Of a stretch of DNA of 64,000 bases, positions 1-64,000 are shown piece by piece. The stretch's first letter is position 1. Each line of letters opens with the position of its first letter. Source of the stretch: Cephalotus follicularis. Taxonomy: Eukaryota > Streptophyta > Magnoliopsida > Oxalidales > Cephalotaceae. The stretch covers positions 602,613 through 666,612 of the forward strand of contig BDDD01000267.1 of the NCBI GenBank assembly GCA_001972305.1, given 5' to 3'. Below the pieces are notes generated by a model. It saw only the letters and a list, made by a program, of their open reading frames with translations. It did not search any database and was not told the origin of the DNA. Both the position numbers and the translations under genes were made by a program.

Positions 1-3000
1 ACATACCCTCCCTAATATAACAGTGTACCAAACGACCCCTAAGTAAACTTGGTCATCCTTAAACTTACCGCTCTCCCTCTCATATTTTTAATGTATTGGA
101 TGTCCTATCAGATTCTCTTTCTTGTTAATATAACACATATATTTTTCAAAACATAAATTAGTTATAATAATTAATTGTGTTATTACCAGTGGACCTTCGA
201 AGGGACGCTTACTAAACATTTGACTAAAAGTTACCCAGTAAGCGTAGTAGTGAGAGTGATTTTGGGAGCCGAATCAATGGGAATACCTTTAGGCGTGTAT
301 CAGTAGATCCAAGAATATCATAGAGTAAAAATTAATTATATATTTATTTAAAACAAAATAATAATACCAAAATATAATTTATAAAAATATATATCATTCG
401 TATTATCTATTCAAAAGAAATAATAAAATAAAATATTTCTTATAATAAGATTTATAAACACATTACACATAAAAATTATCTATAATTATCTTCAATTAAT
501 AAATCCTTCCTCCAATTATCCTATGTTTCACAAACACTACATTTTTTTCCCCTCCTTTTTGTGTCCAAGTTTTGAGCAATTACTCTATTTTCAAGTTTTA
601 GTGTAAACGAGATTCATGTAAATTGATGGGCCTTTCAATATAATAAAAAATATTGGGTAAAGTGGTGGGTCAAGGGCAGACACAAACACTTTTTGTTTTA
701 TTCTCAATATAATTCAAAAAATTTATTATAAACCGTTAAAAATAACGGTCTTTCTTGTTCTTCAACGAATTGACTCGAGAAAATATACACGAATAATTAT
801 AAAGAAACACAAACAAGATTGATTGATATATGTGATTTGGTCCAAATTAACCTACGTTCACAGAGAATCCACCTAGGAATATCTTTTATTCTTTACCGAT
901 CAAGAATTAGATCATCACCGTAGTTCTCTCAACTCCAGAAATTCTTGATTCTAGGTACTGTTTCACAGTTCTTAAACACTTATCTCTTTCACCACTGATA
1001 CATATTTATAATAACATATAAAGACATATATATAGAAAAATCTGAACCATAATCCTAAACTACTTATCACTATATGTATTGAACCTAATTTGACCAAATT
1101 ATATTAAAGTCGAGTAAATAGAATAGAGTACACAAGCCCAACGTAAACAGTAAACACCACTAAATTCGCCCTTGTTCGTGAGTCTCTTTCAAGACATGCG
1201 TAATTGTAACTTCAAGAGCACAACTAGAAGATCGAAGTTGCGAGCCAATGAGTAAGAAGAGCAAATAGTCAAGGAGAAGAATGAAACAGAGAAGTTTTAA
1301 CAATACTATTTAACATGTAGTATAAGTCTTGTAAAAATTCGTTGAAGGCTAAATTAAAAAACGCTAGTCGTCGTTGATAATGTAAACAGTAGACCTGAGA
1401 CTACGACTACACTTGCATGTTTGTGCATTTTTATTCTTATTCATTTTCATTTTTATTTGAATTTTATTGTATTTTTGTATTGGTATTTTTAAATAATTGA
1501 GTATGTGAAATTAAATGAACTTGACACAACCTTAAATAATTAGGTACCGTCTTTTAAAGGGCGTTATGGGGGTGCTAATACCTTTTCCGCACATAACCGT
1601 ACTCCCGAATCCTAAATCTGGTAATGTAGACCGTTTTGATTAAATTAAATAAGTGATTAATTGTACCTAAACAAAAATGATTTGTAACGACTCCATAATT
1701 GATTTTTATAAATATTTTGATAATTAACCAATTTTTTGCCACCCTCTCGTGTCAGTCCCCTTGATGGATACGGTACAACAGTTACGGGCTATGATGATGG
1801 TAACGTTGTGGTGTCAGTGGGTTGATTTGATTTGCTTGGTTGATGGGTAGTAATCGTGGGTGGGCTTGATAGAGGTGGTTGCTATGGTGAAGGTAGGGGC
1901 AGTTGTTTGTTCATGTTTGAGACGCTGTGTGATTGGGAGGCTGCTTGTAGTCACTGGTGGTGGTTTGAGGCAGTGGGATACAATTTCGGTAGAGGACGGT
2001 GGAGGCTATGTGCTTGGGATTGTTTGCGTTTATTGGAATTGCTGGGTTTGAGAGGTAGGGAGTTTGAGAGTGTAGTGGTGTGTTTGTACGGCAATTTATT
2101 GTATATTTGTGATAGTGATTAATTAATCGTGCAAAGGATGTGTTATAAAATCGGACAAAATCGAATATCAATAAAGGGCATACCTGAAATTAGGTTATCT
2201 ATCTCAACCTTTTGCTATATGTGCATGTCATTCCATACCTCATCCACGAGCAGGTTGAGAACAATTCCTTAACGAGTCTATTAAAAAAATTTGTGGATCA
2301 GCTCAGATTTTTTATTTAATGATCATAATTAGTCAATAAGTCAAATACATAATCCATTTTTTTGGGTACTTAAATACATAATCCATTACTAATAATTTAA
2401 GAATTGCTTGCCAAAATTTTGTTAAAGTCAAATACGTGGCAATTCAATACGGGGATTTGGTAGAGACTAGGGTGGGCTACGGTAAATTGAACCTCAATAT
2501 TCCTTTAATCCATCTTGTTTAATTAGCTCCAAATTAAACGCAATATAAATATTAATTTTTTTGTAGTGATCATGCACAATAGTGACTAAGCTTGTTTGCA
2601 TTGTACATTAACTAATGATTTATTATCATTCAATAAGAGCTGATAAATGAGTTTTGGTTTATAAAAAAAGAGTATCGGTTTAAACGTAAACAGTTTTTAA
2701 TTCAATACTTGTTAAATTTAAACATGTTAAATTCAAACTCGTTGTCCGTTTAATTAATTCAAATTTATTAATTTTTTTTGTTAAGATTATGATCCATACA
2801 TGTTTTCCGTTAAATCCATACCAGTTATCTGTTTAATTAATTCAAATTTATTAACTTTTTTTTTGTTAAGATTATGGTTTATTTTGAGAATATCTATTTT
2901 TCTACCTTTACAAGAAAAAAAAAACGTTTAAACCTAAAAACTTTAATAACTTATATTCGTTAGACCCAAACCCATTAAATCTAAATTCAAACTCATATCC

Positions 3001-3890
3001 ATAACTCTTTTTGTCAAGAAACAACAAAAAACAAAACGTGACGGGAATTTGCCCATACTTGGGAAGCATGAATGACATCGTAAATTTTTTTTTTCAACGA
3101 GAGAGTTTAAAACTTTAACCTGGCCAAAAAAGTTAATAGGAGAATTTGTTGACAGCTTCTATGTTTCCATTAAAGTTCTAGAACTGAAAACGTGTTTAAA
3201 ATTATCTGGGTGAAGATATAAACTAAATATAAGGTCATTTGTTAATTAATTTTTGACAATGGTATTCAAGAAGAAAATTGACTTGAAAATAAAGAAATAA
3301 TTTCTCTCGTTTTCAACTTTGGGTCAAGGATTACCTCATAATTTAGAGCATTTGTGTCGGTCCAACTACTACAAATTTTATTACTATAAAACTTTGAATT
3401 AAAAGGGCCTTCCTTGTTGTCTAAACCACAATTCAAATTACGATTATATATAAGAGAATTGAATTAATCAAATTGTTTGATACGATGATACATGCATTAG
3501 GGCATGTATATATACTAAGGTGCATGTCCAATTGCTCAAAGATATATGTGAATCGATAGACTTGTTGAGCTATCGTATGGTGTTACTTTATCTATCATTA
3601 ATTTCTTCCAATGTGACGTATTAGTTCAGAGAATTGAAGGTGGCTGCCATAATTGAAGATTGATTCATTATTTTGAATTACAAAGGCTACACAATGATTT
3701 CAGCGTACAACTAGCTCGATCAGCCATGAAATGTGACACATTATTCGAAGAGTTTTCTTTTGTTAAAAAATATGTTAGACAAAAACAAAATTGATGATTG
3801 ATTTTTTTTTTTAAGGAAAATGCATTAATTAGAAACGTTTATGTACATAAATTACACCTCTTTGATCAGCTAAAAACTGATTCAAAATGT
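1..3890. other. AT-rich spacer, no supported gene
   Basis: No reading frame here shows a recognisable domain or coding-like composition. The sequence is AT-rich with poly-T/A tracts. Around 1552-1625 there is a phrase (shortened exon-like text with gggtgctaatacc and an actcccgaatcc block) that resembles sequence I associate with the ends of Ty3 Tat/Ogre-type elements, so part of it may be an old retrotransposon remnant. I could not find LTR boundaries or target duplications. Confidence 0.5.
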
Positions 3891-3899
3891 AAAAAGGTA

Positions 3900-4868
3900 G
3901 GTCATCAAAAATCAAAATATCACACAACATATGGATTCAAAATGTAAAAATGTGGGTCATCAAAAATCAAAATGTCACACAACATATGGAGTCCCATTTT
4001 TGTCATTATGTCCGCACACATGTTTGTCTCTCTATATGTGTGTTGTAGACGATGATTATGTATCTGTTTGATCAGGAACCTGTAATAAAAAATCAAGACA
4101 TAAAAGTGATGAGATGCCAAATCTTTAGTGGCTTCAATAAGATCAATATTAGCTTGAGCATTAGATAAAATAACCAGTTTAGAAAACCCCATATGAATGG
4201 CAATTTCCAAACCATTGCGTCAGCACTATAACTCTGTCTCAAGACTAGAACATTTACCAATAAAACGAGTGAAACCACAGAGCCATTGGCCCTTTTCATT
4301 TAGGAAAAGACCCCAGACCCTACCAACCCAGGCCCTTTTGAAGCTGCTCCATCTGTGTTAAAAGTAATAAACCCCGTAGGGGAAGGTTTCCAGGCAATAA
4401 GGCGATTAACCTTAGAGATTTTCCCTTTTCTTAGGGAGACTAATAAATATCCAATAGTTCTATTATTGTACAAGGCAATGAGTTTGGTATCAGTTATCGG
4501 AATAGATTTAAAAACCCAACAATTCCTAAGCCAACAGATGACTAGAAACACTTTATTCCAGCTAAGGCGATGTAGAGAGAGGGCTTGTCTACCAAACAAT
4601 TATTTTTAAGCCAGTTAATGGTATTAGCAGAGAAAAAGTCAGTAGACAAGGGAGTCGAAGATAGCATGTTCCAAATGCTTTCGTTGTGAGAACAATCCTT
4701 TAAAACATGTAACACAGACTCAGGTTATACTCTACAACATGGATAGACATCATCCTCAATAATAGCAAAAGCTTTTAAAAGGCTTCTAGTAGGTAACCTG
4801 TCAAGAACAGCCAACCATAAAAATGTTTTGACGTGAGGGAGAACATCTAAGGACAAAAGCATTTGAAG
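3900..4868 (-). pseudogene. LINE (L1-type) ORF2 3' remnant: zinc-binding and RNase H regions
   Basis: Read on the minus strand, 4868 to about 4610 encodes a stretch like the reverse-transcriptase zinc-binding domain (VKTFLWLAVLDRLPTRS, then a VLHVLKDCSHNESIWNML block). About 4420 to 3920 encodes an RNase H-like domain, with FNTDGAASKGPGLVGSGVFS at its start and YRETNMCADIMTKMG near its end. These are typical of the C-terminal half of plant L1-type non-LTR retrotransposon polyproteins, which copy their RNA at the target site. At least two frame changes and a stop in the zinc-binding part show that it is dead. The fragment stops abruptly at about 4868, where the dispersed repeat begins, and no poly-A tail or target duplication was recognised. 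The family call is firm; the exact ends are not. Confidence 0.72.
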
Positions 4869-4877
4869 GCCGAGGGC

Positions 4878-6284
4878 GAAGCGTTAGATTGGGATGTCCC
4901 TGCAAGCCACGAGGTGGCTGCATATATATATGATACACTCCTTGATTGGAGATGTCCCTGCAAGCCGCGAGATGGCTACATGTATATATATTACACTGTT
5001 AATTTTTACATTCTTAGTTCCATTTGTGTTTTAATGTACATACTCCTGTAACAATGGCATATGCTATATTGTATTATCCCAAACCATCTCTATGGATCAT
5101 ATTAATTAACATGTTAATTGAATACACATATAGCACCCTGTCGTTCATAGGGTTGGATCTCATGCTTGAGAGGTTATGAGAATGAGATCCTTACTCCCTT
5201 TTGACAAAACGTTACAAGTCGTAGATTCACTTTCTTATGGCAATTGATGAACCGGATAGACTTGCTGTATTATGCTTGCTTCTGGGTTCAGTGGAGGATG
5301 GATCATCTCATTGTCATTTGGGTTTACCCTAAAGCTAATACGGGATGCATGCTGAAAAGCATGTTCATTGAATCGACCCACCATAGGAAACCTATTTGGA
5401 TAGTCAATACCTATGTCGATAGGATTCTTATAGTCTCGGTAGTGTATAGTCGATGGTGACTAGTAGGCCATACATGATCTGCATTGTTTCCTTAGACCTG
5501 AGCGGTTGACATGCTTTGTGTAGTAACCGCTTTGTTTTGATTTTCGCCTTCCCTAGCTCTAGCCATGAGCTAGCAAAAGGGTTCTATTTAGGCCTCATGG
5601 GAGTTGCATTGCGATGTATGGGCGAGTGCGCAACAGGGGATCGTCACACTTGTATTGAGTGTGATCGGCTCTATAATATCTGTGTCCGTTGTAGACTTAA
5701 AGTCCTGGCCAGGCACTGGCAGACTAGAAATGGGGTTTCCGGGGAGGTCTGTCGATAGTCTCAGTGCATACATAGATTTATAGTTATCGCGACTTTACTT
5801 GGGGTTGACATTGATCCAAACCCTAGGCCACGGTCGGAGACAAGAATGACGAGGGATACATGGCACATAAACCGATGACAGTATAAAGTATTGGTTAACC
5901 AGCTAACGATTGATAGACATGGAACTTCAGTCCACGGATCCGGGGGATGATTGGATATCATACGGGGCTATTTTAATAGTCGGGGACTATTAGGATGGTC
6001 GTATCAGAACTTCGGGATGTTCTGGAAAATTTATTATTGTACCAGAATCCAATCGGGCTTTGGGGTCCCACCTGATTTTGGAACATGTTGACGTGTGTGG
6101 GACACATGTCATTTAGTGAGAGGTTAGGATCTGGTAGATGTTACTTTGCTAGAGAACATTGTATTTGCTGGACATATGTCACTTCTTTATTATTGAGTTC
6201 AAGCATCACCATAATAAAATGTTCCGTACAAAGGGCTGATTGTTTAACAAGTAAATACTTTCGGTATTTATTTGATGAGAGAGC
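4878..6284 (+). repeat. Dispersed repeat, copy 1
   Basis: This block is closely similar to 27936-29277 in the same orientation. Both copies begin near a 'ttagattggg/ttagattaggg' phrase and pass through the same text (gaggttatgagaat, cgacccaccataggaaac, gttgacgtgtgtg). Both end with gagagagcttaag. Copy 1 has an extra ~55-bp internal duplication at 4885-4990 (atgtccctgcaagcc occurs twice). It has no coding signature. It is probably a piece of a retrotransposon (LTR or untranslated region), but I found no element boundary. A solo LTR is inserted at its right end. Confidence 0.7.
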
Positions 6285-8894
6285 TTAAGTATGACGCCCC
6301 GTCACATTTACGAGGCTAATTTGCAAAACACGTGAGCGTGCAAAACACGCGAGTAGAATATTAGTATTATTAATATTATATGTAAAAAAAAAAGGGAGTC
6401 GGGCGCGTCTAGAAGGCGCTAGACGCGCCAGACCAATTAAAAGAAACGGGCAAAGCGCCCGTGTGACATAGAGAGGGAGAGAGTTGAGACAGAGAGAAAC
6501 GCGAGAGAGAAGGAGAGATGCCGGAGATGACGTCGGGCGAGGTGCCGGACTGGGAGATGGCGCGCGGGTCTTCCTCCAACCACCGGTAAGCCTTCCTTCT
6601 CCCTCATTTCTTCTTCTTTTCTTCTTTTCTCCCCACGCCTGATGGCCACTGTCGGTGCGCGTTCGCCGCCGTTGCCATCGCGGTTTGGGCCGATCTTGGT
6701 TTACAAGACCAGCTCTACCCATCTTGACGGCCGTTGAAGCGTTATTCGGCCGAAATCGGCCGGATTTTTGCCGTTTGAGTCAAGCCGACGTTTTGACTCA
6801 CTATCACCTGGCACGCCGTGTTTTACACTGATTCCCGACGAGTCTCGGCCATCAACGTGTAGACCGGACCGTGTGGAGGCTAGTGGTGGTGTGACCGGTG
6901 TAATGGCGACTCGGCCAGAGCTCCGGCGCGGCAACAGCTGCCGAGTCTGACCGAGTTTCGGGTGGAGATGTGTAGGCCTGTTGGTTTTGTGACTTTTTTG
7001 TGAAGCGGCCTAAATTGTTGGTTGACCGACGAGTTGACTCAGTGAGTCAAACTCATTGCCTGTGGTGGCTGTCCGTTTCCGGGCGAGTCGCCGTGAGTAT
7101 GGATCAGTAATGTGAGTTGATCAGTTGTTTTAGGGGTTGTTTTGGGTGTCGACGGAACTTTGGCAGGTTGACCAGAAATTGGCCAAAGCTCCGGTGACTT
7201 ACAGTGTTAACTGCGTATGTGTAGAAAGTAACGGTTATGTGTTGTTAATGCAGTGTGACGGTTGATAGAGTTTCGAAACGATGACGAGAACCCGATAGTC
7301 GATTCAAAGCTTAACGGGGTTAGTCCGTGGTAGTATCGGCTTTGATATTGTGAGTATATTATCTCCTCCCTTTATCTTATTTGATTTTAAAATTCGTTGA
7401 TGATTGTTGTGTGCTTTATTACGATTCTTAACTATCATTTGATTTGTTGATAATCTGATTTGGAGTTTATTTCTATACTTTTTGAAAGCCTTCGTTGCTT
7501 GATTTTATCATTGTAACACCCCCGATGGTGGGAGCCCTTACAGGTCATAATACCAAACTGAAACATAACGGAATACCTAAACAGTAAACTAATGCGAAAC
7601 ATATGTGGTGGTCTAAAAACATATCTTATAACAAACTAATATAAAACAGAGTCTGAAAACTTTAACAAATCATAATTAAGACAACTATAATCCGTTGTCC
7701 AAGAAAACTAGTCTGACATTAGCTCAGAATATGATCAACACTACTGAAAACACAATGGACCAACTCCTAGCTGATCCTCTGATAAGTGGGTAACTCTCAT
7801 CACACGTTTCCTCCATCCTTCTGAAAACCTGATGCATGGAAACAAAAACGCGGCTGAGCAAACCTCAGTACGGATAAGGAAGTAAAGAAATAAACGGTAA
7901 ACAAAATATCTTGAACTTAAAACATAGTAAATATTCTTTAAGATGTAAAACAGAATATGAGCAGTTATAAAATCATCATAACTTTACGAAAACATAACAT
8001 CATAATTCGAAACTTTATCTGATTTCATAATTCCATAACAGAGAATTCTGACATACATACATATATAGGTGCAAGGGGTTCGCGAGGTCCACATGCTCTG
8101 ACGGAAGAGTCGTGTATGGCACTACACAAACAATCCCAAATACTGAATTTCTGAATTCTGACAATAACTAGAGTATACCCATACGCCTCAAAAGGATCCA
8201 TATCCTACTCTCAGGATACATATTTAAAAAAGACGCCGTAGACCAATCACACCGCCACGGTAGGTGTCATGTCCTCCGTGCCAAAGAACATGCCTATGAT
8301 ACCTCATAGGTAGGGTTTTTCTCTGTATGTTATTATGCTAAAACTTTGTTTTATTATAAAACAATTCTAAAATGTACTTAGGTAAACTGTCTCCAGACAT
8401 ATCTGAAATTATTTAAAGAGGATCATACTTTCATTTGAAAATCCAAAATCAAAATCCGATCTGTATCTGAAGTATAACACACTCCCTAAAGTGGAAGCCA
8501 TGTCTAGAACAATATCACATTTTCGATAACAGAAAATATGTAAATTAATATCCGATGTAATCATAAATCCGTTTCAATATAATTATTGTCAAAACGAGGA
8601 TATCCAACCAAAATATGAATTTCATTCCGAATAAAACCAGAAGCATAATCATAAAAGCATAAATCCGTTCAAGAACGATGTATCAGTAAAAATTGAATTT
8701 ATTTAATTTAATCGAAGGAATATCCAAGAATCGAAGAATCCGTACCTTAGCAGGTCGAAAATCTAAGCAATCTAGAATACCGGACAAAAGCACCCTAGAA
8801 GTGTTCTAAACTCTACCACGAACGATATTAAGACCTAAACATATGAGTCCAAACATCACATAACATAAAAAGAACGAAAAATCAAAACTGCCAT

Positions 8895-9035
8895 AAAGCG
8901 TTGACAGTTTGTTCCTAGGCGTCGACGGTTTCGTTGCATAAAAGGACAAAGCGTCGAGCAAAGAGTCGACTTACCACAGCACAAAACAGTACGAAGCGGC
9001 GACGCTCAAGGAATAAGCGTCGACGGTTTGCGTCG
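8895..9035. repeat. Cluster of GCGTCGACG-like palindromic words
   Basis: Several imperfect copies of a 14-17 bp word of the form AAAGCGTCGACGGTTT or GGCGTCGACGGTTT lie within 140 bp. They are often in pairs about 20-30 bp apart. The same kind of cluster recurs at the equivalent place in the second family B LTR (55690-55860). Confidence 0.75.
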
Positions 9036-9779
9036 AGTACAGAATACCAATTGCAGAAAACAGTTTCAATTTCATGAACAACTCGTATTTTCCATCTACA
9101 GAAGTTATAGTAGCAATATCCAGACTTAAAAACATGTCATATGAGTCTATAACTATCAGTATGGTGATTATAAATACACAATCATGAAAATAACAAGTTT
9201 AGCACAGCATGTTCATGTCAAAACATGGTTTTAAAATAGTTTACAAAATCATGAACTATAATCTGATTTTTTTTGTCTCTCATAGTATAAAACAATAACA
9301 TTTACGTATCTATAGCAGAATTTATTTGATCAAAATATCATTAAAACAAAATATGCACAAAATCTCATAGATGAACAATTTAAGAATAACAGAAAATTAG
9401 TTTCAACATGCCTCTAAAATCATGCTCAAAAATAAATTCTAGCATGTTTCAATATAAATTAATGGATGATATAGAAACTACATAGTACAAACTACAATTT
9501 TCGTTTAGAAATTACCTTCAAAAGACGTCAAAATCGATGTAGAAAAATGCGTTCAAGCTGCTGTGTTGGTTGTAGAAATATGCAGATAGTTTTCTTTCAA
9601 AACAATACTTAGATTTTTAAAACCAGAAAAATGAGTAAAATTAATGGTAAAATCGTGCAACTAACAAGTTTCCTTTCATGCAGATTCGGTTTCGAACAAA
9701 GAAGGAAAATCAGATCAACGAAAATGGCAAAAACCCCCTTTTTCCTTAAACATGTCACCGTCCAAACTGGTATGGAAAG

Positions 9780-9922
9780 CCGACTAAAGCATCGACTGTT
9801 TACTTAAAGCGTCGACGGTTAAGCATTTAAATACGAAACGCGTCGATGTCACACGTTTAAGCGTCAACGTGACAAACAGCACCCAAAGCGTCGGCGGTTC
9901 TAATAAGAGCGTCTGCGCTTTG
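9780..9922. repeat. Second cluster of GCGTCGACG-like words in family B LTR
   Basis: Examples include gcatcgactgttt, aagcgtcgacggtt, gcgtcaacgtgac, aagcgtcggcggtt and gagcgtctgcgcttt. The corresponding cluster in copy 2 is at 56318-56475. Confidence 0.75.
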
Positions 9923-12204
9923 TGCCCAGAAAACTAAAATAAAAGAAATTCAAACTAAAAATCAAAGCGTTCACAAACCATAGCATATATCAAAAGGTAT
10001 AAACCCAACATAAAACATGTAAGCATAGAAACGGGATATTACAATCATACGATATGATCTGTGATATGTTGATTACATAATTGTTCTTGGAATCCATTAT
10101 CGGTATTTTGATTGAATGTTCATATTGATATGACTTGTTGACAGTCGAATTGAAATCAATTCCTTAATCGTTTGCTTTGAGCCCTCTGTTGGTATTCTGA
10201 TTGAATGTTCACATTGATATGAGACCTTGTGGTCATATATTCATTTCACTTCACGATGTCGTATCCGCATTGGCTCCTGTGGACATATATCATTTTTGTT
10301 GCTACGGTTATATTCATTCTAGATTCGTATTGTCATGTTTGAGGTTTGTTGCCGGGGATGTGCTTTTTTTGTGGTTCTATTATGAAATGGCTATTGAGGG
10401 CCGGATTTGTTGAGTTTGATTGGTTTCCGCATTCTTATACTTGAGCTTTGTTGTTGATGCCGTTGAGCAATTCTTTATTTGAGAGTCATGTTGTTTTCAT
10501 ATGTGTCCAGTTTCTTGTGATATGTGATCTTGGTTGGGATTTGTATCCCGGTTGTCTTCTGTTAACGTATTCATGATTGTGATGTGATTCCGAGCGGTTA
10601 TATGCTCGATGCTCTGGGTGACTTGGTCACCTTCTCACACTTGTGACTTTGTGACTTGTTATATGGTTATACTATTTATATTCTGATGCTGCGTACCGGG
10701 ATTATGGATATGTATTACCGGTCCAAGGAGTGGTATATGTTCGACGCTCAACTCTACTTAGCAGGCCCATTGGTCTATGATGGGGTGTTATGTGAAAACT
10801 GCCCCCGAGTTCCATACCTGGATCTGCGACATACTATTGTCTATGATGGCATGCTGAGTGTGAGTGTAGCAGAGCTGCTCCATTACCCTCCGATTGGACT
10901 GTGTTTGGGTTGTTGATATATATTGCACGCGGGTCCCTCGGATGAGGTTGAGTGTGCGTACGGGTTTTCTCGGCGAGGGCTAGGGTCCGTGCGGTATATG
11001 CCGGCCCCTCGTGCGAGGTTTGGATGTTATGCTTACCATAGGCACTCTGCACAGGTGTACGATGCTTGATGATCAAATCCTGTAGCCTATTGGCCTATAT
11101 TATTGCTGCAACGGTTATGTTATGACGCCATGTGATTTGGCGGGGATATGATATGACTCCATGTGATTTGGCGGGGATATGAGACAGTGACGGGATTGGT
11201 ACCAGCATCCCCTTATATTTTGTTGTTTATGATTCTTTGGGCACATATTACATTCTTGATGTTTGATACTTGGATTTATTTTATCTTGATTCCTTTTTAT
11301 GAGTTAGCTTTTGTGGAATCTCGATATCCCTTTGTGATCTCGATATCTCTTTGGGAACTCGATGTTCTTTATGGATCATGATTTGTTATGGATCTTGATA
11401 TCTTCAGTGGTTTTTGATTATCCTTTGGATCTTGATTTCCTTTGTGATTCGTGACTTCATTTCTTGCCATAGATTTACATTGCATTCTACTTTGAGTTGT
11501 ATTGTTTCTCCTTTTATTTGATATATATAGTTATGGGAGATGTATTCTTTTGTTTCTACTCACTTAGTCATTTGGACTAACCCTCTCTCTTTTCTTTCCC
11601 TCCCAGATAAAGGCAAGATGGTAAGCGATTGTTAGATCTGTTCAGTAGATGAGGGACCATGAGGGTAGGGCATGCTACCAGGGTTTCAACACATGCATAG
11701 CATAACTACATCAACATTTAAATTATGCATTTACTTAAGTTCTTATATAAATGTTTTCTTTTATGGTTTTGCTTTTTAAGGGCCGAGCCCTATAGGCTCA
11801 CTTTTCTTGCTTTGATGAAATGGTTGAGGCTGAATCCAACCCATGTTTACTGCTTTAAAAATTGTGATTGATGAGGGCTGAGCCCATTTTTAAAGCTGTT
11901 GATTCCTCCTTCGGGAGTGTGTATATAAACTGTGTTTTTCTTTACAGGGGGCATAGTCCAATAAACGGATACTACATGCCCGATTTTCGTAAAAATTTAA
12001 GAGTTAGAAAAAATTTTAAAGTTTTGAAAACTTTAACTTTATGATTTTCAGATTTGATTACATGGATTTAAACGGCTATTGAAATGGTTTAAGCTATCAC
12101 GTGGAGTTTCCGAAAGGAGGCTTGTCACGTGATAGTCACATCCGTTCTCGGTAGGATATCGGTTGTTGTAGGGAACGGGTGTGACATTAAGGGCTTAGAG
12201 GCAT

Positions 12205-12713
12205 GTTGGGCTTGGATCTACTATCCTTTATTGGGCCGAAATTGGGCCTTCAGAATGCCAAGTTCATGGCTGGCCTAAATGTGCTTCAAAGCCTACCATT
12301 GTTAACTTTTTCTATGGTGTGTTCATCACACTTCATGGGCTAAGGATTGGCTCTATTTTGCTTGGGAGGTGGCCGGCATTATGTGGAGATGCGAGGAGAA
12401 AAAGGATAAGAATAAGTCAAGTCTCATTAATGATATAAGAGATATTTGTATGAGATATTTATAATGACTTTCTTAGCACACTTAATCAACTCTTCTCTCA
12501 TTCTCCTAAGTCACCCGTGAGCTCTCTCTTTCTTCTCTTTTTCACCGTCTCTTTGTCCACCATTGAAAGTTAGATTAGAGATCCTTGGACATATTGGGAC
12601 AATTGCATAGGATGTCACATTGCTTGGTGACTAGTTAGATAAAAAAAATTTAAAAACCTAACCCTAAACCCTAATTCCATAATTGGACCAATCCCATTGG
12701 AGCCTATTCAACA
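12205..12713 (+). mobile_element. Probable Copia-type 5' LTR
   Basis: The segment begins tgttgggcttgg and ends attcaaca (TG...CA). It contains a TATA-like tatttataatg near 12455 and is followed two bases later by a primer-binding site of tRNA-Met type. The internal coding part expected downstream was not found, so this is a truncated element. The left end is chosen only from the TG and lies next to the family A insertion; it is less certain than the right end. Confidence 0.5.
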
Positions 12714-12715
12714 AG

Positions 12716-12730
12716 TGGTATCAGAGACCC
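12716..12730 (+). other. Primer-binding site (initiator tRNA-Met type)
   Basis: tggtatcagagaccc directly follows the ttcaaca LTR end. TGGTATCAGAGC is the standard plant LTR-retrotransposon sequence complementary to the 3' end of initiator tRNA-Met. Confidence 0.7.
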
Positions 12731-13739
12731 TAATTAACTTCAATTGGACCTTAATTTAGTGTCTAGTGGCTTGATTTGATGTCTCTTAGTCTTGGTCAAA
12801 AATTGCACTCCAACCCTAGACTGAAATTGGCAAAAATTAGGTCAATTGGAATATGCAAATTCTAGTTGATTTTTGCCAATTGTTTGAACTAGTGTAGATG
12901 ACTAATTGTATGGATTGTTGTTGATCCAAAGATCAATACATTGGGTGTTAATGATGCAAAGGGTATTCTAACATCCTTATGTATGATTTAGAGTCACAAA
13001 CGGACCTTAAAAAGTCATTAAAGGGGTGTTTAAAGTGTCGGGAATTTCCGTTGAAAAACTGGTTATGTGCAGAAGTTTCTGTGCAGATTTTCTGACCGTT
13101 ACCTAAGTAGAAAGTTGGACTTGTTAGTGACAGTCTTAGTGCAGGAACATTCTGCACACTTCCTGACAATTTCTGCTAAGATTCTAGCAGTTTCTGCATT
13201 CTTACTGACAGTTTTCAGCACAATTACTGCAAGTTACCGGCAGGTTTCTTGCGAGCTTCCGGTAAGCTTTTCAATGCAGTTTCTGTGCAAATTTTGCACA
13301 GTTACTGGTAGGAATACTATGTGGATTGGACAAGTACATACCAGGGTGTTCGGGTAGAAATTTAATTCACTTATTCATTTAGTTCATTTATATAATGCAA
13401 TTTATTCAAGAGTGAAAATAATATTAGTTCCAACTAATATTTAATTGCATTATTTTTCACTCGATTAAATCCAATGGTGGGAGCATTAAATAAATGTAGT
13501 TGGGAACTATAAATAGGGTTGCTAGATTTTAATTTATCTAGTGAGAGTTGCATTAATTTAGGCTGATTAATTAAATCGACAAGTCATTAAACATTCAATT
13601 GTCACGTGTTTATTCAATTTAATATATGTGATGTATTTTATTGAATTTCTTGTGCATGGTGGTAGTCTTGAGACAAACATCATTAATTATGCTTCTGTGG
13701 CTTTATGTTATTGGCTTAGTGTACCATGTGGACTGTACA
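12731..13739. other. Non-coding remainder of a degraded retroelement
   Basis: No gag or pol motif was found. 13045-13320 is rich in recurring ttctgca/ctgaca words. At about 13417-13465 there is an inverted pair (gagtgaaaataat ... attatttttcactc) that could form a hairpin. Nothing else can be supported. Confidence 0.4.
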
Positions 13740-14199
13740 CTATGTGCACACAAGAATTTTTCCACCAGCAAACCCAATAGGATCAATAAGAAAAACCTTT
13801 TCAAAGCCGAGGGAGTTGCATACCAAATCCGCATGATTACCAGAAATACGAGTTTCAGTAATCACAAACAAGGACGGTCTATAGGAACGACTTAAATCCA
13901 TAAAGTTCATTTTGAACCGTTCACTAATAGGCCCCTTACTATTCCAATAAATGATCTTCGTAGGATAAAGGAGTAATAGGTTGTTGGTTGAAAATGGTTC
14001 CAGACCCAGAGTGCCCATCATTGGAGTTATAGACTCCAAGTTTGTTGTGCACTGGACTGTTGGTGCAAGGATCAGATTCAATATAAGGTTGAAGGTTCCC
14101 ACTCCTAGTCCTGTTCCGAAGCGGTGTGCCAAGTGTAGACGGCATTTCATGATATTCTTCACCGGTGTAATCAGAACCAGTTTGGATTCCAAATAGCAT
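13740..14199 (-). pseudogene. LINE ORF2 endonuclease fragment
   Basis: The minus-strand translation contains KIIYWNSKGPISERFKMNFM, then RPSLFVITETRISGNHADLV and GFEKVFLIDPIGFAGG. This is the characteristic start of the endonuclease/exonuclease/phosphatase domain of plant L1-type LINEs, which nicks target DNA. The conserved N of IxxWN and the ETR motif are both present. Only the first ~80 residues of the domain remain before the match ends at 13740, so this is a short dead fragment. It is not obviously continuous with the other LINE piece at 3900-4868. Confidence 0.7.
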
Positions 14200-14405
14200 G
14201 TCTAGCGATAGGTGGCCTACTTAAATGCATTCCAGCTATCCTCTGGGGGCTGCGATCCTTCTCGATATGCTCAGAAGTGGCGAGCCTGAGATGCCACCCT
14301 ATGTTCTATTTAATCACTTGGTCTAATAGTTGATTATTAGTTAAGTCTCACAATTGCATGATAAAGAAAAACTTTACGAAAAGTTATACAATAATCCATT
14401 CAGCA

Positions 14406-15835
14406 TGTCACACCCGTTCCCTACAATAACCAGTATCCTACCGAGAACGGATATGACGTCCCACATGACAACGTCCTTTCGGAAGTCACCATATGGATTT
14501 ATATAAACTCACTTTAAATTTGAACTTTTCTTAAAACCTTGAAAATTTTTCTAACTCTTAAATTTTTACGAAAATCGGGCATGTAGTATCTATTTATAGG
14601 ACTATGCCCACTGTAAAGAAAAACACATTTATAATCTCACTCCCGAAGGAGGAATCAACAGTTTTAAAACGGGCTCAGCCCTCAGCAAATCATAATATAA
14701 AGCAGTAAACATGGGTTGGGCTCAGCCTCAACCATTTCAACAAGTAATAAAGTAAATATATCGGGCTCGGCCCTTTTTAAAGCAAAACCATAATAGAAAA
14801 ACCGTTTATATGAAACATAAGTAATGCATAAATTAAAATGCGATGTAATGTTGCTATGCATGTTTTGAAATCCTGGTAGCATGCCCTGCCTCCGTGGTCC
14901 ATCATCTAACCTCTATCTGGAAGGAAAAGAAAAGGAGGGGGTTAGTCCAAATGACTAAGTGAGTAGAACCAAAGAAAACATCTCCCATAATATATATCAA
15001 ATCAAGAAGAAACAACACAAGCTCAAAGTAGAATGTAATGTAATCTACAGCAATAAATGAAATCAAGATCCAAAAGGATAGTCACAATCAATCGAGGATA
15101 TCAAGATTACAAAGGGATATCGAGATCACAAAGAAATATCGAAATCACAACGGGCTATCAAGATCTCGATGTGTAAACGAAATCCAATGTATAACTGGAG
15201 TCCACGATGTAAATAAGCATCACAAGTATATAAACAAATCAAGAAAAGGGGATCTCGATACTCAACAAATGGCTCCACAATATAGCATGAGTCAAGAAAT
15301 GATAACAAGATCCATAAAAGAAATCAAAACCATCTCAAAGCTCAAGAATCCAAGAAACAATCCCGCTGATCAAGTCAATACTCTACAATACGATAGACTC
15401 GCAAAGAAACAACCAGGGACTCAACAAGGAAGTCCACTGAACAATATCATAATGAAGGCAATAATATAAGGCATCGGGATATCAAAGGTTAACGATATAA
15501 TCATAACTCAAATGACAGTATCAATATCAAAAAGTAATGTGCCCAAAGAATCATAAACATATAAGAGGATGCTGGTACCAATCATATCACCGTCAAATCC
15601 CCGCCAAATCACATGGCGTCATATCATACCCCCGCCAAATCACATGGCGTAACATCATAACCGCTGCAGCAATAATACTAGGTAAGGCTACAGGATGTGA
15701 TCATCATCCGTCATACACCGGTGTAGAGTGCCTACCTCTGTCTCGGACGAGGGGCCGGCATGATCAGTGCACGGACCCAACCATCGTCCGAAAATAACCC
15801 GCACGCACACTCAACCTCATCCGAGGGACCCGTTG
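14406..15835 (-). mobile_element. Truncated reverse copy of solo-LTR family A
   Basis: It begins tgtcacacccgttccctac, the reverse complement of the family A 3' end (12165-12187). It continues through the ggctcagcc, ccgaaggagg and cgggctcggcc blocks, which mirror 11790-12160, and through matches to 10900-11640 (cgaggggccggc, ccgccaaatcacatgg). The similarity stops near 15835, so roughly the 5' half of the LTR is missing. No right-hand duplication could be identified. Confidence 0.75.
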
Positions 15836-18273
15836 TACTGCTGCTCCCTCAACACTAACACGTGAAAGCTATCATGGATACATTCTAGTTCTGTAGATAA
15901 GTCGAATTGGTAGACAAATGCACCAATACATAGAGTGGTGTCGAATGATCCAATGTCGTAGGAATTGAGCCTTTCGCAGCTTTCTAGCTTAATCACTCTT
16001 GTACCGTAATGCCTGTAGGAACACTTTTTCATCCAGGTGAAACTTCACGTTCACGCGACATCTGTTTACGAACTCCTCACCGATACTATCCCAACATGAG
16101 TGTATCTCGTGTTGCCAACCATACATGTTTCATGGAGGTGTCAAGCCACTAGCTTGAATCTATTAAAGTCATAAGACAAACTCATCTTAGAACTATTCTC
16201 GCTCAATCACGCTTCCACTGCGCCACTTTGTTGGAATCCCGTGCATTAGTGCTGATATGGTCGCTCCTCAAAGTGGTCTAGATCATACATGAGCCGAATC
16301 AACAAAAATGTGTCGTCTGGGTAGGCCATTCCAGTATGACGCATATCGCATCGTCCCTTAGTTGTGTCCGTGTCGGTCGTATAGTGAAACCCATCGCAAC
16401 ATGTTCCCATATGACGTCAAAGACTACACGAGCCACGCATTGAAGCCAACATGCACGTTTGTGGGGTCAACAAGGTACATGGTCATCATACGTGTCGAGC
16501 AACAAACACTTGAACAGCGAACAAGGAACGAAGTCCCACATGCATTTCATATTCCGTATCTAACTCTACGAGAAAAGTCCAGCAGCCCACAACAACATCG
16601 AATGAACAACGTATATTTAGAGCACAAAACTACTATGATCAGCCAACCTGAAAAAGCATTTAGGCAAGAAATCTTCCAAAGGACAATGGGGTTCCGTTTC
16701 ATAGGTATGCAGCACATGATCTCAAACGAAATCCACCAATAGCCAGAATGCTCGAGAACAAAACTGAAAAGGCGTGCGTATTGATCGGTCGATGGATCGT
16801 CATGAAGCCAACCAAGCCACGCAATCAGAAATGCCTTCCAAGCGCCCATACGTATACAAGCAAGAAGTTATCTAAACGATCCACAATTCAAAACGATGAG
16901 TAGCCAATGCCAAACATGTGGAAACATCAAGAAAGCCAAAGCTTGCACCGGTAGGTGTGATATGAGAACGAGTACAAACTCCTGGTGCAGACAATCAAAG
17001 CTGACAATCGAACATCGTGTACAGAATGTACAGGCTCAAGGTACCATGAATGCAGGTTGCATATACACATGTCATCATGCGTACAAACGCCAGCACACGC
17101 AGAAGAACATGCACATAATTACGCAAATAAACTTCGTGCAAGCATCACATTATGCGTTCACAATCACCAAGCAAGCAGCAGAAAGTGCACAGAATAGCAT
17201 GCGTACAAACTCGTCGTGTGGACAACGAATGCATCGTCTGCATAAAATGCACACGAGCGCACATCAAGATACACGCAACAGCCAAGCGCACAACAATTAG
17301 CATCAACAGCACAAGGGCACTGCAATCATAGCACACACTTCCGTTTGAAAGTATGAAGCAGCTGCAATTGCCTGAAGTTTCACTATTGCTCCACATTGAG
17401 TTGCTGGTAGGTTGAACATCTCGTTATCAGAACTGCGATATTCCTCTTCATGTTGTTCTACCAGAAGTGCTCTCTCAAGCGAAGACACTACTACTAGACT
17501 GCATCGCATAAGATGAACTATGGTCTTACGTTTAGCATGCGACGGACATAACCTGTCCGTATACATCAACTTTCCGTTATCTCAAAACGAGCATTCAATG
17601 CGATTACAATTCTATCACCGAGCATCGCTGATCCGGTCCTGCAATATCAATCTCTCCCGAAGAGTAGACGATAAAGCTCTCATGCATGAGACTGACAAGT
17701 TCACGTGCAATGATCGGAAAACTCATCCGAAGATAGCAAGAGAAGTACAAAACTTCTTACTGAAAGCATCAGTAATCACGTTGCCTTGAGTATTCATTAG
17801 CGTAATCGTAGTCCTTAATCGTCTCCACCGAGCTCTGCTCGAGGTTCGAATCTCTGTCCATAAATATCTGCATAGGGCCGACATTCATCCACAATAGATG
17901 ATGTCATCTCAACATAACTCTTGTAGACTAAATCCTTCACCATTCTCCGCTAACGGTTCAACTAAGTACTCAAACAGAAATATACTATACTGGTTGCCTG
18001 AACCTCTTCTGACAATCAGTCATTGTCAACAATCTGTCACTATGGTACTGCCCTGGACATATGCAAGGACCATAGAGTAGTTCTTCCAATGCATATAAAG
18101 TTTTCTGTCACGTACATCGTGTCTTAATGACTTATAAGGTCTCGAGTAGTTAGACTATAGCTCGCAAGAACTCTGACTCAGACATATCGATTAATCAAGG
18201 GTTAGGGGAAAGATAACGTCCTCTCGACTAACTCGGCCACTAGCCAAAAAGATAATATCCAAGAATATCTCTA
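15836..18273 (-). pseudogene. Highly degraded Ty3-type pol region (tentative)
   Basis: This stretch is less AT-rich than its surroundings. On the minus strand near 17880-17750 an RNase H/connection-like text can be followed through a frame change: VETIKDYDYANEYS, then QGNVITDAFSKK, then FCTSL. It resembles the conserved 'KDYD...YHPGKANVVADALSRK' end of Ty3 chromovirus RNase H. The rest (15836-17700) gives no convincing domain in any frame. Nonsense codons are frequent. The assignment rests on a single motif and could be wrong. Confidence 0.38.
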
Positions 18274-19036
18274 ATACCATTAGGGTAAATTACACAAAAA
18301 CACCTATGTTTTATCTCCGTTGACACTTTAGCACCTGAAGATTCCAAAATGACAAAGTCACACCTCATTATTAATGTTTTTAACGAAAATTACAAAATAC
18401 AATACTACCCTTATATTAAAAAATCTGCACTTAGTGTATTTTAAACCAATAAAACACGTTAATTTAAGAAAAACCCACTGAAGCACACCTAAGCCCAAAA
18501 CTTTCAAACTCTTGCCTACACCAGCTTAGTTGACTATTTTCTGTTTTCTATTTTTCATTTTCTTGTTCTTTTTCTTTTTACATAATTTCCTTTTCTACGA
18601 GTATAAGAATTTTTCTCTTTGAGAGAAAATTATCCTTCCATCTTGCCTGTATTCCAAGCAACGAATTGAAAGTTGCAACAGAAATCACTCCAAAAACTGC
18701 ATGCTCCTGGCTTCTAAACCCCCAAACAGAGTTTTATAAACCCTGCTTCCAAAAACCATCATCCGAGTTAGAATGTCAGCTTTATGTATATAGACAGGCA
18801 CTTGAATCCGATTCGCGCAAACCTTCCTTCATCTTCAAATTGTTCTCAAAATCAACTTTCACCAGTACACCCATTCATGTGTCAGTTTCTAGGATCTTAT
18901 CATCTCACAACAGAAATCTGCCACCAACATCCATTGCCACTGGGATCACTTTTGTCAATTCCCATGTAAAACTGAAATTTAGTTCCCAAAATCAACACTC
19001 TAGTTTCTTCCTTTTCTTAGTATACTTTCTGCTTAC

Positions 19037-19294
19037 CATGCACTTTTCAGCAAGATCTAACCTGGGCAGTGGCTTCTGGTCTGATATGCAGCTAGGCTTC
19101 ATATTGTCAGTTGGATCTATGTCAGTCAAGGACATCTCATAAACAACAGCAGCAACAAGGGAGTATATACGTAGTGCTAGCAAAGACAGGGTGGAAGCTT
19201 TGGCAGCAGCTGAGCGCGATGACCAATACCACCATTCTTTCCTCAAGTAATCAGTCTTAATCATGTCCTCCAATATAATAATTGCTTGTACCAT
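19037..19294 (-). pseudogene. Captured host exon inside the MULE (chromatin-protein-like)
   Basis: On the minus strand an open 258-bp (86-codon) block is bounded by tttcag| at its 5' side (19295-19297) and |gtaagc at its 3' side (19036). It therefore looks like an internal phase-0 exon with both splice sites kept. Its translation starts MVQAIIILEDMIKTDYLRKE and continues WWYWSSRSAAAKASTLSLLA. This resembles, from memory, the helical region of large plant nuclear proteins with DDT/WHIM-type or MBD9-type architecture; I am not certain which. It has no stop codons. The surrounding element supplies no start codon context or further exons that I can recognise, so it is a fragment rather than a gene. 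Confidence 0.5.
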
Positions 19295-19420
19295 CTGAAA
19301 GAACAAATAATTTTATTCACAGTCCAACCGAAAAACTAAGAGAAGATTGATTTCTCTTTTCCTTTTGCAGTTACTCTATACAAAAAATCCTTAATTTGGT
19401 TTAGTAAAATAGAATACGAA

Positions 19421-19424
19421 AAGA

Positions 19425-19463
<39 letters not shown>

Positions 19464-19470
19464 AGAGAGG
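19421..19470. repeat. (AG)n microsatellite
   Basis: An almost pure ag repeat of about 50 bp with a few interruptions. A short tggtggtggtgg run follows at about 19505-19520. It lies within the MULE. Confidence 0.9.
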
Positions 19471-19756
19471 AAAGAAAAAAAATAAATTTTCAATTCGCTA
19501 TCTATGGTGGTGGTGGTGGTTGTAGAGGAGATGAGCTGAAGGGTTACTTTTGGTATTAACAAAATGTTATTATTAATATAATGCTGACGTGGTGGTGTAA
19601 AACTAACGAATCAACTAACAGCAGATTAACGGCAGGTGTCTAACTGTCTACCAAACAGTATCATAAGTATCAAAATTTCTATTTTGAATCTTCAGGTGCT
19701 AAAGTGTCAACGGAAATAAAACTCAAGTGTTTTTGTGTAATTTACCCATACTATTA

Positions 19757-21239
19757 TTAAAATCCAAAATGTAATACAATCTTATACATAAATTCATAAC
19801 AATATCAGTAGTCCTTGCTAAGCCTTCAGTCCAAACAGCTATAGTACATCAGCTCACTGACCACTGCTCTTTGTTGTTTACCCTATACACAATATCAATG
19901 CCTAATCCCGAATGATGGGTGCACCAAACGACCAAGCATATGGGTCCTCATGCACAAATGGAATGAACAATTTATACAGTTTCTAATGCATGTCATGATA
20001 TATGCATGAATGTCAGTTGTGATCTGACTTTTCATAAACAACCTGACACGCTCGGACCTAGCTCGTTGGGATTCGTCGCGCCTACTAAGAGACCAAGCCT
20101 CCCATCAGAGACTCACCTCGTAGGTTCAGCAGATCAGAGTTCTAGAAATACATTTTTAAACAAAAGGATTTCTTCAAAACATAAAGAAAACATAACAGTT
20201 TTTTGAAAAACTTGAAAATAATTCTAACTCTTAAATTTTTACGAAAATCGGGTAGTATTCGTTTATCGGACTGTGCCTCCTGTAAAGAAAAACACAATTT
20301 ATAAAATGGGCTCAGCCCTCAACAGACCACACTCCTGAAGGAGTAAACAGTTTATAAAATGGGCTCAGCCCTCAGCAAACCACAATTTAAAAGTGGAAAA
20401 CAAGTATGGGTTGGGCTCTGCCTCAACCATATTATCAAAACTTAAAAGCTGAATAGGGCTCAACCTTTTTAAATAAAACCAACTATGGTAGGCATGCCCT
20501 TGTGGTCTCACCTAGTAGACAGACTGACTTCAGCTGACAGAGCTCAGTAGACTAACCTGTCAGAACTAAAAACAGAAAACAGATGAGGGGTTAGTCCACA
20601 GGACTAGTGAGATTGAACAAAAGACTCAGCAGAGTTTTGCTCGTAGTAAAATATACTTTTACAGAAATGTTACAAAAAAAGTATAAAACAAACTTAAACA
20701 GAAGTTTAGAAACAGAATCAAATCTAGAATCTGATTTATAAAACAGATTAAAACAACTAAAACAGAATGTAAATTCAAAAACTGATTTACAAAACCAATG
20801 TTTCTGGAAAACAGCAGAAAACTTGATCAGAAAACTAGATCATTTCTCAAAAATACAGATATAATATAGTATTTAAGAGAGTTTAAATAGAATAAATATA
20901 TAAAGATGCAATGGGTCTACTAGGTAAGGTTGACGCCTGGGCCCCGTTGGGCCGAACGTTCAGCAGAAATAGTGGCAATGATACCGTCGTATCAAAGCAT
21001 CAGAACAGAAAGTCATACACGTGCAGACAGTGCCTCTCATGGGCATCAGATAAGTAACTAATACAATACCGAGATCACAATGCATCTAAACATATTTAAT
21101 AGATTTCAGAAGTACAAAATCTCAAATTTCTCAAAACAGACTTTAAACAGATACAGAAATCAGCAGAGTCATCAGAACATATTTAAAACAGATTTTAAAC
21201 AGACAGAGATATACTGATCTAGTTTTAATTGTAATTAGA
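19757..21239 (-). repeat. Fragments related to LTR family A and other LTR-like sequence
   Basis: 20205-20480 shares blocks with the 3' part of family A in reverse orientation (ttaaatttttacgaaaatcgg, gggctcagccctc, atgggttgggctc). It includes an internal duplication of the aaaatgggctcagccctca segment. The remainder (20600-21240) is A-rich with many cagaa/acaga words and no gene. No boundaries or target duplications were recognised. Confidence 0.55.
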
Positions 21240-21409
21240 TAGAGATAGAAAGATAGAGCAACAGATAGTCATGTTTGTCTCTGTTTTTGGGATGGGATTG
21301 TAAGCGTTGGCTTTTGAGGCATTCTAGCCTATGTTTAAGGGAAGACATATAGACCCCCTTTTATATTATTACATTAATATATACTGATCTTTCCAAAAAA
21401 AAAAGAATA
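21240..21409 (+). repeat. Possible LINE 3' tail
   Basis: A segment ending in tatatactgatctttcc followed by ten A residues looks like the 3' untranslated end of a LINE with its poly-A tail. No LINE coding lies directly upstream. This call is weak. Confidence 0.3.
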
Positions 21410-21842
21410 AAATAGTCAAAACGATGTTGTTTTGAGTTATATTCTGTTAAGTTGTTAACGTAGGTTAACGGTAAGTGCCAAATTAGACATTTTTTATTAG
21501 TTGGACGCTTGATTTAGAAAAATTTCAAATTACACGTCAAATTAAAAACATCCTTATATTTGGGAAGATCGATTTGGGATTTTTCCTACTTTTTATATGT
21601 TATATAGTTTTGTTACATAGGAGTATCAAGAGAATTTAAACACATTCTCAGTGGATTTCCTAGTTTAACCAAAAATTAGAAAGATGTACATTCCAAGAAA
21701 AATGACAAGTTGAACCAAATTAACAATAAGGTAATTCTTTATGAGACATCTCAAGCTTGATCTAGAATTTCACGTTTGAGAATGTGATTTTATTCCCACT
21801 AAATTATTTCACGAAACAAAAACGACCATATTTGTTGGTGAG

Positions 21843-22447
21843 ACTGCAAACGAATCAAGCCGTTCGTGAACAGCTCCTGACTCGATTCGATAATGATTCG
21901 TTCGTGTTCGTTCAATAGATCGATAGCTTAACGAGCCGAGTTTGAATAATGGTAGGCTGACTCGTTAACGTTCGTAAACAACTTTATAAGAGATAGTTAA
22001 GAACTATATCATAGGCATGTAGATTGCATGTATTGACACTTTTAATTATCATATTTATGATTAATATTTTATAAATTTAACCATTAGATTTAATGTTCAA
22101 TCTATGTAGATCATTCATGTAAATTTGTAAATCAATTAAATATCTCTAACTAGTTCATTTTTACATACCAAAGTAATAGAACCAACATTTGGTTTAGAGC
22201 ATAAAAGATAGGATTCAATTAGTCTTCTTGTTCCAGTATTTCCCGGAGTTAAGACTGCAAAAAAAACCAAGCCGTTCGTGATCTGCTCGTGTATGTTCGA
22301 TAAACTTAACAAACCAATACGAACATAAACCCAATTTTAAGGTTCGATAAGCTTAACGAACGAACAAGATTTTAAGGTTCGATAGCTTAACAAAGCGAGT
22401 CTGAACAACTTAAAGCTCAACACGACTAATCTCGTTTGCAACCCTAT
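21843..22447. mobile_element. hAT-like MITE fragments
   Basis: Left-type ends (actgcaaacgaatcaagccg at 21842; actgcaaaaaaaaccaagccg at 22253) and a right-type end (ctcgtttgcaaccct, ending near 22447) are inverse complements (GCAAACGA/TCGTTTGC). The interior is full of gttcgt, cgagc and cttaacgaac words, typical of small non-autonomous elements with ends like CAGGGTTGCAAACGAG. The second unit, about 22253-22447, seems complete; the first lacks its right end. No target duplications were confirmed. Confidence 0.45.
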
Positions 22448-24830
22448 TTGTTGATTATTATAATTGTTATTGAAAATTTTACAAAGCAAAATAACAAAAA
22501 AACAAAAGAAAAGTTACACCTAAATTCTTTGGTATTAAGACAACTTTTTTTAATATAAAAATGTCTATCCAAAGTAAAATTATGAACAATGAAAATGAAT
22601 TAATCTTATAACAACGCTTGTTTCCAGACTGATTTAGAAAAAAATTTCTAACCCACAAATATTTCGTTCATTATAATTTATATTTTATAAATCAAATAAC
22701 TAGATTTTAGATTCTATATATGTGAATCATACATATCAATTTTAAAATTTATCAAATATCTATAACTGTTACATATATGCATAATAATTTCAACAGTTAT
22801 ATGAAATTTTAATAAACACTCGTACCATGGTTAGTTTATCGTGTATAAAATAAAATTTCTATAGATATTCGATTGATTTGAAATTTTGTATAAATAATTT
22901 AATTAGTTAAATCATAAAATTATATTGTTAAATTTATAATATATAAATCATAAACAAATAAAATATTAGTACATAAAAGAATCTCTTCCATCTACATTCG
23001 GGCAAATATTGTTCTTCGTTATTACGGTAGGTTTTGATGCTTGGTACGCAATATTAGGAAATATATTAATTGTCATATATAAGTTGATGTTGTTGGCTAA
23101 CAACAATTTTGTCAATTGACAGCGGCCATGGGTGACCCGCCATAGTGATTGACTAGTGTGATTGTCAATGTTATATCAATCGTGGCAACAATTATTGAAA
23201 GGCGATAATTAATTAATGCAATGAGCATAACAGAAAACATAATGTCTTAGCAAGTTTTTAGAAAATGACAAACTTATTTGATTATGTACTAATTTAATAG
23301 AAAAAACTATACAGTTAAAACTTAAAAAATTGTTCATTAACTATTTATAATAAATTTATATATTTTTTGGAACAATTGTTTCTTAAAAGAATAATTAATA
23401 AAATTAATTGCAAGAAAGATGGGCCATTGAAGGGTCCAATTTCGTCACTAAATATGTCACATAATTCTACTAATATTTTATATATTTCAATCATTATTGT
23501 CAATTTTAATTTGGCTGCTTTGGGTTACTTTTTGACGTGTTTTAATTAGTCAGGGGACTTGGGTGTCAAACAATTGAAAAGCTTGTCACACGTAATATAT
23601 TGTGTCATATATACAAAAATAGATTTTATAAAAAAATACAAAACAACTCAGGTTGATGCGCCATAAATTGATATAGTCGACACAATAATGGTAAAAACCT
23701 ATACTAATCAATATTTGAGGCTATCATAAATATTGTATCTAGGGATGAATCAAACGCATTATCATCAAAAATCACTATAATTTTCTTCCTGCAAATTCAT
23801 CCGTATTAACAAATATTTTTTTTGAGGAATCAAGATACTAACTGATCGATAAATAATACTACTATAGCTCCACCCAATGTTAAAGGTAGGCTTATGAAAT
23901 TTCAAGATCAGTACAAAAAATACTACAAAAAAACAGATCTGATATAATAACAAATAAATCTAAGGTAACAACCTAGAGATCTAGTGTTTACAATGCCAAA
24001 TAAACAGATCTAGTGTTTACATTAAATAAACTATAACAACATCTAATAAGAACATCTAGATAACAAAAACGTACAATGTTGTGACTTTTCGTAGCGAGAT
24101 TCTTAAGTAGATATAGTCTATGACGTGATACATGGGTACAACCAATAATAAATGACATATCATCAATTTAATTGATTGTTACTCTAACAATTTTTAAAAT
24201 TAATGATATACATTTATACTATGTGATGTGTATACATATTACGTAATAGACTGTGTCTATCTAACAGTTTTTCGTTCTCGTATCGTCATAAATCTGTTAC
24301 AGGCTTTTTAAAGAGACAAAATGGATGGGGGTATTGCTTGACAAAAAAGAGACAGAATGGGTGCATTTCCTAAATTTCTTTCAAAAACTTTAGGTTCCCA
24401 AAAAGCGTGAATGATTTGAATCAAACGAAGTTTGTTCAACATTTCAAACGAGCAAGCTAGATTTTAAGCATAAAGTTATTATTTGAGATTTTTTGCAGCA
24501 TTTAGTAGTGTGTATGCTCTATAACACTTAATGTTGCATCCTTGAATCAATAAATTTTTTTAAAAAAATTTACTTTTTTATTGATCTAATAACTGTTGTA
24601 CTTAATGCAACATAGAAAATGCTGCACCAATTGCAATTGAGAACGCTTCTTCTAAAGTAATCATTTACATATTAAACGAGCAGTTACGACACCAAAGATC
24701 ACCTGTCAAAAATATAATATTATAATATTACTATAGCCTTCACTAATTTCTTGTGTTCATACTTTGGTAATATAAAACGGACACTAAGAAAGTGTCATTT
24801 TCCAATTCCAACAATTTAACTTGATGTTTG
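22448..24830. other. AT-rich intergenic spacer upstream of carbonic anhydrase gene
   Basis: No domain-bearing frame, RNA gene or element boundary was recognised. Confidence 0.6.
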
Positions 24831-24835
24831 ATGCC

Positions 24836-24843
24836 TATATAAG
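24836..24843 (+). promoter_or_regulatory. TATA box of the carbonic anhydrase gene
   Basis: tatataag lies 64 bp upstream of the ATG at 24900, placing a start site near 24865-24875 with a short leader. Confidence 0.7.
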
Positions 24844-24899
24844 ACCGTACGGGTCAAGGCCTCTCAACCAATTTATCTCACAGTCTCAATCGGCTACAA

Positions 24900-27265
24900 A
24901 TGGCAAAGCTAGCAACCCAACTCTTGTCTTTTAGTTTCTTCATCGTTCTTATTGTTTTACTTGCATCCCGGCCGGCATCATCTCAAGAAGTTGGTAATGT
25001 TCATAGCTTTTTTATTATTATTATTATTTTTTATGAGATACATATATGCCAAGTAACATTTCATATTCTTTTACATGTAGTGAAAAATATTTAAGCTTTC
25101 TAAATTGGTTTTATTTATTGTAGTTTGTTACAGCTCCTTTACTAACATAGCATAATTACTCTATTTGTTTCACTTTATGGCCATTGCAGAGGACGAGACA
25201 GAGTTTAATTACAGTCCAGATAGTGGTAAAGGACCGGCTAAATGGGGGGAGATTAACCCTGAATGGAGTTCATGCAAAAATGGCACAATGCAGTCTCCAA
25301 TCGATATGTTGAACGAGAGAGTTGATTTAGTGTCTCATTTAGGGAGACTTAAGAGGAACTACAAGCCATCTAATGCTACTCTCAAGAATAGAGGCCATGA
25401 TATGATGGTAAGAAGGAGACCCAAACCCAATTATTACAACTTGACCTTGCTACTAAAAGCATCCCTGCCTAACAATCCTTGCAACCAACCCCTTTTAAAA
25501 TGTTGATTTGCACAATACTTATATATATGAAGTATTATGCACATTTAAACATATAAAATATGATGCATGTTAGCTTACCTACTATGTTGCCCCCCTAGCG
25601 GTTGTTGAGAATATTATCATATTTTAATTCCAATCTTAAAAGAAGGTGCCCTTGAAAGTTGTGCTTGGTGAGATATCCTGGTGGTAGTGGTGTATAAATG
25701 GTATATATGAAATCATTTCCTTGTTTTTTTACCTTTTTTTTAAAATGAACCAATTAATTATAATTTCCATTACTACAATATGAGAACATTTTTCCTCTTC
25801 CATAGTGATCGATAATCACTTATATTTTGTTTGTTCTTCAAAAACTTTTTGATTATTTGTGGATGCAGTTGAAGTGGGAAGAAGGAGGTGCGGGATATCT
25901 TGACATAAATGGAACTGAATATGTACTCCAACAATGCCACTGGCACGTCCCATCTGAGCACAGAATTAATGGCAAGAGGTACGTCCTTAACTTATTATAA
26001 TTAAACCGTTACATAAATTTTTATTAAATGAGTCGTTTGAAATTCTTTCACACCAGTACGAAGTCAAATTAATATTACTTTTTATATCTATAATTGTCGT
26101 AACAAACCAACAACAACACCACTAATACAGGAAATTTGCTTTCTTTTCTTTTGAATGTAACTTCAGTTTTGATCTAGAGGTTCACATGGTTCACGAAAGC
26201 CGAGACGGAAAGGTTGCTGTAGTTGGGATCATGTACACGATTGGTCGACCTGATTCCTTCTTGGCATCCGTACGTAATTCCGGATTCCTCTCTCTCTCTC
26301 TAATATATATGCATGTAATGTATGCTGATCTGTCTTTGTTGATTGATTGTTGAATAGTTGAAGGATCATTTATCAAACGCTACAGATACCTATGCAGCAG
26401 AGACAGTGGGCATAGTCGACCCAAGAAACATTAAGATAGGCAGCAGAAAGTATTACAGATATATTGGCTCTCTCACAGTTCCTCCTTGCACTGAAAATGT
26501 TCTCTGGACCATTGTTAGAAAGGTCCTAATTTTTCACATTAAGCCACTAACCTATATATTCAATTTATCAAAATATATTGTTGTTATTGATTACTTAATA
26601 TATTTTTAAATCTCTTTGAACAATACAGGTTAGGACTGTGACAAGAGAACAGATGAAATTGCTTCGAGTAGCAGTTCATGATGTGAGTTTTACTGCAACC
26701 TTAAGCTATGCAAGTTGCAACCCTAGAAAAAATTGTCCCACTTTGATACCATACTAAGATCATATTAAGATTTGATGTTCGATCCAAAATCATGTTTGTA
26801 AATAGTTTTATAATGAGAGAGATTTTTAGCTGAATCCTATGTAGACACACAACCATGATAAAAACAAGTATCAAATAAAAAAAATGATAAACTATCATAA
26901 ACTATTGATATAGATTTATCTCATTGATCACAGAATTTCTCTTTACAGTAAAAAAATCCTTTATACTTATGTGATATGGGATAAATGATATTTTACCAAA
27001 TATAATGATATATATTGTATGAAAGATCAACTGTAGAGTGCCCCTTGTTTATTTTCATACATTCATACACCAATTCTACCACACGCGTGGCTATTTAATT
27101 CCTAACTTATCATGAACAATTATTTGGTTGTTCATAACCATGCATTGTCAGCTTTCAGTTATTTCTTTTAATTTGCAGGACTCGGGCACTAATGCTAGAC
27201 CGGAACAACCAATAAATGGACGCTTGGTGCAACTTTTTAGACCAGATATAGGAGAGGAGAATTAA
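24900..27265 (+). CDS. Alpha-type carbonic anhydrase (plant ACA7/nectarin-3-like), 7 exons
   Basis: It catalyses reversible hydration of CO2 to bicarbonate. Exons inferred from GT/AG sites in consistent phase: 24900-24993, 25190-25407, 25869-25978, 26167-26269, 26358-26522, 26629-26682 and 27179-27265. These total 831 bp, or 276 residues, the usual family length. Residues 1-28 form a hydrophobic signal peptide ([15 protein letters not shown]), so the product enters the secretory pathway; some family members are apoplastic and one goes to plastids. Zinc ligands are visible as the two His of CHWHVPSEH and the His of LEVHMVH. The proton-shuttle His is in NRGHDMM, the gatekeeper Thr in GSLTVPPC, and the two Cys (SSCKNG, VPPCTE) can form the conserved disulfide. 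N-glycosylation sequons include NATL and NGTE. No lesion was found. An aataaa signal lies at about 27322. It is the only intact host gene seen. Confidence 0.95.
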
Positions 27266-27321
27266 TATCCATATACATGGCAAGAGAGATCACATATTAT
27301 TTTTGAGTAATGTTATGACGG

Positions 27322-27328
27322 TAATAAA
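27322..27328 (+). terminator. Putative polyadenylation signal of the carbonic anhydrase gene
   Basis: aataaa occurs about 57 bp after the stop codon, a normal distance for a plant near-upstream element. Confidence 0.45.
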
Positions 27329-27329
27329 A

Positions 27330-27935
27330 AAATCAAACAAATGAAGTGAAACTAGAAAGGATTATTATTGAGTTGGTTTAAAAAGTGTAATGTGTCGTAC
27401 CTCAGTAATTGTTATCAGTTACTTTTTTTAGTTGTTCATAGCATTATTTATTATTTTTTTCTTCACCAGCTAATATCGTTTATACATGCATGTCTTTTTA
27501 TTAAAAGGACCATGCCTTCGTGTTTTGAAGATTATTATATAAATAAGTTCAGTTTTGTATGCATGTTATGGATATGAATATAATTTTTTATTCTTTTTTA
27601 AATAGAGTCCAGTTTTGATAGAAATATATGTGTGTCATACATATAATCGATGGAGTTTAAACATTATTTTTTATTTGAACAATCTTATTTGTAGGAAAAT
27701 ATGTTTTTCTATTTTGCATTACATGAATGAATGAAATACATATACAAGAGAATGAGTAATTTTCTCCTTAAAGAAAGGAAGCTATATCCCCAAATATCAG
27801 AAACAGAATCCTATTACATCCCTAAATATCAGAAACTGTATTCTATTATATCTCATAGATAAAAGTTACAAATCTAATAGAATAAGTCAATGACAACTCA
27901 TCTAACAAAATGATAACTCATCTAGAGCATGAAGG
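27330..27935. other. Spacer downstream of the carbonic anhydrase gene
   Basis: AT-rich. The only internal structure is a short duplicated phrase at 27785-27845 (ccccaaatatcagaaac / ccctaaatatcagaaac). No gene was seen. Confidence 0.5.
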
Positions 27936-29277
27936 TGTTAGATTAGGGTGTCCTTACAAGCCATGAGGTGGCTACAAGCATGTGTATTACACATGTGTTA
28001 CACTCTTATGCCTACATTTTTAGTTTCAGTTATGTTTTATGTGCATATTCTTGTAAAAATGGCATTTGTTATATGTAATATCACAACTCGTCATTACGGA
28101 TCAGTTAATCACCATGTTAACTGAATACACATATAGCACCCTGTCGATAAAGGGTTGGATCTCGTGCCTAGGAGGTTATGAGAATAAGATCCTTACTCCC
28201 TTCTGACAAAGCGTTCCAAGTCATAGGTTCACTTTCTAAGGGAAATTGATGAACCGGATAGACTTGCCGTGTTATGCTTGCTCCCGAGTGTTAATGGAGG
28301 ATGGATCATCTCATTGCCATTTGGGTTTACCCTAAAGCTGATGCGGGGTGCATGCTGGATGCATGTCACTGAACCGACCCACCATAGGAAACCTATTTGG
28401 ATGGTCATTACTTTGGTCAATAAGATTCCTATAGTCTCGATAGTGTATAGTCGATGGAGATTAGTAGGTCATACGTGACCTGTGTTGTGTCTTTAGACCT
28501 GAGTGGCTGACATGCGTTATGTGGTTACCACTTAGCTTTGATTTTCGCCTTCCCCCATTCTATCCACGAGCGGGCAAAATGGTTGTCTTTGGGCCTTGTG
28601 GGAGCTGCATTGAGATGTATGAGCAAGTGCACAATAAGGGATAGTCACACCTGTAATGAAGGTGAATGACTTTATAATATCTGTGACCGTTATAGACTTA
28701 AATCCTGGCCAGGTATAGGCAGATTGTAAATGGGATTTCCGGGGAGGTCTGTCGATAGTCTCAATGCGTTCATAGATTTATAGTTATCGTTGTCTTACCT
28801 AGGGTTGACATTTATCCGAGCCCTAGTCCACGGTCGGAGCCAAATATGACGAGGGATACATGACACATAAACCGATGACATGATAAAGTACTGGTTAAGT
28901 GGCTAATGGATGATAGACGTGGAGGTCCACGGAACTAGGGGATGAATATCATACCGGGGCTGTTTTGATAGTCTTGGACTATTAGGATAGTCGTACCAGA
29001 ACTTAGAGATGTTCTGGAAAATTTATCACTATACCGGGAACCAACCAGGCTTTCGGGTCCCACCTGATTTTGGAACAGGTTGACGTGTGTGAGATACATG
29101 TCATTTAGTGAGAGATTAGCATCGGGGGGATGTTACTTTGCTAGTGAACATTTTGTTTGCTAAACATATATCACTTCTTTAAAAGTGAGTTCGAGCATCA
29201 CCATGATAGTGCGAAGGGTTGTTTGTTTAAACATATGAATACAATGGGTATTTATTTGTTGAGAGAGCTTAAGGACG
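27936..29277 (+). repeat. Dispersed repeat, copy 2
   Basis: This is the same sequence as 4878-6284, in direct orientation about 23 kb away. It lacks the 55-bp internal duplication and the LTR insertion. After the shared gagagagcttaag end, the two copies are followed by different sequence. Confidence 0.7.
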
Positions 29278-29287
29278 GGATTATGTG

Positions 29288-29560
29288 AAGGCGGACCTCG
29301 CAGCAAAGGTCAGACCTCAAAATCATACCACGCAGCGGAGGTCAGACCTCGAAGTCAGACCTCATAGGTCGAGGGCAGACCTCGGAGGCAGAGGTCAGAC
29401 CTCAGAGGCTGAGGGAATACCTCAGAGGTAGAGGGCAGACCTTAGACCTCAAAGCTCAAGGGAAGACCTCGGTGATAGAGGTTGGAGCTCAGACATCATT
29501 GACAGAGCTGGGAGCTCGATGTACGAAGTCAGACTTCGGAACTCATAAGCAGACCTCTAA
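29288..29560. repeat. Minisatellite of AGGTCAGACCTC-type palindromic units
   Basis: At least a dozen imperfect copies of a short word (gaggtcagacctc, gagggcagacctc, aagtcagacttcgg) occur head to tail or inverted. The word is near-palindromic (GAGGTC...GACCTC). Confidence 0.75.
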
Positions 29561-30319
29561 GATCATAGTCTATAAGCTTAAAGGTAAGCTTAAATGAGAT
29601 ATTTTTTTTGTTGAGTCATTAGCCTAATGATGAGTCATAAGGCTATAAAGATATTTACTTGACTTATCTTACATACTACACAATATCTCTCATTCACACG
29701 AGTTTTGAACCCGTCCAAAAATCTCTTTCTTTTCTCTTATTCTTTCTCTCCTAATCGTCTTCTTTCATCAGAGGACTTTGACAGAGCTTGGAGCTTTTGA
29801 GAAGAGAAGAACAAAGCAATCATCTCTTACCCTCCAAACTTCATAATAGGTGGAGATAGTTTCCATCTTGGATTCTATCTTTACTTGTGTTGAAGACTAG
29901 ATTAGGTCTAAACACTTTTAGCCTCCAACCTTTCACAAAGCTTGTAGCTGTGGGTTTGGACAGCAAGTTTGGTGAAGACAAAAGCTTGGATTCAAAGTTT
30001 GAGGGAACACACAAAAGTGGAGGAGCAAAGAATTTAGGTAATGGAATTCTAACATCCTCCTTTATAGTTTTTGTGTTGATTTTTGGGTGTCGGGTTTGGT
30101 GAATTGATGTTAGGGTTTTTGTGTGTAACCCCAATATCAATTTATGGAGTGACCTATGCTAGGGTTAGTGAAACCCTAGCTCCACCCGAACCACACCTTG
30201 CTTGGCTGGTTTGTTTGGTTCAATTGAAACCCTAATTATTGATCATTGAGCATAATGGGACAATTAGTTCAAGGGTATCTCCACGCTTCCTCATTTAAAA
30301 GAAAAGAAAATTTTTGTTT
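29561..30319 (+). repeat. LTR-like block
   Basis: A TATA-like ggctataaag at about 29642 is followed by a pyrimidine-rich leader (29700-29770). There is no domain-bearing reading frame. It may be part of an LTR in + orientation whose U3 includes the minisatellite at 29288-29560. No TG...CA ends with duplications were found. Confidence 0.35.
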
Positions 30320-31575
30320 TTAACCCTGAACACTAAATGTCCCATTCCGCCTAGAGCCCTTTCCAATAGAAGGTCCCGAATGCCTATGAGACTTGGTGAA
30401 TGAATCTGCTATTTGATTTGCAGAGGCTATCTTTTTAGTGCAAAGAAGTCCCTGTTGTATTTTTTCACGAACGACATGACAATCTATCTCGATGTGCTTA
30501 GTTCGCTCATGGTAAACTGGGTTGGCAGCAATATGAAGTGCGACTTGGTTATCATAGTGGAGAGAAACACATTTTGGTAAGGGCAAGCCTATGTCTTGTA
30601 AGAGAAATGAGAGCCATGTAATCTCACAAGTAGCAACAGCCATGGTGCGGTACTCAGTTTCAACAGAGGAACGTGAAATAGGAGTTTGTTTTTTTTGTTT
30701 TCCAAGAGACCAGACAAGATCCAAGAAGAATACAATATCCTGTGGTAGAGCATCTAGTGATAGGAAAACTTTCGGAGTCACAAATGAAATTAAATGAAGA
30801 TCAGTCACTGGCATGAATGAAAATACCTTGACCAGGAGTGCCTTTAAGGCATCATAATAAATGGTGGGCAGCCTCTAGGTGTGGTTGACGTGAGCGATGT
30901 TGAATTGCCTCAAAATATTTATTGTATGTACAATATTAGGCCGTGTAACAGTGAGGTAAATTAAGCAACCCATTAACCGATGATAAGGAGCTAGATCGGA
31001 GAGGATAGTGTCGATAAAGTCTGAAAGGTGCAGGTTCTGTTCCATTGGAAAATCCGTTGGTCGAGCACCTGTAAGTCCACTATCATGTAGGATAACAAGG
31101 GTGTACTTCCATTGACAAAGATATAATCCTGTATTGGAGCGAGCGACCTCTATACCAAGAAAGTAATTTAGTGGACCAATATCTTTAGTATGAAATTTTG
31201 CGCAAATCTAATTCTTGATATCTTATGTTATGGAAACATTAGAGCCAGTGATAATAATATCATCAACATATACAAGGACAATATTTGAAGTAGACGACCG
31301 ATGAAGAACGAAAAGAGAGTGGTCAGTCTGTGATTGGCTGAAACTAAAATCGAATAAAGCACTACATAACTTCGAAAACCAATTCTGAGATGCCTATTAG
31401 AGTCCATAAAGTGATTTTTGTAGTTTGCAAACAAGATTCGTTGATAGCCAGGAATAGGCGTCATGTACACAGCCTCCAAAAGATCCCCATGTAAAAAGGC
31501 ATTGTTGACGTCTAACTGATGTTGCAACGCCTCGAAACAACCCCTATTCACTTTAACATATTTTTGCATTACATG
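30320..31575 (-). pseudogene. Copia (Ty1-type) pol remnant: reverse transcriptase end and RNase H
   Basis: Minus-strand text from 31560 down includes LDVNNAFLHGDLLEAVYMT (reverse transcriptase). Between 31190 and 30880 it reads YFLGIEVARS and LAPYHRLMGCLIYLTVTRPN. The RNase H part (30814-30320) reads SSVETEYRTMAVATCEITWL, HYDNQVALHIAANPVYHERT and KIASANQIADSFTK. This order is standard for the C-terminal half of a Ty1/Copia polyprotein. Frame changes occur near the YVDD region, which is broken (about 31260), and again between the reverse transcriptase and RNase H parts. Gag, protease and integrase are missing beyond 31575. Confidence 0.88.
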
Positions 31576-31995
31576 ACATGGTAATTATGGATATTATGAA
31601 AATAAATGTGCATATGAATATGTATAATATGAGAGTATTTCAATACTCATATGGATGAATGTCATGTCTGTTTACGGTATTTGATATGCATGGGGGTAGA
31701 TATTAGAGTAAAGACTATAAATAGAGAACCAAAACACGTAAACTTCATTTTAATCTTCTCTTTCTCTCTTCTCCCTTTCTCGTTTTTCCTTCTTTCTCTA
31801 CCTAAAACACTCTCAAAACTTCACCAAATCAGTTGCAAATAGAAAAAATCAAAGGGGTTTGGGTATATGTTTGATTCAGGACTTGATTAACACAATATTG
31901 GAGCTCCATAAGCCAATAACTTGAGTTTTTTCTCCGATTTCTGAACTTAGAGACCAAGATCAAGCTCCGATATTAGACAGAAATCTTCTCTACGT

Positions 31996-32363
31996 AAATA
32001 TACTATGATTTACACATGTATGCACATATATGAACTATTTATGTGGATTGAAATTGAATGTTTTGATTGAATAGAGATGTTAGGATTTATAGGGTGAAAT
32101 GGGGATTTATCCTAAAATGGAAAAGAAATGATTTTAAAGACTAAAATTGGTTTTAATGGCATAAATTTGGTTTTATCCTAAATATGCTATGATTTACACA
32201 TGTATGCACATATATGAACTATTTCTGTGGATTGAAATTGAATGTTTTGATTGAATAGAGATGTTAGGGTTTATAGGGTGAAAGGGGTTTTATCCTAAAA
32301 TGGAAAAGAAATGATTTGAAAGACTAAAATTGATTTTAATGGCATAGAATTGGTATAAGGAAC
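31996..32363. repeat. Tandem duplication, 184-bp unit x 2
   Basis: The units at 31996-32179 and 32180-32363 share nearly identical text (tatgatttacacatgtatgc through tggttttaatggcat) with a handful of substitutions. Confidence 0.85.
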
Positions 32364-32448
32364 TAGTATTGAACTTGTAAGGAATTGATTTAAAGAAAGG
32401 ATTTGGATTTGCAAAGTTTTAAAATGTAGAACCTTAGGTTCTGCGAGA

Positions 32449-32640
32449 CTAAGCGTCGACACTTTCCTCAAAGTATCGTCGCTTAGGTCGTGTTTCGAAA
32501 AGGAATTTGTTTGCAAACCGTGGGCGCTTAGCTTTTCTGGTAGCGCTTACTTTAAGCGACGACGCTTAGCTGATGCTCAAAGCTTAACTGACGACGTTTA
32601 AGCACAAAGCATTGCTGCTTAAGGTCAAGGCATCGCCACT
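32449..32640. repeat. Cluster of GCGTCGACG / GCGACGACGCTT words
   Basis: Examples are taagcgtcgacactttcc, agtatcgtcgctta, taagcgacgacgcttagc and gacgacgtttaagc. They belong to the same word family as the clusters in the LTRs at 7512, 43701, 54384 and 58121. Confidence 0.65.
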
Positions 32641-33000
32641 TTGGCTTACAATTTTTCGCAACTGTTTTCAAAGTATGTTTTTCAAATGTTTTTCTCATGG
32701 GTTCTTTTCTAGGCTTGTATAAAGTCAACACTTGGTTTCTTCAAAGGTTTTGATGATGGTATGGTAAAAGAAAAGGGTAGAGTAGAGTCTAAATGTATTC
32801 ACCATAGAGTTGACTGTAAGGTATGAGGTGTCGACCTTTAGTCGACACCTCTCTCTGCTAAAGTTACTCTAGGTACGTGATTGATTGAGCTCATATTGGT
32901 CTACCAATAGGTAACCAATTCTAGTCGAGCTCCTATTGGTCTACCGATCAACAACTAGATATATAAACTTCGAAGTTATGCTGCCTTCAGGGATGTTTAT

Positions 33001-33948
33001 ACTCATGTACAAAACTCTTACATAGATAAAATAACTTCTAATGACCGAATATATACCTCCTCCAACAACATAAACAAACAAACCCCTGGGTTAATATCAA
33101 CTCTTTTCTGTTTCTACTGATGATGACAAGAGGAGTCATCAATTCTTTGCATTTGAATAACATGAACCTTAAAAGAAGGCCAATTATTCAGGTGATCCTA
33201 AGATAATGTTCACTCTCAAAACAAAACACAGAGTTGCATGTTGGACACCTCAAACATTAGTATTCATTCATGTTCCAAGACTACCCCTCATTTGAAATAT
33301 TTCAGAGGCGATTAATATGATCTGCAGAACAAATAGGTGATCATTTTAAAATGTACAAACAAAAGATGAGAAGCAACACGAAAACAAAAGCACAATAATC
33401 AAATATTTGTTCAATGAACACAATCTATCAACTTAAAAAGATGGAAGAGTAAAGAAATAGAGAATTTTACACAAGATTGTGAGGTAACTTTGTAGTGACT
33501 AAATGAAATAATTGTACTTGAAGAATACAACCCAACACCAAAAACCAGCTTACAACTCAGAAGAGAACCTGAAAAAGAAGTCATCAAAAGAAGACAAGAC
33601 ACAGCTTAAAAAAGGTAAGTGATAAGCAAAATAGGCAGCAGAGGCATATCACAGGACAACTAACAAAAAAACTCAAGGTGATGATATTCTGAAAATGGAA
33701 AACAGAAAAGACCAAATATTTTGAAATTTAAGAGTCAAGGAGAGCATGCATTCTGGAAGCCAAAGAATGAATGAGAAAATAAAATGAAGAGTCGGAAATA
33801 AATTCAGCAATTGATCACAACTAGATAATCAACAGAAGAAAGTGGAAACTCAGTGCACTTCAAAAAAAAAGAAATGAAAAGCACAAATATTTTAAAAGAA
33901 ACAAAAAACGAGGAAAGAAAAAAAGAAAAAACATCAACAAAGGAGAAG
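33001..33948. other. Spacer, pre-insertion site of the Tat element
   Basis: A-rich, without a recognisable gene. It continues at 48593 on the other side of the Tat element after the ggtac duplication. Confidence 0.5.
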
Positions 33949-33953
33949 GGTAC

Positions 33954-34829
33954 TGATATGGGGAAAAATTGGTTTATACCAAGAATGACACGTGTCCTCC
34001 GCGGACATAGCCAAGTATCCAGGGGCTTTAAAGTTTACATGGATACGGGTCAGAGGAAGTTTATCAAGCCTTGGAAGGAGAAGCAGATGGAGATATCCTC
34101 CTCGGCATCAGTGCTGAGGAACTCCTCCTTAGTGATGTTGTAGAATCCACCCTCCTCGGCATAAGTGCCGAGGACCTCCTTTCCAACATCAGTGCCCAAG
34201 ACCTAGCCAAGGGGCTCCTCCTCAACTGCACTGTAGAAGGTCTTTTCCTCAGCAGCTTAGCAGAGGACCTAATGTTTCAAACGCCAGCCCTTGAAGAAGA
34301 TTTTGAAGTTGAAGACCTTGAAGTGGATAAATAACAAGAGAACCTATCTCTCCTCATCCTCGGCAGGACAAGGCCATAAAATCAGCCTACTTTCTAGGGA
34401 TTCACCTCTTCCAAATATGGAAGATGAGATATAATAAACTACCTACAAGGAAAGTAGCGACAAATCAGGTGGAGATAAGGGAAATCCCGAGATCCTCGGC
34501 ATTTCCTTAGGGGACAGCTATCACCTCCGTATTTCACGCTCAGACAATTACAAAGCAGCACTATAAATACAAGAATCAAAGACATATCTCAGGTCATCCA
34601 TTTTTACCTTTGATAGAACCTTGTTTTCTCTGTGCAAAGCCTAACTTGAGCGTCGGAGTGTCCCCGTGAGAACAACCTCCTGGACCTTCAACGTGTTTGC
34701 TCCTCTGTGCAGGGAAAACACTCACAGTTATCCTCAACCTTCATCTCGGAGCATTAAAACAACGTTTCCCTAAACAAATCAAGCCCTTACACTTGGGGTA
34801 CTGTTGAGGGAAGAATTTTTGCATCAACA
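33954..34829 (+). repeat. 5' LTR of the Tat element
   Basis: It pairs with 47712-48587. A TATA box (ctataaatac, about 34561) lies in the last third. Three imperfect ~42-bp units around 34090-34210 (cctcctcggcatcagtgc, gaggacctcc) make a local repeat, which stays open in one reading frame in both LTRs. Confidence 0.95.
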
Positions 34830-34855
34830 GTTGCCGCCATCTGTAAGAAACGCAG
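34830..34855 (+). other. Presumed primer-binding region
   Basis: The sequence directly after the LTR is gttgccgccatctgtaag. It resembles the ggcgccgtctgtggg context usual in Tat elements but differs at several positions, so the tRNA primer cannot be named with confidence. Confidence 0.4.
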
Positions 34856-34874
34856 CAAAAAGCCATCAACAATC

Positions 34875-36595
34875 ATGCCTCCGAGAAAGAACAACAACCA
34901 TTTTGGAGCCATAGGCAGCCAACAATAGGAGATCACACCTCCTCTCCCAGAAGCCATCCAAGTTGTGGCCCAAGAGCAAGCTTCCGTCACAGGGGAACAA
35001 CTCAATCAATTAATCCAAGGGGTGGAGCGCCTCAACCATTTGTTGGTCACAAGTTTGGCCAACCAACAGCAGCATGCCGGGCCTATCCCGCCAGTGGTCC
35101 GAGGGGGTTCTGGTCCTAGCAGGCCAGTGGTGGAGACACGGCACCCCCGAGGTGCCAGGCGAAACCCGCCGATGGGAGACGAACTTCCCCCAAGGCGGTC
35201 AGGGGATAATGTTCCCCTGGGGAGGTGACCTGAGATCAATGCATCTCAGAGGGCAGAGTCCTCAACTGCACGGGATCAGCCCAACGATCCCAGGAGAGCG
35301 TGCCCTGAACACCACACCATGGACGTAGATCCTCAAGAGGGAGTCAGGGAAGCAGAGGAGGCACAAGTGCGCTCCAACGCTTCGCGTGGAGCTGGTACGG
35401 CACGAGGAAACAGGATCGACCGCCCAGCCACAGTGGCTGGAGGGTCACATGTTTCTAGCAGGGCTAGGAACATTGAGGATGTGGAGCAAGCAATGAACAA
35501 AAACCTTGTTGAGTTGGAAAGAAGGTTCTGAGGAGCAGAACAGAGGAGGGGACATCTGTCCGAGGTGCACAACATTAGCGCCCACCCCTTCACACCCGAG
35601 ATCATGGTAGAGCGAGTCCCCAACGAGTTTCGGTTCCCAAGCCTTGACAAATATGACGGGTCCACGGACCCCATCCAACATGTGCGCTCCTACATTTAAG
35701 CCATGTGGATGTACCAAGTCTCGGACGCTACACTTTGCAGAGGATTCCCAGCGACACTAACTGGAGCTGCCCAGTCGTGGTATTTCACCTTGGCAAAAGG
35801 TTCGGTGGAGAATTTCGATCAGTTTACGGAACTATTCGTGACCAAGTTCCTCAACAGCACAACGTAGAGGAGAAACTCTACTCACCTGATCAATGTGGTG
35901 CAGGGTAAAGATGAGTCCCTGAGAGATTACCTCACCAGATTCAACAGGGAATCTCTCACAGTGAAAGATTTGGAGCCATCCTTTGCACTTGCAGCTTTTA
36001 ACAGCGGGCTGAGGAGCAACTCATCCTTCACCTTCTCTCTTCTGAAGAGACCCGCGGTGTACATGACAAATTTGCTGAGAAGAGCAGAGAGATACGTCAA
36101 TGCCGAGGAAGAGAGGGCAGCCAGGAAACAAAAGACACCCTGGTCAAGCCAGTAGGAGGAGAAGGGGAGCATTCACGAAATGCCCCCGAGAAGAAAGAGA
36201 AGAGGAAGGAGAGGTCGGACTTGTCCATGGAAGACCTTAGACATAAACTCTCCAGACGAGAGAGCTTATCCAAGGGAGGGGCACCAATCCTGTCCTACAA
36301 TAACTTTGCCCCCCTCCTGGACACACGCACCAGAATACTCGCTGTGGGGCAAGATAAGGTCCCCATCCAGTGGCCCAAGAAGATGAGGTCCCTGGCAGAG
36401 AAGAGGGACACAGAAAAATACTGCTGGTACCATCGTGACCATGGCCACGATACCGAGGAGTGCAGACAATTAAAGAATCATATTGAGGACCTGATTCGGA
36501 AGGGGCACCTGTGCAAGTATGTCGACAGAGATGCTCCCCAGGAAAGAAGTGAGCAAAGAAGAGAAGAGGCTTCTTGGCAAAAAGAGGAGCAGTAG
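34875..36595 (+). pseudogene. gag of the Tat element
   Basis: The first ATG after the LTR is at 34875 (MPPRKNNN). The capsid-type retrotransposon gag domain spans about 35600-36150, with LTGAAQSWYFTLAKGS, QFTELFVTKF, then VQGKDESLRDYLTRFNRE. The zinc knuckle CWYHRDHGHDTEEC is at about 36420-36465. Lesions: in-frame stops near 34926, 35529, 35698 and 35866, and a single-base frame change near 36140 that separates the capsid and zinc-knuckle frames. After it, the frame runs into protease and pol, suggesting a single Gag-Pol frame in the intact ancestor. Several stops replace likely CGA/CAG/CAA codons. Confidence 0.88.
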
Positions 36596-36607
36596 CAGGA
36601 GCAACCC

Positions 36608-37863
36608 ATGGGTGTCATTCACACCATCTTTTGGGGGGTCTCGTCTGGCGGTGACCACAAGAATGATAGAAAAGCTTATGGGAGGCAGTCACTTGCTGTG
36701 CAACAGGTTCATCACAACAAAAGGCTGAGAACTGGTGGAGATGAGGAGGTTATATCCTTCACAAAGGCGGACTATGAGGGAGTACGTCCCCCTCATGATG
36801 ACCCAATGGTGGTAAATCTTCAAGTGGCTCTTTTCACTATGAAGATGATTCTCATTGACAGCGGGAGCTCTGCCGACATCATATACAAACATGCATTCGA
36901 TCAGCTGAGGATACCGGAAGACCAGCTCAAGCTCGTAAAGACCCCACTAGTTGGCTTCACAGGCGAGATGGTCCATCCTCTGGGTTCCATCGACCTGTCC
37001 GTGGTTGCAGGCACGGCCCCATGCCAAACTCAGGTAGAGATGACCTTCCGGGTGGTTGATACACCAAACCCATATAATGCAATAATCGGGCGACCAGGGC
37101 TCAACCTAATGGAGGCAATAGTGTTGGTGAGACACTTGTTGATGAAGTTCCCCACAAGGTTTGGCGTGGGGGAGGTCAGAGGAGATTAACAGGTAGCAAG
37201 GCAGTGCTAATAAACTGCCATCATGGACAAAGGGAAGGACAAGGTGCTTCCAATAGCAAACATGAAGCTCAGAAGAGACATAGAACTTGAGCGTCCACAG
37301 CCTGTTGAGGACATGGTCCAAGTGTCCTTGGAAGAGGGCAACACTGAAAAATTGTTCCAAGTTGGCTCACAGCTTGGAGAGGTGGAGAAGGGAGAATTAA
37401 TAACATTCCTCTGAAATAACAAAGACGTGTTTGCCTGGTCGGCAGAGGAGGTCCCTGGGATCAGCCCAAATGTCATGGTTCACAAACTAAGTGTGGACCC
37501 AATGAGACCTCCGACCAGACAAAAGAAGAGGAACATTGCTCCAGAGAGGCAGCAGGCAATAACAGAGGAGGTGAGCAAGCTATTGCAGGCAGGGTTCATA
37601 AGGGAAGTGCATTACTCAGACTGGCTGGCGAACCCAGTACTAGTCAAAAAAGCAAATGGCAAGTGGATGATGTTCATCGACTTCACAGACCTCAACAAAG
37701 CCTACCCAAAGGATCACTTCTCTCTCCTAAAGATAGACCAGTTGGTGGATGCAACCTCAGGTTACAGAATGTAAAGCTTCTTGGACGCCTACTCGGGATA
37801 CAATCAAATTCCCATGTACGGGCCCGACGAGAACAAAATAGCTTTCATCACGGACCGAGGAAT
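36608..37863 (+). pseudogene. Protease and N-terminal half of reverse transcriptase
   Basis: An aspartic protease is seen at about 36800-37130, with active site ILIDSGSSADII and the flap-side motif NAIIGRPGLN. The reverse transcriptase begins near 37560: AGFIREVHYSDWLANPVLVK, MFIDFTDLNKAYPKDHF, then DAYSGYNQIPM. In-frame stops occur at 37187, 37412 and 37772. The coding is cut at 37863-37868 by the 2856-bp LTR and resumes in the same frame at 40730, once the insert and its 5-bp duplicate are discounted. Confidence 0.9.
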
Positions 37864-37868
37864 GTATT

Positions 37869-40724
37869 TGTAAGAGCCCTAAAAATTATAAAATATTATT
37901 ACTGGGCCTTGTAATTATTTTCCCACTTTTTGGGCTGGACCCGAATTTATAACGTATTTATTTGGGCCTTAATGGGGTGTAAATTATTATCTCAGGCTTA
38001 AGAATTATTTTATTGGGCCAAGATTAATATTGTATATGGTTATTGGACTTAAAAATTTAAAAAGAAAAGACTATTGAAGAAGGCAGCCCAAGCCCAAAGA
38101 ATGGCCTGCATTCCTTTGGAATTTCATGAAAATTCCAGAGCCTTCTGTTAGCTAGTATATAAGGAGAATGGTGGTCATGAAATAGGCTTTGGCATTTTAC
38201 ATACACTCTGGAAAAATCGAGAGAAGTGAGAAAGTGGGAGTTGGGACCGGCTGTTGGCAGGAAGGGAGAAAGAAGACAAGAGGAAGGTCCACCCACTTTG
38301 CATGAGCTGTGATCTTTAAATACCCACTTTATGGGAGTAAAGGAAATAGAGCAAGAGTAATGGAAGGAGACTACCTGAACGTGTGATAGTCCTTGGCAAG
38401 GAAGGAAGTCCAGAAATTGAGGAACAAGTAGACCATCTCCGTTTCCAACCACCTCCAGGTAGGTTGCTCCATATCCGAGTGCCTACCAGCATGTGTATAT
38501 ATGTATTTATTTAGTGTGTTTTATTGCTTGTCTGCTGTGTGTGTGTGTCCTCTGCTTGTTATTCTCGTTGCTATTAGTTAGAAATGGGTTGTAATCATGT
38601 AATAATAGTAAGAGAAGGAAATGAACATTAAGCTACTGAAGGCTTTTCCTAGCTAACAGTGTGCCTCGCGCGTGATTGCCTTCCACTGCCCGTTTCGTGC
38701 GCCACTGTTACATAAACAGTACACTCGTGAGGGACGCCACATGCAGAGGAGTGGTGGGATGTTGAGATTTAATAGCCATGCTCACCTACCACACCTGAAC
38801 TCCACTGCCAACACTGGAGATGACGGGCCGAGATGCTGAGGTGGTAAGCATCCAAGGAGCCACTGTAACTCTCCTCTGCATGATTGAGCAGTGACCCCTC
38901 CTCTGCCAGGCGTACCCGAACTTCCTGCCAATTACAGTGGCGAGGTACCAAAGACGCTGGTGAAGAAATACCAGATGTGCTGGGCCGAGAATCCGAGTTA
39001 TACCATGTCCGAGCTCCACCAAGCTCGATCGACCTCTACCATGGCCGAGGAGCCAACCTGGACTCCACTGACCATGCACACCAAGCGTGTGTCCATAGCA
39101 TGGCATGGAGGACGTTGAGCTCCTCTGCCCTACCTGTGATGACGTGCAGTGATGCCATTCTCTCCCCTGCCATGGCGCCAGTGGTAGAGGTGCAGAGCCC
39201 ACATGTCCGAGGTGCCACTGCTGCCAACCGCCCGAGGAGAAATGCCCGTGGAGAAATACCCGTGGTGCCGAGGTGACCTGCCGGGGTGCCACCGCCCGAG
39301 CACAGGTGCAAAGGACTCATCCGTGCAAGACGCCGAGAACACCATGCGCAGAGGACGTCCTTGTCCCCTGCCATGCGTCTCGTTCTCTGTCGTAGCACTG
39401 GAGACGCACCAGTCTCATGTGTCCAAGGAAGCCGGGCCATGCATCCCAAGCATGGCATAGCGCCGGAGCTATTCACGAAGACGCCCTTGCACTCTCCTCT
39501 GTTCTACCCGAGGACGCGCCATAACAGAGCACCATAGTCGACCTGCACTCATGAAGCTTGTCCACTGCTAACAGCGCCAAACTCCCGAGGACCAAGTGCA
39601 GGGGACACCCTCGTCCACTGTCACACGTCCCAAGCGCGCTGCATCAAGCGCCATGGTTCTAGGATGAACGATGACGAGGATGAGCTTGGCGCCAATATTC
39701 AAACGCTATGGCATGCACGCAGCTAACGAAATGAGAAGGGATTTAGGAACAATTGCCCGCACGGTGCGTTTAGCACCAAACACATGCATGCGTTTTAAAG
39801 AATAAAACATGATACCATCCTTACGCCATGCACACGTAGGGCTTCGTGTAGGAAGCGCCAGACACAGTGTATTTTAATTGGACTTAAAGAATGGATTATT
39901 AAATGTTAAAGAAGAGGAATAGAATCAGTAAAGGAAGTTTAAGGATAATACCAGGCTGGTGAGCCCAACTGGGGAGAATTCCGCCGAGCAGGTGAACCCA
40001 ATGGGTGAATACCGCGAGGCAGGTGATCCTCGGGCGAATCCGCTAATGGTGAACCTAAAGGTGAATTCTGCCAGAGCTGGTGATCCAAAGGGTGAACCGT
40101 CAGAGCAGGTGAGCAAAGGGCGAATTCCGCTCGGCAGGTGAACCTGGAAGAGAATTCCGCGGGCAGGTGAGCCTAAAGGTGAACCATGTATATTGACCAG
40201 ACCATAGGATGACCGGACTAGACTCCTCTGTGCTATGATTTTATGTATGATTCGAGTAGAGTAGTCCGAGGATAAAAGTGTGATGATGATTATGATTTGC
40301 ATATTTATTATTTTCTACTCTGTTTGCATTGTTTGTTCCTCTGGTATGTGCCCGCATATGGGGTGACCTACACAACCCTCAGGGTTGCGGACCCATTCCT
40401 TTGAATGGGCCAGGTACAGGTACAGGTAGAGGAGGCACATCGCAGCAGCGCTAGAGACAAAAGATTATTGCGTAAGTACCTCCTCGACAGTACGCTCTCA
40501 AGGGTAAAGTTGCAAGAAAATAAATTATGTATTTATTTTATTCTGGTTCATGGCGATATGTAATTTGTATAATTCGAACTGGGTCTGTAATCCACACATT
40601 AAATAAATGTTTATGTTCATGATTTGTTTATACGTTTTAAATTTTTATGGAAATTATTGACATTGATTGTACGGATTGCCACGTGTCGAATCGTGGGGCC
40701 CATCCCACGTTTCGGGGCGTGACA
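37869..40724 (+). mobile_element. Solo LTR, family C copy 1, inside the reverse transcriptase
   Basis: Target duplications gtatt lie at 37864-37868 and 40725-40729. The ends are tgtaagagccct and ggcgtgaca. A second copy is at 52171-60318. It has a TATA box at 38156-38164 and a donor-like ccag|gtaggt at 38459, both at equivalent positions in copy 2. A GC-rich part with many ccgag words follows (38780-39640), then a tandem array at 39955-40187. Long frames in the GC-rich part show no domain and are probably compositional. Orientation is taken from the TATA box. Confidence 0.92.
39955..40187. repeat. Tandem array in family C LTR (about 30-bp units)
   Basis: Roughly eight imperfect units of the form gcaggtgaacc...gggtgaattccgc follow each other. 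The same array is present at 53938-54165 in the second copy, so it is part of the family rather than a local expansion. Confidence 0.8.
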
Positions 40725-40729
40725 GTATT

Positions 40730-41676
40730 GCTACAAGGTTATGCCCTTCGGCCTGAAGAATGCAGGGGCCACCTTCCAACATTTGATGAACAAAATCTTT
40801 GAGCCTCAGATTAGGAAAAATATGGAGGTCTACATCGACGACATACTCGTCAAGACCCCAGCCAGGAGCCCCCACATAAAAGACTTGGAGGAAACGTTTG
40901 AAGTGTTGAGGAGATACAACATGAAACTCAATCCATCCAAGTGCACATTTGGGGTCACCTCTGGCAAGTTCCTCGGATTCATGGTCTCCAGCAGAGGAAT
41001 AGAGGCCAATCTAGAGAATATCTCGGCAATTCAGAGCATAAGGCCTCCTCAAACCATTAGGGATGTTCAAAGGCTAAATGAGAAGATTGCAGCCCTGAGC
41101 AGGTTTGTGTCAAAGTTAGCAGAGAAGTGCCTCCCTTTCTTCAAAATACTCAAGGATCCCAAGGGATTTTCTTGGTCAGACGACTGCCAAGCAGCCTTTG
41201 ACAAGTTGAAGGAATACCTGGCTTCCCCTACTCTGATCTCAAAACCTAAGGATGGGGGAGACTTGTAATTGTACCTCGCGGCCACCTGGGGCGCAGTGAG
41301 TGCAATGTTAGTTAGAGAAGAGGAAAAAGTTCAAAAGTCAGTGTACTATGTGAGCAAGGCTTTGAATGATGCTGAAGGGAGGAACCCAGAGGTAGAGAAG
41401 TTTGCATATGCTTTGATTATCTCGGCCAGAAAACTGAGGCCATATTTCCAAGCCCATACAATCAAGGTTCTGACTGACAAACCACTCAAACAAGTTCTTG
41501 CGAAACCTGACACCTCAGGCAGGTTAATTAAGTGGTCAGTCGAGCTAGGCGAGTATGATGTGAAGTTTGAAGCCAGACCAGCTATCAAATCACAGGTCCT
41601 GGCCGACTTTGTTGGAGATAATACACCTACGGAGTGTATGGAGGAGGATCCCTCCGAGAGCGAGAAGGGGATTTAG
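40730..41676 (+). pseudogene. C-terminal half of reverse transcriptase and first RNase H
   Basis: The reverse transcriptase catalytic motif VYIDDILVKT is present, preceded by VMPFGLKNAGATFQHLMNKI. The connection region PLKQVLAKPDTSGRL and RNase H text (KSVYYVSKALNDAEGRNPEV, LRPYFQAHTIKVLTD) follow. One in-frame stop falls near 41266. The active-site residues themselves are intact, so the block to function is the insertion and the stops. Confidence 0.92.
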
Positions 41677-42300
41677 AAGTTATCTGTGGATGGCTTATCC
41701 TGCATCACTGGAAGTGGAGCAGGACTGGTATTGATGAGTCCAGATGGTTGGACGTTAAAGTATGCTCTGAGGTTCAAATTTAAAGTTACAAACAACGAAG
41801 CTGAGTGGGAAGCTCTGATAGCTGGGCTGACTATTGCCAAGCACTTGGAGGTACAAAATGTGGAGGCCTCCAGTGATTCTTAGCTAGTGGTTGGACTAGC
41901 AAATGAAGAGTATGAAGCCCGAGAAGACTTTATGACGAAATACTTATCCCATTTTCAGAGTATGAAGTCAGCCTTTGAGTTTCTGAGAGTTTTGAAAGTA
42001 CCTAGAGCAGAAAACACCTGAGCAAACCAATTATCAAAACTAGCCACGGCAGAGGAGCTGGAGAAAAATCAAACCATGCTAGTGGACTACCTGGACAAGC
42101 CCACCATCTCTGAAGTAGATGTAATGGACATAGATGTACCATAGGAGCCAAACTGGATGACTCCCTTTATTAATTGGCTAAGGAATGAGATTCTTTCCGA
42201 GGACCCCGTGGAGGCGAGGAAGCTGGTCTACAGAGCAAACAGATTCCAATTTTGAGATGGGATCCTCTATAAAAGATCTTTCTCTTTTCCTTGGCTAAGA
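41677..42300 (+). pseudogene. Second (archaeal-type) RNase H domain of Tat lineage
   Basis: KLSVDGLSCITGSGAGLVLM, followed by FKVTNNEAEWEALIAGL and EASSDS*LVV, has the D...E...D arrangement of an RNase H separate from the pol RNase H. It lies between the latter and integrase. An additional domain of this type is known for the plant Tat clade. In-frame stops at 41674, 41881, 42019, 42142 and 42253 break it. The Q after SDS is replaced by a stop (CAG to TAG). Confidence 0.85.
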
Positions 42301-42303
42301 TGT

Positions 42304-43389
42304 ATGACCCCCTTAGAGGCCGAGTATTCTCTAAGGGAAGTCCACAAAGGAATTTGTGGCAACCACACGGGGGGTAGAACATTGTCTCACAAGCTATTGA
42401 GACAAGGCTACTACTGGCCGACTATGCATCAAGATGCAATAGACTTGGTAAGAAAGTGTGACAAGTGTCAGAGGAACGCAAACATAAGCAGAAGACCTTC
42501 TCAACCTCTGATGTCTATCACGGCCCCATGGTCCTTTGCACAATGGGGAATGGACTTCGTCGGACCATTACCCATGGCGACAAGCCAGAGGAAGTTTCTC
42601 ATCGTAGCAGTAGACTACTTCACCAAGTGGGTGGAAGCAGAACCCCTAGCTACAATTACCGAGAAGAACACAGAGAGTTTCATATGGAAATCAATCATCT
42701 GCAGATTTGGAGTCCCGAGGACAATTGTCTCAGACAATGGTAAACAGTTTGATTACCAAGATTTCCGTGACTTTTGCAAAGAGTGGAGGATAGAGCATAG
42801 GCTTGCCTTAGTAGCCTACCCCCAAAGCAATGGTCAAGCCGAGGTGATCAACAGAGAAATCATCTCATGCTTGAAGAAGCGCCTCGAAGACAGCAAAGGA
42901 AGATGGACAGAGGAGCTACCAAGCGTGCTATGGGCATACAGAACAACTCCTCGGACCACAACTGGTGAGTCCCCATACAGTATATATTTCGGAGCTGAAG
43001 CCATGATACCAGTAGAGATTGAAGTACAATCACCAAGAGTTGTACATTTCACTGAAGACAACAATGAAGAAGGTCTCAGGTGCATCCTCGACCTAGTGGA
43101 AGAGCTCAGAGATAAGGCCACCACCAGAGTTGCAGGCTGCCAGCAGAGGGTGAGCTGCTATTATAACAGAAGAGTAAGCCCCAGACCACTAAGGCAATGA
43201 GATCTAGTCCTGCGCAACTCGGCTGTTGTAGACCCCACCGGTACCAGAGGAAAACCAGCCCCTGCCTGGGAAGGGCCATACAAAATCAAGAGGGTTTTCC
43301 GCCCAAGAACATTCAAACTTGAAACTTTGGGGGGTAGGGAGATTGCCAGAGTTTGGAATGCCGAGCATCTGAGGAAGTACTATCAATGA
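42304..43389 (+). pseudogene. Integrase of the Tat element
   Basis: The N-terminal HHCC zinc finger is seen (VHKGICGNH, then VRKCDKCQR). The DDE core is present as WGMDFVGPLP, TIVSDNGKQF and NGQAEVINREI. The C-terminal part reads APAWEGPYKIKRVFRP, and the natural stop is at 43387-43389. A stop at 43198 lies just before the DLVLR motif. All three acidic catalytic residues are present. No chromodomain is seen, in keeping with a non-chromovirus lineage. Confidence 0.93.
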
Positions 43390-43700
43390 TTGAAGGTGTA
43401 CTGAATAAAGTTGAATTTTTTAAAACACTTGTTCAATATCATAGTTCCAAGCTTGCAAGGGACCGGAGGTCCAATGTTCATGTCCTCGAACCTCTGAACA
43501 GTCACCGATCAACTCCCTCAGGCTTTACTTCAAGCATGTCTGACCACGCTCCCAAGGGGGCATTCAGAGTACAGCCTGACATCAGTCCAGTGCTTTCTAA
43601 GTTGTCTTACAAAGACTAGCCCCCAAGAGAAAACAAACATAGTCGAGGTCTCGAACAGACTGAGGTAACAAACGTCCGAGAAAACACTCAAGGACACATT

Positions 43701-43976
43701 TGAATAAACTACAATTGAATAAACTGCCTGAATCTGAGCGTCGACGCTTGGAGTGTAATTTCCAATTCTCCAAGTGCTTCACCGGTAGGCGCTTTGTTCT
43801 TGTGTCGACCGCCAGCTAAAGCGCAGACGCTTTAATTTCAGGCGTCGGCGGTCTGGGCAGTTTCTGCATAATTTCTACTGATATGTTTAGCTTTTGTCTT
43901 TCTTGCACAAAAAGAAACTTTGTTAAATACAAATATGTTATCATCAAAACTTAGGATTGAGACATAAATGTCAACA
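43701..43976 (-). mobile_element. Short (276 bp) solo-LTR-like element related to family E
   Basis: It is flanked by acatt at 43696-43700 and 43977-43981, with TG...CA ends (tgaataaac ... tgtcaaca). Read on the minus strand, its first ~60 bp (tgttgacatttatgtctcaa, cctaagttttgatgataac) match the start of the family E LTR at 58121. It also contains three or four GCGTCGACGCTT-like words (43735-43850). It is far shorter than the 1041-bp family E LTR, so it is either an internally deleted copy or a different short family. Confidence 0.75.
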
Positions 43977-43983
43977 ACATTCA

Positions 43984-44110
43984 TAAAAGACTCCTTCCGA
44001 GGAGCATCCTAAATACTCCTTTCGAGGAGGAAATAAAAGCCTTCTTCCGAGGAGCATACAAAAGACTCCTTCCGAGGAGCACCAAAAGACTTCCAAGGAA
44101 GCACTAAGAC
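43984..44110. repeat. Tandem repeats of a CTCCTTCCGAGGAGCA-type unit
   Basis: Four or five copies of a ~28-bp unit containing the palindromic core ctccttccgaggag lie between the integrase and the antisense gene. Confidence 0.75.
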
Positions 44111-44657
44111 TCCCTTGGGAGCAAACACTGGTCGGCAACACCATACGAACTTGACCAACCAGACCTAAAATCGTGACTTGAAAGGCGAATCCATGGGAAC
44201 TCGCAACGATCAAGTTCATCAGACTAAGCACTTTAATACAAGGGTCCCTACGTGGACGACATGCTTAGCCAGCCTGCCCCAAAACCTAATGGGTCAGACG
44301 ATACCCTGTTCGACAAACCCATAGGAACTTATCCGAGCAGACCAAGACCTTAGTCTATGAACACAGAAGAACTCGTAAAGACTAAGTTGAAATAAAATGT
44401 CCTACGAGGACTATTAAGCCTAAGTGTTAACTTCTACGAGAAGTCAGTAATTTGGGCTAAGACAAAATTCTTAAGGGAATTGTAAACATACATATATATG
44501 CAGAGTGCAAACACATCAAGCTCACGATACAAAAAGTAAAGGTAGAGATCCAAGTATGCAAAAAGGTTCTTTTCTCATTCATATTTAAAAAGTTTACAAG
44601 TACAAGAGAAGCCAAAAATCTATTACAAGGCAAAAATAAAAAAGCTAGCCTACAAAA

Positions 44658-46097
44658 CTAAGCCGTGGGAGGAGCATCAATAGAAGATTCATCCTCTAGA
44701 GGTAGAGGAACAAAAGGTCCAGTCCGAAGAGGTTGAGGAGTGACGAGATCCGATGAGGGAGCAAATGAAGCAGAGGCCAACGCAGGATCCGACAGAGGAA
44801 CTGTCGTCACGGCTGACCCATCTCCTCCAGCCTCGTTTCCTTGGCCGACTACAGCTTCAGAGGCAGGTTGGATTTCCTCTTCCTCTTCCACAGCCCCTTG
44901 GCCGGCTCTTTCTTCCAAGGCTTCTTCATCCTTCACCTCCTCGGCTTCATAACGGTCGGGATAGTAGTCGAAGGCCTTGGCAGCCGAGCAGTAGGCAACC
45001 TCGTCCAAGGGAACCTCGGGATGAAGAGCTTTAACCCAGTTCTGGCAAGTGTAGAATCCCCGACGATAGTACCCGGCGGATTCCTTGAAGACTTCATCAC
45101 CAAAGGCTTCTGAAGCTTTGTAATCCTCCACGGAGGCCTCCATCAAGCTCTGGAATTCGTCCGAGGACTTGAACTCCATCAGGGCGTCCTCCACTGCCTT
45201 AACCCGCAGTTCCTCCTGTTTCTTGACGGAATCTTCTAACTTCTTTTGCAATGCCCGGTACTGGTCGCCGATCTTGGAGAGGTCCTTTATCATTTGGTCC
45301 CTCTCCATGAGGGCTTTGTTCTTCTCCTCCACAGCAGACTCCTGAGCCTTGAGGACTTCCTCAAGCCGAGCCTTGGCCAAGCGCGAGGTCTCCATCTCCA
45401 CCATCAACTCCTCCCTCGCTTTGTCATACCTCTCCAAGATGATCAAAAAATTTTCGACCAAGAGGTGATGATCATTCAGAGCCTGCAAGAAAGACGCAGA
45501 AGTAAGAAGAAGAATGGAAAGCATATAAGAAGAAGAATGCAAAGCACACAAGGAGAGGATCCCTCTTACCATGAAATGGCTCTGCAGGGAGTTATGGATC
45601 AAGTCCTTGTTGGTCCAGTCTTTCCTCTCTTTCAGCTCGTCAGGAAAGAGGCACAGGGAGCTGAGAGCAAATGGGACCCCGGGGTTGTCCAAGCTGGTGG
45701 TCCCATTCCCCACCACCTCCAGCTCTTCAATCATTTTCTCCACATCCCGAGGAGGAGGCAGGATGATGGGGTTGTTAGAAGTCTTGCCGAGAGTAGACTC
45801 GACCTCAACCTCTGACACACGCTTCCCCTTTTTGCTTGGAGGCTTAGGAGGAATGTCTGAGGAACGCCCCCCAGCAGGACGCATGGTTCCTTTCTCCTTT
45901 GCCGCCGCAGAAGCCTTTTTCATATGTTTGGCCCCCTCGGCAGCGGCCTTCGCTCTTTGCCTAGCCCCCTCGGCAGCATCCTTTTCCTTCTGATTGGCCC
46001 CCTCCGCGGCAGCCTTCTGCTTGGATCCTTCAGCAGACGAAGGATTGGTGATCTTGGTAACCTTGAAGAGTGCATCGAATCCTTGCCGAGAATCCAT
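44658..46097 (-). CDS. Antisense gene of Tat element, 3' part: Lys/Ala-rich and coiled-coil protein
   Basis: A 479-residue open frame. Residues about 20-70 hold 11-residue units of the type AAEGAxxKxKxA (EGSKQKAAAEGANQKEKDAA). Residues about 215-330 are a long charged coiled coil. After that comes a conserved-looking block (ESAGYYRRGFYTCQNWVKAL), then an acidic, Ser/Pro-rich tail. An 87-nt intron (45569-45483, gtaaga...ttgcag) appears to lie inside the frame and is divisible by three; removing it deletes a hydrophobic stretch that does not fit. The start at 46097 follows a tttgtgtag acceptor, so this is likely the downstream exon of the gene starting at 47092. The biochemical function of such antisense ORFs is not known. 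Confidence 0.7.
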   Translation of the reverse strand: MDSRQGFDALFKVTKITNPSSAEGSKQKAAAEGANQKEKDAAEGARQRAKAAAEGAKHMKKASAAAKEKGTMRPAGGRSSDIPPKPPSKKGKRVSEVEVESTLGKTSNNPIILPPPRDVEKMIEELEVVGNGTTSLDNPGVPFALSSLCLFPDELKERKDWTNKDLIHNSLQSHFMVRGILSLCALHSSSYMLSILLLTSASFLQALNDHHLLVENFLIILERYDKAREELMVEMETSRLAKARLEEVLKAQESAVEEKNKALMERDQMIKDLSKIGDQYRALQKKLEDSVKKQEELRVKAVEDALMEFKSSDEFQSLMEASVEDYKASEAFGDEVFKESAGYYRRGFYTCQNWVKALHPEVPLDEVAYCSAAKAFDYYPDRYEAEEVKDEEALEERAGQGAVEEEEEIQPASEAVVGQGNEAGGDGSAVTTVPLSDPALASASFAPSSDLVTPQPLRTGPFVPLPLEDESSIDAPPTA

Positions 46098-46217
46098 CGC
46101 TACACAAAAAAGAGGTAAAAAAGGTTAGGAGCATGGCAACAGATAATGAAAAAACAGAAGAAATATGAAGACAAGAACTGGAGGACAAGAAGGCTTTATA
46201 CAGCTTTCCTCGGACAC

Positions 46218-47092
46218 TTAGGGCATGGGTTTATCTGGGGACCCCCCTCCCCCTGAGGTGTCCTCGACATCTGCCGAGTAGGATCCTCGGGTGGGAACTA
46301 CGCTCAGCCCGACTAGGAGCAAACGATCCTCGACCACAGTGGAGTTCACCTCCTCGGGCTCCAAGAGCAAGAGTTTGCCGAGGTCAACATTCTCTGTCGT
46401 TGTCAAAGGGGACCTCCTGTTAAAAGGTGGTGCTTCCATAGAATCGCACCAGGCAGATGGGGTGAACCCTTCGAAGTTCTTTATGAGGAAGTACCTCCTC
46501 CTCCAATTTTTGATGGACTTAGTGGGGTTCAAAAGAAGCTTTTTTGTACCGAGACGAGACTTGAAGAAATACCCTCGCCCCCTAGAGAGGACGGGATGAC
46601 GTGGGACTCTTTAAATAGCCCCACTGTTGTATTTACCTCGGATTCTAGACATCTAACCAGGAAGCCTATGATAAAGCTCCAAGACTGAGGTTGGAGAAGA
46701 GAAGGGTGGAGATGAAATGCCTCTAAGACTGAGATGGCGAAAGAGGGCACTGGGACCCTTAAGCCATGGGAAAGCGCACCTTCAAAGACCGCGAAAAGAC
46801 CCTTCCTACTCTCGGTAACCATCCGAGGATCCGAGGGGAGACTAAATCTCAACCCAGCAGGGAAGTTATACTTGCGAGAAAGCTCTAACACTTCATCGCG
46901 AGAGAGAGTGCTGACACCAAAGCAATCCGGAGCTGGGGTATCAGCCTCGGCGATGGGGGCAGCTGGGTCACCCACCGCAGCCCCCAGGCTGCCTTCGGAG
47001 GAGAGGGGACTTTCGGTGGTGGGAACCACCATGGCCAGGGGTTCGACTTCTAAAGGAGGAGATGACCTAGCAGTCTGCTTAGTTCTAGCCAT
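46218..47092 (-). CDS. Antisense gene of Tat element, 5' part: Transposase_28-type protein with histone H3-like N terminus
   Basis: The frame starts at an ATG (47092) preceded immediately by an in-frame TAG, so the start is unambiguous. After Met it reads ARTKQTAR, identical to residues 1-8 of mature histone H3, then SSPPLE. Residues 60-165 resemble the 'putative gypsy type transposon' domain (PF04195): LSRKYNFPAGLRFSLPSD, LFAVFEGALSHGLRVPVPSF and SWSFIIGFLVRC. The frame ends at 46529, but the expected continuation (TKKLLLNPTKSIKNWRRRYF) is in another frame (46532-46218), so a one-base lesion near 46580-46600 is likely. An acceptor at 47093 with a donor at 47168 suggests a 76-nt leader intron. 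It is antisense to the element's genomic RNA. Confidence 0.72.
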
Positions 47093-47296
47093 CTATGTCA
47101 GACGAAAAAAGAAGAAACTAGAGAAATCCTAGGTTGAACTTAAAACAACAAGAAGACTGGCAACTTACCAAAAATATGAACGAGAGAATGGCAGAAAGAT
47201 GAAGATTTGAAGGCATTGTAAATCTCAGTAGCTCTCAGCAACACGACGAAGATTAGAGATTGAAGGAGTAAAAGGTTTTCTTTGAGAAAAAGATAT

Positions 47297-47305
47297 CCTT
47301 TTATA
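47297..47305 (-). promoter_or_regulatory. TATA box for the antisense gene
   Basis: On the minus strand the sequence reads TATAAAAGG, about 205 bp upstream of the ATG at 47092. This leaves room for a leader of roughly 175 nt that includes the proposed 76-nt intron (47168-47093). It suggests the antisense gene has its own promoter rather than relying on the 3' LTR. Confidence 0.55.
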
Positions 47306-47688
47306 GACTTGTAGCTCGGATCCTGGCCCTCCACATCGCACATATCCAACGGCTGAGGAATGAACCGTCAAATTAGATGCGGGAGACGAAGAGACAGAGG
47401 CGGGAAACGCTCAGTCTATGCCACGTATAAGTCGTGTTCAATACGCAACTTAAATGCAAATGATTTGGGCTCGCGACACGAGGTCCGTTAGCAGAGATAG
47501 ATCCAGACATAAGGCAAGCTTTAATCCTCTGCTAAGGCGAGCTCAGTTTTGTGTCAGAGGATCACTAAAAGCTACACCTTCAGACCTCAGTTCTTCCGCA
47601 CGTGGACAAGTGTATATAAAGTTTCCCGGAGGAGTTCGGCCCCAGTCACGACTCCTAGCTCTGTTCCTCCTCCTCTGACCACGGTCAG

Positions 47689-47708
47689 AGAAGAAGGACC
47701 AGGGGGGC
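47689..47708 (+). other. Polypurine tract
   Basis: agaagaaggaccagggggg lies three bases before the 3' LTR, the expected position for the plus-strand primer. Confidence 0.8.
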
Positions 47709-47711
47709 ATA

Positions 47712-48587
47712 TGATATGGGAAAAATTTGGTTTATACCAAGAATGACACGTGTCCTCCGCGGACATAGCCAAGTGTCCAGGGGATTTAAAGTTTACATGG
47801 ATACTGGTCAGAGGAAGCTTATCAAGCCCTGACAGGAGAAGCAGATGGAGATATCCTCCTCGGCATTAGTGCCGAGGAACTCCTCCTTAGTGATGTTGTA
47901 GAATCCACCCTCCTCGGCATAAGTTCCGAGGACCTCATTTCCAACATCAGTGCCGAGGACCTAGCCAAAGGGCTCCTCCTCAACTGCACTGTAGAAGATC
48001 TTTTCCTCGGCAGCTTGGCAAAGGACCTAATGTTTCAGGCGCCAGCCCTTGAAGAAGCTTTTGAAGTTGAAGACCTTGAAGTGGATAAATAACAAGAGAA
48101 ACTATCTCTCCTCATCCTCGACAGGACAAGGCCATAAAATCAGCCTACTTTCTAGGGATTCACCTCTTCCAAATATGGAAGATGAGATATAATAAACTAC
48201 CTTCAAGGAAAGTAGCGACAAATCAGGTGGAGATAAGGGAAATCCTGAGATCATCGGCATTTCCTTAGGGGACAGCTATCACCTCCGCATTTCACGCTCA
48301 GACAGTTACAAAGTAGCACTATAAATCCAAGAATCAAAGACATATCTCAGGTCAGCCATTTTTACATTTGAAATAACCTTGTTTTCTCTGTGCAAAGCCT
48401 AACTTGAGCGTCGGAGTGTCCCCAGGAGAACAACCTCCTGGACCTTCAATGTGTTTGCTCCTCTGTGCAGGGAAAACACTCACAGTTATCCTCAACCTTC
48501 ATCTCAGAGCATTAAAGCAGCGTTTCCCTAAACAAATCAAGCCCTTACACGAAGGGTATTGTTGAGGGAAAGATTTTTGCATCAACA
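47712..48587 (+). repeat. 3' LTR of the Tat element
   Basis: It has the same length and ends as the 5' LTR (33954-34829). Substitutions are scattered; the two differ at roughly 40-45 positions by eye. Confidence 0.95.
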
Positions 48588-48592
48588 GGTAC

Positions 48593-49761
48593 CATAGAGC
48601 ACATCATCTGCATACAGGAAAAAATAAATAAATCTCCTAATTGACATCTAGATTACAGCATTGCAAAAGAAACTGGAATAAAAGAACAAGCAAAACAAAA
48701 GAATAAGCCACAGCAAAAGCCGGTCGGCAAGAACCTTAGAGAGAAGCGGCATCAGATGGCAAGAAAAAAAACGACTATATAAATGAAGGAAGAGGATTCG
48801 TAATATGGCTAAATGAATTGGAAAATAAAAACCCAATTAAATGTTATTAACGACTACCGTAGATTTTGCCAGATCTTCCATCTTGCTAGATATTTCATGA
48901 TAATGACAATATCGTGCATATGTCCAGTTCACATGTATTTGTTAAATGTTGATAATCCAAAGAGAGTTTTTACAAACCTTTTGAGTAGAAACTCTATTGC
49001 CCTTTAGAAGATCTTTGAAATGGATATGAGATTCCTATACTGTGATGACATGCTTTATCAACTTCGAAAGCAACCAATTTATGTTAACAAAAAATGTGGA
49101 AATCCGGATTTAACCTGTCAATATTTAAATTCAAATTGCAAAGTAATTGTTTAGTTTCCATAAAACCATAGATTATTCTTGATCTTATGGGAGTCTTTTT
49201 CTCCATTAACTCGGGGATTAGTGACTTCTTTTTAACATGATAATATCCCTATGCACTGCTATATATGCCGATTCCTATATTATTTGATCGGACAGTCTCA
49301 TGACTCACCTGGTTTATGGTAAAAATGTAATTTTAAGGGACACACAATGGGCTTAAGTTGTCTTGTAAAAAGATTTATAGATTTGTCCAAGATTTGTAGT
49401 AGATAAACCAAATAAACTTATAAGAATTCGAATGGTTGTTGATATGAGGTGTAAACCTTGTCAGTGGCATAACATAATATGAGCCCGAATAAATTAATCA
49501 AATGGTGTGTTTAGCAAAGATTACTGAATATATAAAACGAGGCAAAATATCCAAGAGAGGCAGTTTATGACAGTTATTAGAGGCTACCATTTTTTAGGAA
49601 ATGTGACGTGATTGTGGAAGCAGTTGATAAGATAGTTAACATAGCAGTAGTGGTTCAAAATGGAGAATAAAAGAGACAAAAAGAAAGCAAAAGATGATAC
49701 GAAAAAACCAGCTCTCCTGTTTACATCGTAGGAATACAGGAAAAGATCGAAGTCAGTCATA
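48593..49761. other. AT-rich spacer, no supported gene
   Basis: No domain-bearing frame was seen. It continues the sequence interrupted by the Tat element. Confidence 0.5.
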
Positions 49762-49766
49762 CTAAT

Positions 49767-50350
49767 TGTTGATGCAGAAATCTTTCTTTCAACAGTACCT
49801 TACATGTAGGGACTTGATTTGTTTGGAGAAACGCTGGAATCTGTCCGAGAAAGAGTGTTTGTAGGCTGGTGATCCCTGCACAAGTAAAAGAGAAGGGTAG
49901 AAGGTCTGGGAGGTTGTTCTCCCGGGGACACTTCGACCCTCTAGTTAGTGATTGTACATATGATATTGGGTTCTTTTGGATGCTAAAATGGCTGACCTTT
50001 GTATTGACTGTTGAACTGGTATTTATAGAGCTTCCAAGTAAGTGTTGAGCGTCTCAATAAGAGTTGATTGTCCCTAGGGGAAATGCGTCAGAAGTGCTGG
50101 CATTTCCCCTGATCTCCTCCAGATTTAGTAGCCTTTTTCCCCCTTGATGTGATGGTGTGCCAGCCTATCTAGGTGGCTGCGGGAGCGTGCAAGTTTGATC
50201 AGGTGGCTATTGTGGCGTGTCAGTCTGTTTAGACGGCCTTTTCCCTTTTTGATATGATGTGTGCCACGTGCCCAATCCCTAGAACGACACTTGTTGCCCT
50301 TCCATTGAGGCGCGTGTCCTTATGCTTAATATAGGATTTTTCCCATGTCA
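49767..50350 (-). mobile_element. Solo LTR related to the Tat element LTR
   Basis: It is flanked by ctaat at 49762-49766 and 50351-50355. Read on the minus strand it starts tgacatgggaaaaatcc and ends ctgcatcaaca. It shares the last ~70 bp pattern with the Tat LTR (gcgtttctccaaacaaatca / gcgtttccctaaacaaatca). A minus-strand TATA box (ctataaatacc) lies near 50025. At 584 bp it is a different subfamily from the 876-bp LTRs. Confidence 0.88.
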
Positions 50351-50355
50351 CTAAT

Positions 50356-51043
50356 CCAAGACAATGACAGTATCCGTTGATTAAATTTCATTTACCTTGT
50401 CAATCTTCTTTAAGTTTTTATTTTCGAATGCAAGTGTTCATTGAATTCCATTTGTATTTACGCGTATTGATTAATTCTATTTGGATATGGAATTATTGAT
50501 TAACTTTCAGTTTCATATTTTTCACTAGAAGTAGTGATTATCTTTGTTTAATTTATAAGTGTTGATTTAATTAAGCTTGTTTACTTATGTTTTCTTGAGT
50601 ATGGTTTAATTAAAAGTTATCGATATAAAAGACAAGTTAGAAACCATATTTTTAATATTTGATAACTCAGTTACTATCTGTATCGAGTCCAGTACTTTGA
50701 ACCCATCAATTTAAATCAGAGTTTTATTCTTTATTTGTATTAAGAGATTTTGGTAGAAAAAAAAAGAAAATAGTTAATTTTTTTTTAAACTTGTCTTGTT
50801 TAGATGTTTTTTTAAACAGAAAAAGAAAGTTAAGGATTGAATTAAATAGATAAAAATATATGTTTTTGTTAGTTTTGTTATCATTCAAAAAATAGGATAA
50901 AAGTGAGAGAAAAGAAAAGAAAATTTACTAATAAAATTTTTAAATTTTCACAATCATCTTTCATTATATTATGAACTAATAAAAATAATTTACAAAATTT
51001 ATTTTCTTTTATTTTTCTCATTCTAAAATAAGAATAATATTTA
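50356..51043. other. AT-rich spacer
   Basis: Very AT-rich, with no gene or boundary recognised. Confidence 0.5.
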
Positions 51044-51239
51044 GGATAAAGTACGAAAATACGTCTAGATTTTATATAAGAGGACACTTTAACCACTAAT
51101 GTTTTAATAAAGACATAGAAACCACTAATCTGTTATAAGTCAGACATGTTGATACCTAACGTTAGTTGACCGTACAAGACTCCGTTAGCCACGTCAGCAA
51201 TCCACTTAAAACTATATTTAATAGTCATTTTACCCTCTT

Positions 51240-51445
51240 CCACAGAAGCCCAGCAACACAGAAAATGATGCTCCTCCTTTTCTGTTACTTCTCCAATAAC
51301 CTTACGCATCAGGTGACGAGGTGATCTCTCAATTCCAAAATCCCCGAGTGACGAACGAAGCCCACCCATAGACGACAGCTGATCTCTGATCTCCGATCTC
51401 TTCCACAGAAGTCCCAGATTCTCCTCCTCTTCCAAAATCGACGGA
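51240..51445 (+). other. Possible leader exon of the GRF zinc-finger gene
   Basis: A GC- and pyrimidine-richer patch ends at a donor-like cgacggag|gtgtgtacc (51448). The next plausible acceptor on + is gatag at about 60418, just before the ATG at 60420. If used, it would be a non-coding first exon and the LTR nest would sit in the intron. This is inference only. Confidence 0.3.
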
Positions 51446-52984
51446 GGTGTGTACCGATTCTCTACACTTCTTTAGTTTTTAGTTTTTATTGTCATTACTC
51501 TTATTTCTTAATTTTGTTGCACCAAAATTGTCACTGAATTAAGAAGATGAATTAATTTGATGGTTCCTTTAGTTTGGTATATGGATTTTTGATGGGGGGA
51601 TGATTTTTACACTACGTATGGTTTTGTCTTCTCCTCTCTATTCATATTCCTCTTTGTCTTATCTCATGATGTGGGTGGACTGAAGGTTTCAGTGTAGTCT
51701 AGCCCCTGTATCCTTGTGCCACCATAGCTTTATACCGCTCAATAGAACCCATTTTGATCCAATGATTTTACGACCTATTGGCGGGGTGTTAAGACCCAGG
51801 TAGGATTGTGCAATAAGGCTTGAAATTCCCCATCCATAGCTTGGCAGCCAATGTGCATTATATTTATCTGTAACTTTGGCTTCCAATGTTGTGTATTCTT
51901 ATGCAGGGGAAAAAAAAATCTCGGGACGAGTTGGGTACGGTACGGGATTTATAACAGCGGGGCGGATATAGTTTGCAGATATTGATGTTGATTGTGTGTG
52001 TATATATATATATATATCCTAGAATTTGTTTCCTTTGTTTATTTTCCAACAAAGATGGAAATGAAATGTTTAATTGTGCTTTATTATACTAGTTGTTAAT
52101 GTAGATGGCAATGAAATGTTTAATTGTGCTTTCCAACAAAGCTGAAATGTTGCCCGAGTGTAAGACTAATTGTAAGATCTCTAAATATTATAAGTATTAT
52201 TATTGGGCTTTGTAATTATGTTCCTTCCAATTGGGTTGGGCCCGGATTTTATGAAGTATTTATTTGGGCATTAATGGAATATAATTTATGACTTTGGGCT
52301 AAAGAGATTATTTTATTCTCCTTGAGCCGGATTTAATGTAATATGTGGCTTGTTGGTCTCTAATATAGAAAGTGTATTTTGGCCTAAGGGGAGGAAGGAT
52401 GGCCCAAGCCTTGGCATGGCCCTGACCCATAAGAATTGCCTACACAATTCTGGAATCTTCAGCTGCTGAGTATAAAAAGGAAAAGGGACCCAAGAGACAT
52501 ACTTTTAGTCATTCCTTGCACGTTTTGTTCTAGAAAAGTCGAGAGAGATGAGGAAGTGTGAGATGTGGACAAGAGGGGTACTGTCCATGGGAGCCCCCAT
52601 GTCCCCTGCACTCCAATTGTATATTAACCCATTTCCTGGAGCAAGGGATTTGTGCAGGGAAGAAGGAATTTGGGAAAGCAGAGTGTAGCAGTCCCTACCT
52701 TTAAGGAAATCCGGAATTTAAGAAGAAAGTGGGCGATCTCCATTTTCAACCACCTTCCAGGTAAGTTGCTCCATGTCCGAGGGCCTACCAGCTTTTGTGT
52801 GTGTGTAATTATTGTGTACTGTTTTTGTTATTGGATTGATTGCATGAATTATTGTGTGTATTTTATTGTGTGTTATTGCTGCTATTTAAATGAATGTATT
52901 TAGTAATGCAACTAGTGAACGTGTATTGTCTTCCTATGCCTTGTAGTGCATTTTGTGCGTAGGCGTTATTGCAGAGACACCACG

Positions 52985-53245
52985 AGAAGCGCTCGAGCTC
53001 CATGCCATGCCCGAGCTCCACACCCGAGCTCTATGCCATGCCCGAGCTCCACTCCCGAGCTCCATGCCATGCTCGAGCACCACGCCCGAGCTCCATGCCA
53101 TGCCCGAGCTGCCATGGTGCCAAGCTCCACTGTCCAATGCCCGAGCTGCCATGGTGTCAAGCTCCACTGTCCTATGCCCGAGCTGCCATGGTGTCCAGCT
53201 CCACTGTCCCATGCCCGAGCTACCATGGTGCTGAGCTCCATTGTC
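52985..53245. repeat. Minisatellite in family C copy 2 (CATGCCCGAGCTCCATGC type)
   Basis: Short units (atgcccgagctccatgcc) give way to ~42-bp units (cccgagctgccatggtgtc, aagctccactgtcc). The array is open in nearly all six frames, which explains the many overlapping long frames here. Copy 1 has only scattered ccgag words at this place. Confidence 0.85.
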
Positions 53246-53937
53246 CATGCTCACCAGGCATGCGTCCAAAGTATGTAGAGCATGACGCCGAGCACCATGC
53301 CCTACCTGCCAACGAGCTCCCATGGCAAGGCGCCGAGAAGGCAAGGTGCCGAGGAGGAGTAGTGCCGAGCATCCATGCTGAGGCGCTGAGCCTTAGGCGG
53401 GTGTCTAGAAGCATGCCCAGTAAATGCCGAGCTTGCTAACCAATGTCGAGCTCTTCCACTTTTGCACTAGAGCTCGCCTTAAGTGAGTATGCGTGCACTC
53501 AACTATGAACACTCTCCATGCATGTGTCTTGAGTGCATGTGTTGAGCACCGGCTATGCGTCCGGGCAGAAAGGAAGCGCTCGAGAAGATAAGGCATTCAG
53601 GTCTGTGCATGCAAGCGTTCTTTGCATGGAGAATGCCTAAATAATGCTATGCATGCTTCCATGCATGCCCCATAATGTTAGTGTGCACTATGAATTGCAT
53701 GATGAAGGATGGCATGGCATAGAGTGCCGACAGCCTCTTACCCGGGCATTAAAGGCAATCATTATATATGTATATAAAAGTAGTTTAACTCAACAGCTGC
53801 TATAATAATGAAAGGACCTGTAGTTCAGTGCAGTAAATGTAGCCTTGGATAAATGATATGAGAAAAGGCAGATCCCACATAGAAATAGGAAGCGTAAGGT
53901 ACTGCAAATTATATAAGGAAACATAAAAATTGTCCCA

Positions 53938-54165
53938 AGCAGGTGAGCCCATATGAGGAGAATTTCGCCAAGCAGGTGAACCTAAGAGGTGAATTCCGCG
54001 AGGTAGGTGATCCTCGGGCGAATCCCCTTAATGGTGAACCTAAGGGTGATTTCCGCCAGAGCTGGTGATCCAAAAGGTGAACCGCCAGAGCAGGTGAGCA
54101 AAGGGCGAATTTCGTTCGGTGGGTGAACCTGGAGGAGAATTCCGCAGGCAGGTGAACCTAATATA
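53938..54165. repeat. Tandem array (about 30-bp units), second copy
   Basis: This is the counterpart of 39955-40187: gcaggtgaacc...gtgaattccgc units. Confidence 0.8.
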
Positions 54166-55689
54166 TTGACCAGACCATAGGATGACCGGACTAGACTCCT
54201 CTGTAATGTGATTGATATGTATGGTTGAGTAGAGTAGTCTGAGGACAAGGGATGACTTTTATATGATGTTTTATGGTATGCACGCATGTATTATATTTTC
54301 TCCTCTGCTTTGTATTGTTTGTTTCCTCTAGTATGTGTCCGTATATATGGTAACCTACATAACCTCTAGGGTTGCTGACCCATTGTAACACCCCCGAAGG
54401 TGGGAGCCCTTACAGGTCATAATACAAAACTAAACATAACAGAATTTCTAAGCATGAAGTTTACGCAAAACGAATGTGATGGTCTGAAAACATAACTTAT
54501 AACAAAACTGATGATAAATAAGTCTGGAAACTTTAACAATTCATAATTAAAAACAACCCATAATCCGATATCCAAAAACTGTTTTTAAGGAGAAACTAGT
54601 CTGAGATTAGTCCAAAACATAACCAATACTACTGAAAACACAATGGACCGACTCCTAGATGATCTTCTGACAAGTGGTAACTCTCATCACACGTTTCCCC
54701 CATCCTTCTGAAAACCTGCTGCATAGAAACAAAAACGCGGTTGAGCAAACCTCAGTACAGATAAGGAAGTAAAACAATAAACGGTGAACAAATAATTTGA
54801 ACTTTAAGATCAGCAAAGTAACATAGTAAATATTCTTTAAAATGTAAAGCAAAATATTTAAAAATGAGCAGTTATAAAATCATCATAACTTGACGAAAAC
54901 ATATCATCATAATTCAAACTTTTTCTGATTTCATAATTCCATAACAGAGAATTCTGACATACATACAAATATAGGTGCAAGGGGTTCGCGAGGCCCATAT
55001 GCTCTGACGGAAAAGTCGTGTACAGCACTACACAAACAATCCCAATACTGAATACTGAATTCTGACAATAACTAGAGTCGACTCATACGCCTCAAAAGGA
55101 TCCATATCCTACCCTCAGGATACATATTTAAAAGAGACGCCGTAGACCGATCACACCGCCACGGTAGGTGTCATATCCTCCGTGCCAAAGGACATGCCTA
55201 TGATACCTCATAGGTAGGGTTTTTCTCTGTATGTTATTGTGCTAAAATATTATTTTATTCTAAAACAATTCTAAAACATAAACAGATTTTCTAAACAATT
55301 CTGAACATATCAAAATCATATCTGAGTCTAAAAGTTAACATACTTTCGATGGTGAAAGCCATGTCCGCATAACATATTGTCGATAGTGAAAACCATGCTC
55401 AAATCATAAAAACAATTATCCGATAACAAAATCAGTACATTTTCATACGTCAAAAGCAGTATCAATTAAGATAGGTCCGTGACAAAAATAGTATTCATTT
55501 CAATTAAATCAAGAGTAGCCAAGAACAAGAATATCCGTACCTTAGCCGTCAAAGTCTAAACGAATCAAAACAAATCAAAAGCACACTTGGAACCTCCTAA
55601 CGTTCACCACAGAAATTATTGAAACCTAGACAGATCAACCAAACCGAAAAATATAATCAAACATATGTTAAACAACTTGTCAGAACGTC

Positions 55690-55860
55690 ACAGTATGCGT
55701 CCAAAGCGTCGACGTTTCATTACTAAGCGTTGGCGCTTTAGGGCAAAGTATTAACAAAAAGGACCAAAGTGCAGCACTAAACGTCGACATAAACATGGCA
55801 TTTTTCAAAGTAAAGCGTCGACAGTTAAATCTAACACACTACAAAAGCGTCGACGGTTAA
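55690..55860. repeat. GCGTCGACG-like cluster, family B copy 2 (first)
   Basis: It includes aaagcgtcgacgtttc, taagcgttggcgcttta, aaagcgtcgacagtt and aaagcgtcgacggtt. Confidence 0.75.
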
Positions 55861-56317
55861 GAGTATAAGCTATACATATACAAATGCATGAACACATATA
55901 ACAATTGAACAATAGCAGCAGATAAGCTCATTTTAAAACAGGCTTCATGTTTCATGACTAAAACGAATTTTTATCATGTTTTAGCACAAACTAAAGATCA
56001 ATAAAAGTAATATAACACGAAAACTAAAGCTTTTGTTTAGGAAATACCTTCTGTTGAAGCCAATATTTCGAAGAACAGAGGAAACAAAGTGACCGCTTCA
56101 GTGAAGAATAATGCAGATGGCTTTGAAAAACAATGCAATGCATCGGTGATTTTTAAAAGATAAAACGTGTGTATTGAATGGTGAAATCTGCGGATTTATG
56201 ACCCTTCCATATGTATAAAACGCATCCAACACAAAAGGTAAAACGGATTAACGATTTTGGTAAAGAATCCTCCTTTCCATAAACAAACCATCATCCAAAC
56301 AATGAGGAAAGTCGACC

Positions 56318-56475
56318 AAAGCGTCGCCGGTTATTTCCAAAGCGTCGGCGCTTAAGGCCTTTAGTGCAAAAGCGTCGATGTCAATTGCTAGGCGTCGACG
56401 TCTTACACTCCAAAGACAAGAAATTTACACACAAAAGTGTCGACTGTTAACGCAAAAGCGTCGGCGCTTTATGCC
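56318..56475. repeat. GCGTCGACG-like cluster, family B copy 2 (second)
   Basis: It includes aaagcgtcgccggtt, aaagcgtcggcgctta, aagcgtcgatgtc, aggcgtcgacgtctt and aaagcgtcggcgcttta. Confidence 0.75.
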
Positions 56476-57489
56476 TTGGACATAAAACGAAAACTCAAAA
56501 ACAATTTCCAATTGGTCCAAAATTTAATAACACATAAAACACATGCTATAAACATAACATAAGACAAAACAAACATGTAAGCAACGAAACGGGATATTAC
56601 ACACATTCCTTTGAATGGGCCAGGTACAGGAACAGGTAGTGGTGGTACGACGTAGCAGCATCAAGGATAAATATATTGTAAGTTCCTATTCCTCGGTAGT
56701 ACGCTTTGTTGGTCAGACTTGCAAGAAATAATTATGTATTTATTTGTTTTTCCTGCTGGTTGTAGTAGTGTATTTTTAAATATATCGAACTGGTCTGTAT
56801 ATCCATACATTAAATAAATGGTTTATGTTTATGATTATTAAGTTTTAATTTTTTTTATGGATATGATAATGTTGTTATACGGATTGCCACGTGTCGGGCT
56901 GTGGAGTTGTGACGATCCGAATTCCCTTTTGTACTTTTCATGCATACATCGTATCGTATTGTACCGTTTTGGACCGTACTGAACTGTATTGAACTGAGGT
57001 ATTCTTATACCTATTGATATTGTTTTGATCACATGCATGTATAGTCGGGATTTTGGGCAGAGTTTCGGAGAGTTGACCGAATCGACTCTCTCTCTAGCTG
57101 AGCAGCCTCCATCTTCCACCATTGCAGCCCCGGATTGCATCTCCATCGACAAGGACAGCGATTGCAAGTAGTGGATTTGTGATTGAACGACATAGCAGCC
57201 GATTGAGAGATTGGAAGCTCAACTTTGAAGCTTCAGTGATAGGTAGGACTTCTTACTCGAATTACCTGGCTCTTGTATTGATTGAATGATTGATTGTATT
57301 GATGGAATGACTGATTGAATGATTGAATTGAATGAATTGGGGTTTTTATGGTTTATAGCAAACCCTTGACCTAATTGTTGATTAAAGGATTGAAATTGAA
57401 TCTGGAAGGTTGTAACTAGTCTTACTAACCTCAAATGATCGATTGTAAACTTTGGTTTTCAAAGAATGGCTTTAAATTGGATTTTAACT

Positions 57490-57870
57490 TGAGATTGGCC
57501 ATTTTTCTGCACAAAAATCGACTTTGCCCAGAAAAGACATCGACCCTTAGCCCAAAGACGTCGATGTCTTTCTCATCTGAGTGCTTTATCCTTGATTCTG
57601 CAGCAAAGACATCGACGTCTTTCAAAGGCGTCGACGTCTTTGCCTCGAGATGTCTCTCCCCTGGAAAGACATCGATGCCGAACATCGATGCGCATTCTCA
57701 AGCTATTTTTATTGAAAAACGTCGACGCCTTTCTCCAAGTACATCGACGTCTTTGGCCAGATCTCTACACAAATAGGGGATGACGTCGACGTCTTTTAAA
57801 GACATCGACGTCTTTCCATCATTTTAAAGAGGAGTCGATGTCTTTCACAAAAGACATCGACGCCTAATGT
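57490..57870. repeat. Array of AAAGACATCGACGTCTTT-type palindromes
   Basis: About ten imperfect palindromes with the core TCGA and arms AAAGACR/YGTCTTT or AAAGGCG/CGTCTTT are spread over 380 bp. This is the family D counterpart of the GCGTCGACGC word. Confidence 0.8.
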
Positions 57871-58120
57871 ACTTGAAAGGAGTTTTTAACTGTTTTAAAG
57901 ATGGTTTTCAACTTCTTTTCACATTGCCACTTGACTAGAGCCTCACTTGAGGTGTTCAAGTGTTTGAAAACAGTTTTAATGATTGTACTGACTGATTGAT
58001 TGATTGCTTAAGTCATAAGTGTTGTTGTGAGTCTAAGTCGGTAAAATGGACGAACGTTCCCATCTCTCTATTAGACACCACCACTTGTTGACCTGGCTTC
58101 GACGTTGTATTGATACATTG

Positions 58121-59161
58121 TGTTGACTTTTAGTCTTAATCCTAAGTTTTAATGATTACAAAATTTGCATTTAACTGTGTTACTTTCTGTGCAAGAAAAG
58201 GTAAACAAAATAAAGAAGTGCAGAAACAGGTCAAAGCGCCGACGGTTAGAATCAAAGCGTCAGCGGTTTGGACCAAGGCGTCAACGCCTAAAGAGCGTGT
58301 CTCTGCGGATTAAAACAGTGACTTGCAAAACTCAATTGAAGAACACAAAGCGGCGACGCTTAAAGAAAAGCGTCAGCGCTTTATGCCAAAGAGTCGACAC
58401 CATGATCAAAGCGCCTGCGGACTGAGCGAGAAAATTCAAATTCAACGCATAACGGTAACATAAGCGCCGACGCTTTAAGAGTCACCGTCGACGCTTTGCG
58501 CAGCAGAAATGTTAATGATCACGTTTTAAAGAGCCGACTTTTATGCAACAACTTTCAAGACTTCTCCAACGGCTATATTACTTTTACAACGGCCATAAAC
58601 TGAAGAAAGCTATATATAGAGGCCAAGAAACAAGATTAAAGGGACTTTGAACATCCAATCTCAAGAAGCTCAACTTGCACATCTACAAAGAGAAGGACAT
58701 CAAGCTTTTGTTTACATTTTCATATCCAAAGCTTGTAACTAGCTATCACTTTCATATCCAACCTTTAAGAGGTTATTTGTAAACACAAGCCAATCCTTTA
58801 AATCCTTCATTGTAAAAGAGAGGAGTGAAACATTCGTGAGATAATCAAGGGAAGTGAACCCTTAGGAGGATTATCAAAGAGGGTCGATCACTTGTAAGGT
58901 GGTTTTGCTTTGATTTGCACCCGCAAGCCGAAATCAAAGGTTACTAGTGGATTCTAGTGGAATCTCAAGGGGTTCTTGAGAAAGTGGACGTAGGCACGGA
59001 TTTTGCCGAACCACTATAAATCGTTTGCACACTCTCTATCCTTTATCTCTTTACGTACAATTGTATTATTTGTTCTTGTGTGCTCGTTTATATTCATAGT
59101 TTAATTTGTTAATTCCGCAAACAGATTTATTAATTAAAAGTTGCCACATATAAGTATTTCA
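58121..59161 (+). mobile_element. Solo LTR, family E
   Basis: Exact 5-bp duplications cattg lie at 58116-58120 and 59162-59166. The ends are tgttgacttttagtc and aagtatttca. Length is 1041 bp. A TATA box tatatata lies at 58611-58618. U3 carries a dense cluster of GCGTCGACG-like words (58233-58500). It is the innermost insertion of the nest. Confidence 0.9.
58233..58500. repeat. GCGTCGACG-like cluster in U3 of family E LTR
   Basis: About ten words such as aaagcgccgacggtt, aaagcgtcagcggttt, aaagcggcgacgctta, aagcgtcagcgcttta and gcgccgacgcttta lie upstream of the TATA box. Confidence 0.8.
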
Positions 59162-60419
59162 CATTGATCGATTGCTTGAGTCATAGTGTTGCTGCGAGTC
59201 TAGGTCGGTACGATGGACGCACGTTCCCATTTCTCCATTAGATACCACCACTCATTGACTTTGCTTATCGACATTGTAACGATATTGTATTGACTCGATT
59301 GATTGATTGATTGTATTGTATGGATCCTATAGAGCGACCTTAGGATTCGTGTCGGCAGATTAGGTTGTTGACCCTGTCCACCTATTCCGTCGATCGTTTC
59401 ATTTATTGTATTGTATTGACCCGCTGACGAGCGGTACCGATTGATTGTCGATTGATGCTCCCTTGAAGTTGTAGCTCCCTAACAGTTTCAGTAGCTCCCT
59501 GAGGCTGTAGCTCATCGAGATTGTATTGACCCAGCCATAGGCTGGAAGATCTATGGGTCTCAGACCTGATCAGTCTGAGAACCGTAGATAGATCTCCCAC
59601 CCTTTTTGAAGGACTACCTTCCGTGGGATTGATCACCGCTAACCGATTGACATTGTATTGACCCGGTCGCATGCTCTATAGGATATTGATTGATTGATTG
59701 GGTGTTTCATACACCACCATTGAGTGTATTCCATTGATTGATTGATATAGATCCTATCCGTATGCTCTGTTATGGGCCACTGTCATACGTGTAGTCTGAT
59801 CGCCAATTGTACATGTACATTTGCAATGTCATGCATTGATATTGTACACCGCACATTGATATTGTATAGATTGTCACCGATATTGCACATTGTACATGCA
59901 TACATGCTGCATGGGGTTTCTGCTTAGCCAGTGTGGCTAACCCCATCCTTTGGGGTGTGGCTGGTTGTACCTTTGTGTGCGGCATAGGTAGGGCAGTAGG
60001 TAGCAGTGGACAGATGGACTGAAGACCCGTTGACCGCACGACTTCTTGGGTATCTCGAAGCTGATAAAGATATTGTAGTGAAAGATGGAAATGTATTGCA
60101 TTGTAATACTGTTTAAAGGATTGTTAATGTATTGAAAAGACTTGTATTGTATTGTATCTTCCGCATCTGTTATGTAATGCAAAGTTTTAAAGTTTTCCGC
60201 ATTTTTATATTGCTAGTCCCGACCATCGTATTGTGTGTTTGATTGAGAGTAATGCCACGTGTCCGCCCTGCGGGCCTGGGGTGTTACAGGAGCCCATCCC
60301 ACGGTTCGAGACGTGACACTAATGATGCCTATTTAGATATAGTAATGTGATATGTTATACTTTTACTTGTGCTTTATTATACTAGTTGTTAATATTCTAC
60401 AATTTGGTTAATGATAGGC

Positions 60420-60830
60420 ATGTCTTCGTCTATTGTGAATGAGCTTGACTATGGTGGATTAAGATACCAACCCAAGTTTTGCAAGTGTGGCAAGAGAGCT
60501 GCAGTGAGGATTGTGCATTCTGAGCAGAATAAAAATAAGTTATACTATTGTTGTGAAGATAAGAATTGTGGTGGAGGATTCTTAGGTTGGTGCCTCCCTA
60601 TGGGTGGTGGTTCTGTTGCATACAAGAGAGGAGACTGCAGTTGTATTAATACCAAATCCTTTAAGGATTTAATGAGGGCAAACCTTAATGCTTTGAAAGA
60701 TGAAACTATGAGGATTTATGGGAGGTTGCAGTTGGTGGAGAACAATTTATGCAACTTGAAGGCATTAGTGATTGTGAGCATGGTTTGTAATATGTTGGTC
60801 ATTATTGTGCTACTAGTGATGAAGAATTAG
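60420..60830 (+). CDS. GRF-type zinc-finger protein with C-terminal membrane segment
   Basis: The 136-residue frame begins at ATG 60420 (MSSSIVNELDYGG), just after an acceptor-like gatag. Residues 20-60 form a GRF zinc finger: CKCGKRAAVRIV, NKLYYCCEDKNCGGGFLGW. This is a Cys-rich fold found in nucleic-acid-binding proteins and in many small plant proteins. Residues about 85-110 are predicted helical. Residues about 114-134 are hydrophobic (LVIVSMVCNMLVIIVLLVM), a likely membrane anchor. The frame is intact, unlike the convergent transposase 550 bp away. It may be the second gene of a MULE. Its function is unknown to me. Confidence 0.75.
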   Translation: MSSSIVNELDYGGLRYQPKFCKCGKRAAVRIVHSEQNKNKLYYCCEDKNCGGGFLGWCLPMGGGSVAYKRGDCSCINTKSFKDLMRANLNALKDETMRIYGRLQLVENNLCNLKALVIVSMVCNMLVIIVLLVMKN

Positions 60831-61384
60831 GCTATTGTGGCAGTAATGAGATCATTTGTAATGTACCTAATGTTATGACTGAGTAATGTAATTTGATTTT
60901 ACCATTAACTTAAGTAGTGTAATTAAATGTTATGACTAATTGCATAGTTTGAATTATAACAAAAGTAGTGTAATGTAATGTTATGAGTAGTTACCAAATT
61001 TGAATGAGCAACTCTGTTATCATTAATGACATTATAACATGTACACTACATTGCACATGACTTAGCTATCCACAGCTTGTACTCTGTAATGCAAAGCATA
61101 AGAAGTAAAATTAAAGTAACTCATAACCTGGAAAAATAACTGCATCAAAAGTTTTAAACAAAAAATGAGAACACAAGAAATGGAGAATTGTGATTCATAT
61201 TTCTGGCATATAACAGTAGTCATATGCAATAACACACACAGATTGTGTGCTAACAAAATAAAACCCAAAAAGTGAATGCACAATGTCATTCAACCCTTGC
61301 TGGTCCTAACAAAACATAACCCAACAACTGAAACCACAAGTCTATCTCCATAAAATTACAACCCAAAAGTTGATACAACATTAA
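60831..61384. other. Spacer between convergent GRF and transposase genes
   Basis: AT-rich, with a repeated taatgtaat...atgttatgac phrase (60850-61000). It is probably the 3' untranslated regions of both genes. Confidence 0.5.
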
Positions 61385-64000
61385 TCATTTATGGTTTTCC
61401 TGCCTCTCACTACTGCTTTGTTGGGTCCCAAGTTGCCAGGTGGAAGTGTTTCACCATACCACTTCACTGTCATCACTGTAGGAGTAGGAGTTACTTGAGT
61501 ATTGTGAGTGTTTTGGGTTACAACTAGTCCCTGACCCCTTCCACTTCTTGCTCATCGGCCCCTTCCACTTGTAATTATTCCTTGACCCCTTCCACTTGTA
61601 ATTGCTCATTGATTGACCCCTTCCACTTGTAATTGCTCATTGACCCCTTCCCTCATTGCCTCTACCCTTTCCGATCTCATTGCCTTTACCCATGTTTGCT
61701 CCTTGCCCACTGCCCATGCCTGTTCCTTGGCATTTGCCATGCCCAAGCCCATCATTTGTAACCTTTCTAGGCCTGCCATGAGGTAATTTAATCTGCAAAA
61801 TTCAATTCATTGGTCAATTCACAATCAAACTAATTTAATAAATGAATCAGAATTTATATACTCACTTTTTTTGCAACCGGAGCTCTTTGACAGCTTTTGG
61901 CATTGTGATCAATCTCCCTACAGTTGGAGCATCTCACTGAATAAGACCTTTTCTTTGGTCCAGGTTCCCCTGCCTCTCTTCTCCTTGTTATTCTTGGTCT
62001 TCCTTACAGCCTTTTCAATGGAGGAGGCTGAATATTCTCCAATGTACTACCAGGTGCTAAATCAACCTTGGGGATTGGGTGAATGTTCTCATTGTAGCAG
62101 GCAAATTATGTTCTTACATTGTAATAAGCATCACAATAATCTTCAATGTCTTCCATTGCGTGAGCCAGTGCTGGAACTACATGCCTACATGGCAAACCAG
62201 TGAGGTTCCATTCATTGCAGCTACAACTCCTCATCTTCAAATTAACTACAAACTTGTGACCATGCTCTATAACATGGAACTCATCAAAGCTTGCCGGTAA
62301 CAGTCTGCAATCCTTTGAATCTTCAATGATTTTGTCCAACCTTGCTCTAGCATGAGGAGTTATCTTTCTAACTCTGTTCTCCATATACTGACATGCTTTC
62401 CCATGCCTTTTACACATCATTGTCATCATTTGCATCTTAACACCCTTAAGCACATTAATAATGTTTTTATCCCTCAACTTGCCTATCCAATGGTTCCATG
62501 ATTCAGACAAGTTATTAGTGCATGCATCAGACTTACAAGATGCATCAAATGCATGCCTAACCCACAGATGTAGAGATAGCTTCACCAGTTTCTCCCACCC
62601 ACCCTTACTATGCCTCTGCATAATATCCATGACAGACTTCCAAGTTAAATTATCATAGGCTCTTGCTATTCTCCAAAAAGCAATCCTCAACTCAACTCCT
62701 GGATTAGCTTGCCTCCAGTTTACATATATGTGTTTGGCACAGAATCTGTGCCTTGACCAAGGAAAAATTTCAACTACTGCCTCAAGCAGTCCCTACAAAA
62801 TGCAACAAATAAGTGATTACAAAAGTCTCAACATATTTAAATAGCATATACTTATAAACTCAACATATTTATATATTTAATTACAATAATGAAACAAAGT
62901 AATAAGAAATGATTGAAGTATAAATTCATTTTCATACCTTTTGTCGATTTGACATAAAAACAATCGGATGATCGTCAGTGCCACCATCAATAGCTCTATA
63001 CAAACACCTCAAGAAGAACTCCAAACTATCTCTGGACTCAATTTCAACAACAGAAAATGCAATTGGGAATAACCCTTGGTCTCCATCCAAAGCAATAGCA
63101 CACAAAAGAACCCCACCATATGGCCCTTTTAGATGACAGCCATCTAGCCCAATGAAAGGTCTACATCCAACAGCAAAACCCCTCCTAGATGCCTCATAAC
63201 ATATGAAAATCCTTTTGAAAGTTGGAGGACCTTGATACTCCTCATGCATTATTTGATGTTAAAAAAAACAAGTGTACCAGGATTTGTTGTCCTCACCAAG
63301 TCTGCATACCTATGCAGATGTGAGTATGCCTCACTATAATTTCCTTCAACCTTCGACCTACCTTTAGTTTTAGCCCTATATAACTGTTTATAACCAGCAA
63401 CAACATTATGCTCCTTGGCTAGTGTCTCTGCCATGAGCTCATAACTGATCCCTGGATCAGCTCTTAACAGATGTTCTAACTTTTTGGCTATTCAGGTTGA
63501 GTTAGCACACTTAACAGTCAATGGCCTAGAGCAAGTATGCTTAGAGCCCATAGTTTTGATCATAAAGGTGGTTCCATCTGATAAAGTGGATGCATATAAT
63601 TTCCAATTGCATCCTGCACCAAGGCATTGAGCAGCTATCCTACTTGGTTCATTGGGTTTTCTTTTTAAATTGAACCCACCATCAATGGCATATTGTGTTA
63701 CCTTGTCTCTGAATGCTTGAACATTCTCATACACCTGACCCTTCTCAAACTCTATGCTACCATCAGATTTAGGTTCATACATTTTTATATCCCCTTTGTA
63801 CTTATAATCAAACCTTCTAGTCTTAACCCTTGCATTTCCATCATCATGACTATCATCATCATCATCACTAATCAATGGATCATAGGACTCATCAGAGTGG
63901 GCAGCATGAGGATCATCATCACTGCCACTCTCACCCCCACTACTGTCATTCTCATCATCAGTCCTAGGTTCCTCTCCACCATCACCTTTAAAACCTACAC
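61385..64000 (-). pseudogene. MuDR/MULE transposase, 5' end beyond window
   Basis: From the right edge: an acidic spacer (DDDDDSHDDG); the plant MuDR N-terminal domain (FRDKVTQYAIDGGFNLKRKP, AGCNWKLYASTL, KHTCSR); the MULE DDE core (FIGLDGCHLKGPYGGVLLCA, FPIAFSVVEIESRDS); a SWIM zinc finger (CSCNEWNLTGLPCRH); and a CCHC knuckle (CSNCREIDHNAKSC) followed by a Gly/Lys-rich tail. Introns inferred at 62937-62793 and 61865-61793 are phase 0. Lesions: TGA at 63492 where W is expected, a frame change near 63250, TAA at 62106, and stops in the repeat tail. The acidic catalytic residues of the core appear present. The transposase would act on MULE ends but this copy is dead. Confidence 0.9.
61540..61660. 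repeat. Minisatellite in the transposase tail (about 30-bp units)
   Basis: Three or four imperfect copies of a ccccttccacttgtaattgc-containing unit occur. On the minus strand they encode NYKWKGS-like repeats, with frame slips between units. Confidence 0.8.

Follow-up and report, generated by a model that had tools for sequence, protein, structure and literature searches.

An antisense gene carried by an LTR retrotransposon of Cephalotus follicularis encodes a protein whose first eight residues after the Met (ARTKQTAR) are identical, 8/8, to residues 1-8 of mature histone H3. Within one subfamily of such genes, here called subfamily A, a comparison of copies shows that the residues of this motif are held while the underlying DNA drifts, which is purifying selection, in a sample that was ranked by the N terminus too. 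The reading preferred here, held with a confidence that stays somewhat short of one half, is that the H3-like N terminus is ancestral, has been selected in at least one subfamily, and may act on host readers as a short mimic of the H3 tail.

The element and its antisense gene

The window, i.e. the whole stretch of DNA that was analysed (64 kb), contains the element and its antisense gene with the following features.

33954..48588, plus strand: LTR retrotransposon of the Retand/Tat kind, from LTR to LTR (LTR pair together with sense RT, RNase H and integrase fragments)
46529..47092, minus strand: antisense ORF that starts MARTKQTAR and contains Transposase_28 (TRP28) (translation and Pfam)
47066..47089, minus strand: the eight codons of ARTKQTAR, equal to H3 residues 1-8 (translation, DNA pattern and conservation in 81 copies)
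46610..46786, minus strand: Transposase_28 domain (PF04195), residues 103-161 (34 bits against a cut-off of 26.2)
46583..46595, minus strand: change of reading frame in the homology, at which this copy is broken (tblastn of P0001 and P0002 against the window)
44658..46097, minus strand: further antisense ORF of 479 aa (without a Pfam match above the cut-off)

The LTRs of the element are the direct repeats at 33954-34830 and 47712-48588, which are 877 bp long and 94.5% identical. Inside the pair, the sense pol has RT, RNase H and integrase in that order, and the antisense TRP28 (PF04195) ORF is flanked by the integrase ORF (42304-43200) and the 3' LTR (47712-48588). By this layout the element is a Ty3-gypsy LTR retrotransposon of the Retand/Tat type. 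In the window copy the sense pol (40741-43200) is broken up, with RT, RNase H and integrase spread over several ORFs, and the element therefore looks inactive. Elsewhere in the window, another direct repeat of about 1.3 kb (4953-6289 and 27949-29273, 82% identical and 23 kb apart) perhaps represents the LTRs of another, older element.

Translation of 46529-47092 on the minus strand gives M-ARTKQTAR-SSPPLEVEPLAM..., 187 aa in all, with a TAG codon immediately 5' of the ATG, and so confirms the initial annotation, according to which the protein starts with H3(1-8) behind a Met. The Pfam matches of this 187-aa ORF include no histone family, that is, no histone fold. Tblastn of the annotated relatives P0001 and P0002 against the window gives homology in one frame from 47032 to 46595 and in another from 46583 to 46140, and because of this frame change the window copy was rejected as a working gene. 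The ORF at 44658-46097 probably represents the downstream exon or exons of the same antisense gene. An AlphaFold model of the TRP28 protein, built with 18 sequences, has a mean pLDDT of 43.

With the six-frame composition of the window, a Met codon followed by ARTKQTAR is expected about 1.2e-7 times, by which a chance match was rejected; the degenerate DNA pattern has one match in the window and none in 100 shuffles. In the whole Cephalotus follicularis genome (1.577 Gb, 9,746 contigs), which three proteins named for this species (P0007, P0009 and P0003) match at 100%, the degenerate MARTKQTAR pattern has 285+263 = 548 exact matches, and the reversed-pattern control has 0+0. Twenty-seven of the 548 loci were read, 20 of them evenly spaced among 100 listed and seven hand-picked for different-looking codons, and all 27 are TRP28 antisense genes as judged by tblastn with queries taken from beyond the motif. 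Their best match is the window protein in 17 cases and an anchor locus, L164, in 10; L164 in turn matches P0011, an annotated TRP28 protein, at 2e-20. Several of the 27 are frame-broken themselves (e.g. L150, L151, L160 and L173). Histone genes as the source of the 548 matches were rejected on the strength of the 27 loci read, of which 0 are histone genes; those that encode H3 in the host itself must lie among the 521 other matches or be spelled otherwise.

The initial annotation also held that the likeness ends at K9, and the larger set of copies agrees. In the 81 subfamily-A copies the place of H3K9 is taken by S, P, L or A, and at the 27 loci by P, Q, A, V or S; Lys is absent from it in all 107 distinct copies tabulated (81 + 27, L031 being the same as L156). 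The arm would therefore have the K4 part of the H3 tail and lack the K9 part, which is associated with silencing. At the S10 place, 79/81 subfamily-A copies have Ser.

Conservation of the motif in subfamily A and its relatives

Subfamily A is represented by 81 copies including that of the window, taken from the 150 that were scored among 12,097 candidates; as the ranking was by likeness to the window protein, N terminus included, the sample favours conservation. The exact start MARTKQTAR is found in 44/81 copies and MARTKQT.R in 56/81. By position, the residue is kept in 72 (A1), 76 (R2), 81 (T3), 80 (K4), 77 (Q5, with three stops), 79 (T6), 63 (A7) and 79 (R8) of the 81. The 44 exact copies spell the motif in 17 different ways at the DNA level, and pairs of motif-keeping copies differ at up to 0.44 of their fourfold sites.

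When changes are placed on the tree, the internal branches carry, in codons 2-9, 21 synonymous changes and 5 nonsynonymous ones, the latter all at A7, which gives a site-corrected ratio of 0.08 and supports conservation beyond neutral expectation within subfamily A. The corresponding synonymous and nonsynonymous counts are 27/17 in the next 20 codons (ratio 0.24), 44/32 in codons 21-60 (0.27), 67/19 in codons 61-100 (0.09), and 112/35 in codons 101-170 (0.10). The TRP28 domain is thus about equally constrained as the motif (0.10 vs 0.08), and only by point estimate does the motif exceed the linker in constraint. The comparison proposed with the initial annotation, of the eight residues with the twenty that follow, comes out in the predicted direction (0.08 vs 0.24) and, with all eight codons counted, without significance (Fisher test, p = 0.11); the p value is 0.057 against codons 21-60 and 0.49 against codons 10-170. 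Leaving out A7 (codon 8), a post hoc step, lowers the p value to 0.0006 for the comparison with the next 20 codons and to 0.003 for that with codons 10-170. Of 162 eight-codon windows, 69 have a ratio no higher than that of the motif. On the terminal branches, which include decay after insertion, the motif has a ratio of 0.41, and the other segments have ratios of 0.35 to 0.75.

The TRP28 tree, which is midpoint-rooted and printed without support values, has the form ((P0010,(P0011,(C: P0007,P0016; D: P0012 and kin))),(P0005,(P0004,(G: P0003,(A: window, B: P0009 and kin))))), and identities to the window among its members range from 0.47 to 0.73. Subfamilies C, B and G were sampled at 20 loci each, out of 128, 119 and 150 scored matches, respectively; the queries start 3' of the motif, and the loci were picked to span identity or list position and not selected for the motif.

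In subfamily C, 11 of the 20 loci have an ARTK start, MARTKQT in seven of them; the others read MAMTK, MSMTK or MAMTN (R2 replaced by Met) in six cases, MARTEQT in one and MVRTKQT in one, and one has lost the start. At two of the loci (L102 and L103) the start and the domain are in different frames. The tail is followed by RRLVRRSEVVARLSP, unlike in A, and is extended to the strongly basic MARTKQTRRLVRR. Subfamily G has the exact motif in two of 20 loci, MARTNQTAR in seven, MARTKRTAR in four, MARVKRTAR in three and other starts in three, and one start is lost; Q5R, with or without changes at T3, is present in 9/20. The matches of this subfamily are mostly free of internal stops, with open frames, and the natural K4N variant (MARTNQTAR, 7/20) falls within loci L130-L138. 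In the sister subfamily B the motif is present in 0 of the 20 loci read (of 119 matches); all 20 start M.[SN]Q[ED].S, followed by a linker, SPLSVEPLAMVVPTAE, that resembles that of A. Ten copies labelled E (L150, L157, L164 and L170-L176), a label given for resemblance to L164 and not for tree placement, read MARTKQTAR, then Q or P, then a different linker; as all ten were found by the motif, its frequency in E cannot be taken from them.

Representatives of A, C, E and G that bear the motif have 7-8 of the 8 tail residues in common; those of C, E and G were chosen for carrying it, and the comparison hence speaks to recurrence and not to frequency. In the next 20 residues, aligned with gaps, only 4-6/20 are common in the pairs AC, AE, CE, CG and EG, and 13/20 in AG. 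Whether relatives share the motif, which the initial annotation left open for other plants, can thus be answered within Cephalotus follicularis, where it recurs in the diverged subfamilies C, E and G. Related antisense ORFs lacking the motif, which the initial annotation had named as a refutation, also exist in part, given the 0/20 in B and the two exact starts in G, seven of the remaining G loci having K4N. The simplest history would be an ancestral ARTKQT.R start that B has lost and that G and part of C have altered; repeated gain of the motif in the subfamilies is also conceivable. With K4N in G, loss in B and R2M in C, apparently working copies tolerate the loss of key reader contacts.

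Public gene models of subfamily B (P0001, P0002, P0009 and P0019) start at an internal Met (MVVP...), and in 20 B-type loci (L110-L129) an in-frame ATG (M.[SN]Q..) is present about 20-30 codons upstream of MVVP, so the annotated starts are probably too short. As evidence against the MARTK start the MVVP starts were rejected, because genes of the P0009 type belong to subfamily B with its own upstream start. Protein searches returned Cephalotus proteins only, 20 of them distinct. Viral contigs searched with the protein, the alignment, the integrase and the DNA motif gave no relatives, and genome contigs searched with the integrase gave a single locus, in a MAG, with 29% identity.

Under the main rival to a mimic of H3, the conserved, basic N-terminal arm would serve nuclear import or contact with nucleic acid; it would descend from a common ancestor and be H3-like without being read as H3. 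This is rather unlikely, though it would account for the strongly basic extension of the tail in C and for the tolerance of K4N, Q5R and T3V in G, and it agrees with the nuclear location reported for GENE23 of maize Grande, another antisense product, in the part of the source drawn on here (PMC7264820). Against it, T3 is kept in 81/81 and K4 in 80/81 subfamily-A copies, although Arg or Ser would keep the charge or the polarity; an exact eight-residue match to H3 is far from chance; and these basic residues are all missing from the start of subfamily B.

Start codon, with a predicted promoter and 5'UTR intron

Upstream of the motif, the following elements are predicted in the window copy.

47299..47305, minus strand: TATA box (TATAAAA) of a predicted antisense promoter
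47169..47216, minus strand: upstream ATG and 15 codons, which read in phase across the predicted intron into the MARTK exon
47093..47168, minus strand: predicted 5'UTR intron of 76 nt (donor G/GTAAGT, acceptor ATAG directly 5' of the ATG)

By a loose pattern, a TATA-like site is present at the matching distance in 71/81 subfamily-A copies. The donor is found in 77/81, AG right before the ATG in 73/81, and both in 69/81. The predicted intron is 59-83 nt long in the 81 copies, with a mean pyrimidine share of 0.80 at -30 to -6, and in the window copy a pyrimidine-rich stretch lies upstream of the ATAG acceptor. Pyrimidine-rich sequence 5' of the ATG is also seen in subfamilies C (L090-L109) and E (L170-L176); some C copies have an in-frame upstream ATG within the pyrimidine stretch, and some E copies have no AG directly before the ATG.

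The stop codon directly upstream of the ATG, which the initial annotation had reported, is indeed present, but it is the last codon of the predicted intron and hence no evidence in itself for the start. The assignment of the start to the ATG of MARTK is better founded on the first exon, which has no upstream ATG in 67 of the 77 subfamily-A copies with a donor; among the other 10, which have any first-exon ATG, it is in phase with MARTK in five (5/77), the window copy included. At the place of the window's upstream ATG, the 81 copies have GTG in 54, GTA in six and ATG in five, and in 16 the place was not located by pattern. Met at codon 1 is kept in 77/81. MARTKQTAR is therefore predicted to be normally at the first AUG of the subfamily-A mRNA, and the start as first proposed is supported for the subfamily; it is doubtful for the window copy, in which the frame is broken and the upstream ATG at 47216, if used, would bury the motif.

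Two further explanations turn on this region. Introns in the 5'UTR are also known from plant H3.3 genes, and the H3-like start might have been captured from a host H3 gene (5' exon, intron and start context) to serve as an expression leader, with a peptide that has no signalling role. Such a capture would explain the exact identity of eight residues, the start ATGGC and the intron in front of it, but it appears improbable, since no histone homology extends past residue 8 except the Ser at the S10 place in A, and the amino acids are held while the codons drift. Slightly more improbable is an internal position of the motif, reached through an upstream coding exon or a non-AUG start, which would make the likeness to H3 irrelevant to readers. 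The ATG at 47216 of the window, in phase across the predicted intron, would suit it, as would the in-phase upstream ATG of 5/77 copies and the GTG at that place in 54/81; the 67/77 donor-bearing copies without an exon-1 ATG and the codon-1 Met kept in 77/81 oppose it.

A putative mimic of the H3 tail

Shared ancestry without function, the motif surviving through recent expansion of the family, is very improbable. In its favour are the close relationship of many copies, the decay on terminal branches (ratio 0.41) and a ranking of the sample in which the N terminus counted; against it, exact pairs reach a fourfold-site distance of 0.44 with 17 DNA spellings, the internal-branch ratio is 0.08, and subfamily representatives have little common sequence in the next 20 residues.

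The N-terminal tail of H3 is read by PHD and WD40 domains. For a mimic of this tail, the following course of events is proposed. A TATA promoter belonging to the antisense TRP28 gene, within the Retand element, would drive its transcription, the transcript would lose its short 5'UTR intron, and translation would start at the ATG of MARTKQTAR. Removal of the Met by methionine aminopeptidase would expose A-R-T-K-Q-T-A-R on an arm ahead of the TRP28 domain. This arm might then dock on host readers of the free Ala1/Arg2/Lys4 end of H3 (PHD, ZZ or WD40 domains) or on H3K4 writers or erasers, and the predicted DNA-binding protein could thereby recruit or occupy chromatin factors at the element. Transcription, splicing, Met removal, the free amino end, nuclear location, reader binding and benefit to the element are all steps that we infer.

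A ZZ reader of H3 illustrates what such docking may demand. In the portion of PMC6138639 used here, Ala1 is described as caged through its NH3+ and the first four residues as making contacts; an acetyl or biotin block impedes the binding, and deletion of Ala1-Arg2 abolishes it (PMC6138639). The best-kept positions of the motif, T3, K4, T6 and R8, followed by Q5, R2 and A1, include the contacts of the ZZ reader, and A7 is free. N-terminal acetylation of the antisense protein could block reader binding. As K4N in G and the loss in B go against a strict need for H3 reading, the confidence in the mimic is kept below one half. Somewhat less probable still is a dedicated decoy or adaptor evolved by a plant retrotransposon lineage, i.e. 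an antisense-encoded DNA-binding protein with a free H3(1-8) end, having K4 but no K9, that would recruit H3K4 readers or writers or blunt silencing at the element's own copies; B, most of G and part of C would have changed or lost this end secondarily and work by another route.

To the question of what antisense TRP28 genes do, an N terminus like the H3 tail adds a concrete, testable idea. If the proposal is true, a plant retrotransposon encodes an imitation of the H3 N terminus, and the subfamily variants R2M, T3V, K4N, Q5R and full loss are a ready-made mutational series. Among the matches listed, subscription literature aside, titles and the beginnings of abstracts gave no H3 N-terminal mimic in a plant retrotransposon. 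By term search, 'histone', 'mimic' and 'intron' have no occurrence in the main text of PMC11963269, and 'histone' has none in PMC7264820 or in a sunflower study of additional ORFs (PMC11728184).

In the layout of its parts, the Cephalotus element agrees with known systems. Retand elements, in the sections of PMC11963269 relied on here, are described as having sense gag-pol and a long region between pol and the 3' LTR with an antisense TRP28 ORF, which is the arrangement found in Cephalotus; antisense TRP28 genes are reported in 97% of Retand clusters, and TRP28 is predicted to bind DNA (PMC11963269). Antisense ORFs between pol and the 3' LTR are likewise described, in the part of PMC7264820 drawn on, for gene23 of maize Grande, rice RIRE2 and Silene Retand. 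By layout the Cephalotus gene is likened to these; Grande is reported to have a promoter of its own and a nuclear product, GENE23 (PMC7264820).

Compared with the H3 tail itself, the Cephalotus arm has the same residues 1-8 and a Ser at the S10 place (79/81 in A); it differs in having no histone domain and in the replacement of K9 by S, P, L, A, V or Q. Viral histone mimics are also comparable. In the passages of PMC6972770 available here, the ARSK of influenza NS1 and the KacXXR of HDV S-HDAg are reported to engage host proteins of chromatin or transcription; these are short histone-like motifs, as here, which are internal or C-terminal and four residues long (PMC6972770). The Cephalotus motif, in contrast, has eight residues, which form the very start of the protein after a Met that could be removed.
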